Positions 1 to 42,541 of a DNA stretch of 42,541 nucleotides are shown here, piece after piece. The position numbers were made by a program, and so were the translations under genes. The notes beneath the pieces are model-generated. The model was not told the origin of the DNA and did no database searches. It saw only the letters and a list, made by a program, of their open reading frames with translations. The stretch covers positions 1-42,541 of the forward strand of contig JACDNV010000006.1 of assembly GCA_017656425.1 (NCBI GenBank). The letters run 5' to 3'. The stretch is from Candidatus Neomarinimicrobiota bacterium. Its GTDB lineage: Bacteria > Fidelibacterota > UBA2242 > B5-G15. How positions within the stretch are numbered: position 1 is the first letter of the stretch; each line of letters starts with the position of its first letter.

Positions 1-135
1 GCAAAATGAAGATTGCAAAGTGTAAAAGTCAAATTTATTTCTGTCTACATTTTGAGTGCAAAAGTCAAATCTGGCAAAAGGCGATTTTGCATTTTTCAAT
101 TTGCATTTTGCATTCTGCATTCTGCATTGAGCCAT
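1..135. repeat. Short-word repeat tract at left edge
   Basis: Non-coding tract built from degenerate repeats. TTGCATTTTGCAT / TCTGCAT words are tandem between about 87 and 127. The reverse-complement words (GCAAAATG, GATTGCAAAG) occur at 1-20, so the tract can fold back on itself. A direct repeat AAAAGTCAAAT occurs near 24-35 and again near 60-70. No reading frame is convincing. This is intergenic low-complexity DNA with an unknown role. Confidence 0.55.
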
Positions 136-140
136 TGCGC

Positions 141-482
141 TTAACGCTTTGGGAGTTTTATTTCTGTCACTGCTCCATCTTTTAACTTCAACGAAATCTT
201 ATTATTATTTCTATTTATACTGAAAATTTCGTTATAACTGATAAAATCCTTGTCATAAAAACCAGTTTTGCACCCTCTTATATAAATACCATTATTATCT
301 GATTTGAAAATATATAAGGGTAAATTCCTGTAATACAAATACCCCATAACAATAGCTATAGCAATAAAAATAGGCGAATAAATATAACCATTATCCACTC
401 TAAAAATTAAAACCAATGAAATTAGGATTATTGGAAATATAAATAGAATTAAACTTATTAGTCGATTTCTTTTTATTTCCAT
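141..482 (-). CDS. Small two-helix membrane protein of unknown function
   Basis: A 113-residue protein I do not recognise at family level. Two hydrophobic helices (about residues 8-27 and 36-50) are followed by a soluble part of about 60 residues rich in alternating beta-type segments. This layout is seen in small bacterial proteins with a PH-like domain after two membrane helices, but that match is only structural intuition. A GTG nine bases upstream (491) is in frame. I prefer the ATG at 482 because AGGGGTG lies 6-8 bases before it. The gene stands alone, facing the window edge, and the next gene upstream is also minus strand and unrelated. The protein is probably anchored in the inner membrane. 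Confidence 0.55.
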   Translation of the reverse strand: MEIKRNRLISLILFIFPIILISLVLIFRVDNGYIYSPIFIAIAIVMGYLYYRNLPLYIFKSDNNGIYIRGCKTGFYDKDFISYNEIFSINRNNNKISLKLKDGAVTEIKLPKR

Positions 483-546
483 GTTATACACCCCTATTTT
501 TTAAATAAACCACAGGGATTAAAGATTGTTATTTTTTCAGAAAAAA

Positions 547-921
547 TTATAAATATTTACAGGCATCTAAAATTTGCTTTTTGTGATGTTCAATTATGTG
601 CTCCGGTGTCCCCCATGCCTTTGAGATCTTTGCCATCTCATTAACCACTTTACAAATACCTTCTTTTGTAGGATTATCAAAATCCTCATTGAATCTCTTA
701 AACATCATCTTCACCATATTATACACACTGCTTCTAATACTTTCATCATCAGGTTGTTGTCCCAGTTTTTGTTTGGTAAAAGCAATTGTTTCTTTCTGAG
801 CATGAAAGAAACATTCCAGAATTAAATCTCTAAGCTTTACTGGTGTCAGATCATCAAGGCTCTTTTTGGGAATATTCCACAATTCGCGTGAACCAACGTT
901 CTCTGACATATCCCCTACCAT
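547..921 (-). CDS. Small helical protein of unknown function
   Basis: Predicted soluble, all-helical protein of about 124 residues. The open frame extends upstream to 1044, but that extension is hydrophobic, low in complexity and has no ribosome site, so I start at the ATG at 921. The ATG at 909 (MSENVG) is an equally good start, with AGGGG only two bases before it. The helical body ends in a charged C-terminal segment (EHIIEHHKKQI). No catalytic motif is visible and I do not recognise the family. It is divergent from purE with about 200 bases between the preferred start and purE. No functional link is evident. Confidence 0.5.
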   Translation of the reverse strand: MVGDMSENVGSRELWNIPKKSLDDLTPVKLRDLILECFFHAQKETIAFTKQKLGQQPDDESIRSSVYNMVKMMFKRFNEDFDNPTKEGICKVVNEMAKISKAWGTPEHIIEHHKKQILDACKYL

Positions 922-1120
922 AAAAATGTCAGACTTAAATAAGCAAAATAAATAAAAAAAATCAATAAATATTAGAATTTTTGTAACTATTGCTTTACAT
1001 AAAATTGGCTGTATCGTATATTGAAGGAACCGTAAAATTATCATTGCTACTAAATCCCAAATTATGGTTTAAAACTTACCTGAGATTTTTTTAAATTCCC
1101 GCAGCAAACATGGAGGTATT

Positions 1121-1591
1121 ATGTCTGAAGTAATAATATTAATGGGATCAAAAAGTGATATTGAATGGTCTAAGAAAATAGCAAGTTCATGCGAGAAATT
1201 TGGAATAAAGGCAACCTTAAGAGTTGCTTCCGCTCATAAAACCCCTCTAAAATGCCTCGAGATAATAAAAGAATATGAAAATAAAGACGTTGTCTTTATT
1301 ACTGTTGCTGGTAGAAGTAATGCATTGAGTGGGTTTGTAGATGCTCAAACTGACAAACCTGTTATTTCCTGTCCTCCCTATGGTGATAAGTTTGCTGGTG
1401 CCGATATATTCTCTTCTATAAGAATGCCATCAGGCGTTGCACCTATGCTCGTTTTGGAACCAGAGAATGCTGGCCTCGCAGCTGCTAAGATTCTGGCTTT
1501 AACTGATTCAGATATAAAAAAGAAAGTAATCGAATATCAGAGGAAAATGAAAGAAAAAATTCAAAAAGATGACGAGGAGATAAATGGGTAG
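1121..1591 (+). CDS. purE: PurE, AIR carboxylase (class II-like)
   Basis: Phosphoribosylaminoimidazole carboxylase catalytic protein of de novo purine synthesis, 156 residues, cytoplasmic. GSKSD near the N-terminus (residues 9-13) binds the ribose phosphate. ASAHKTP at 37-43 carries the catalytic His. The next signature is AGRSNALSG with VISCPP, not the AGGAAHLPG of ordinary bacterial class I PurE (N5-CAIR mutase). AGRSN is characteristic of the class II enzymes found in the metazoan PAICS protein and in some bacteria, which carboxylate AIR directly with CO2 and do not need PurK. No purK is visible here. The start is set by GGAGG five bases upstream. The last 8 bases overlap purC. Confidence 0.93.
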   Translation: MSEVIILMGSKSDIEWSKKIASSCEKFGIKATLRVASAHKTPLKCLEIIKEYENKDVVFITVAGRSNALSGFVDAQTDKPVISCPPYGDKFAGADIFSSIRMPSGVAPMLVLEPENAGLAAAKILALTDSDIKKKVIEYQRKMKEKIQKDDEEING

Positions 1592-2612
1592 CGTAAAAGA
1601 TTTAATAGTCAAAAAAAGCCCAACTCAAAATGAAATGGGTGTTGGGCAGTTTATTTTCTCCGATAGGTATTCAGTTTTCGATTGGGGAGAAATGCCAGAT
1701 CATATTCCTGATAAAGGAAAATCTATAGCCATTCTTTCAGCATATTTTTTTGAAAAACTTGAAAATATGGGAATGCAAACTCATTTCATCGGCATTGTAA
1801 ATGAAAACAATAAGCCGTTAAAATTAGAAGAACTAACCTCGCCTTCCAATATTATGGAAATTAAACTCTTGAGAGTATTAAAACCTAAATATAAAGATGG
1901 CAAGTATGATTATTCCATTTACAAATATGAAAAAGGAAATTTTCTCATACCGCTTGAGATTATTTATAGAAACTCTTTGCCTAGTGGAAGCAGTGTCTTT
2001 AAGCGGTTAAAAGAAGGGAAAATTGAACCAGAGGATTTAGGTCTCAGCAAATACCCTGAGCCCGGCGAAAAACTAGATAAACCCATCCTTGATGTATCTA
2101 CAAAACTTGAAGCCTCAGATAGATATATTACCTGGGAAGAGGCATCTCAGTTAGCCTGTCTATTCGACAAAGAAGTTCAAAAAATCAAGGAAATGACTAA
2201 CACAATAAACAGTCTAATAACCAAAGAATTTGAAAAAATTGGCTTTGTAAATGAGGATGGGAAGATTGAAGTGGGTTTTAACGTAGATCGACAGATCATG
2301 CTTGTGGATGTACTTGGAACGCTTGATGAGTGCAGATTCACTTATAAAGGAATACCAATGAGCAAAGAGATAGCCAGAATATATTATAGGAAAACACCAT
2401 GGTATGAAGCTGTAAACGAAGCAAAATCGAAATATGGACCAGAATGGAAAAAACATTGTAAGATCAATCCCGAACCATTGCCAGAAGAGTTAAAAAACTC
2501 TATTGCCGATATTTATAGATACTGTACTAATATAATAACAGGCAAAGAATGGTTCAAACTAACAAATAGCTTGGATAAAAACCTGAGCACAATTGAAAAA
2601 TATTGTAACTAA
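1584..2612 (+). CDS. purC: SAICAR synthase PurC (long form)
   Basis: Phosphoribosylaminoimidazole-succinocarboxamide synthase, the ATP-dependent step after PurE. At 342 residues it is longer than the common bacterial form of about 240. Recognisable family elements are FSDRYSVFDWGEMPDHIPDKG (residues about 25-45, equivalent to DRISAFD...IPGKG), then an IIYRNSLPSGSS segment, then LVDVLGTLDECRF, equivalent to the D..TPDE/SSRF region. Its ATG lies inside the purE end (ATGGGTAG overlap, 8 bases), so translation is probably coupled. The PurE-PurC pairing is the same pair of activities that is fused, in the opposite order, in animal PAICS. No other purine genes follow. Confidence 0.9.
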   Translation: MGSVKDLIVKKSPTQNEMGVGQFIFSDRYSVFDWGEMPDHIPDKGKSIAILSAYFFEKLENMGMQTHFIGIVNENNKPLKLEELTSPSNIMEIKLLRVLKPKYKDGKYDYSIYKYEKGNFLIPLEIIYRNSLPSGSSVFKRLKEGKIEPEDLGLSKYPEPGEKLDKPILDVSTKLEASDRYITWEEASQLACLFDKEVQKIKEMTNTINSLITKEFEKIGFVNEDGKIEVGFNVDRQIMLVDVLGTLDECRFTYKGIPMSKEIARIYYRKTPWYEAVNEAKSKYGPEWKKHCKINPEPLPEELKNSIADIYRYCTNIITGKEWFKLTNSLDKNLSTIEKYCN

Positions 2613-2808
2613 TTGAGACTGTTTCATTTTGAAATATTACCATACTTTTTAGTCTTCTTTACTCTTCTTTTATCAATTTTTCAAAAACATTATTCGTCCC
2701 ATATAGATCATTATGGGATATAAAAATAATTCCTGATTTCTATGGGTAAGAAATAAAATAAAAGTTGTGTAAGCGAGAGATTTATAAGAAAATAGAATAT
2801 TTATAATT

Positions 2809-4449
2809 TTATGGGAAAGGATTTTTATTAAGTGAATTAGAATTAATAAGATTTTTTGCCCCGCTTTTATTGAATAATAACACATAAGTATCCGGATTTT
2901 GTAATCTTAGAACTGGCTTGAATAAAGTGGGATTCTTTTTTATAGCGGGTAGAAGATATATATATGTTGAACTATATCCCAATTGATCCAGAACTACATA
3001 ATCAACATCTTTATCTACAAGATCTTTTATCAACTTCTTGTCATCACTCGTAAATAAATAATTGTAAATATACCTTTTACAATAGAAATATAAAATCCAA
3101 GGTTTTCTTGCACAAATAATCGCACCTTTTGGTGAGTTTTTTTCTAAATACTGAGCGGCTAAAAAATAATTCCTGTATGAAGGAGGATAGGAGCTCTTTG
3201 CCTGTAATCGAATCTCTTTTAGTGAGTTTATCATAAACGGTACTAAAATTAGAAACAAAAAAGGTAGGTAATAAAATTGTTTATTTGATGTAGTTACAAT
3301 TTGTAATAATTTAAAAATACCAAAGTAAAAGCATAAAGATATAAATGGTGCTAACGGGATCACATATCTGGGCCCATTACCACCATGCCATAAGATTAAA
3401 ATGCCTAAATTGGTAATTAAATAGAATAATAAGAAGAGGTTAATCTTTTTTACTTTTATTGCCCCGTAAAAAATTACGAATAGGACAATAAAGCCAGCTA
3501 ATATTCCCAAAGCGCTATTGGTGTTGTAATTTATTTTTATAAATGGAAAGATAACATCAATAAAACCCTTTAGTGCTATTTCATTGAAATTATTAACAAT
3601 TTTGTTTAGGAAATCGGTTATTGTACTGACTTTGCCTGTTTCAGGTCTCCAGGGGTTTGAGATAAAAATAACATTGAAATATCTGGACTTTATTCCAAAT
3701 ATAAAATTTCTTATCATCCATGGTAAATATAGCAATAAAAAACCTGCTGATGCGATAACTGCCAATTTCAGCCTCTTTTTAAATAACAAAAATAATATGA
3801 TGGAAACTAATAACGAAAGCCCTACTGGTCTTATATAAAATGCTAAAATTGAAGTTACTATAATTAAATAAAACTGTTTTGACCTCTCTGGTCTTTCTTC
3901 TGTAACAACTTTATTTAAAATAAAAATGGAAAGCAGTGTAAAAAATAAATAAGGAATCTCAGACATTAAGATAGTAGAAAAACGGCATAAAAATTTATTC
4001 AATAGTAAAAGTATAGAAATAACAAAAGATAAATTAGGGATTCCAGTTAATTCTTTGATTAATAGAAAAGTTATCAAAATTGACCCTAAAAATAATAAGC
4101 CATTTAATACTTTTAATAATACTACACTATCACCAAAGAGCTTTAACACAAGAGCAATAATTACAGGGTAGCCAGGAGGAAATTTTTTTGCTGGAGGATT
4201 ATCCGGTTGTAGTGGCACAGTATATCCTTTACCACTTGCTATTTGTTTACCAAGGAAATAGTATACAAAGTTATCTCCATTAAGATCAAACTTTGAATCA
4301 AAAATATATGAGTAGATAGCAATAAACACAAAAATCAGGACGAGGAATTTAAAATATTTATTTATATTACTAAAATAGAAAGGTTTATTCTTATTGTATG
4401 AGATATTTTTTATTTTGCCTTTTTTTGCCTTTTTTCTTTTATTAGACAT
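2809..4449 (-). CDS. GT-C family membrane glycosyltransferase (GT39/PMT-like)
   Basis: Polytopic integral membrane protein of 546 residues with a basic N-terminus (SNKRKKAKKGK) and about 10-12 hydrophobic helices. The first external loop carries LNGDNFVYYFLGKQIASG, the position of the acidic catalytic loop in GT-C enzymes of the dolichyl-phosphate-mannose-protein mannosyltransferase type, followed by PGYPVIIAL. These enzymes transfer a sugar from a polyprenyl-phosphate carrier to a protein or envelope glycan on the outer face of the membrane. It starts 3 bases after the stop of a GT2 gene that would make the polyprenyl-phosphate sugar, which supports this role. The acceptor is unknown. The C-terminal ~100 residues look soluble. 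Confidence 0.75.
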   Translation of the reverse strand: MSNKRKKAKKGKIKNISYNKNKPFYFSNINKYFKFLVLIFVFIAIYSYIFDSKFDLNGDNFVYYFLGKQIASGKGYTVPLQPDNPPAKKFPPGYPVIIALVLKLFGDSVVLLKVLNGLLFLGSILITFLLIKELTGIPNLSFVISILLLLNKFLCRFSTILMSEIPYLFFTLLSIFILNKVVTEERPERSKQFYLIIVTSILAFYIRPVGLSLLVSIILFLLFKKRLKLAVIASAGFLLLYLPWMIRNFIFGIKSRYFNVIFISNPWRPETGKVSTITDFLNKIVNNFNEIALKGFIDVIFPFIKINYNTNSALGILAGFIVLFVIFYGAIKVKKINLFLLFYLITNLGILILWHGGNGPRYVIPLAPFISLCFYFGIFKLLQIVTTSNKQFYYLPFLFLILVPFMINSLKEIRLQAKSSYPPSYRNYFLAAQYLEKNSPKGAIICARKPWILYFYCKRYIYNYLFTSDDKKLIKDLVDKDVDYVVLDQLGYSSTYIYLLPAIKKNPTLFKPVLRLQNPDTYVLLFNKSGAKNLINSNSLNKNPFP

Positions 4450-4452
4450 TAA

Positions 4453-5205
4453 TCAGTGCCTTAACTTTCTGAAAATTTTGGGTTTAATTATACTCCATTT
4501 ACTTAATCTATATTGAATAGAGGTTAATAAAACACCAAATGCATAAACAACACTTCTGGAGAAGTTTATGGAGGAGGCTTCTTTAAAATATCTAGTTGGG
4601 CATGTTATCTCTGCTATTTCATAACCCATGTAAAAAATTTGACACAGCATTTGATTATCGAACAAGAAATCATCTGAATTTGTTTCAAAGTCTATATTTT
4701 TTAAGACTTCAGAGGAAAATGCTCGATATCCTGAATGATACTCTGATAGTTTCTGGTTCAGCAAAATATTTTGTATAAAAGTTAAAACTCGATTTGCAAA
4801 ATACTTTACTTTTGGCATGCCCCCTTTTATTGCTCCTTTACCAAGAGTTCTGGAGCCTATTACAACTGGATATAAACCGCTTGCTATGATATGTGCCATA
4901 GCAGGGATTAATTTTGGGGTATATTGATAGTCTGGATGAAGCATTATTATAATATCAGCACCTATTTCTAATGCTTTCTTGTAACATGTTTTTTGATTTG
5001 CCCCATATCCCTTATTTTTATCATGTATTAGAATATTTTTTATATTTAACTCTTTAGCAATTTGAACGGTATTGTCTTTACTACCATCATCTGTTAAAAT
5101 TACATCATCAACCACATCAAAAGGAATTTCACTATAGGTTTTCCTTAAGGTAAGTTCAGCATTATATGCTGGCATTATAACTACAATTTTTTTCCCGTTT
5201 ATCAT
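4453..5205 (-). CDS. GT2 glycosyltransferase, DPM1-like (polyprenyl-phosphate sugar synthase)
   Basis: Family 2 GT-A glycosyltransferase of 250 residues. IVVIMPAYNAE at the start and DVILTDDGSKDNT (about 34-46) form the nucleotide-sugar site. MLHPDYQY (about 93-100) replaces the usual ADLQ/DGDFQ metal-binding strand and keeps an Asp. GSRTLGKGAIKGGMPKVK and the SGYRAF segment are typical of dolichyl/undecaprenyl-phosphate mannosyl- or glucosyltransferases. It has no C-terminal membrane helix pair, so it is the short soluble or peripheral type. It probably charges a polyprenyl carrier for the GT-C protein directly downstream. No clear ribosome site precedes the ATG. Confidence 0.82.
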   Translation of the reverse strand: MINGKKIVVIMPAYNAELTLRKTYSEIPFDVVDDVILTDDGSKDNTVQIAKELNIKNILIHDKNKGYGANQKTCYKKALEIGADIIIMLHPDYQYTPKLIPAMAHIIASGLYPVVIGSRTLGKGAIKGGMPKVKYFANRVLTFIQNILLNQKLSEYHSGYRAFSSEVLKNIDFETNSDDFLFDNQMLCQIFYMGYEIAEITCPTRYFKEASSINFSRSVVYAFGVLLTSIQYRLSKWSIIKPKIFRKLRH

Positions 5206-5260
5206 ATCAAAAATAAATATTATAACCCAATTATGTAAACAAACTAATACTAATTATCAT

Positions 5261-5289
5261 AATATATAATAATGTAACTACTATTTCAA
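5261..5289 (-). promoter_or_regulatory. Possible sigma70-type promoter for the GT2/GT-C pair
   Basis: Read on the minus strand: TTGAAA (5289-5284), a 17-base spacer, then TATATT (5266-5261), about 55 bases before the GT2 start. The region is very AT-rich, so a chance match is possible. Confidence 0.35.
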
Positions 5290-5602
5290 TTATAAAGTTT
5301 GATTGTGTCAATAATTTTGTTTTAAAATGTTAATCGAGATGAAAAAGAGACATACCTCCCTTACGTTAAGAGAAAAAATACGTCAAAAGCAAAGAAAGGA
5401 GAAAAGGACAGCAAAGAAATCAGTATAAGTTAGTTTAGTGAAGCGAAGAGATTATGAAGTAATTAATACAGAGGGACGTACTTTATGTTTGTAGGAATGA
5501 TATGTATGGAGTATAGAGAGTACTTACAAAGTGGAAGATGTTATTTTAATATGGGAGATAGCGAAATTGATGAAATATCAAATATGAGGCTGGAGTTTTG
5601 TA

Positions 5603-5651
5603 ATGCAGTGTAACCTTCATTCCACTACATTCCATTACGGTTACACTGCAT
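5603..5651. repeat. 13-bp perfect inverted repeat / hairpin
   Basis: ATGCAGTGTAACC (5603-5615) and its exact reverse complement GGTTACACTGCAT (5639-5651) flank a 23-base loop. The loop holds two related words, ATTCCACTAC and ATTCCATTAC. No T-tract follows on either strand, so it is not a simple terminator. It could be a fragment of an element end or a small palindromic element. Confidence 0.6.
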
Positions 5652-5706
5652 GCTTGGTGTTAAGGAGGGTGAATTTACATAACATCTTTGACTTGACTCT
5701 AATACA

Positions 5707-6115
5707 TCATCCTATATTATTGATATAACATTCCTTACATGGATTTAATATATTACATTTGCAATGTTTTTTAGAAATTAGCTTCTCAATCCTGTTTATT
5801 ACTTTCAGGTCTTTTCCGTTTGCTGTTTTTTCTTTTATCTCACCTGTTGCAATATTAAGACAGAAACACATTAATGCGTTATTTCCCTTCTAATTCTGTT
5901 CCAACACTAATCCTCAAACTGTAAAGGCTTATAGCCCTCTCTGACCTGATGTTTAAGCAAACAACCTTACAATCCCGGTCTGGACACCATTCAAACATGA
6001 TTAATAGAATTAACTCCGCCTCTTATCTTGTCTTCTATAAATACCATAATGGTACTCTTTTTTAATAGTTAATCCATCATTCCTACCAAAACAAGCATAA
6101 AGCTTTCTGTTCTGC
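5707..6115 (-). pseudogene. Frame-broken coding remnant, family unknown
   Basis: Reading the minus strand from 6115, one frame gives RKLYACFGRNDGLTIKKEYH and ends at a stop near 6017. The next usable stretch (about 5995-5888) begins WCPDRDCKVVCLNIRSERAI in another register. The last (ATG at 5871, stop at 5707, 54 residues) begins MCFCLNIATGEIKEKTANG and ends in a Cys-rich tail (HCKCNILNPCKECY). Amino-acid use looks protein-like in each piece, but no single frame joins them. I interpret this as a decayed gene, perhaps of a transposable element. The 54-residue frame could alternatively be a real small protein. Confidence 0.4.
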
Positions 6116-6132
6116 TATACAAGAGAAATGAT

Positions 6133-6750
6133 TCATGATCTATATTTTTTTAACACCGTATAATTATAAACCCACCTCTTCCTCTTTTCTACAATGGTGA
6201 AGTTATTCGATTCAAATAAAATATAAAATTCTTTTTCAGTAACATTATACCCTATTTCCCAATGATGATGCTTTTCAATAATTTTACCTCTTTTTATGGC
6301 AAAATGAATTGTTTTTTGACCAACCCTTGGAATGTAAAGCTCCAAATGCAGAATTACCTTTTCATTGTATGGTACACTAACTATTAGAAAATTCCTGCAA
6401 GATTTACTAATCTTTTTTATCACATTTTTAAAATCCTCAAAAGGTATATGTTCAAAAATCTCGAAGGCAAGTATAGTATCGTAAATATCAGTAAAATTAT
6501 ACTCTACAACATTAGCAACAATATCCGGATTTTTATTTCTATCAATATCAAGAGTAGTTACTGAATATCCCCTGGATATAAGATAGTTTGAAATAAACCG
6601 CGATCCACATCCAATCTCCAGAATTCTGTCCTCTTTTTTTACATACTTCTCTATTAACTTAAGCTGAAACCAGTACTGCCTCCAATGAATCTCTGACTCG
6701 AGCTTGTTGATCCAATCACTACTATATTGGTATTTCTTTTCAGAAACCAT
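6133..6750 (-). CDS. Class I SAM-dependent methyltransferase
   Basis: Small-molecule-type methyltransferase of 205 residues. DRILEIGCGSRFISNYL (about 46-62) is motif I, the SAM-binding glycine loop. VTTLDIDRN follows with the acidic residue for the ribose hydroxyls. DTILAFEIFEHIPFED is motif IV/post-motif IV of the Methyltransf_11/23 type. The longer frame would start at 6783 inside the esterase gene. I choose the ATG at 6750 because it lies just after the esterase stop, with a GTGGGA ribosome site about 5-6 bases upstream. The substrate is unknown. It is last in the GH3-MBL-esterase-methyltransferase string. Its role in glycan use is not obvious and it may be only a passenger. Confidence 0.75.
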   Translation of the reverse strand: MVSEKKYQYSSDWINKLESEIHWRQYWFQLKLIEKYVKKEDRILEIGCGSRFISNYLISRGYSVTTLDIDRNKNPDIVANVVEYNFTDIYDTILAFEIFEHIPFEDFKNVIKKISKSCRNFLIVSVPYNEKVILHLELYIPRVGQKTIHFAIKRGKIIEKHHHWEIGYNVTEKEFYILFESNNFTIVEKRKRWVYNYTVLKKYRS

Positions 6751-6760
6751 TTTAATCCCA

Positions 6761-7927
6761 CTATTTGAAAAGTAACAGAACAAAATCTCTTAAATACCTT
6801 CTCCAGTTAATCCAGGTATGGCCTCCCTCAGTTTCAACATATGTAACATTAAAGCCATATTTTTTAAACATATCCACTGTAGCTCTTGTAGTTTCTATTA
6901 GAAAATCGTCCTTACCAGTTGCAAACCAGAAAACATTTAAACCCTTCTTTAAATTTTTGTTCATCAGAAATCGTCTGTTTATATCTTCAAATTTTGCTCC
7001 TTCTTCTGTAAAAGTACTACCTTCTCCTGTAATACCAAATATACCGGAGCTAAAAACTCCAATATAACCGTATTCATCAAGATTCGGAATTGCTATACTT
7101 AAAGTCTGATATCCTCCCATCGATAGTCCAGCTATGGCAGTATGGACCCTATCTAATTTTATTCGGTAATGCTTTTCAATGTATGGTTTAATATCGTTAT
7201 TAAAATCTTCAATAAAAGGTTTAATTGAAAAAGACTCAGGAGGCATTCCAAAATAGAAAGGACCTGTGTGCCCCGCAGGCATCACAACTATCATCGGGGC
7301 AGTTTTACCTTCAGCGATTAAATTATCAAGGATAAATCCGGCTCTTCCGACACTTGGCCATGAATCATCACAATCAAATGCTCCATGCAACAAGTATAGC
7401 ACAGGGTATCTTCCTTTTCCATTCTCATATCCAGGAGGAGTATAAACATGCATCCTCCTGAACCTCTTTAGGGATTTAGAATAGTAATACACCTCAGATA
7501 TTTGCCCATGTGGTACATCCTTTAGATCCATAAAACTTTCGCCCTGAACGTAAAACAAGCTCCACAAATTCATATTTGATTCACTAGTAGAAGTATTTTT
7601 TGGATCAAGTGTAAATACGTTATCGATTAAAAAAGCATATCTATAAGCTCCAGGTGTTACTGGACCAACTTTTATTTCCCACACTCCATCATCTCTTTTT
7701 TCCATTTTTGCTGCAAATTCAACACCAGGTATATCACTCCCTATTAACAAAACCTCTTCAGCCCCTGGAGCATATACCCTCAATATAACAGAATTGTCCT
7801 CTAAAATCTGGATAGATTTTAAAGTATCGCCTGGTGTAATATCCCGTCTGAAATTTTGAGCGATGAGACTAAAATGCAAAATACTAAAACAAAGCACAAG
7901 CAATACAATTATTGAATAATTCCTCAT
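6761..7927 (-). CDS. Secreted CE1-type carbohydrate esterase with N-terminal Ig/CBM48-like domain
   Basis: Secreted esterase, 388 residues. It has a signal peptide (to about residue 23, ending SLIAQ), an early-Ig/CBM48-like domain (about 30-130, VILRVYAPGAEEVLLIGSD), then an alpha/beta-hydrolase of the esterase D/XynZ type (about 140-388). LYLLHGAFD (178-185) forms the oxyanion region and AGLSMGGYQ has nucleophile Ser269. GKDDFL carries the acid Asp340/341 and EGGHTWINWR carries His370. Family CE1 enzymes remove acetyl or feruloyl groups from plant polysaccharides. With mannanases around it, deacetylation of (gluco)mannan is the likely use, but feruloyl esterase activity is not excluded. GAGGTG precedes the ATG by about 6 bases. 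Confidence 0.87.
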   Translation of the reverse strand: MRNYSIIVLLVLCFSILHFSLIAQNFRRDITPGDTLKSIQILEDNSVILRVYAPGAEEVLLIGSDIPGVEFAAKMEKRDDGVWEIKVGPVTPGAYRYAFLIDNVFTLDPKNTSTSESNMNLWSLFYVQGESFMDLKDVPHGQISEVYYYSKSLKRFRRMHVYTPPGYENGKGRYPVLYLLHGAFDCDDSWPSVGRAGFILDNLIAEGKTAPMIVVMPAGHTGPFYFGMPPESFSIKPFIEDFNNDIKPYIEKHYRIKLDRVHTAIAGLSMGGYQTLSIAIPNLDEYGYIGVFSSGIFGITGEGSTFTEEGAKFEDINRRFLMNKNLKKGLNVFWFATGKDDFLIETTRATVDMFKKYGFNVTYVETEGGHTWINWRRYLRDFVLLLFK

Positions 7928-7944
7928 AACAACACCTCTTTTCT

Positions 7945-8787
7945 TTACAAAATTCTCACAATATTTTTTGATACTTTTTCAAACAGTTCCATTACCCTTT
8001 TATCATGGCCAGGTATTATAAACTTGCTATTATTAACTAACCTCTTCATTCTTCTTAAATTCTCCACATATTCCTTTTTACAAAAACACAATGTTACAGA
8101 AGGATTATTCCCCCAATTGTAATAATACCAACAGGCATCTGAAGTAATGATCACGGATTCAATTTTACCAGTATGAATTCTAGTGAATACTCTGACATAT
8201 TGATTTTTAAAGGTATGTTTTTCGCCTGTAAAAACCCATATCCCGGGAATTATTTCAAGACTATCACCATCAATTAAATTTAGTCTATCATTCAGGTTTT
8301 CCTTTAAAATTTCAATAACATTACCTTTAATAAATACTAAATTATTTCCACCAGCCTGCCATGCATCACCGACAAAATAGTAATAATCTACTCTCTGCAT
8401 CCATAATTTTGCTTTTTTGAAAAGTTTTATACCACCTATATGATCCCAATAGGGGTGTGTTATAATTATGTCAGAAATATCGTTAGGACTTATACCAATT
8501 TCTAATAATGCACTATCCGGTCTGATATAATTCGCATAATATTTATTAACAGAAACTATTCTCCTGGTATAACCTGCATCAACAAGTATTTTCTTACCAT
8601 TTTCACCTACTAAAAGCCATATAAAAAAAGAAGTTTGAACACTATTCACCTCATTCCCACCATACGCAACTGTAACTGCTGATACTTTCTCATCAGTACC
8701 AGCAAATTCTATTGCATAAACACCGTAAAGATTCTGAGAATAAACACAAATACTGTAAGCTATTAATAAAAAAATTATTTTATTCAA
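7945..8787 (-). CDS. Exported metallo-beta-lactamase-fold hydrolase with altered metal motif
   Basis: MBL-fold protein of 280 residues with a short signal peptide (ends about CVYSQ). The start codon is TTG at 8787, 10 bases after the GH3 stop. Fold markers are LVDAGY (69-73), THPYWDHIGG (110-119), His191, Asp217 in TSDACW, and PGHD with His261. The canonical HxHxDH motif reads HPYWDH, so the second histidine (position 113) is tyrosine. One Zn1 ligand is therefore missing, while D115/H116 and the later ligands remain. The closest familiar group is the quorum-lactonase/lactonase-like MBLs. A lactone or ester linked to sugar breakdown is conceivable, but the substrate is unknown. It lies between the GH3 and CE1 genes in one operon. 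Confidence 0.78.
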   Translation of the reverse strand: MNKIIFLLIAYSICVYSQNLYGVYAIEFAGTDEKVSAVTVAYGGNEVNSVQTSFFIWLLVGENGKKILVDAGYTRRIVSVNKYYANYIRPDSALLEIGISPNDISDIIITHPYWDHIGGIKLFKKAKLWMQRVDYYYFVGDAWQAGGNNLVFIKGNVIEILKENLNDRLNLIDGDSLEIIPGIWVFTGEKHTFKNQYVRVFTRIHTGKIESVIITSDACWYYYNWGNNPSVTLCFCKKEYVENLRRMKRLVNNSKFIIPGHDKRVMELFEKVSKNIVRIL

Positions 8788-8797
8788 TTTTTTAAAT

Positions 8798-11311
8798 CTA
8801 CTCCATTATTATTTTTCTCCTTAGCCTGATATCATCTGATGAACTACCCACTAATACCTCAAATTCACCCGGTTCAACCATCCATTCATCAATATCTGGA
8901 TTATAGTAAGCAAAGGCATCTTTACCAAGGCTGAAAGCTACCCACTTTTCTTCACCCTTTTTTAAAAACACTTTTTCAAAACCTTTCAACTCCTTCACTG
9001 GTCTTGGCAATGTGGACTTCTTATCAGCTATGTAAAGCTGAATTATCTCTTTACCATTCCATTCCCCCATATTTTTAACCAATACCTTCGCAATTACATT
9101 TTCACCTATTTTATACCGTTTCTTATCAGTTTTTATCTTTTTGTAATCAAATTTAGTATAAGAAAGCCCAAATCCGAATGGAAACATCGGTCTTTTATCG
9201 CTCTTATCCCAATATCGATAACCAACAAATATTCCCTCTTTATAATAGACTCTTTTATCACCATCTTCATCAAAATAACTATTATAACATGGATTATCCT
9301 CTAATCTATATTCAAAAGATGCAGGTAACTTCCCTGAAGGATTTATAATTCCGAATATTGCTTCAGCAACCGCAATATTACCTTCCTGACCGGGATACCA
9401 TGCCATAATCAAAGCTTTTACATTATCAATCCAATTATTCATATCGACATTTCCACCTGCATTCAGCACAACGACACAGTTTTTATTTACTTCTGCAATC
9501 TCTTTAATTAGTTCGTCTTGCTTATAAGGCATTTCAAATGTTCTATCAAATCCTTCACTTTCGGTTTCTCTATTGAATCCTACAGACAAAATAACGAAAT
9601 CTGCATCTTCTGCAATTTTTTTGGCTTTAGTGAGATATTCCTCTGGACCATGCTCTACCTCGGATTTTTTAATCCCAAATCTTATTCTGGCATCTCCACC
9701 TCGCTGGTAGTACTCAATAACTATCTTATACTCTTCCCCCTTTTCTAGGAAACAATCATATTGAGCAGGTGTATCTGCCTGATCTCTCCAGTTCTCGATC
9801 ACCTCTTTATCATTTAAATAAACTCTATATCCATCATCCCCTGATACTCCCAGAATATGCCAACCCGATTCAGCAGGTATAAAGTAACAGGTATACCTGG
9901 CTGAATAATTCTCATCAGGGATATCTGGATCATCCCACATGTCGTTATTTATCAACTTTAATTTTTTATATGTTCTTCTGGCAATCGGTTCTCCCTTAAG
10001 TTCTATGTTACTAAAATACTCCGCAATTACTCCGCTGTTTTTCCTACCATTCAGATAATAGTAATAATTTACTGATTCAAATAAATCTTCTTCCCATCTC
10101 AATCTTGTGAATAAACCAACTTCATATGCTACCTCCACGTTATCTCCGGCAATTTTTTTTACCGCATCGAAAAGAGAAACAGGATGAAGAGGTTGAACAA
10201 ATGAACTACCGCCACCCCCAGACACGATAGGGTTACCATTTGGTCCAATAATGGCTATTTTTCTAATTTTATTTTTATCTACAGGTAGAAAATTTTTCTC
10301 ATTCTTCAATAAAACTATACCACCCCTCGCTACATCTATAGCCGTCTCCCTAATAAAACTACTATCAACTAAATAGTCCTTGCTTAAGTCAGGATTTTCA
10401 AAGAATCCAAATCGATTATATAGCGAAAGAATCCTCTTTACTTTTGTATTTATTAAATCTTCAATAATAATTCCCTGTTCTATAGCCGGTATCAGGGTTT
10501 CTTTATTCATCATTCTACCGGATGGCATCTCCAAATCAAGACCAGCTTTCGCACATTCAATACCGTCATAAGTTGATACCCAATCCGACATTACAATGCC
10601 ATCAAATCCCCACATATTTCTCAATACTTCTGTCAATAGATAATAATGTTGTGATGCGTGTATACCGTTAATGAGGTTATAAGAACTCATTATTGCACCG
10701 ACTTTACCTTCCTTTACTGCATATCGAAAAGCTGTTAAATATATTTCATGCAGAGTCCTTTCATCCATATCGGAAGAAACATTATGTCTATCATATTCCT
10801 GATTATTAGCAACAAAATGTTTTGCCGTGGCTACTACCCCTTCATCCTGCATCCCTTTTATATATGAGGCGGCTATTTTTCCAGCAAGGAAAGGATCTTC
10901 GCCAAGGTATTCAAAGTTTCTACCACAAAGCGGCATCCTGTATATATTCATACCTGGTCCAAGCATAATATGTACATTTTTAGCCCTTGCCTCCATAGCA
11001 ATAGCTTTTCCAACTCTGTATGCAAGTTCTTTATCCCAAGATGCTGCAAGACAAATGCTTGCTGGAAATGCAATTGCTTTCCCATAGTTCCTTACTCCGA
11101 CCGGTCCATCTGCCATATGTATCTCAGGAATACCACACTTTTTATATCCACGAATATTAAAATTCTCATACCCACCTATAATATCAATCTTTTCCTCAAG
11201 AGTCATTTGATCTAAAAGACTATCTACATTAACAGCCGGAGATTTAGAGAAAATTATAAAGCCAATGAAAAAAGCAATACTTATTAATCTGCAAATCTGA
11301 CGACATTTCAT
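8798..11311 (-). CDS. Secreted GH3 beta-glucosidase-type enzyme with PA14 insert
   Basis: Glycoside hydrolase family 3 enzyme, 837 residues, with an N-terminal signal/anchor helix (about 9-26). The (beta/alpha)8 domain (about 30-340) carries KHFVANNQE (164-172) and the nucleophile Asp243 in GIVMSDWVSTY. The second domain begins near 350 and is interrupted by a PA14 domain (about 425-550, GVIAEYFSN...WHILGVSGDDGYRVYL). It then continues with GFNRETESEGFDR, where the acid/base Glu is expected. A fibronectin-III-like domain closes the protein. PA14-containing GH3s mostly act on beta-gluco-oligosaccharides, with the insert shaping the active-site entrance. AAGGAG lies 8 bases before the ATG. It leads the operon with the MBL, esterase and methyltransferase genes. 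Confidence 0.93.
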   Translation of the reverse strand: MKCRQICRLISIAFFIGFIIFSKSPAVNVDSLLDQMTLEEKIDIIGGYENFNIRGYKKCGIPEIHMADGPVGVRNYGKAIAFPASICLAASWDKELAYRVGKAIAMEARAKNVHIMLGPGMNIYRMPLCGRNFEYLGEDPFLAGKIAASYIKGMQDEGVVATAKHFVANNQEYDRHNVSSDMDERTLHEIYLTAFRYAVKEGKVGAIMSSYNLINGIHASQHYYLLTEVLRNMWGFDGIVMSDWVSTYDGIECAKAGLDLEMPSGRMMNKETLIPAIEQGIIIEDLINTKVKRILSLYNRFGFFENPDLSKDYLVDSSFIRETAIDVARGGIVLLKNEKNFLPVDKNKIRKIAIIGPNGNPIVSGGGGSSFVQPLHPVSLFDAVKKIAGDNVEVAYEVGLFTRLRWEEDLFESVNYYYYLNGRKNSGVIAEYFSNIELKGEPIARRTYKKLKLINNDMWDDPDIPDENYSARYTCYFIPAESGWHILGVSGDDGYRVYLNDKEVIENWRDQADTPAQYDCFLEKGEEYKIVIEYYQRGGDARIRFGIKKSEVEHGPEEYLTKAKKIAEDADFVILSVGFNRETESEGFDRTFEMPYKQDELIKEIAEVNKNCVVVLNAGGNVDMNNWIDNVKALIMAWYPGQEGNIAVAEAIFGIINPSGKLPASFEYRLEDNPCYNSYFDEDGDKRVYYKEGIFVGYRYWDKSDKRPMFPFGFGLSYTKFDYKKIKTDKKRYKIGENVIAKVLVKNMGEWNGKEIIQLYIADKKSTLPRPVKELKGFEKVFLKKGEEKWVAFSLGKDAFAYYNPDIDEWMVEPGEFEVLVGSSSDDIRLRRKIIME

Positions 11312-11360
11312 CTTTTAACTCCTTATATTATCACTTGAATACTTTATCTCACTAAATGGA

Positions 11361-11389
11361 ATTTTAAAAAATGAAAACAAAAGTATCAA
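11361..11389 (-). promoter_or_regulatory. Candidate promoter of the GH3 operon
   Basis: On the minus strand TTGATA (11389-11384), a 17-base spacer and TAAAAT (11366-11361) lie about 50 bases before the GH3 ATG. The spacing is ideal, but the DNA is AT-rich. Confidence 0.4.
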
Positions 11390-11456
11390 TAAAAATACAA
11401 TTTTAAATATTTGCTCTATATTTTTTACAATCTTAGAAGAATTGTAAATAATCAAA

Positions 11457-11627
11457 TTATCTTACTTTCGGTTCTGGAAAACTACAATATTTTTGGGGCA
11501 TCTCTGCAAAACTTATAATAATTCGACCAATAACCAACCCTAGGTCAAATGTATAAATTCTCAACCTTGGTATCCAGTCTTTCCTGTTTTTTACTGAATC
11601 TTCCTTAAACCCCCAATTCCCATAATA
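11457..11627 (-). other. 56-codon open frame without start codon, downstream of GH130
   Basis: The gap between GH3 and GH130 (11312-11638) contains an uninterrupted minus-strand frame beginning just after the GH130 stop. It reads YYGNWGFKEDSVKNRK... and ends ...KYCSFPEPKVR before TAA. It has no ATG; an internal TTG near residue 22 is the only usable start. The amino-acid mix (Trp, Cys, Pro, balanced charge) looks more coding-like than the surrounding DNA. It may be the broken end of a lost gene or a small protein from a rare start. No family is recognised. The rest of the gap holds the GH3 promoter. Confidence 0.3.
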
Positions 11628-11638
11628 TTATATGCGAC

Positions 11639-12823
11639 TTATTCCTTCATCAATTCCAAATTTTTCTCTATTAGCTGGATCCTTTGTCTTAAACATTCAT
11701 TTGATCTCAATCCGTCTGGAGGCGTATTTTTTGCATAATCAAGAAGTTTTTCAACAGTGGTAGTAGCAACATGTAGGCGTGTATCACTCGAACCATAATA
11801 AATATATATAGTTCCATCATCATCCGCTATCCATCCATTACAGAAAACTACATTTGACACATCACCTACTCTTTCTTCATCCGTCGGCGCTATCAGGTAG
11901 CCACCAGGTTTATAGATTACTTTCGTCGGATCATCAAGAGATGTAACATAAAGATAGAGAACATATCTCATACCAGCTGCTGTATTTCTTACACCATGAG
12001 GTAGGTGTAACCATCCTTCAGGAGTCTTTATCGGAGGTGGCCCCTCACCATTTTTGAGTTCTTTAATCGTATGATACTCTCTTCTTTCAATAATTACTTC
12101 TTCTTTTATAACAGGATTCTCTATATCATCTACAAATCCGAATCCTATACCACCACCTCTCCCAGCTTCTATAAAATCATCTTGAGGTCTGGTATAGAAT
12201 GCATATTTACCGTTTATAAATTCTGGGTGTAATACTGCGTTTCTTTGTTGTTTTGAAGGCGTCTTTAAATCTGGCAGTCTCTCCCAGTTTCTCAAGTCTT
12301 TCGTCCTGAGTATCCCGGCTTGTGCTTCTGCTTTTGTAGTATCCCATTCAGGAGCATCAGGATCCCTTCTCTCAGTACAGAATACCCCATATATCCACCC
12401 ATCTTCATGCTTTGTGAGTCTTATATCATAAACATTAACATCGGGCCTATCAAACTCGGGAATTATTACTGGATAGTCCCAAAATCTGAATCCATCGATC
12501 CCGCTTTCACTCTCAGCTATTGCAAAGAATGACTTTCTATCCACTCCTTCAACTCTCACCATTAGATAATATTTATCACCCAGTTTAATTGCTCCCGCAT
12601 TAAACGTAGAATTAACACCCATTCTTTCCATTAAATGCGGGTTAGTTTGATAGTTCAAATCATATTTCCAAAATGGTGGTATGTGATCTCTTGTCAATAC
12701 AGGATAAATATACCTATCGTATATACCGTTATAGAACTCGCTCTTTTTATTCTTTCGAGTAATTATCTCTTCATATTCATTAAAAATTTCTTTTAGCCTT
12801 TTATTAAACTCTTCCCTACTCAC
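11639..12823 (-). CDS. GH130 4-O-beta-mannosyl-glucose phosphorylase
   Basis: Cytoplasmic phosphorylase of 394 residues, family GH130 subfamily 1-like. It converts beta-1,4-mannosyl-glucose plus phosphate to alpha-mannose-1-phosphate plus glucose. Visible family blocks are [35 protein letters not shown] and VNVYDIRLT, whose Asp (about 133) matches the catalytic acid. The blocks [38 protein letters not shown] and [14 protein letters not shown] follow. The frame allows ATG at 12838, but that ATG abuts a purine-rich site. The GTG at 12823 has GGAGGA seven bases upstream and overlaps the epimerase stop as GTGA, so I take it. Coupling to the 2-epimerase fits the known mannobiose pathway (mannobiose to mannosyl-glucose, then phosphorolysis). 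Confidence 0.93.
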
Positions 12824-14037
12824 TTTGGATTCCTCCATTCCCTCAAAATTTTATCAACTCTTAATATAATATTCACACAAGCCCTAACATTGTGATAAGG
12901 TCCTTTCCACTCTTCCACTTTAAGCTTCTTGAGATTTGGCTTTCCATCCTTTGAAACTTCATAAAACCACTCTCCATAATTCCAATCAACTAAAAAACTT
13001 TCAATGAAATCCCATGCAAGCAAAGCCTTCTCAAGATACCTATTATCTCCTGTCAACTGATACGCATTTATAAGGCCTACAACTGCCTCAGCCTGTGTCC
13101 ACCACTCAACATCATCTTCTAACTCTCCCGTTTCCCTCTGTTCTCTATAAATTGAATTCCTCTCATTGAATGCACTATTTAAAGTGGTTTCTGCAAGTTT
13201 TAGTGAAATTTTCCTCAGGTTTTCATACACTTCAGAGCCCAGCACTCCCATAGCTTCCGTCAATAACCAGCTGCATTCAATATCGTGACCAAATGATATA
13301 TTATTGGATTTTAAATCCCACTTCGAATCAAAAAATAACCCAAGATGTCCTGAGGGCAAAATAATATATCTTTGAAGTAATTCTAAAATATTAATTAGTC
13401 GACTTTTAACACTCTTCGCCCTGGTAACCCTATATAGATTAGTATACGCCTCCATCATATGTAGATGTGAATTCATAGACTTTTCTGCTTCCATATCCCT
13501 GTCACTTATACGCATCTCAGCAGGTTTTGACCAGTCACGATTAAAGGTTTCAAAATAACCATTATCTGCCACATCAAGGAATTTCTCCTCAATTAATGAA
13601 TAAAAATTATTTATCAGTTCCAGTAGTTTATCATTACCTTTGATCTCATAGTACTCACTTAATGCATAAATCAGAAAAGCATGCCCATATATTTTCTTTG
13701 CTTCGACATTAGGTCTACCATACTTATCTAAAATCCAGTATGCACCACCATATTCTCTATCAATAAAATTTCCCACTAAATAATTATAAGCGGTATCGGC
13801 CAGATTTTGATATTTGTCTTCTTTATACATTTTATATAAATAAGAAAATGCCCATAAAATTCTCGTATATAAAATCAAACTTATTCTTGCATCCCGTATA
13901 GGATTGCCAAAATTATCTACAGCACCGTAAAATCTATTATTATCTTTATCAAAACATTTTTCAATCCAGAAAGGTAAAATATTTTCAAATAATACCTTTT
14001 CAGCTCCCTCTTTTAGTCGACTCATCTGGTTATTCAT
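12820..14037 (-). CDS. AGE-family disaccharide 2-epimerase (cellobiose/mannobiose 2-epimerase)
   Basis: (alpha/alpha)6-barrel epimerase of 405 residues without a signal peptide, hence cytoplasmic. It epimerises the reducing-end sugar of beta-1,4-linked disaccharides at C2. Family motifs are [57 protein letters not shown] (catalytic His/Glu), [10 protein letters not shown], and [10 protein letters not shown] near the end (catalytic His). The frame could start at 14082, but the ATG at 14037 overlaps the GH5 stop by 8 bases (ATGAATAA), with GGGAGGG 12 bases upstream. It is placed between a mannanase and GH130 mannosylglucose phosphorylase, so mannobiose to mannosyl-glucose is the likely reaction. 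Confidence 0.92.
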
Positions 14038-15865
14038 ACTCAATTTCAACCCTCCCGATCTGGCAATCTGTCCTTGCCTCAATACATAAAAATGAAAAGC
14101 TATCGTTTAAACTATTGGATATAATATATGGCACACAATATTTGTAATCGAGTTTACCTGCAAAAAAATCAATTATATCAAAGTTACATTTATTGTAATT
14201 TTTTCCATCCTTCGATAAACTCAAAATGACAGGAATTTTTATAGGTTTTTCTGTAAAGGCAATAATCTTGAAACTCTTAATATTACCAGGAAAACCATAT
14301 ACAATCTCTTCTCCCTTTTCGAGTCTAAACCGATGGAAATCCTCTTTATATCTCCTCGCATCATCACTTACAATTTTTACCTTCGATGACTTAAAAAACA
14401 TCTTCCCATAACTATCGCAATTATCAATTAGAAATTTTGACTTTACACAAATGGGACCTACAGTGTTAGAATATTCCGATTCACCCCATTGATTAATTGC
14501 TTTTATCCTATAGTAGTAAGATTTTCCTACCTCAACAGTTTCATCTGTAAACTGTGGGTAATAAGGTATTGAGGCATCATCAATATTAAAAGCCACAACC
14601 TCCCAGTTATCTTTATTTTCCTCCCTTCTTTCTATCACATAATATTTTGCTCCGGCACTACCCTGCCAGTTTATAAACGCGGGATGATCAAAATGCAATA
14701 GTTTTGGTTTATTAGGTCGACTTTTAACACCCTCATCCAAACCATTTATAGAGATCATATATTTTGCAAAAGTATTTAATATACCAATTTCATTATATAA
14801 ATTGCCCGAGTGGAAACCTGGCCAGTGATAAGCTTTATACAAGCCTCCTCCGCCTGGTTCACTATGCCAGTAAAATCCACCGTCCCTATTATGGAATCTC
14901 AAACTCCATAACAACGAACCAGAAACGTTTTTATTATCCGACAAATAATCCATTAATAATTTTATTGCTGAGGTACTAACAAATCCAAATTCACCAATAT
15001 AATATGGTTTTCTCCCATTTATCAATTTCACATTATTTCTAATGTGATCTATCATATCAATTGGATTTGGTTCATAATGATGTGTTGACAAAATGTCGAT
15101 ATACGGACTGTTTATTACATCATCTTTTATAAAAAATGTCTGCCTGCCATCATTCACAAGATGGTTAGAATCTATAGACTTTACAAAACTTGCCATTTCC
15201 TCAATCCACTCAATTGGTGCATTCCAGATTTCATTTGCCAGTTCCCACGCCAAAATCGCTTTATCCTCTTTGTAGATCGTTCCAGTAATTGTATTTTTTC
15301 TATTTAAAATAAATCCTATAGTCCTTTTAAAATCTGCTTTTATTTCAGGATCAGTCCAGAATTCATCCCCTCTCTTACCTCTAAACCTCGTATAATCTTC
15401 CTTCCCACCCATCCATTTCCAGTTATCAACAAAAGGAATGATCAATCTTACTCCAACCTCGTTGGCTATTGCCAGGACAGTGTCAAGAACCAGAAATGCT
15501 TCTTCATTAAAAATCCCCGGACCAACAACATGCTTAGGAGTATTTTTTAAATCTACATTTCTTCTTACTGTAATTGCATAGGTACGCGCTACATTCCCTC
15601 CCATCAATCTAATTGTCGATAAAGCATCCTTAATCTCATAAAAATTTGGCAATCTCCAGGCATTGGGATTATCAATCTGCATATTGTCTTCAATCATTAG
15701 TAAATTTGGAATATTAAATGAGACAAAACGAAACTCTCTTTTACCATCATAGAGCTTACCATCTTTTACATAAATGAAATCATCAAATACACTTTCCTCA
15801 GCATATAGCTTATAATAAAATAAAATTAAAGATAACGATAGAATCACATATTTTTTAAATAACAT
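14030..15865 (-). CDS. Secreted GH5-family endo-beta-mannanase-like enzyme with Fn3 and C-terminal beta-sandwich
   Basis: Secreted glycoside hydrolase, 611 residues. It has a signal peptide (to about residue 22), a GH5/clan-A barrel (about 30-380), a fibronectin-III-like domain (about 390-480) and a final beta-sandwich (about 485-611) of unknown role. The acid/base is Glu212 in AWELANEIWN and the nucleophile is Glu292 in YYIGEFGF. LSTHHYEPNP, a WxxRFHNRDGGFYWHSE substrate strand and the general layout resemble eukaryote-like GH5_7 mannanases. First gene of the GH5-epimerase-GH130 operon. It has no evident Shine-Dalgarno site. The promoter and a palindromic operator lie immediately upstream. 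Confidence 0.85.
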   Translation of the reverse strand: MLFKKYVILSLSLILFYYKLYAEESVFDDFIYVKDGKLYDGKREFRFVSFNIPNLLMIEDNMQIDNPNAWRLPNFYEIKDALSTIRLMGGNVARTYAITVRRNVDLKNTPKHVVGPGIFNEEAFLVLDTVLAIANEVGVRLIIPFVDNWKWMGGKEDYTRFRGKRGDEFWTDPEIKADFKRTIGFILNRKNTITGTIYKEDKAILAWELANEIWNAPIEWIEEMASFVKSIDSNHLVNDGRQTFFIKDDVINSPYIDILSTHHYEPNPIDMIDHIRNNVKLINGRKPYYIGEFGFVSTSAIKLLMDYLSDNKNVSGSLLWSLRFHNRDGGFYWHSEPGGGGLYKAYHWPGFHSGNLYNEIGILNTFAKYMISINGLDEGVKSRPNKPKLLHFDHPAFINWQGSAGAKYYVIERREENKDNWEVVAFNIDDASIPYYPQFTDETVEVGKSYYYRIKAINQWGESEYSNTVGPICVKSKFLIDNCDSYGKMFFKSSKVKIVSDDARRYKEDFHRFRLEKGEEIVYGFPGNIKSFKIIAFTEKPIKIPVILSLSKDGKNYNKCNFDIIDFFAGKLDYKYCVPYIISNSLNDSFSFLCIEARTDCQIGRVEIEYE

Positions 15866-15902
15866 TACTAAACAATTCTGAGCATTACCGAACTAACATT
15901 TC

Positions 15903-15935
15903 AAATATTTTCGTAAAAAAACGAAATATTTCGAA
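15903..15935. promoter_or_regulatory. Candidate LacI-family operator at divergent GH5/GH5 region
   Basis: A perfect 12-bp palindrome CGAAATATTTCG (15922-15933) is joined to TTTCGT-N6-ACGAAA (15909-15926). The block lies immediately downstream of the minus-strand -10 element (15944-15939), the standard place for a repressor. Related motifs lie at the lacI and TonB-receptor promoters. Confidence 0.5.
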
Positions 15936-15938
15936 CTA

Positions 15939-15967
15939 AATATAAGCATAGTATAAACTTTTTTCAA
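15939..15967 (-). promoter_or_regulatory. Promoter of the GH5-epimerase-GH130 operon
   Basis: Minus strand TTGAAA (15967-15962), a 17-base spacer, TATATT (15944-15939), about 75 bases before the GH5 ATG. The operator-like palindrome covers the expected start site. Confidence 0.5.
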
Positions 15968-16070
15968 TAACATTTTCCGACAATAATTAATTTAAATATC
16001 AATTCGAGCAATTCAGCACTGATATAAAATCTTTTCAGGCATCATAAAATTAAAATACGCCCTGATTTTT

Positions 16071-16130
16071 ACGAAAATAGCGAAATTTATAGAAATATTT
16101 ATTGCTTGTTTGAACTTGTTTCATTATAAT
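16071..16130 (+). promoter_or_regulatory. Promoter of the Tat-GH5 gene with upstream CGAAA motifs
   Basis: TTGCTT (16102-16107), a 17-base spacer and TATAAT (16125-16130) lie 42 bases before the ATG. Two CGAAA half-sites (ACGAAAAT at 16071-16078, CGAAAT at 16081-16086) lie upstream of the -35 with about ten-base spacing. They are possible regulator contacts shared with the lacI promoter. Confidence 0.45.
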
Positions 16131-16171
16131 TCATAAGTTTAAATTCAATATTTCTATTAAACAGAGGTAAT

Positions 16172-17275
16172 ATGAAAAGGCGTGATTTTTTAAAAAGTGC
16201 AATAATAATTAGCCTCGTTAGTTCTTCTGGAGTATCTCTTCTCTCCTCACTAAAAAAACAAACAAAAAAGATTACAATACCAAAGTACTATGGATTTAAC
16301 TTACTGGAAAAATTCACAAATTATGGTGGGAGAAAAAAATTTGAAGAGAAGGATTTCGAAATAATGGCTGAGCTGGGATTCAACTTTGCAAGGATACCAA
16401 TGTCCTATTGGTGCTGGTCATCTCCGGATAACTGGTATCAGATTGACGAGAAAATTCTAGAAGATATTGATGAGTGTATTGAGTTTGGAAAACAATATGG
16501 AATCCACATTAATCTAAATATGCATCGAATCCCGGGTTATTGCATCAATGGAAGAGACAACGAGCCAATGGATTTATTTGATGATACCAAAGAAAATATG
16601 CAGAAAGCTCTCGACGCAGCAATTTATCACTGGAAAATATTTGCAAAAAGATACAAGGATATACCTAACAGAATATTAAGCTTCGATTTGATAAATGAAC
16701 CACCACATATGAAAAATGAAAGCAGATATATAGAAGTCGTAAAAGCACTTGTCAAAGGAATAAGAGAGGAAAGTCCTGATAGATTGATTTTTGCCGATGG
16801 AATTAATGTCGGTAGAACCCCCGTGTTTGGTATTGTTGACCTGGGTCTCGTTCAAAGCACACGTGGATATGATCCGATGAGTTTAACTCATTATAAAGCA
16901 ACGTGGGTTCCACCAGAGGCATTTCAAACAAAATCTCCTCCAACCTGGCCATTAAAAGCAGATAACGGAGAAATCTGGAATAAAGAAACCCTGAGAAAAA
17001 AATTAATTGATCCATGGAAACCGATAATGAAAAAAGGTGTCCCGGTTCATGTTGGTGAATGGGGTTGCTATAATAAAACCCCGCATGAGGTTTGTTTAAA
17101 GTGGATGAAAGATATTCTTTCTCTATGGAAAGAAGTAAACTGGGGATTTGCATTATGGAATCTAAGAGGAGCTTTCGGAATTTTCAATAGCAACAGACCG
17201 GATGTAAAATATGAAAACTATAAAGGATGGAAACTTGATAGGAAAATGCTCGAATTAATAAAGGAATATATGTAA
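16172..17275 (+). CDS. Tat-exported GH5 cellulase/mannanase-like hydrolase
   Basis: GH5 enzyme of 367 residues with a twin-arginine leader (MKRRDFLKSAIIISL). The leader implies export after folding, common for periplasmic enzymes in this superphylum. Barrel landmarks are FARIPMSYW (72-80), HINLNMHRIPGY (112-123), FDLINEPP with acid/base Glu176, and VHVGEWGCY with nucleophile Glu296. The ALWNLRGAFG segment has the conserved Trp. It is a single-domain enzyme, resembling GH5 members active on beta-glucan, glucomannan or oligosaccharides. The exact specificity cannot be read. AGAGGT precedes the ATG by 5 bases. It is followed after 26 bases by the RraA-like gene, so the two are probably co-transcribed. 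Confidence 0.88.
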   Translation: MKRRDFLKSAIIISLVSSSGVSLLSSLKKQTKKITIPKYYGFNLLEKFTNYGGRKKFEEKDFEIMAELGFNFARIPMSYWCWSSPDNWYQIDEKILEDIDECIEFGKQYGIHINLNMHRIPGYCINGRDNEPMDLFDDTKENMQKALDAAIYHWKIFAKRYKDIPNRILSFDLINEPPHMKNESRYIEVVKALVKGIREESPDRLIFADGINVGRTPVFGIVDLGLVQSTRGYDPMSLTHYKATWVPPEAFQTKSPPTWPLKADNGEIWNKETLRKKLIDPWKPIMKKGVPVHVGEWGCYNKTPHEVCLKWMKDILSLWKEVNWGFALWNLRGAFGIFNSNRPDVKYENYKGWKLDRKMLELIKEYM

Positions 17276-17301
17276 AAACTTTTTCAGCGGGAGGTATAAT
17301 T

Positions 17302-18123
17302 ATGTATCGAATCTTTATAACAATAATACTTCTAAAATTGGCGATCTTCCCACAAAACTACTCTAAAGAAGATTTGGAAAAGGGGATCAACTTTATAGAA
17401 ACCAGGGTATATTCCGAAAAGGAAAATCAGGAATTGCTAAAACTATTTGAAGGACTCAGGGTAGCTGATGTATCTGATGCAATGGATATGGTAGGTTTAC
17501 CGGATAAAGGGCTTGTTGACCCGACAATACATCCCTTATGGCAGGATTTTAAAAACCTTAGCCATCAGATAAGAGGCATAGCAATTACTGTTCGCTATGT
17601 CCCGACTCAAAAACCCGACAGACCGGCACCCGGTCAAGACTTCCATGAATGGGAAGGAAATTTTTACTCTAAATATTCCCACGAAGCATTTATGGATATT
17701 ATTTTCCCGGGTGCTGTTATAGTTATTGACGATGTCGAGGAAGACGATATTGGTAGTATTGGTAGTTATAACATAATGGAGTGGCACAGAAGAGGTGCAG
17801 TTGGAGTTGTAACTGATGCTTCTGCAAGAGATACAGATGAGATAACCATTCAAAGAATCCCGTTATATCTAAGGAAAAAAGGCAGAGGCATAAGACCAGG
17901 AAGAAATGAAATAGAATCTGTGAATCGTCCTGTAGAGATTGGTGGAGTCCTGGTATGTCCAGGAGATGTAATAGTAGCGGACGGAGATGGTGTTATAGTT
18001 GTTCCCAGAGCAGTTGCGAAAGAGGTTGCGAAATATGCTCGTGAAATATTAGAGAAAGATAAAGAAGGCAGAAGATCTCTTTATGAAAAATTAAATCTAC
18101 CCCTGGATAAAACTGTAAAATAA
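17302..18123 (+). CDS. Exported RraA-like / HMG-aldolase-fold protein
   Basis: 273-residue member of the RraA/demethylmenaquinone-methyltransferase-like superfamily. Known members include class II 4-hydroxy-4-methyl-2-oxoglutarate aldolase and the RNase E inhibitor RraA. Seen here are VADVSDAMD (54-62), GIAITVRYVP, VIVIDDVEEDDIGSIGS (substrate-site loop), RGAVGVVTDASARD (family usual GxxTDGxxRD, here Ala for Gly), and GVLVCPGDVIVADGDGVIVVP near the end. The Arg-Asp pair of the aldolase site is kept. The N-terminus is a clear signal peptide (YRIFITIILLKLAIF), which is unusual because characterised members are cytoplasmic. GGGAGGT lies about 7 bases before the ATG. It follows a secreted GH5 and its role in the glycan locus is unknown. 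Confidence 0.85.
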   Translation: MYRIFITIILLKLAIFPQNYSKEDLEKGINFIETRVYSEKENQELLKLFEGLRVADVSDAMDMVGLPDKGLVDPTIHPLWQDFKNLSHQIRGIAITVRYVPTQKPDRPAPGQDFHEWEGNFYSKYSHEAFMDIIFPGAVIVIDDVEEDDIGSIGSYNIMEWHRRGAVGVVTDASARDTDEITIQRIPLYLRKKGRGIRPGRNEIESVNRPVEIGGVLVCPGDVIVADGDGVIVVPRAVAKEVAKYAREILEKDKEGRRSLYEKLNLPLDKTVK

Positions 18124-18467
18124 TGTGGTAAAATTATTAGTAAAAAATAAAAAAATAACAATTACATTTGGTATAAAATTAGAAGTAAAACAGATAGTTG
18201 CAAAGTCATTTAGTAGTGCAAGTAACGATTTAAAATAAACAAGAATATGAAATTATTGAATATAGATGTGTTTATCTATTTAAAAAATGTGAATGGAAAA
18301 GGCATGAATTTTCACTTTTCTAATAGTTGCAAAAATAAAATCAAAATCAAAAAACTATATTTATTACCAGTTTTAATAAAATAGAATGTGAAAAATTTAA
18401 AAGGATAATCAGAAGTGAAACCGAAAGAATATAAATAATCTTATAAAACAGACAAGAGGAATCAAAT
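18124..18467. other. AT-rich non-coding gap
   Basis: About 340 bases between the RraA-like gene and the next secreted-protein gene. It contains A/T runs, no clear terminator hairpin and no recognised RNA. A 45-codon frame (18247-18384) is Lys/Leu/Ile-rich and lacks a ribosome site, so it is probably chance. The last bases carry AGAGGA, the ribosome site for the ATG at 18468. Confidence 0.5.
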
Positions 18468-19651
18468 ATGAAAATCCCATTAAAACTTCTTATTTCAATT
18501 TTTTTATATCAGTTTTTTCTTTTTCCAATGCACAGTTTATAGATGATTTCGAAGACACTTTAAAAATCGATCCCACAGCTCTTAATGGCTGGACCTTTTT
18601 TTCAGGTGATGGAAATGTTTCGATGAATTTTGTTAAAAAAGATGGATATGCATCTATTTACGTAGACGCCACAAAGGATAAAATGGGTATCTGGTGGGCA
18701 CTTATTAGAAGGTGCATATCTAATAATATGGATTTAAGTTTGATACAAAAGAATGAATACGAATTCAGAGTCGAAGCAAGAGTAAGAGTAAGCTCAGCTC
18801 CAAAACGAATAAATCTCCACTTGAATACTCAAAGAACAACTGATTTTCACACTCATCTGATGGAATATGATATACCTGACACTACCAACTGGCACGTAAT
18901 AAGTATGACAACAAAAAATTTCGATGCCAGACCGGGCGATCATGTTTTCGGACAATTAGCACTGATGGATTGGGGATTAGAAAAATACAGAGTGGATATA
19001 GACTATTATAAGGTAGATATTGTAAGAATTGATACAATAGTTCCAGATAAAGGTAATCCATTACCCTATCATCCCAAAATTCCAGATCTCAAAACATTTG
19101 AATATAAAATACCAGTTTCAAGAGATGGATTAATAAATTTAACTTACCCGGAATTAAAACTTTACGATTGGAAACTGTTCTATAGAAATAAAGAAGTACC
19201 CATTTTATCAGTTTCAAACGATCAATATGCAACCCTTGAATGGGATTTAAACAGATTTAAAGGTAAAAAAGTTAAGGGTTTTGGAGTTATTGAATTAACA
19301 ACTCATAGTGTTATTAAACTTAAAAGAGATTTAAAAGACTTTGGTATAATCAGAGTATCTGAAGTATATAATAATTATTGTCAACATGAAGATTCATTAA
19401 GTCTTGAAAATTTTTGTGGGAACAAAAACTTATATGATTTAATAAATTCACAGATGATTATTGATGTTGAAGTAAAAAAGAAAGGGAAAACTCTGATTGC
19501 AATTAATAATGCTGTGTTAACAAGAATGATAAATGGAATAACTAAAGGTATAGCTTTAAAACCACTTGGAGCAATAATATATTCGTTCTATCCGCATGAG
19601 TATAAAAATGGAAGATATCAACCCTATTTATATCTCAATCTTGAGGAATAA
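18468..19651 (+). CDS. Secreted glycan-binding-like protein, signal peptide frameshifted at a T7 tract
   Basis: Exported protein of unknown function, about 394 residues if the frame is repaired. The ATG at 18468 has AGAGGA eight bases upstream and starts a signal peptide (MKIPLKLLISIF). Its frame then stops (TAG near 18540). Adding one T to the T7 run at 18499-18505 joins it exactly to the downstream frame, giving ISVFSFSNAQ and then FIDDFEDTLKIDP, a textbook signal-peptide end and mature start. As read, the longest ATG frame starts only at 18623, inside the first domain. Residues about 25-190 look like a jelly-roll sugar-binding module (FEDTL...GWTFFSGDGN...). The rest is another beta-rich domain. 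It lies among GH genes. Either a real slippage/phase-variable site or an assembly error. Confidence 0.6.
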
Positions 19652-19721
19652 AATTATTTGTGAATTCAATTATTTTATATTTAATTGAAAATTATATTGA
19701 ATAACCTCTGGAGGTAACCAA

Positions 19722-21419
19722 ATGAGGAAATTAATTCAATACCTATTCTTATCATTCCTATTAATACTAACATCGTGTGCAAAAAGACCTGAGCCCGCTA
19801 AAAATATCCTATTGTCAACATCCTTTAAAAATTTTACCATGGAGGATTTTTATAATTATTTTCCTGAAAAATCTTTCAAAAACCTCAAAAAACACCAAAA
19901 GAAGGATTACATAATAGAATTTTGCAAAAGAGAACTTTTTTATAAAGATGCACTCGATAAAAATTATGACAGAATACCAGAAATAAAAAATGACTTGGAA
20001 ATACGCAGAAAAGAAATTCTTTTCAATTTATACTATCAAAAAGTGGTAATTGATACTATAATTAATGATGAGAAATTAAAAGACCTGTATGAAAAAATGA
20101 AAAAGGAAATCAATATGAGACAAATATTCATAAAGATTGGGGGAAAGAATGGAAGATCAAAAAAAGAAGCTTATAATCTCGCAATGAGTATATACAACAA
20201 GCTTAAAAACGATGCTGACTTTCAAAAGCTGGCAAAACAATACTCCGATGATAAAGCTTCTGCTGCCTATGGCGGAATATTACCACCCAAAAAGTGGGTA
20301 CGCCTACCAAAAAGCTATCGAGATATCATATACAACATGAAAGAGGGAGAAATTACAGAACCCATTTTCTATAATAATGGTTACTATATTTTTCAAGTCA
20401 TAAAAGTAGAATTCAAAAAACTTATTCCATTTGAAGAATATAAAGAAACATTAAAACAAATTTATATTATGGACAATCAAAGCTATGTTCGAAATATTCG
20501 CAGTAAAATGATTAATAATATTATTAATACACACAAAATAAAATTGAATAAAAATAATATCAAAGTTATTGCAAACTACTATAGGACAAAATTAAGAGAG
20601 CTAAAAAATCAAAAGATAACGCCTGAAAAGAAGGTTGAAATCCTAAAAACTTACCCAAAAAACATAGTTTTGGCCGAATGGGATAGTGGTAAATACAGGC
20701 TTAAAGATTTACTCAGTGATTACGAATACAAAACCGAAGCATTACTTTATAATGTTCAAATCGAATCCAACTTAGCATACCTACTCAGGGACATAATAAT
20801 TCGAAATATAGTCGAGAAGGAAGCTGTAAAATTCGGGCTGGATACTACAAAAACCTTTCTAAAAACATTCGAGAGCTATAGTAAAAACGTAATACTAAAA
20901 AAATATAAGAAGGAAGAGATTGAAAATAAGATAACAATAAACGACAATGAATTACTGGAATATTATAATAAACACAAGGATTCTTTATACATTAACCCAA
21001 CAATGGTTCAAACATGGTCAATAGTGGTTCCATCCAGAGATGATGCAAAAAGAATCATTAATATGCTAAGAAATGGGAGTGATTTTGATACACTTTTTAA
21101 TAACTATTCGAAAAGATTTCAAAAAATCAAAGGATATCTTGGTTATATCAACAAAAACCAATACAGTGTTATAGGACAAATAGCGACAAGAATGAAACCA
21201 AACACCATTTACCCGGAACCGGTCTCCTACAGAGGAGATTGGGCTGTTATCAAAGTTGGCAATATAATTCCTGAAGGTCCTTCCCCCTTTGAAGAAGTTA
21301 AGGGAAAAGTTAAAATTGATTTAATTAGATGGAAGACAAAAAATACTGAAAATCAGCTCTATATAAAGCTAAAAAATAAATATAGTGCTAAAATAAACTG
21401 GGCTTTAGCTGGCTTATAA
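19722..21419 (+). CDS. Parvulin-type peptidyl-prolyl isomerase lipoprotein (PrsA/SurA-like)
   Basis: Lipoprotein of 565 residues. The signal has a lipobox (LILTSC, Cys19), then an N-terminal helical chaperone segment (about 30-125). A PpiC/rotamase domain (about 133-235) contains MRQIFIKIGG...ADFQKLAKQYSDD...GGILPP, a glycine pair and GEITEPIFYNNGYYIFQV. A helical linker follows, then a second, more divergent rotamase-like domain (about 425-535: WSIVVPSRDDA...GYLGYINKNQ...PVSYRGDWAVIKV). Such proteins help secreted or outer-membrane proteins fold in the periplasm. A secretion chaperone fits the many exported enzymes here. GGAGGT precedes the ATG. It follows the secreted protein by 70 bases. 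Confidence 0.85.
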   Translation: MRKLIQYLFLSFLLILTSCAKRPEPAKNILLSTSFKNFTMEDFYNYFPEKSFKNLKKHQKKDYIIEFCKRELFYKDALDKNYDRIPEIKNDLEIRRKEILFNLYYQKVVIDTIINDEKLKDLYEKMKKEINMRQIFIKIGGKNGRSKKEAYNLAMSIYNKLKNDADFQKLAKQYSDDKASAAYGGILPPKKWVRLPKSYRDIIYNMKEGEITEPIFYNNGYYIFQVIKVEFKKLIPFEEYKETLKQIYIMDNQSYVRNIRSKMINNIINTHKIKLNKNNIKVIANYYRTKLRELKNQKITPEKKVEILKTYPKNIVLAEWDSGKYRLKDLLSDYEYKTEALLYNVQIESNLAYLLRDIIIRNIVEKEAVKFGLDTTKTFLKTFESYSKNVILKKYKKEEIENKITINDNELLEYYNKHKDSLYINPTMVQTWSIVVPSRDDAKRIINMLRNGSDFDTLFNNYSKRFQKIKGYLGYINKNQYSVIGQIATRMKPNTIYPEPVSYRGDWAVIKVGNIIPEGPSPFEEVKGKVKIDLIRWKTKNTENQLYIKLKNKYSAKINWALAGL

Positions 21420-21454
21420 AAGATGATATTTTATATTTCAACAGCACCGTAAAT

Positions 21455-24178
21455 TTATTTCAACAAAATCATCTTTCTTGTAATTCTCTTATTCGCAGTT
21501 ATCAATTGATAAAAATAGATCCCGGAGGGCATATTATCCATATCAATTCGAACAGAATAATATCCAGGTTTCACTTTACAATTTAGCACTTCCTTAACTT
21601 TTCGACCAACCAGATCGTATACTATCAGTTTGACATTTTCTTCTTCTGGTAAAGTAAAACGTATTACAGTATAAGCATTAAAAGGGTTAGGATAGTTTTG
21701 TAGTAATTCATAGTCCAGCGCAACATATTCTTCTTGATTCTCTATAGACTGCTCATACTTCTTATAAATATTAAAAATTTCCTCATCAGACAGTGCTCTG
21801 CTATATATTCTAATCTCATCTACCCTTCCTTTAAAGAAAGCATCATTATAGGGAGAATTTATCCCTATACCTAGGTAATCATCATTAATAGATAATAAAC
21901 CGCTATAGATATATATTGTATCCAAAAGTCCATCTATAAAATTCCTAATGTTATCTCCATCATAAACAAAGCCAAAGTGGTGCCATGATCCTGTCATTTC
22001 ATCTTTATTAATAGTGTATGGAAATATCCTCCACTCCTGATATCTATCTGAATAAAACACATTGTAAATTCTTGAATTATTTTCTCTTAGTTCAAAGAAA
22101 CCGTAATTTTTACCTTTTTGAATTAAATTCTGGTTTCCAGACGCATCTTCCAGCATGACCCACGCACATATTGTTATTTGATCAGAAATATCCAGACTGA
22201 AATCATCCTCAATTAAGCAATAACTACTACCGTTGAAACTCAAAGCATTCCCTTCTACACCTTCTACAATTTCTGTATTGTATAACTTACCGGAATTTCC
22301 TGCACTGGCATCTTTTACAATTGTACTTGTATCAGCAAGCTCATCAAATGTAAAATAAGCAACAAGATCCTCTTCCAGAGTCGTTCTTAAACCGATAATA
22401 TAAAAATAATCAAAGAGTGTCCACCCCCAGAATGCAACTATTGATAGCGTATTCTTTCCTTTTTTTACAGGAATCATTCCAGCATCTACTATTGACCATT
22501 CCTGCCCTGTCTTCGGGAAAAAAATCTCTCCAATTCTATCACCATTTACATATAGAAAATTGTATTTTTCAGTATCATAAGGATTCGAATACCCTATTTT
22601 TAGTGGGAAATTTCCTTCCAATAAAGAGTAAAATGTAATACATATACTATCTTCTGGAGGCTCATGGTCCATAAAAACATACCCACTCCCTGAATATCCT
22701 TGTTGATCAGTTTTTACCACTGCATCTCCAGATAACTGACCGGACTCCGCTTCTATCTTTACACCTCCAACACCTACATTTATATTTACTTTTTGACTTT
22801 CTCTATAATTTCCAACAGAATCATAAGCAACTGCAAAAACAGTGTAAAATCCAGATGGTACTTTTTCCAACAGAAATATGTAGATAGAATCACTATCATC
22901 CTCACTATATACAGAATCCACTCCAACTAAACTATCGTTTACATAAAATTCAACAAATGCAAGATTTCCATCTTCATCCCACGCTTTTGCCTTTATTTCG
23001 ATATCACTACTGTCTTTATATACATATCCTTCTTTTGGATTTAATAAATTAATTTTAGGCCATTGTCCCCATTTACCTTTAATATCCACTTCATCCCTAT
23101 AATTATTCCAGATATCAAACATATTGTATCGCATAAGTTCTCTTGAAGAAGTTTGCAAATCAGTCCATGACCAAGCAAGTGCACCAGCATAGCCCAGTTT
23201 ATACAATCTTCTAAATAGAGTGTCGGGTTCGCTGTATCTTGATTCTCCTGTACGATATGCCTTAGTATGAAACTCCGCAATCACCAATGGCTTATCAATC
23301 TGCCAGTAGGAAAATGGTCTATAAAAAGGTGAATCAGGATAATAGGGATAATCATAGTAATGAAGACAGTAAAAATCCATGTATCCCAAACTATCACCAC
23401 CAGCCCCCATTAACTCACTATCTTTATAATAATTTTTACTTACATTCTTATAGTCGCTTGTTTGTAGAACTACATCTGTTAATGCAAATAGCGCCCACGT
23501 CCCATTTGTAACTTTTGCATCAGGATCAGTTCGATGAATTGCACCTGCACAGAGATTTACAAACTTTTGTATATCAGCCATTGGAACATGCTCCGTAAAA
23601 TCCCATCCAAACTCATTACTCATGCCTTCTGCTTCATTAAATATCTCCCAAGCAATAACTGCAGGATGATCTTTTAGTGAATCTACCATTGGAACCAAAC
23701 AATTTTCTATATAGGAGCTCACATACTCATCATTGGTTAATAATTTCTTATTCCTTTCTTTTATATAATCAGGTAAGTTTTCTCTCAACATATCAAAAGA
23801 CCATAAACATAAAATAATTCCCACTTCTCGTCTCCAGGCTATATCAAGTATTTTTCTTAAATCTGATATTGCACTATCTCCGGGACCAATTACATATCCA
23901 TTCTCATCGAACTCAGGTGTTTCCACACCATTTGTATGCAACCATAATCTGACTGCATTTCCTCTATGATCGTGAATATCAAGAAACATATCAGCAAAGG
24001 CTTTAAAATCAGTCGGACTTGGTCCGATATCACGAGCAAAGTTTATCCATGCAACATTTACACCATTTAAGAATAAATCTTGATCATTAAATCCAATCCT
24101 GTTTAATTGCCCATATATATTTACTGTATGAATTATTAATATAGAAATGATAATAAACCTCAATTCCTTACACAACAT
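21455..24178 (-). CDS. Multidomain GH5-like endo-mannanase with CBM35-like, LamG and T9SS sorting domains
   Basis: Large secreted enzyme, 907 residues. After the signal peptide (ends about VNIYG) comes a GH5/clan-A barrel (about 30-380) with acid/base in AWEIFNEAEG (Glu185 counted from the upstream GTG) and nucleophile in LVIAEFHTK (Glu305). An Ig-like domain follows (about 385-475, PKINLLNPKEGYVYKDSSDIE). Next are a CBM6/35-like module (about 480-610, VKIEAESGQLSGDAVV), a LamG/concanavalin-like domain (about 615-810, LVAYFTFDEL) and a type IX sorting domain (about 825-907, NYPNPFNAYTVIRF...SGIYFYQL). I use the ATG at 24178, with GAGGTG six bases upstream, over the GTG at 24187. It is probably cell-surface attached or released, attacking polymeric mannan. 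It is separated from the TonB-receptor operon by a terminator. Confidence 0.9.
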   Translation of the reverse strand: MLCKELRFIIISILIIHTVNIYGQLNRIGFNDQDLFLNGVNVAWINFARDIGPSPTDFKAFADMFLDIHDHRGNAVRLWLHTNGVETPEFDENGYVIGPGDSAISDLRKILDIAWRREVGIILCLWSFDMLRENLPDYIKERNKKLLTNDEYVSSYIENCLVPMVDSLKDHPAVIAWEIFNEAEGMSNEFGWDFTEHVPMADIQKFVNLCAGAIHRTDPDAKVTNGTWALFALTDVVLQTSDYKNVSKNYYKDSELMGAGGDSLGYMDFYCLHYYDYPYYPDSPFYRPFSYWQIDKPLVIAEFHTKAYRTGESRYSEPDTLFRRLYKLGYAGALAWSWTDLQTSSRELMRYNMFDIWNNYRDEVDIKGKWGQWPKINLLNPKEGYVYKDSSDIEIKAKAWDEDGNLAFVEFYVNDSLVGVDSVYSEDDSDSIYIFLLEKVPSGFYTVFAVAYDSVGNYRESQKVNINVGVGGVKIEAESGQLSGDAVVKTDQQGYSGSGYVFMDHEPPEDSICITFYSLLEGNFPLKIGYSNPYDTEKYNFLYVNGDRIGEIFFPKTGQEWSIVDAGMIPVKKGKNTLSIVAFWGWTLFDYFYIIGLRTTLEEDLVAYFTFDELADTSTIVKDASAGNSGKLYNTEIVEGVEGNALSFNGSSYCLIEDDFSLDISDQITICAWVMLEDASGNQNLIQKGKNYGFFELRENNSRIYNVFYSDRYQEWRIFPYTINKDEMTGSWHHFGFVYDGDNIRNFIDGLLDTIYIYSGLLSINDDYLGIGINSPYNDAFFKGRVDEIRIYSRALSDEEIFNIYKKYEQSIENQEEYVALDYELLQNYPNPFNAYTVIRFTLPEEENVKLIVYDLVGRKVKEVLNCKVKPGYYSVRIDMDNMPSGIYFYQLITANKRITRKMILLK

Positions 24179-24198
24179 AGTTACCACCTCTTACCTCA

Positions 24199-24240
24199 AC
24201 AAATAAAAAAGCCAGCAGGTGATTTCTCACCTGCTGGCTT
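24199..24240 (-). terminator. Strong intrinsic terminator
   Basis: AAGCCAGCAGGTGA (24209-24222) and its exact complement TCACCTGCTGGCTT (24227-24240) form a 14-bp stem with a 4-base loop. On the minus strand it is followed by TTTTTTATTTG (24210-24200). It ends the lacI/TonB-receptor/beta-helix transcript just before the mannanase gene. Confidence 0.92.
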
Positions 24241-24264
24241 ATATAATACAAACCGAAGCATAGC

Positions 24265-26823
24265 TTACTTCAATACAACCATCTTTCTATTCAGCTTAAC
24301 TTTTCCAGCTTCCAGCTGATAAAAGTAGATCCCAGAGGGTAAATTACCTGCATCAAAATTAATAGCATGATATCCAGCATTCATATGCCGGTTTAACATA
24401 GTAGCTACTCTCTGTCCAAGCATGTTATAAATATTCAGTTTAACATGCTGTGGTTTTTCGATATAGAATCCAATAGTTGTTGTTGGATTAAATGGATTAG
24501 GATAGTTCTGGTCAAGTCTATACTGTTTTGCAAGATTATTGTCTTCTTTAATACCAACTTCAATTTCCGTCTTACTTATGATCTGGATAAGGTCTATCTT
24601 TGTGGAACTACCGGTAATTGCAATTTCATGGCTTCCAGCATCGGCAGAGAATGCGCCAGTCGTTAAATCTGTCCCAGTTGTATCATACTTAAATGTAACA
24701 TTTTCAATTACAGTCCCGTCAACTGATATACTACCAGTCGCATCAGCTCCACTGGAATTACAATAGAATACACGAACTTTATATTCTCCCGCATTTTCCA
24801 GATTTACTGTAAATGAGACAGTGCCATTTGTACCTAAATCAACAGATTTGAATGAGGATGGTACCCACGCACCTGAACCTCCTGGGGTAGCATTGTAACT
24901 AACAGCATCTTTTGCATCTAAGTGAACTATTAAATTTTCTGTGCCTGGTTCGTAAAATTCCACCCACTGAAATGAAATTGGATTCCAAGAATACTGTAAT
25001 TTTAGCGTATTCTGTCCAGAAACCAAAGCAATATATTCACTTCCATCAAAACAATGTAGTTCAGCTGTCGCATAAAAAGCTTCATAAAATTCATCCGTAC
25101 TTTTTCCGGTCCAGAATGTCTGTGGATCATCCGAGCCTGTCCATACAACAAGTTGCCCCCATTTACGAGCGGCATCAACAATATTGTGTCCATTTAAAAT
25201 AAAATCAAAGCCTATATTTACTCCATCAGCCCTAGCTTTCATTTTCATATCTATAGGACCCTCATAATCCGAATCGAAAGTCCACTCTATTGAAGAACCA
25301 GGTTCTAATGTATACCATGCTTCACCTTCAAAAGTAGCAACCTCGGCTCCATCACTAACATTACCATCTTCTGCTTCTATTGTGGCAATTGGTTGTTCTA
25401 TAATTTTATTACCAGGTAGCGCTTCTATCCATGCCACATATGCATCTTTATTTGCTTCCCAATCAGCTTTTTTATCAGGGAACCAGTTCAAATCACCAAG
25501 TGGTAATCCATCTGTTCCCTTTGTTAATAATTCGGCTGGCTGAGTGTAATGAAAGTCTTCAGGTAATGGCCATAGTATATCAGTATGTATTACATCACCA
25601 GCCTCATCAGTAGGTATCCCCCATGCCCATTCAGTCGATGGAGAGATTCCCTCTCTTAAACCCTCAATACATGCTATCATTGAATCAACTACCCAGTCGT
25701 CAACATCGGCATCAAAATTGGGTTTCTCAGCAAGCCATAATGTATCAAGCACCCTCCTCTGTATATATTCTTCACCAAAGTACCATTTTCTTGTGAAATT
25801 AGACAGAAATGGTTGTGGCTTATATGGTCCATCAGCTACCCCCTCTTTTGTATAGTATTCTGCAAATTTTGGATCTCTCCAAGCTGCTACAGGACCAAAA
25901 AGAATTCTCCTACCTTCTTCTGTACCATATCTGCTTGGTAGATCACCAACAGTGAAGAACCCAACCGCATCTACCCAGTCATCCCTCTCAGGATCATAAT
26001 TGGTCTCACTTGTATACTCAGTCTTGGTCTGACCATGCCAGAATGGGTTTATCAAAAGTAAATTTGTAAAATAGGCTTCTTTCCACCAGGCTCCTGCATT
26101 TAACGAACGTCCCATGTTGACTATAGTATTATGGTTAAATCTCACGTAATTGCCAGCACCACCCTCAAGCTGAAACGGAGTGAACATTATATTAAGATAG
26201 GTACAGTTTTCCACAATCACTGTATCCTGGTCTGTTGTTATCCTGATTGTCTGACCAAGCCATTGCTGATCCGGAAACATATCCCCAAAATGCCTGAACT
26301 TACAATCTTCGTAGATTATATCATTGTTTTTCCCAGCGTACAGAATAATTCCAAATTTCTCTCTTTCAAATATTACGTTTTTCATATAGAACTTACAATT
26401 CTCTGCACTTACATCAATTGGGAAATAATAAGTCTGCACGCCATTTTCATCACAACCCAAGATTGCAACATTCATCAGAGTAAGAGAATTACTTACATTC
26501 ATTAATTGACCAGCAATTGAACCATCTTCTCTTGAAACCATTTGAATTATCGCAGGATGTAAATCGCTAGTTGGCTCTTCACCTACTATCACCAATGGGA
26601 AATCAATATTCATAGTCTCTGTAATCCAGTAGTATCCACCTGCCTGCAATTTGTAAATCTTTGCATCTCCGTATTTCTCAATAGCCTTTCTTAAAGTGTC
26701 CACGAAAATTTGCGTCCCATCCGTCCAAGGTACAAGTAGTGTGTCAGCAGCATTAGCCTGTTCTGGAATCATTGTTAAAAACATACAGACTAACAGGGTT
26801 AAAATTAAGTAACCTCTCCTCAT
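24265..26823 (-). CDS. Secreted beta-helix/CBM protein with T9SS sorting domain, partner of the TonB receptor
   Basis: Secreted protein of 852 residues, function not recognised. A signal peptide ends near NAADT. Residues about 40-280 read as a right-handed parallel beta-helix of the pectate-lyase-like type, with repeated strands such as CKFYMKNVIFEREKFGIILY and DIIYEDCKFRHFGD. No catalytic Ca-Asp/Lys-Arg set can be assigned. The middle (about 280-475) is a poorly defined linker region. Two CBM-like sandwiches follow (about 475-630, IEAEDGNVSDGAEV; about 640-765, SVDLGTNGTVSFTVNL), then the type IX sorting tail (NYPNPFNPTTTIGF...RKMVVLK). AGGAGG precedes the ATG, 21 bases after the receptor gene. 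It is in the slot where SusD lies in Bacteroidetes loci, so it may bind glycan at the cell surface. Confidence 0.75.
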   Translation of the reverse strand: MRRGYLILTLLVCMFLTMIPEQANAADTLLVPWTDGTQIFVDTLRKAIEKYGDAKIYKLQAGGYYWITETMNIDFPLVIVGEEPTSDLHPAIIQMVSREDGSIAGQLMNVSNSLTLMNVAILGCDENGVQTYYFPIDVSAENCKFYMKNVIFEREKFGIILYAGKNNDIIYEDCKFRHFGDMFPDQQWLGQTIRITTDQDTVIVENCTYLNIMFTPFQLEGGAGNYVRFNHNTIVNMGRSLNAGAWWKEAYFTNLLLINPFWHGQTKTEYTSETNYDPERDDWVDAVGFFTVGDLPSRYGTEEGRRILFGPVAAWRDPKFAEYYTKEGVADGPYKPQPFLSNFTRKWYFGEEYIQRRVLDTLWLAEKPNFDADVDDWVVDSMIACIEGLREGISPSTEWAWGIPTDEAGDVIHTDILWPLPEDFHYTQPAELLTKGTDGLPLGDLNWFPDKKADWEANKDAYVAWIEALPGNKIIEQPIATIEAEDGNVSDGAEVATFEGEAWYTLEPGSSIEWTFDSDYEGPIDMKMKARADGVNIGFDFILNGHNIVDAARKWGQLVVWTGSDDPQTFWTGKSTDEFYEAFYATAELHCFDGSEYIALVSGQNTLKLQYSWNPISFQWVEFYEPGTENLIVHLDAKDAVSYNATPGGSGAWVPSSFKSVDLGTNGTVSFTVNLENAGEYKVRVFYCNSSGADATGSISVDGTVIENVTFKYDTTGTDLTTGAFSADAGSHEIAITGSSTKIDLIQIISKTEIEVGIKEDNNLAKQYRLDQNYPNPFNPTTTIGFYIEKPQHVKLNIYNMLGQRVATMLNRHMNAGYHAINFDAGNLPSGIYFYQLEAGKVKLNRKMVVLK

Positions 26824-26844
26824 AATTTACCTCCTTTTTATTTG

Positions 26845-29800
26845 TTAAAATTTATACCTTAGCCCAACATCCATAGAAAAACCATAATATTCAATGTAAG
26901 ATGGTCTTGTGTAGTCAGCACCTAAATAAGTTTCATCGGGTTTTTCATTTAAATTGTTAAAATTAGCGTATAGTTCAATCCTATTATTTAGCTTTTGCCT
27001 AAAAGTCAAATCCCATCTATAGTAAGGTCCTGTCCTACTATCAAATTCAGGGTATTCGGCAATATAGGTTACTTTGTCAGTCTGATATAGAAATGATAAT
27101 CTTACAGAAAATCCTTTGTAATCATACCCTAATGTTAAATTTGCAATATATTTCGGCTGATCAGTGATCCTCGATGTCCTGGTAGTATCATATAATGTGT
27201 ACTCTTTATGTGGCGGTGGAGGAAAAGCAACAACTTTTGACCTTACTTTCCATAACTCCTTTTTTATACTTGAAGTAATATAAGTGAAATTTACATTCAG
27301 CACGAGTCCACTAAACATCCCTCTCAAATACCAGAAGTTAGTCTGCCATTCAAATTCAAACCCTCTATAATATCCAGGATATTTATTATTAAGATATGTA
27401 TCAATCTGTGGTCCCTGTTTTAGCCAGACCTCCGGTATGTTTAAACCTGAAAGGTCTACATCACGAGTCTGGAAATATTTTGAATAATACCTGAAAGATG
27501 TAAATAAGATTAGATCATATATTTCCTTATAAAACCCTGAAATTGATAAATATCCCAGATAGTTATTATAAAACGAAAAAGCTAAATCATAATTAATTGC
27601 ATGCTGTGGCTTTAATTTTGAATTGTTGGCTACACCCCATGTCCCAAATACATTTATAAAGGTCCTTGGAACATATTGAATATAGTCCGGTCTTGATATA
27701 GTTTCAGTCCTGGACAGTCTTACCCTCATCCAATCATTAGGTTTGAGATTCATTAGTATCATTGGTAGAGTATATATATTATCCCTTTTAATTGTTAATG
27801 TATCATAATCATATAATGTCACAGCCTTTCCTTCTTTTATTGCTTCAAGAATTTCCTCAAGAGTAGGGGGCTGATTATTTATAGTTACTTCTCTATATTT
27901 TCTACCATTGTACTTACTAAAATCCCTTTCCCATCTTACCCCAGCTATAACAGATATTTTCTTACCTATATTAAATTCTCCCATTGCATATGCTGCCTGA
28001 TGTACTTCAAAACCATCGTAATCACGACCGAAATAATCTACCATTGGAACCCTATCGATATCTATCGTATCATTTACATCAGCATTGAATAAAGCTTCCA
28101 ACAGGTAATCAGCCATATCTTCCTTAATTATATAACCCTGAGGATACCTTCCTCCCAGAAAATCATCCCTTTTATACTTATTATCTATAACTAGATAAAG
28201 TGGAAATCCCCCCTCATATTCTGGAGTATCCCAAAATGTACTATCAAACACTGCAGGATATTTTTCCATTAAATAAGATACCATTGTCTGTAAATCGCCA
28301 TTAAAACCACCGTATTGCTCACCCCATCTTCCAACTCTGTTTTCATCATTTAATCTATCAACATGTCTATATTTACCACCAAACTTAATATAACCATGTA
28401 GCAGATTTCCAAAATTATAAGGAACTTTAATATTCAACTGAGAACTCCAGATTTTTTCATATCTATCTATACTATTTTTGTATGCTTCTGAAAACCAGGT
28501 TTTTGCTGAATCAGGTGTTAAAAGATCCGGTATATCAAAGGGATCGGTTTTCGGCCCAACCTTGGTGGCATCAAGATTATTTCTCTCACGTATAAATGTT
28601 ACAATACTATTCCCTGAATATGGCATATCAGCTTCCGAACTGGAACGAGAAATACTAAAATCATAACTTAAAAATCCAAAATTCTGCTCCATTCCCATTG
28701 CACCTGTAAAAAGACTCGTTGTACCCTGAGATTTTTCTAAGGAAAAATTTCTTCTATTATCCTGAGTATTCACACCACTTATATTATCAAGCCTGTTCAC
28801 CGCATCCCATGACAATACATTATAAAAAGCATTGGCAGTTATTTTTCCATATGAGATTCTATAATCAGACAACAAGCTCAAACCTCTTCTCTGACGATAA
28901 ACATTTTCATCCCTGAGGGTTATGTTACTTGGGACTTTCCCAATTTTAGTAACATTCACAGATTCCCCAATATCCGGATCAAACTCTTTCTCTTCATAAT
29001 CCCTACGAATATAACCTGCAGAAAATTTATCAGCGCTCCTATCATAATTATCAATATGCCATGTTCCAATTACCCCCAGCCTTTTATTGAAAAATCTATT
29101 ACTGATACTACCAGTGAATTGATAATTCCCGTAATAATTTCTATTTTTACTATAACCTCCTTGAAAAGCCATATTCATATTAAATCTATCTGGGGCTTCT
29201 TTTAACTTTAAATTCACAGTACCACCGAATACATCAGCATCCATATCTGGAGTCACCACTTTTTTCAGTTCAATACCATCAAGAATATTTGAGGATATTA
29301 GAGACAAATCCACACTTCTATCATCACCACCTGTTGCCGGCAATCTAACGTCATTCACTGTAATAGCATTGAATTTTGGAGATAGCCCTCTAATAGCAAC
29401 TTTTGTCGCTTCTCCACCATAGCGTTCAATTGCAACTCCAGGTAATCTACCAATGGATTCTGCAGCATTTACATCTGGTAACTCTTCAATCCTATCTTTC
29501 GAAACTACGTTAACTATTTCATTAGAAGTAAATTGCTGGTTAATTGCAGACAACTGACCCTCCACCTGAGCAGTAACAACAATCTCCTCCCCCATAACAC
29601 CGCGATAATTAAGCTCAGCCCTTACTGTGGCCGTCTCACCCGGTTTTACCGTAACATCAATTTCTTTCTCTTCATAACCTATATACGATATTAATAATGT
29701 ATAATCGCCAGCAGGAACATTTAAAATGCTAAATCGTCCATCTTTATCAGTGGCGGCACCAATAAATGTTCCTTTTAATAAGACATTAGCATATGCCAGA

Positions 29801-29922
29801 GGTTCCTTCGTTGAACTATCGTACACATATCCAGATATATTCCCAGTTGCTTGACCAAGTAATCTATTTACAATGAATAATAAAATAAAAATATAAATAG
29901 ATCCACTAATGATTCTTGTCAT
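26845..29922 (-). CDS. TonB-dependent outer-membrane receptor with CarboxypepD_reg-like N-terminus
   Basis: Outer-membrane importer of 1025 residues. It has a signal peptide (to about residue 24) and a carboxypeptidase-regulatory-like beta-sandwich (about 28-108, GNISGYVYDSSTKEPLAYANV). The plug domain (about 125-245) contains IGRLPGVAIERYGGEATKVAIRGL and VTPDMDADVFGGTVNLKLKE. A 22-strand barrel ends in the aromatic GLRYKF. The plug wording matches the Proteobacterial/Caulobacter-type TonB receptors rather than SusC, which agrees with the lack of SusD. The likely cargo is the oligosaccharides made by the surrounding mannanases. GGAGG precedes the ATG by about 4 bases. A consensus promoter and paired CGAAAATA half-sites lie upstream. 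Confidence 0.92.
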   Translation of the reverse strand: MTRIISGSIYIFILLFIVNRLLGQATGNISGYVYDSSTKEPLAYANVLLKGTFIGAATDKDGRFSILNVPAGDYTLLISYIGYEEKEIDVTVKPGETATVRAELNYRGVMGEEIVVTAQVEGQLSAINQQFTSNEIVNVVSKDRIEELPDVNAAESIGRLPGVAIERYGGEATKVAIRGLSPKFNAITVNDVRLPATGGDDRSVDLSLISSNILDGIELKKVVTPDMDADVFGGTVNLKLKEAPDRFNMNMAFQGGYSKNRNYYGNYQFTGSISNRFFNKRLGVIGTWHIDNYDRSADKFSAGYIRRDYEEKEFDPDIGESVNVTKIGKVPSNITLRDENVYRQRRGLSLLSDYRISYGKITANAFYNVLSWDAVNRLDNISGVNTQDNRRNFSLEKSQGTTSLFTGAMGMEQNFGFLSYDFSISRSSSEADMPYSGNSIVTFIRERNNLDATKVGPKTDPFDIPDLLTPDSAKTWFSEAYKNSIDRYEKIWSSQLNIKVPYNFGNLLHGYIKFGGKYRHVDRLNDENRVGRWGEQYGGFNGDLQTMVSYLMEKYPAVFDSTFWDTPEYEGGFPLYLVIDNKYKRDDFLGGRYPQGYIIKEDMADYLLEALFNADVNDTIDIDRVPMVDYFGRDYDGFEVHQAAYAMGEFNIGKKISVIAGVRWERDFSKYNGRKYREVTINNQPPTLEEILEAIKEGKAVTLYDYDTLTIKRDNIYTLPMILMNLKPNDWMRVRLSRTETISRPDYIQYVPRTFINVFGTWGVANNSKLKPQHAINYDLAFSFYNNYLGYLSISGFYKEIYDLILFTSFRYYSKYFQTRDVDLSGLNIPEVWLKQGPQIDTYLNNKYPGYYRGFEFEWQTNFWYLRGMFSGLVLNVNFTYITSSIKKELWKVRSKVVAFPPPPHKEYTLYDTTRTSRITDQPKYIANLTLGYDYKGFSVRLSFLYQTDKVTYIAEYPEFDSRTGPYYRWDLTFRQKLNNRIELYANFNNLNEKPDETYLGADYTRPSYIEYYGFSMDVGLRYKF

Positions 29923-30013
29923 ATTTCCTCCGTATTTCGTTCTCTTTAATAAACTTTTTCATTGCTAAATTCATCATCCCCTCATTTGATTAAATCACTT
30001 TAAAGACAGGATT

Positions 30014-30042
30014 AATATATAAAAACGGTAACATTATGTCAA
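30014..30042 (-). promoter_or_regulatory. Promoter of the TonB-receptor operon
   Basis: Minus strand TTGACA (30042-30037), a spacer of exactly 17 bases, TATATT (30019-30014), about 92 bases before the receptor ATG. It has the same two hexamers and spacing as the lacI promoter. Confidence 0.6.
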
Positions 30043-30055
30043 CATTTTTTCTAAA

Positions 30056-30088
30056 TATTTTCGATTATATTGAAACTTTACGAAAATA
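30056..30088. promoter_or_regulatory. Paired half-sites upstream of the TonB-receptor promoter
   Basis: TATTTTCG (30056-30063) and its exact complement CGAAAATA (30081-30088), separated by 17 bases, lie between the lacI stop and the receptor promoter. The wide spacing suggests two half-sites or looping contacts rather than one compact operator. Confidence 0.4.
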
Positions 30089-30110
30089 AATATAAAGAAT
30101 TATTGAATCT

Positions 30111-31097
30111 TTATGCGGATTGCCGCTCAATTAATTTTACGGGAACTATTGTAGTAACTCCTCTGTAGGATTTACCACTTATTACATTCAATAATTGTCT
30201 AACAGCGATCGAGCCCATCTCTTCTTTATATACCCTCACTGTAGTCAAAGGTGGATTTGAGAATTTCGCCATATCAATATCATCAAAACCCATGACACTT
30301 ACATCATCTGGTATTTTCAATCCCTTATCCTTGATTGCTTTGTACCCGTAAATAGCGTTAAGGTCATTTGCGTAGAATATAGCAGTTGGTGGATTCTCAT
30401 TCTCCAATAAACTAATCGTATGTTCATACCCTCTTTCCAATCCACCTGTTTTTACTAAATTTTCGTCAAACTCTATTCCATAAAAATCAAGAGCTTTCTT
30501 GTATCCAATATATCTCTGATTAAAACTGAGCCTTTCAAGCTGTCCTGAAACAAAGGCTATTCTTTTATGCCCTTTATTTATAAGATACCGAGTAGCAATA
30601 AAACCTCCGTGCTCATTGTCTATTAATACCTGCGTCTCTTTATCCAAGTAAACTTTAGGGTCTACAAATACCGCTGGTATAATTGAGTTTCTAATGATAT
30701 TTGTAAACAGCTCATTAAAAACACCAACCACAATAATCCCATCAACTTGATTATCCCTTATCATTTTAGGCAATTTATTTGTTTCTGGATCAGGAATTAA
30801 TTGCAATATAAGATTGTAATTATTTATAACTATTTCTCCCTCAATTCCTTCAAGAACTCTGGAATAAAACGGATTATTTGATAATGGCCTGCCCTCCCTG
30901 CAGAAAATTACTCCTATATTATTAGTCTTCTCAGCTTCTAGCTTCCTCAATCTGTGATGATCATATTTTAATTCTTTTGCTATTTTAATTATTTTCTCCT
31001 TGGTCTCCCGACCTATATCCCTTCGGTCATTTAATGCCTTCGAAACTGTCGATATAGAAACGTTAGCTAATTTTGCTATATCCTTTATTGTTACCAT
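30111..31097 (-). CDS. LacI-family transcriptional regulator
   Basis: Sugar-responsive DNA-binding regulator of 328 residues. The N-terminal LacI helix-turn-helix is VTIKDIAKLANVSISTVSKAL, followed by the hinge helix region. The rest (about 58-328) is the periplasmic-binding-protein-like effector domain, with NNPFYSRVLEGIEGE, DGIIVVGVF, NEHGGFIATRYLINKGHKRIAFVSG and SVMGFDDIDMAKFSNPPLTTV. The frame is open to 31136, but I start at the ATG at 31097 because AAGGAT lies seven bases upstream and the HTH then begins at residue 2, as is usual. It is first of the cluster reading into the TonB receptor, so probably the local regulator of the mannan genes. Its effector is not readable. Confidence 0.92.
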   Translation of the reverse strand: MVTIKDIAKLANVSISTVSKALNDRRDIGRETKEKIIKIAKELKYDHHRLRKLEAEKTNNIGVIFCREGRPLSNNPFYSRVLEGIEGEIVINNYNLILQLIPDPETNKLPKMIRDNQVDGIIVVGVFNELFTNIIRNSIIPAVFVDPKVYLDKETQVLIDNEHGGFIATRYLINKGHKRIAFVSGQLERLSFNQRYIGYKKALDFYGIEFDENLVKTGGLERGYEHTISLLENENPPTAIFYANDLNAIYGYKAIKDKGLKIPDDVSVMGFDDIDMAKFSNPPLTTVRVYKEEMGSIAVRQLLNVISGKSYRGVTTIVPVKLIERQSA

Positions 31098-31124
31098 ATC
31101 AGCATCCTTCATATTTCTTAACTT

Positions 31125-31171
31125 AACGAAAAGCAACGAAAAAATATAAATTGATTAAATTACTTTGTCAA
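31125..31171 (-). promoter_or_regulatory. lacI promoter with tandem CGAAAA repeat at the start site
   Basis: Minus strand TTGACA (31171-31166), 17-base spacer, TATATT (31148-31143). Immediately downstream the plus strand shows AACGAAAA twice (31125-31132 and 31135-31142), one helical turn apart. This position suits autorepression. Confidence 0.55.
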
Positions 31172-31316
31172 GCCTTTATTTATTGAAAATATCATTTATT
31201 AATTTTATTAGATAAATATTTATATATAAATAGTGTTATACAGTTATATTAATATGAATTCGTGTTTAACATTTTAAATATATAGAAATTTAAGTTAATA
31301 AATTTTTCTTAAACTC

Positions 31317-31345
31317 TTGTATATGTAAATTATTTACTTTAATAT
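31317..31345 (+). promoter_or_regulatory. Possible promoter of the exported epimerase and GH9 genes
   Basis: TTGTAT (31317-31322), a 17-base spacer and TAATAT (31340-31345) lie about 29 bases before the ATG. The DNA is AT-rich and no operator motif is seen. Confidence 0.35.
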
Positions 31346-31373
31346 ATCTGACTATTAAAATAGAGAACAAGCC

Positions 31374-32729
31374 ATGTTACCACTAAATTTTCGAAAATTT
31401 ATCGTACCTATTATAATAACTCCAATTTTATTCCCATTCTGCAGTGAAAAAAATCTTTCTACTCAACTTTTAGAATCTCTAAATAGTAACATAATAAAAA
31501 TATGGTATCCATTGGCAATAGACACTGCCTATGGTGGATTTTTATCCAATTTTTCATTCGATTGGAAACCAACGAAAATGCAGAACAAAATGGTCGTAAC
31601 TCAAACGAGACATTTATGGACACTTGCAAATGCAGCAATATTCCTGAACAATAACAAGTTATTGGAACATGCTATCCATGGAGCAAAATTTATAACAACT
31701 AAAATGTGGGATAATAAGTATGGAGGCTTCTTTGATCTTGTTGACAGGACAGGGATTCCTCTATATGCTGAAACTTCTCCTCCAAAGACTGCATATGGAA
31801 ACTCTTTTGCAATATATGGCTTTACTGCATTATATAAAGTAACTAAAAATCAGACCTATCTTGACTGGGCAATAAAGACATTCCGATGGTTGGACAAACA
31901 TGCTTATGATAATGTTTATGGAGGCTATTTTCAAGCCCTGACTCGCAAGGGAAAACCTATTCCTCAAAATGTAGTTTCTTCAGAATTGAAAGATAAACTT
32001 AAAATCTGGAAAGACTATAACTCATCAATTCACCTGCTCGAATCCTTTTCCTCATTGTATGCTGTTTGGAAAGATTCTCTACTTCGCAAAAAACTAGAAG
32101 AAATGTTTTATATCGTTAGGGACACCATTGTAGATAAAAGAGGTTTTTTGTTATTACATTTTGCAAGAGATTGGACTCATATATCATTGAAAAGTCAACC
32201 CGTTCAAATATTCAGGAAAAATATCTATGTAGACCATGTTTCCTTTGGCCACGATGTCGAAACAGCATATTTACTCTTAGAGGCAGAGAAAACCCTATAT
32301 GGTAAATTTTCAGAAAAGACCCTGAAAATTTCAAAAAAACTTGTTGACCATGCAATAAAATATGGTTGGGATAAACAAAAAGGTGGATTTTATGATGCTG
32401 CCTATTACTTTAATACAGAGCCAGAAGTTGTTAACAAAGCAAAAATCTGGTGGACTCAAGCAGAAGGTCTAAATTCTCTACTTTTATTCTACAAACTTTA
32501 TCCCAATAATAAGAGTTACTACGAACTTTTTAAAAAACAGTGGGATTATATCGACAACTATTTAATTGATCAAAAATACGGAGGCTGGTATGCTGAAGGA
32601 CTGGATACTGACTCTCCCCAGGTAAGTAAGCCAAAGGCATGGACATGGAAAGGCAATTACCATAACGTTAGAGCACTAATATGCTGTATAAAATACCTTG
32701 AAAATAATCATGAATTATTAAAAAGATAG
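31374..32729 (+). CDS. Exported AGE-family (N-acylglucosamine 2-epimerase/cellobiose epimerase-like) protein
   Basis: Second AGE-family (alpha/alpha)6 barrel of the window, 451 residues. It shares with the 12.8-14.0 kb epimerase the segments YGGFFDLVDRTG, SSIHLLESFSSLY, VSFGHDVETAYLLLEAE, WWTQAEGLNSLL and WKGNYHNVRAL, so the catalytic His/Glu positions are kept. TQTRHLWTLANAA carries the family Arg. Unlike the other copy it begins with a hydrophobic leader (FIVPIIITPILFPFC) ending in Cys23. The lipobox is poor (LFPFC), so either a lipoprotein or a signal-peptide protein of the periplasm. Activity on released disaccharides before import is an inference. GH9 follows 31 bases later. Confidence 0.83.
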   Translation: MLPLNFRKFIVPIIITPILFPFCSEKNLSTQLLESLNSNIIKIWYPLAIDTAYGGFLSNFSFDWKPTKMQNKMVVTQTRHLWTLANAAIFLNNNKLLEHAIHGAKFITTKMWDNKYGGFFDLVDRTGIPLYAETSPPKTAYGNSFAIYGFTALYKVTKNQTYLDWAIKTFRWLDKHAYDNVYGGYFQALTRKGKPIPQNVVSSELKDKLKIWKDYNSSIHLLESFSSLYAVWKDSLLRKKLEEMFYIVRDTIVDKRGFLLLHFARDWTHISLKSQPVQIFRKNIYVDHVSFGHDVETAYLLLEAEKTLYGKFSEKTLKISKKLVDHAIKYGWDKQKGGFYDAAYYFNTEPEVVNKAKIWWTQAEGLNSLLLFYKLYPNNKSYYELFKKQWDYIDNYLIDQKYGGWYAEGLDTDSPQVSKPKAWTWKGNYHNVRALICCIKYLENNHELLKR

Positions 32730-32760
32730 TAACGTAATTAGAATTAATATGAGGTTAAAT

Positions 32761-35256
32761 ATGAGAATTACAGATAACTTTTTACTTATTATATTCATTT
32801 TTCTATCCTTTTCAGCTATATTATGCTATGCTAAAACCAAAGAATATGAAATCAAACTTAACGATATGAATTACTTCTCAACTAAGGGATTCGATGTTAT
32901 AGTTTTTGATGATTTTTATCCCGAGGGTCACCAGAGTGGTATAACCATAATCCATCATGGTGTAAGAGTCGCTGCTAATGGCGATATTCGACTCCAAGCA
33001 GCGCCAGGTCAGTGGGAACCTGTTCCAAAACTCATAAATAAAAAAATAATTAAAGAAAAAAACCAGATAATGGTTTCCCTATATTATCCTGATCCCGATA
33101 GAAACAGAAAAGGTTTTAATCCAATTATTTATCCTGATTTGAAATTGGAATACAAAATTAGAGTATACTCCAAAGCCAATAAAATAATAATTGAAGTAGC
33201 CCTGAATAATCCTCTACCCGATAAATGGGCTGGGAAAGTCGGGTTTAACCTTGAGCTATACCCCGCTGAGTTCTCTGGTAAACACTACATAATGGATAAT
33301 AAAACAGGTCTCTTTCCACCTCAATTCACCAGCTCAATTAATAAGAAAGATAATAGCGAAGTTGAAGTAATACCAATGGCAACAGGCAAAAGTCTGACTA
33401 TTGCTCCCGAAGACCCCTATAGAAAACTAACCATAAACGCCTTAATTGGTAATTTGGAGCTAATAGATGGAAGAGCAAGACACAATAACGGATGGTTTAT
33501 TGTAAGTTCAAAAATAGGCAAAAGAACTAAAAACGTTATTAAGTGGGAAATTATACCAAATATTGTCAAAGATTGGTTTTATAAACCCGTGATTCATGTT
33601 TCGCAAATTGGATACCTACCCAATCAACAAAAAATTGCTGTCATTGAAACCGACAAAGATTATAAATCCCAAAAAGAGATTAAACTGATAAAAATAGAAA
33701 CAGATGGAAACAATAAAATAGTATTTGAATCAAAACCAGAATCATGGGGTAAATTTTTAAGATACAATTATTATAAATTTGACTTTTCAAAAATTAAAGA
33801 AGAAGGTATTTATTTCGTAAAATGGGACGATTATAAATCTAATTGTTTCAGAATCTCAAAGAATGTATTTGACAAAGATGTATGGCAACCAACATTATCC
33901 TATTTCCTCCCAATTCAGATGTGCCATATGCGTGTAGAAGATAGATACAGGGTGTGGCATGATCTGTGTCATATGGACGATGCCTTAATGGCTCCAACAG
34001 ATATAATACACTTTGATGGATACAGACAGGGTCCATCTACCCTTACCAGATACAAACCTTATGAACATGTCCCCGGTCTCAATGCAGGTGGATGGCACGA
34101 TGCTGGTGATTATGACCTGAGGATAGAGTCACAAGCTGGGACAGTAAGGTCACTTTCCATAATATACGAGCTCTTTAAAATTGAATATGACCAGACAACT
34201 ATCGATCAGGATAAACATCTCGTCATTTTAAACGAACCCGATGGAATCCCTGATATACTTCAGCAAATTGAACACGGGCTTATAACAATAATTAATGGAT
34301 ATAAAAGTCTCGGCAGGTTTTATCGTGGGATTATTTGTCCTACTTTAAAACAGTACGTATTACTTGGTGATGCAAGGTCGATGACGGATAATAAAATTTA
34401 TAATTCTGACCTGAATGATAAGGAAATTAGGGCAACAGAAAGTCATATCCCCGATGACAGATGGGTATTTACGGAGGAAAACCCCTATCGAGAATTATAC
34501 GTTGCTGCCTGCCTTGCACAGGCTTATAGAGTAATGAAAAACTATAAACCAAAAATTGCAAATGAATGCCTTGATATTGCAAAAACCGTGTTTGAAAATT
34601 ATAAAGATGTTGATGGTCGAGCTGTTATCTCCAAAATAGAAGTAGCATCAGAACTATTATTATCGACTGGAGAGGAAAAATATCGTCAGGAAATCATTCA
34701 AAGTATGAAAATAATAAAAAAGCACTTTAACAGGATAGGATGGATTGTTTCAAGAATATTACCTTTAATTAATGATAAAGAATTCGAGAAAATAATGAGA
34801 AAGACCGTGAAAAAATATAGGATTGAACTTGACAAACAACTAAGTGAAACTCCTTTTGGAATTCCCTTTCATCCACATATATGGGGTGCTGCCTGGGGAC
34901 TGGAAAATTTAGCTGTAAGATTATACTTTCTCCATAAATCATTTCCTGAAATAATACCAAAGGAACCAGTAGAAAGGACCCTTGATTATCTACTGGGAGT
35001 TCATCCAGGTAAAAATACGTCATCACTTGTATCTGGAGTTGGGGTCAAATCTGCAACTATAGCGTACGGCTTTAATCGTGCTGACTGGTCATATATACCA
35101 GGAGGAGTAATCTCAGGACCGAATTTGATCAGACCTGATCTTCCCGAATTAAAAGAGTTTCCATACCTCTGGCAGCAATCGGAATACGTAATAGGGGGTG
35201 CAGCGTCAAACTTTATATTTCTTATATTCGCAATAAAAGAGTTAAATCAGAAATAA
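32761..35256 (+). CDS. Secreted GH9 family glycoside hydrolase
   Basis: GH9 enzyme of 831 residues with a signal peptide (to about residue 23). An N-terminal beta-rich domain of about 240 residues is unfamiliar (HHGVRVAANGDIRLQAAPGQW). Next is the Ig-like cellulase-N domain (about 275-365, VIHVSQIGYLPNQQKIAVI), then the (alpha/alpha)6 catalytic domain. GGWHDAGDYD (about 444-453) holds the catalytic Asp pair, and WQQSEYVIGGAAS near the end holds the acid Glu. The family NP..S..TG signature reads GVHPGKNTSSLVSGVG. The start is the ATG at 32761, with GAGGT five bases upstream. Probably an endo- or exo-beta-glucanase acting with the epimerase just upstream. The tRNA follows after 57 bases. Confidence 0.87.
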   Translation: MRITDNFLLIIFIFLSFSAILCYAKTKEYEIKLNDMNYFSTKGFDVIVFDDFYPEGHQSGITIIHHGVRVAANGDIRLQAAPGQWEPVPKLINKKIIKEKNQIMVSLYYPDPDRNRKGFNPIIYPDLKLEYKIRVYSKANKIIIEVALNNPLPDKWAGKVGFNLELYPAEFSGKHYIMDNKTGLFPPQFTSSINKKDNSEVEVIPMATGKSLTIAPEDPYRKLTINALIGNLELIDGRARHNNGWFIVSSKIGKRTKNVIKWEIIPNIVKDWFYKPVIHVSQIGYLPNQQKIAVIETDKDYKSQKEIKLIKIETDGNNKIVFESKPESWGKFLRYNYYKFDFSKIKEEGIYFVKWDDYKSNCFRISKNVFDKDVWQPTLSYFLPIQMCHMRVEDRYRVWHDLCHMDDALMAPTDIIHFDGYRQGPSTLTRYKPYEHVPGLNAGGWHDAGDYDLRIESQAGTVRSLSIIYELFKIEYDQTTIDQDKHLVILNEPDGIPDILQQIEHGLITIINGYKSLGRFYRGIICPTLKQYVLLGDARSMTDNKIYNSDLNDKEIRATESHIPDDRWVFTEENPYRELYVAACLAQAYRVMKNYKPKIANECLDIAKTVFENYKDVDGRAVISKIEVASELLLSTGEEKYRQEIIQSMKIIKKHFNRIGWIVSRILPLINDKEFEKIMRKTVKKYRIELDKQLSETPFGIPFHPHIWGAAWGLENLAVRLYFLHKSFPEIIPKEPVERTLDYLLGVHPGKNTSSLVSGVGVKSATIAYGFNRADWSYIPGGVISGPNLIRPDLPELKEFPYLWQQSEYVIGGAASNFIFLIFAIKELNQK

Positions 35257-35313
35257 AGCATTTGATTTGTTATTAAAATAAAATTAAATTTGCTTGATTA
35301 TTTTATAATTGAT

Positions 35314-35386
35314 TCCGGCGTAGCTCAATAGGCAGAGCGGGTGGCTGTTAACCACTAGGTTGTAGGTTCGAGTCCTACCGCCGGAG
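35314..35386 (+). tRNA. tRNA-Asn (GTT)
   Basis: Full cloverleaf of 73 bases: acceptor TCCGGCG / CGCCGGA, D stem GCTC/GAGC, anticodon loop CTGTTAA giving anticodon GTT, and T arm GTAGG-TTCGAGT-CCTAC. The discriminator is G and no CCA is encoded. It sits about 240 bases from the left edge of the defence island, a typical integration neighbourhood. Confidence 0.97.
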
Positions 35387-35507
35387 CTTTCATTTATTTT
35401 ATCTAACTATCCCTTTTGATCCCCTTAATAAAATTCATAAATGTAAAAGAATAAACTTTTAAGGAAATATTAAACCCATACACTCCTTAAAATATTTTAC
35501 ATTTTAC

Positions 35508-35535
35508 TTGACTTTTGGATTATTTTTTATATAAT
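35508..35535 (+). promoter_or_regulatory. Promoter-like site upstream of the HTH remnant
   Basis: TTGACT (35508-35513), 16-base spacer, TATAAT (35530-35535), reading toward the truncated excisionase-like remnant at 35624. It may be the leftover promoter of that gene. The remainder of 35387-35623 shows nothing else. Confidence 0.45.
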
Positions 35536-35623
35536 TACGAAAAATGAGTTACTTTATAGTAAAACTCTGTATTCTAAATAATAAAAGAAGGTATCCTTAA
35601 AAAAGTTGAAAGACTCTCCGTGA

Positions 35624-35737
35624 ATATTAACGGTAAAGCAATTGGCGGATTATCTACAGATGGATGAACATACCGTCTATAAACTTGCCCGCTCTGGTCA
35701 AATCCCCTCTATCAAAATCGCTGGTCAGTGGAGATTT
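35624..35737 (+). pseudogene. Truncated excisionase-like HTH gene, inverted copy of the island's right-end gene
   Basis: The plus strand reads ILTVKQLADYLQMDEHTVYK and then LARSGQIPSIKIAGQWRF, after which the similarity stops. The intact minus-strand gene at 42085-42309 reads MTVKQVAEYLQMDEHTIYK and then LARSGQIPSLKIAGQWKF. Nucleotide identity is high as well, including TCTGGTCAAATCCCCTC and AAAATCGCTGGTCAGTGGA in both. The copy has no ATG, is preceded by a stop, and loses its C-terminal half exactly where the fusion methylase gene ends (stop at 35738). It is a dead gene marking the left boundary of the island. Confidence 0.85.
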
Positions 35738-38260
35738 TTAAATTGCTCCTTCTTGTAATTTTCTTATTTCTTCTACAGCTTTCCACTTTAACTCAAAAGC
35801 ATTTTGGACCTTTTTACTAATATCAGATCTCACTTTCTTATTTCTATGGATAGGTAAAAGTAATTCTGTCCATCTATCAGCAATGTTAGGAAGAGTAGTT
35901 TCAATAAGAACTTTATCTTCTATTTGAAGTTGTACTATTGGATGGGTTAAGAGATAAATAAGGTAATAAGGTGTGATGTCGAAGTCATTTTCTTTCTTAA
36001 CTACACGAAATATTAAAATTTCTTTTGTTAATAAAACTTTTTTATCAAAAGGTGAAACAAGAGCTACGCTGCCAATTCGATAACTTCCACGTCTGACAAA
36101 AAGAAGATCACCCACCTCCAAGTCTATACCCCGCCCCTTCTTTTTCAAATAGATATCTTCTGGAATTAAAGCGGTAGGATTCTTATAAACTTCTAAATTA
36201 ACAATATCTGCAACCCTTACATAGGGAATAGTCCCTGTTCCCTTATAAATTGCATCAGGTGAACCGTGTCCTTCATAAACTTTCAATATCTCTCGTCTAC
36301 ACAACTCACCTAATGGAATTAACTCGCAATCATTTTCTTTAGCATACTGTTCTATAGTTTTTATATAGGCTCGCCAATAATATCTTGGAACCAATACCTT
36401 ACGGTTTATCTCATCGTATCTTTTATAAAACAATAGGGAAGTAGGAATAACTTTTTTAGAGGATCTATATTCTCTTAATTTCTTTATTATTAGAGGAATC
36501 TCGTCGTCAATCTCATTTGTCCTTTCTTTTGTTATGGGATCGATTTTATAGAGTATTCTACCTGTATGATCGTGACCAACTGTTTTGGCAATTGAAAAGA
36601 AAATCTTATGGTTCTCTTTAGGCGCGCTCTTTTCTAAAACTACAACAACTGTCTTTGCGTTATTATGAGGTCTAAAAGTATCATGGGAAAGATCGACTAC
36701 ATGTAGAATTTTATATTGCTGTAAAAATTGTAATATATGTTCGGAGTTCTTTGCGTGAAGATATGTCTCTGGTAAAATAATAGCCATTCTTCCGCCCGGT
36801 TTTAATAATTGGATACATCTTTCAATAAAAAGAATTTGTGGAACTTGTTTATCTAATACCTTATCAGTTCTTTCATACTTACCCGTTTTCTTATTTAATT
36901 TCCATTTAAAGCCAAGTTCATATTGCTGCAACAACGATTTGCTGGTAATAGGAATTTTTGAACCAAAAGGAGGATTTGTCAAAAGTACATCGAAAGTACC
37001 AAGTTTAATCATTTCTCTTTGAATAGGTGGCCATTCTTTAGGATCTACTAAACTATCTGAACAAAAAATGCCTCCTCGGCCATCTCCTACAATTGCCATA
37101 TAAGCTTTACTTACCTTAGCTAAATCGAATTCTTTATCGATTCCGTAGAAATTTCTTGAGGCAATCTCACTTTTTAAAGCACCTATTTTTTCCTTTGAAA
37201 GATGTTTATATTTCTGCTCCACTTTTTTCCAAACATATTCCAAAGCAACTATTAAAAAACCGCCCGAGCCACAAGCAGGATCAATAATTTTTTCGTTTGG
37301 TTTGGGATCAAGTAATTCAACACACAACCTAACCACATTTCTAGGCGTGAAAAACTGACCTTTTTCTCCTCTCAATGCTGGTCCTATAAAAACCTCAAAA
37401 GCGTCTCCAACAGCATCTTTGTCAGTTCTCAACAAACTATAATTTTGTAACTGGCTTACTACATAAGCAATAGATTTATCATCAAGTAATAGTCTCTCAT
37501 CTTTCTCAAAAACATCTTGATATTCCTTTTTGACTTTTTCAAATAATTCCTTTATTCTCTCAGCAACTTTTTTGTCTGGCTCTTCTGCCCCAGCCTTGAA
37601 CTTTAAATCCCTGTAATTATGCATTTCATCGTATATTTTACAGAATATTAGTCGTGTCATTTCTCCTCCAAGTCTTTCTGCTCTTGGAAGATTACTATTA
37701 GTGTAAAGATGGTAATAGATAACTTTGAAGATAGACTTTAGATTTTGAGCAGGAATAAGTTCATCACCAGTTTTATACTTTCCAATTTCTTCCCAAGATT
37801 GACCTTTTTTGGGGATATTTCTCCATTCAACAAGTTGTGGTGTGTAAGATGGCGGTTTCCTTATAACTCTAAAGTAAGCTATTTCAGTTCCATTGAACCA
37901 AACTCCGCCTTCTGCAGGAGTGGGATCGATATAACTTTTGAGTTGTTTTATTCCATCCTTCCTGTCTTTCCTTTTTGTTTCAACAATAAGAAAAATATTA
38001 TCAAATGTCTTTTTACTATCTATAAAAACTACTATATCTGCTGGACCGATTTTTGTACTTCCTTTTTGAATATAAAATTCTGGAAAAGTTTGAATCTGGT
38101 CCTTCGAATACCCATACTCATTTAGGAGCCTTTCAGCAAAGATAAGTTTTGCTTCTACTCTTTCAGGGGTTATTTTTACAAGACGGCCTGATACGGGATC
38201 CTTAATATATCCTTCTTTGGTCTCGAACTCTTCAGTCGGCTTAAATTCTTTTTCAGGCAT
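35738..38260 (-). CDS. Single-chain restriction-modification protein: nuclease, N6-adenine methylase, specificity domain
   Basis: Fusion protein of 840 residues. Residues 20-135 match the HsdR N-terminal nuclease type: GPADIVVFI with Asp75, then FLIVETKRK with Glu94 and Lys96, a PD-(D/E)XK arrangement. A helical region follows, then an HsdM-like gamma-class N6-adenine methyltransferase. GQFFTPRNVVRLCVELL and DPACGSGGFL (327-336) bind SAM, and NPPFGS (429-434) is the catalytic motif. The last ~190 residues are a single type I S-like target-recognition domain (IPYVRVADIVNLEVYKNP...VGDLLFVRRGSYRIG) with a C-terminal helix. The layout resembles type IIG enzymes, but the helicase is encoded separately, 21 bases upstream. 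Only one recognition domain is present, so the target is probably short or asymmetric. Confidence 0.85.
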   Translation of the reverse strand: MPEKEFKPTEEFETKEGYIKDPVSGRLVKITPERVEAKLIFAERLLNEYGYSKDQIQTFPEFYIQKGSTKIGPADIVVFIDSKKTFDNIFLIVETKRKDRKDGIKQLKSYIDPTPAEGGVWFNGTEIAYFRVIRKPPSYTPQLVEWRNIPKKGQSWEEIGKYKTGDELIPAQNLKSIFKVIYYHLYTNSNLPRAERLGGEMTRLIFCKIYDEMHNYRDLKFKAGAEEPDKKVAERIKELFEKVKKEYQDVFEKDERLLLDDKSIAYVVSQLQNYSLLRTDKDAVGDAFEVFIGPALRGEKGQFFTPRNVVRLCVELLDPKPNEKIIDPACGSGGFLIVALEYVWKKVEQKYKHLSKEKIGALKSEIASRNFYGIDKEFDLAKVSKAYMAIVGDGRGGIFCSDSLVDPKEWPPIQREMIKLGTFDVLLTNPPFGSKIPITSKSLLQQYELGFKWKLNKKTGKYERTDKVLDKQVPQILFIERCIQLLKPGGRMAIILPETYLHAKNSEHILQFLQQYKILHVVDLSHDTFRPHNNAKTVVVVLEKSAPKENHKIFFSIAKTVGHDHTGRILYKIDPITKERTNEIDDEIPLIIKKLREYRSSKKVIPTSLLFYKRYDEINRKVLVPRYYWRAYIKTIEQYAKENDCELIPLGELCRREILKVYEGHGSPDAIYKGTGTIPYVRVADIVNLEVYKNPTALIPEDIYLKKKGRGIDLEVGDLLFVRRGSYRIGSVALVSPFDKKVLLTKEILIFRVVKKENDFDITPYYLIYLLTHPIVQLQIEDKVLIETTLPNIADRWTELLLPIHRNKKVRSDISKKVQNAFELKWKAVEEIRKLQEGAI

Positions 38261-38280
38261 AAATTACACTCCCTCTTAAC

Positions 38281-41200
38281 CTACATGATTTTTACAACTC
38301 CCCCAGCGATAAGATTAAATCCTACTGAAACAGCTCTTTTTAATTCCAACTCTTTTATTTTCTCTTCCATAGAAATTTTAAAATTGCGAATCCTTCCATT
38401 ATGAAGCCTTATTATTGGATCTTTGTCACTTTTTCCTTGTTCTTTAAGTTTTCTAATAATTTCTTCTGCTTTTTTTATTTTAATTGTAGCTGATTGCCTC
38501 ACACTTTCAATTTGATTATTTACTAATGTATCATTTCTTCTTTTTAATTTTTGCTCTTCTTCTTCACGAATCATTTCAAGATATTCCCCCGCCTCTTTAA
38601 ATATTCTCTCAAAATCTTTAGTTTCATAAGTTGCAAGATATTCATCATTGAGAGGTTGCGCCTGTACAATTTCACCTAAAAACCAATCGCAAAGTTCATC
38701 TACTATATGAACCTTCTCATTTGCTAAATTAACAAGGATTGGTATTAGAATAAGGTCTTTTTTTAAAGCTGTCTTTTCCAATAAATATATAAAAAAGAGA
38801 TAATTCCCATGGTATTTATTATCTCCTCTTAAGCTAAATTGTGCTGTAGCATGGATTTGTTGTTTATTTTCATCATAAAATCGTTTTATTGCCTTCATAA
38901 TTGGATGATGAATTGTAATAAATTCTAATGAATCATCTCTACAGGCTTCTTGATCACTAAAAGTCACCAAAAAGCCCCCATCAAAAGACATTTTTCTTTC
39001 TATTTCCTTTATATTCTCAGTGCTAGAGGCATACTGCCTAACAAATCTACGAAATCCTTCATCACATTTTAGGACAAATACATTGTCTCTTCCTCTCTTT
39101 GGGGGATGTAATGTAGATTTTGGAAAATTTGTTTTAAGGAAAAATTTAAGAAGGAATAAGACCTCATCCGAGGTTATAAATCGCTTTGTTTCCAAAATTC
39201 TTGTAACTTCTTGATTAAAATATTCATCTTGTCCTATAAACTTCTGGCATTCTTTCTCAAATTCTTCTAGTTCTTTTTGTCTTCTTTCTATGTTTTCTGC
39301 GATTTTTTCAATCTTCTGAACTTTCTGTTCATAAGTAAGTTTTGTGTTAAATATTTCTTTGGTCAATTCTGTTATTTGATCCCCTAGTATAGCATCTAAA
39401 TCTCCAATATACCTTTCAAACACATTTATTCTTCTATACAAACGGTTTAAAATTTCATCATCTATAGTACCAACCATTGAAAAGTTATAAATAAGAATTT
39501 TCTCATGTTGCTGACCATAACGGTCAAGCCTACCAATTCGTTGTTCAACTCTCATTGGATTCCAGGGTAGATCATAGTTAAAAATCACATTACAGAACTC
39601 AAAATCCAAACCTTCGCCACCTACCTCTGATGAAAGCAAAATTTTTATTTCGTTCGTTTGGCGAAACTTTTTAATAATTTTCCCACGGTCTTTGGGATGT
39701 ATGTCACCGTGAATTAAAGCCACTTTTCCTCTATATTCTGTTGAGGTTAATCTTTTCATTAAGTATTCTAATGTTTTCTTAAAAAATGCAAAAACCATTA
39801 TCTTTGCATTTGGATCTTCTTTGTCTAGTTTTCGCAAAGCTTCTACGAACATATTGAATTTTGTATCAGTATCGCCTACTTTCTGAGCAATTTTTTTTAG
39901 TTTCGAAAGGGAAGCTATCTCTCCACTTTCTAATTTCCAAGATGAATCAATATTCATGGAAAGGTCAATCACATCTCCATTGTCTCCAGATGATGTCTTA
40001 ATAGCCCTTTTTTTAATTATATTATCAAGCCTTTCCTTCATAGCTTGAATACAACTTGCCACCTGTCTTTGAGGCATTATAACAGCAAATGAAATTCCCT
40101 GAGAAGAGCCATACTTTGCTGTAAATCGCTCCGAAACAAAGTCGGTTATAGCATTATAGAACTCCATTTCCTCTGGCGTAAACTGCACTCGAATTACCCT
40201 TGCTTCCCTAATTGGGAATTGAATTTCAACATCTCTCTTTTTCGTTCTAGTAAAAACATAGGATAGACAATTTAGCTCAATAAGAAGCTTTTGTAGACGA
40301 ATTGCCTGATCACGGGTTAAATTGTTATTTCTACTTAATAGATCTATTGCTTCTCGATAGAAAGAATTTTTTATAAATTTTTCTCTTTGGGATGTTTCTT
40401 CAACTTTTTTAAGTAATTCTAAAGCAGCTTTTGGGTCATATAATCTACGTAATGCATTGTTTATATATTCATTAGGTTCAATGAGCCTATGAAATAAAAG
40501 AAAATCTGAAAATTCTTCTGGAATAAGTAAACTAAGAAGATTAAAAAGATCTGGGGTACCTAACTGTAGAGGTGTAGCAGATAAAAATAACATCGCATCT
40601 GACAACTCTGATAAAACTTCACCCAGTTCGCTACTTAAAGTTTCAGGGTTTCTCATGTAATGTGCCTCATCAACAATAACGATATCAAAATGTGGACTCA
40701 CTTCTCTTAACCTTTCTATCATCTTATTCGATCTAAGAGTTTGAAGAGAAATAATGCCTTTCATTTTTTCTGCTTCTCCATATTCTATATATCGCTGTAA
40801 GAATTTTATAAAATCATTTCTTGTCAAAATGTCAAAATTTAAGCTAAATCTCTTTTGCATTTCTCTTTCCCATTTAGAAAGTAACATGGAAGGACATACA
40901 ATCAAAACTCTCGATAACTCTCCTAAACGTGCTGATAATTCTGTAATGATAATGCCTGCTTCAATAGTTTTCCCTAAACCGACTTCATCGGCCAGTAAGA
41001 GTCTTTGTTTAAATGTATTAAGTAGTTTAAGTACCGGTTTAAATTGATGAACTTGAAATTCCGTTCTGGAGGCATAAAAGGTATAGAGATTATCAGATAA
41101 AGGTTTTTCTAATTTCTTATAAATAAGTGATTGAATAAAACATTCCACATCGGAGAATTCTTTTTCTTTCAATTGTTGTTCTACAGATTTTGGAGGAATA

Positions 41201-41370
41201 AATTTTTCAAGAGAATCTTCTGGGTAATAGGGGCTAGGTTGACTTGGGTCAACAGAAACAGGATAAAATAATTTACCTTTTGTTTCTTTGGGGTTACCAT
41301 CGATAATACCTATTTTCCTTCTCAATGCTTTTATTACAACTTTATCTCCTTTAAAAAATTTCGGCTCCAC
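38281..41370 (-). CDS. SNF2/RapA-like superfamily 2 helicase-ATPase of a defence system
   Basis: Large ATPase, 1029 residues. After an N-terminal beta-rich segment (KFFKGDKVVIKALRRKIGII) come the SF2 motifs of the SNF2 type: Q-like region YASRTEFQVHQFKPV, Walker A ADEVGLGKTIEAGI (127-140), LIVCPSMLLSKW (Ia), DEAH at 234-237, and FLSATPLQ (III). The second RecA domain has VALIHGDIHPKDR, LLSSEVGGEGLDFEFCNVIFNYD and QRIGRLDRYGQ (VI). The long C-terminal third is charged and partly coiled coil. DrmD of DISARM and other phage-defence ATPases have this plan. Together with the methylase-nuclease gene it probably translocates on or remodels DNA. It starts 3 bases after the RadC stop. Confidence 0.85.
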   Translation of the reverse strand: MEPKFFKGDKVVIKALRRKIGIIDGNPKETKGKLFYPVSVDPSQPSPYYPEDSLEKFIPPKSVEQQLKEKEFSDVECFIQSLIYKKLEKPLSDNLYTFYASRTEFQVHQFKPVLKLLNTFKQRLLLADEVGLGKTIEAGIIITELSARLGELSRVLIVCPSMLLSKWEREMQKRFSLNFDILTRNDFIKFLQRYIEYGEAEKMKGIISLQTLRSNKMIERLREVSPHFDIVIVDEAHYMRNPETLSSELGEVLSELSDAMLFLSATPLQLGTPDLFNLLSLLIPEEFSDFLLFHRLIEPNEYINNALRRLYDPKAALELLKKVEETSQREKFIKNSFYREAIDLLSRNNNLTRDQAIRLQKLLIELNCLSYVFTRTKKRDVEIQFPIREARVIRVQFTPEEMEFYNAITDFVSERFTAKYGSSQGISFAVIMPQRQVASCIQAMKERLDNIIKKRAIKTSSGDNGDVIDLSMNIDSSWKLESGEIASLSKLKKIAQKVGDTDTKFNMFVEALRKLDKEDPNAKIMVFAFFKKTLEYLMKRLTSTEYRGKVALIHGDIHPKDRGKIIKKFRQTNEIKILLSSEVGGEGLDFEFCNVIFNYDLPWNPMRVEQRIGRLDRYGQQHEKILIYNFSMVGTIDDEILNRLYRRINVFERYIGDLDAILGDQITELTKEIFNTKLTYEQKVQKIEKIAENIERRQKELEEFEKECQKFIGQDEYFNQEVTRILETKRFITSDEVLFLLKFFLKTNFPKSTLHPPKRGRDNVFVLKCDEGFRRFVRQYASSTENIKEIERKMSFDGGFLVTFSDQEACRDDSLEFITIHHPIMKAIKRFYDENKQQIHATAQFSLRGDNKYHGNYLFFIYLLEKTALKKDLILIPILVNLANEKVHIVDELCDWFLGEIVQAQPLNDEYLATYETKDFERIFKEAGEYLEMIREEEEQKLKRRNDTLVNNQIESVRQSATIKIKKAEEIIRKLKEQGKSDKDPIIRLHNGRIRNFKISMEEKIKELELKRAVSVGFNLIAGGVVKIM

Positions 41371-41373
41371 AGT

Positions 41374-42081
41374 CTATCCTTCCTTAATTAACCCTTCATT
41401 ATAAAAACTATAGTATTTATTATCTCCTAATATCACATGGTCTAGAACTCTTATTCCTACAAGTTCACAGGCAGAAATTAACCGATTAGTTATTTCAATA
41501 TCATCTTGACTTGGTTCAGGTTCACCGCTTGGATGATTATGGAGTAGGATAAGGGCAGAAGCTGACTCACTAATTGCCTCCTTTATTACCTCTCTCGGAT
41601 GGACTATTCCCTTATTTAAAGTGCCTTCTGATATTGTGACATCTTTAATTATTTTGTTTTTACCATCAAGGAGAATGACTTTAAAAATCTCCTTTTTAGC
41701 ATCCCTCATATAAGGCATAAAATAGTCTACTATGTCTCTGCTCGTCTTGATTTTTATCTTTGTAAGGTTCTTTTCTTTAAGGAATCTTTTACCTATCTCA
41801 ATAGCAGCTTTTATTTGAGCAATCTTAGCAGTTCCCAAACCTTTAATTTTTTTAAGTTCGGCGACACTTTTAGTATCTATGTTTCTAAAACTCCCAAATT
41901 TCTTAATTAACTCTCTCGCCATATCAACCGCACTTTGGCCACTTGACCCTACTCGTAAAAGAATGGCAAGAAGTTCCGTATCAGAAAGTTTATCAGCACC
42001 AAATTTTATTAATCGCTCTCGTGGTCGCTCGTCTTCAGGCCAACTATAAATTGCTTTTGGATACTTTTTCTCTTTAGTCAT
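41374..42081 (-). CDS. radC: RadC-family JAB/MPN-domain protein
   Basis: RadC-like protein of 235 residues with the usual two parts. The N-terminal helix-hairpin-helix region contains RPRERLIKFGADKLSDTELLAILLRVG and LKKIKGLGTAKIAQIKAAIEIG. The C-terminal JAB metalloprotease-like domain has EGTLNKGIVHPREV and the metal motif HNHPSGEPEPSQDD (HxHP...SxxD complete). Despite its name, RadC has no proven role in DNA repair. The family is frequent in mobile elements and defence islands. It lies 3 bases downstream of the excisionase-like gene and 3 bases upstream of the helicase, so it is part of the same transcript. It could be accessory to the restriction system or to island mobility. Confidence 0.93.
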   Translation of the reverse strand: MTKEKKYPKAIYSWPEDERPRERLIKFGADKLSDTELLAILLRVGSSGQSAVDMARELIKKFGSFRNIDTKSVAELKKIKGLGTAKIAQIKAAIEIGKRFLKEKNLTKIKIKTSRDIVDYFMPYMRDAKKEIFKVILLDGKNKIIKDVTISEGTLNKGIVHPREVIKEAISESASALILLHNHPSGEPEPSQDDIEITNRLISACELVGIRVLDHVILGDNKYYSFYNEGLIKEG

Positions 42082-42084
42082 AAT

Positions 42085-42309
42085 TTATCTGTTTTCTCCA
42101 CTCTTAGAAAATTTGTTCTGTGATATTCTATCCAATGATTTTTCACTTATCCATTTATCGATCACCTCTTTTTTAAACTTCCACTGACCAGCGATTTTGA
42201 GGGAGGGGATTTGACCAGAACGAGCTAGCTTATAGATGGTATGTTCATCCATTTGGAGATATTCAGCAACTTGCTTGACCGTCATTATCTCTTTTTCTTT
42301 CTCCTTCAT
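42085..42309 (-). CDS. Excisionase-like (MerR/Xis-type) helix-turn-helix protein
   Basis: Small DNA-binding protein of 74 residues: MTVKQVAEYLQMDEHTIYKLARSG is the winged HTH of the excisionase/AlpA-like family (helix_turn_helix type 17), followed by IPSLKIAGQWKFKKEVIDKW. The ATG at 42309 is kept, with AAGG eight bases upstream. Met9 is an alternative. It is first gene of the four-gene island operon, with a consensus promoter in front. The same family often regulates or excises islands, and can also act as controller for restriction genes. A truncated inverted copy sits 6.4 kb away at 35624-35737. Confidence 0.85.
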   Translation of the reverse strand: MKEKEKEIMTVKQVAEYLQMDEHTIYKLARSGQIPSLKIAGQWKFKKEVIDKWISEKSLDRISQNKFSKSGENR

Positions 42310-42351
42310 AACCTAACCTTTTTATTTTATCAAACCACAAAATATAATAAA

Positions 42352-42380
42352 ATAATACAATATAAACCAAGAGATGTCAA
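42352..42380 (-). promoter_or_regulatory. Consensus promoter of the defence island operon
   Basis: Minus strand TTGACA (42380-42375), a spacer of exactly 17 bases, TATTAT (42357-42352), about 43 bases before the first ATG. It is the best-matched promoter for the four tightly spaced island genes. Confidence 0.6.
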
Positions 42381-42396
42381 CTTTTTGACAATGCAA

Positions 42397-42535
42397 GGGT
42401 TTATGAGTTGATGGGTTGGTGGTTTTTTATCCGACTTGAGATTATTCATTTTCAAAACTTCTATACTCATAACAACTCACAAACTCATTAACTCATTAAC
42501 TCATTAACTCACTAATCCATTAACCCACTAATTTG
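42397..42535. repeat. ACTCATTA short-word repeat tract at right edge
   Basis: Tandem, slightly varied copies of the eight- to nine-base word AACTCATT (about 42474-42530) are preceded by complementary-type words (ATGAGTTGATGGGTTGG, 42403-42419). The tract is low-complexity and fold-back capable. It is similar in style, though not in sequence, to the tract at the left edge of the window. No gene is seen. Confidence 0.55.
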
Positions 42536-42541
42536 CTTGAC

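Follow-up and report, generated by a model that had tools for sequence, protein, structure and literature searches.

A TIGR01782-type TonB-dependent receptor and a T9SS-tailed beta-helix protein form a conserved pair in the wider Bacteroidota group

SusCD is often regarded as the default route of glycan import in the Bacteroidota group. In a Candidatus Neomarinimicrobiota genome (GTDB phylum Fidelibacterota; contig JACDNV010000006.1), a TonB-dependent receptor gene is followed by a gene for a secreted beta-helix protein in the position where SusD might be expected. A sequence-only reading had suggested that this protein may stand in for SusD in capturing glycans at the surface, or may be an uncharacterised lyase-like enzyme. 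What, then, is the relationship between the two proteins, and what does the second one do? We analysed the locus in its surrounding 42,541-nucleotide stretch (the window) and in related genomes.

The receptor had been called a non-SusC type. Profile searches agreed: it scored 328.1 bits against TIGR01782 (cut-off 310) over residues 112-1025, that is, full length, but only 66 bits against the SusC/RagA model TIGR04056 (cut-off 368). Its N-terminal CarbopepD_reg_2 domain is nevertheless SusC-like. All 42 receptors tested matched TIGR01782. The features of the receptor gene and its upstream region are as follows.

26845-29922, minus strand: TonB-dependent receptor, 1025 aa, of the TIGR01782 (TonB-Xanth-Caul) type with an N-terminal CarbopepD_reg_2 domain (open reading frame and profile search).
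29575-29838, minus strand: CarbopepD_reg_2 domain of the receptor, residues 29-116 (1.1e-24).
29221-29523, minus strand: TonB plug domain of the receptor, residues 134-234 (6.5e-14).
30014-30042, minus strand: promoter-like site 5' of the receptor, TTGACA-17-TATATT, 11 of 12 positions; suggestive only, such matches being equally common in shuffled DNA.
30111-31136, minus strand: LacI-family gene directly upstream of the receptor (profile search), likely the local regulator.

The partner gene begins 21 bases after the receptor stop codon, as had been described, and the predicted perfect terminator was found 24 bases past the partner stop codon. AlphaFold2 modelled the full-length partner with a pLDDT of 88.4 and a pTM of 0.80 as a beta-helix, two sandwich modules and a tail, the architecture proposed from the letters; the core alone gave a confident beta-helix. 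The type IX secretion (T9SS) tail scored 41.9 bits against TIGR04183 (cut-off 23). The CBM35 match was marginal (residues 666-737, 28.9 bits; Pfam gathering cut-off 28), and a match to the Beta_helix profile stayed below threshold. The N terminus is an ordinary signal peptide with no lipobox. Neither the window partner nor 17 relatives matched the SusD families PF07980 and PF14322.

24265-26823, minus strand: secreted partner, 852 aa, ATG start, 21 bases 3' of the receptor stop (open reading frame, profiles, model).
25426-26748, minus strand: right-handed beta-helix core with C-terminal cap, residues 26-466, common to the whole family (model pLDDT 93.0, pTM 0.93).
25477-25572, minus strand: signature motif WPxPxDxSY...GxPLGDLNWFP, residues 418-449 (G443 in 87/87 relatives, W447 in 86/87, Y426 in 86/87).
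24964-25425, minus strand: first beta-sandwich, about residues 467-620, of no named family and only in the 850-aa subtype (AlphaFold2 model).
24589-24906, minus strand: second beta-sandwich, CBM35-like, about residues 640-745 (CBM35 profile, model, CBM6/CBM35-type fold matches).
24274-24504, minus strand: type IX secretion sorting tail, residues 774-850 (profile match).
24209-24240, minus strand: intrinsic terminator closing the two-gene unit, with a perfect 14-bp stem, a 4-base loop and a T run (sequence scan).

The sandwich modules were present in one subtype only; the pair does not depend on them.

We then asked how strictly receptor and partner occur together. The host genome encodes four full-length receptors, and behind each, in the same orientation, lies a gene for a homologous beta-helix protein that ends in a T9SS tail. 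Among 61 related genomes searched, 11 (the host included) carried the partner, and at all 16 partner loci outside the host a receptor lay directly upstream. The reverse held as well: a partner stood behind 24 of 24 testable TIGR01782 receptors of the subfamily in these genomes (268-430 bits, counting two with split matches and leaving out two at contig ends). Three higher-scoring TIGR01782 receptors (462-535 bits) had no partner; a phytase gene came next at two of them and an unrelated gene at the third. The two TIGR01782 receptors with the highest scores found in the phylum precede phytase genes (L131:3634-4755 and L132:4302-5390), which suggests a phytate-linked pair there.

A pattern scan of GTDB genomes, for which a 7-sequence alignment was used, the full-family alignment being too diverse, then found 273 relatives. 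The best 80 loci came from Neomarinimicrobiota, Ignavibacteria, Balneolaceae, Rhodothermia, Calditrichota and KSB1, with a few from Bacteroidales, Prolixibacteraceae and Saprospiraceae. Three of them started at a contig edge, leaving 77 testable, and at 69 of these the partner was behind a receptor: directly adjacent at 68, and at one separated by an insertion sequence. At the latter locus (L129:3258-4529, from a Bacteroidales genome) a transposase gene sits between the two genes. The sequence-only reading had staked its proposal on conservation of the pair across FCB genomes, and the pair was very strongly conserved. At the other eight loci, all of one subtype, the partner had no adjacent receptor. 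A profile-based search, whose 49 loci overlap the earlier sets in part (the L129 locus and genome G064 among them), found 44 paired; one of the other five lacked upstream DNA, one was the insertion-split locus, and three further partners had no adjacent receptor. The partner can thus occur apart from a receptor, a point against a dedicated partnership; the pairing is established as near-obligate. One locus (L235:1-3194, contig C7 of genome G251) has a 1115-residue open frame with two tandem beta-helix cores behind a single receptor.

Adjacency by itself could reflect only the inheritance of an operon, with two genes of one polysaccharide-utilization locus hitch-hiking neutrally. A mirror-tree comparison of the 69 pairs gave a correlation of r = 0.935 between receptor and partner distances, with a maximum of 0.11 in 500 permutations. 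Joint inheritance alone can produce such a correlation, and the value may partly reflect it. The linkage, however, was kept over several phyla at 20-30% identity while other neighbours varied, and we regard neutral hitch-hiking as very improbable. The four host partners were only 21-25% identical to each other, yet each receptor and its own partner pointed to the same foreign relatives. These observations also bear on a second alternative, in which the partner shares the receptor's regulation but makes no contact with it, acting as an adhesin or glycan binder at the surface. T9SS cargo is often anchored apart from any given porin, orphan copies exist, and the 850-aa subtype has added CBM35-like modules, all of which would suit an adhesin; equal numbers of the two genes, their strict adjacency and the parallel divergence of paralogous pairs instead suggest specific recognition, and we consider the adhesin reading quite unlikely.

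The beta-helix fold raises the question of whether the partner is an enzyme (a lyase, hydrolase or esterase) that makes the oligosaccharides imported by the receptor. The fold is common among lyases and hydrolases, and a structure search returned PL6 entries as the top matches, at a moderate TM of 0.54 on the query, along with PL9, GH87 and pectin methylesterases. The core profile had one clear match in the PDB, residues 436-696 of BcAlyPL6 (7dmk; 4.9e-8). This segment is the C-terminal domain of the alginate lyase and not the domain with the active site. The significant match was confined to it, whereas the Lys/Arg active site is carried by the catalytic N-terminal beta-helix (PMC8618178, PMC11381880). 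We therefore dropped the lyase as the leading idea, nor did the analysis identify the active site of any known lyase. The role of the PL6 C-terminal domain in substrate positioning is described as unsettled (PMC8618178, PMC11381880), and a review attributes weak lyase activity to the homologous domain of BcAlyPL6 (PMC8618178), a point in favour of an enzyme. Relative to this domain, which is both the clear profile match and the best fold match, the partner is a stand-alone, T9SS-tailed and receptor-paired protein with an extra C-terminal cap carrying PLGDLNWFP. The Bacteroidota beta-helix domains DUF4957 and DUF5123 were matched weakly by a few family members (L020 scored 21.4 bits against DUF4957, below the gathering score of 30.8); the window partner matched neither at E up to 1.

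Conservation across 87 relatives was also informative. Conserved positions were chiefly structural Asn, Thr and Gly, forming the Asn ladder and turns, together with the WPxPxDxSY...GxPLGDLNWFP motif, a distribution that speaks against an enzyme. E153, H231, R305 and D444 were almost invariant; they could be catalytic and keep an enzymatic role possible.

Genes around the locus suggest a likely cargo. The window contains the following genes, together with GH5, GH3 and GH9 enzymes and an esterase.

11639-12838, minus strand: GH130 beta-1,4-mannooligosaccharide phosphorylase, mannan context (profile search).
12820-14082, minus strand: AGE/cellobiose 2-epimerase family protein, mannan context (profile search).
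31374-32729, plus strand: second AGE/cellobiose 2-epimerase family protein (profile search).
21455-24187, minus strand: secreted protein 3' of the terminator with CBM35, a LamG-like domain and a T9SS tail; a probable glycoside hydrolase, given a weak GH2 TIM-barrel match.

Because the GH130 phosphorylase and two AGE-type epimerases occur with these other enzymes, the cluster points to the use of beta-mannan or glucomannan, and oligosaccharides of these are the likely cargo of the window copy. Two open reading frames of the glycan cluster, 18623-19651 and 14030-15865, matched no Pfam family at E up to 0.001; the second of them resembles a GH5-type mannanase.

Neighbours differed between subtypes. 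The open reading frames adjoining 25 loci of the 850-residue subtype included 12 AGE epimerases, 9 GH5, 6 GH130, 3 GH26 and several alpha-galactosidases, which reads as a mannan set. Another subtype adjoined a SurA-like PPIase (19 of the 62 open reading frames scanned) with GH10, a glucuronyl esterase and GH43, which reads as a xylan set, and other copies adjoined an alpha-1,3-glucanase-like protein (L013) or GH28 (L049). Since one core accompanies mannan, xylan and other contexts, it would serve several glycans, as SusCD does, and this fits a binding partner better than an enzyme of fixed chemistry. Clear enzymes already adjoin the same core in both mannan and xylan contexts, and a lyase requires uronic acid, which the expected mannan does not have. 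Despite the nearly invariant polar residues and the fold matches, we consider an enzymatic partner unlikely.

In the subtype with the SurA-like gene, this parvulin (PPIase) lies directly 3' of the pair (L011:2367-4127, L036:6475-8274, L037:6269-8020, L042:6286-8037), and one occurs near the window pair on the opposite strand (19722-21419). It may act as a chaperone on either the receptor or the partner.

All partners with a complete C terminus had T9SS tails (that of L129 taken from Pfam), and none had a lipobox. SprA was found in 25 of 26 genomes, with an SprA_N match of 4.8e-34 in the host. By its sorting domain and the machinery encoded in these genomes, the partner qualifies as T9SS type A cargo, and we infer export by this route.

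A second, highly conserved beta-helix family of about 440 residues (57-78% identity) was observed in this phylum directly 3' of TonB receptors of another group (L144:3576-4901, L146:3330-4760, L147:1503-2810, L148:5195-6532, L141:3567-5135). Its members are apparent lipoproteins in four genomes and carry a T9SS tail instead in the fifth. At least one has a weak Pfam beta-helix match, and three members scanned had no Pfam family at cut-off except the T9SS tail. Homology between the two families was undetectable (hhalign probability 0.2). Since the second family occurs with either anchor, lipoprotein and T9SS anchors appear to be exchangeable, and the pattern supports the view that both routes may serve to bring a partner next to a TonB receptor on the cell surface.

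The pair resembles SusC/SusD (RagA/RagB) in several respects: a TonB receptor with a CarbopepD_reg domain, a surface partner encoded by the next gene, location in glycan-degradation loci and many paralogous pairs per genome. It differs in that the receptor here is of the TIGR01782 and not the TIGR04056 type, and the partner is a T9SS-tailed beta-helix, whereas SusD is a TPR-fold lipoprotein. Profile searches found no SusD in the window, in keeping with the sequence-only reading, but this is true of the window only: a different contig of the host genome (C19) encodes one SusD, placed behind a SusC-like receptor of its own. Among 898 open reading frames of 99 loci and the window, a local SusD profile found one SusD (at L103). 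PF07980 SusD was present in 17 of 29 pair-bearing genomes and absent from 12. The pair is therefore not a simple SusD replacement, as many genomes that bear it, the host included, also have canonical SusCD. The earlier proposal stands in part: a dedicated partnership is well supported and glycan capture is the best explanation of it, but the phrase "in the place of SusD" calls for qualification.

Taken together, the evidence leads us to favour, as probable, a dedicated surface partner exported by T9SS that captures oligosaccharides for its receptor, a SusCD-like pair built from other parts. The receptor, of the carbohydrate-type TIGR01782 subfamily, would carry out TonB-dependent import. The partner's signal peptide would take it across the inner membrane and type IX secretion across the outer one, and its tail would hold it at the surface. 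Oligosaccharides would bind along the beta-helix, and in the 850-aa subtype on the CBM35-like module as well, and would pass to the cognate receptor, presumably through physical contact and perhaps some lid motion. A bolder version is tentative: that the pair is a second class of lidded TonB transporter, in which the T9SS-delivered beta-helix caps a TIGR01782 receptor, opens and closes over oligosaccharides, and provides the main glycan uptake in Ignavibacteriales and related lineages. The carbohydrate-type receptors of Xanthomonas and Caulobacter belong to the same NCBIfam subfamily, and its proteobacterial members have, to our knowledge, neither this beta-helix partner nor T9SS. As far as we know they function without a SusD-like lid, so a lid is perhaps unneeded here too, which counts against the capturing partner that we favour.

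The pair is probably a second, largely unrecognised route of plant-sugar capture in the wider Bacteroidota group. Should the partner bind glycans, searches that target SusC and SusD would have missed many loci for polysaccharide use outside Bacteroidales. Among the open-access papers searched, none brought TonB-dependent receptor, beta-helix, T9SS and SusD together; an earlier description may exist.

The distribution shows a real, widespread and multi-copy receptor-partner system. Of the 116 Ignavibacteriales genomes sampled, 49 carried the family, at up to 11 copies per genome; of 149 Bacteroidales genomes, 5 did. Each order name is that of the centre genome of its set. Melioribacter roseus P3M-2 encodes nine full-length receptors, each paired with one of nine partners; its receptor scores drop from 810 to 197 bits at the tenth best. 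Nine pairs thus stand against the one SusD found in this genome, for which the genome paper reports one SusCDE operon (PMC3534657). As M. roseus is cultivated, the function of the pair is directly testable. One of its nine receptors (L204, 2723019-2727212) is interrupted by about 1.3 kb, while the partner frame behind it is still open.
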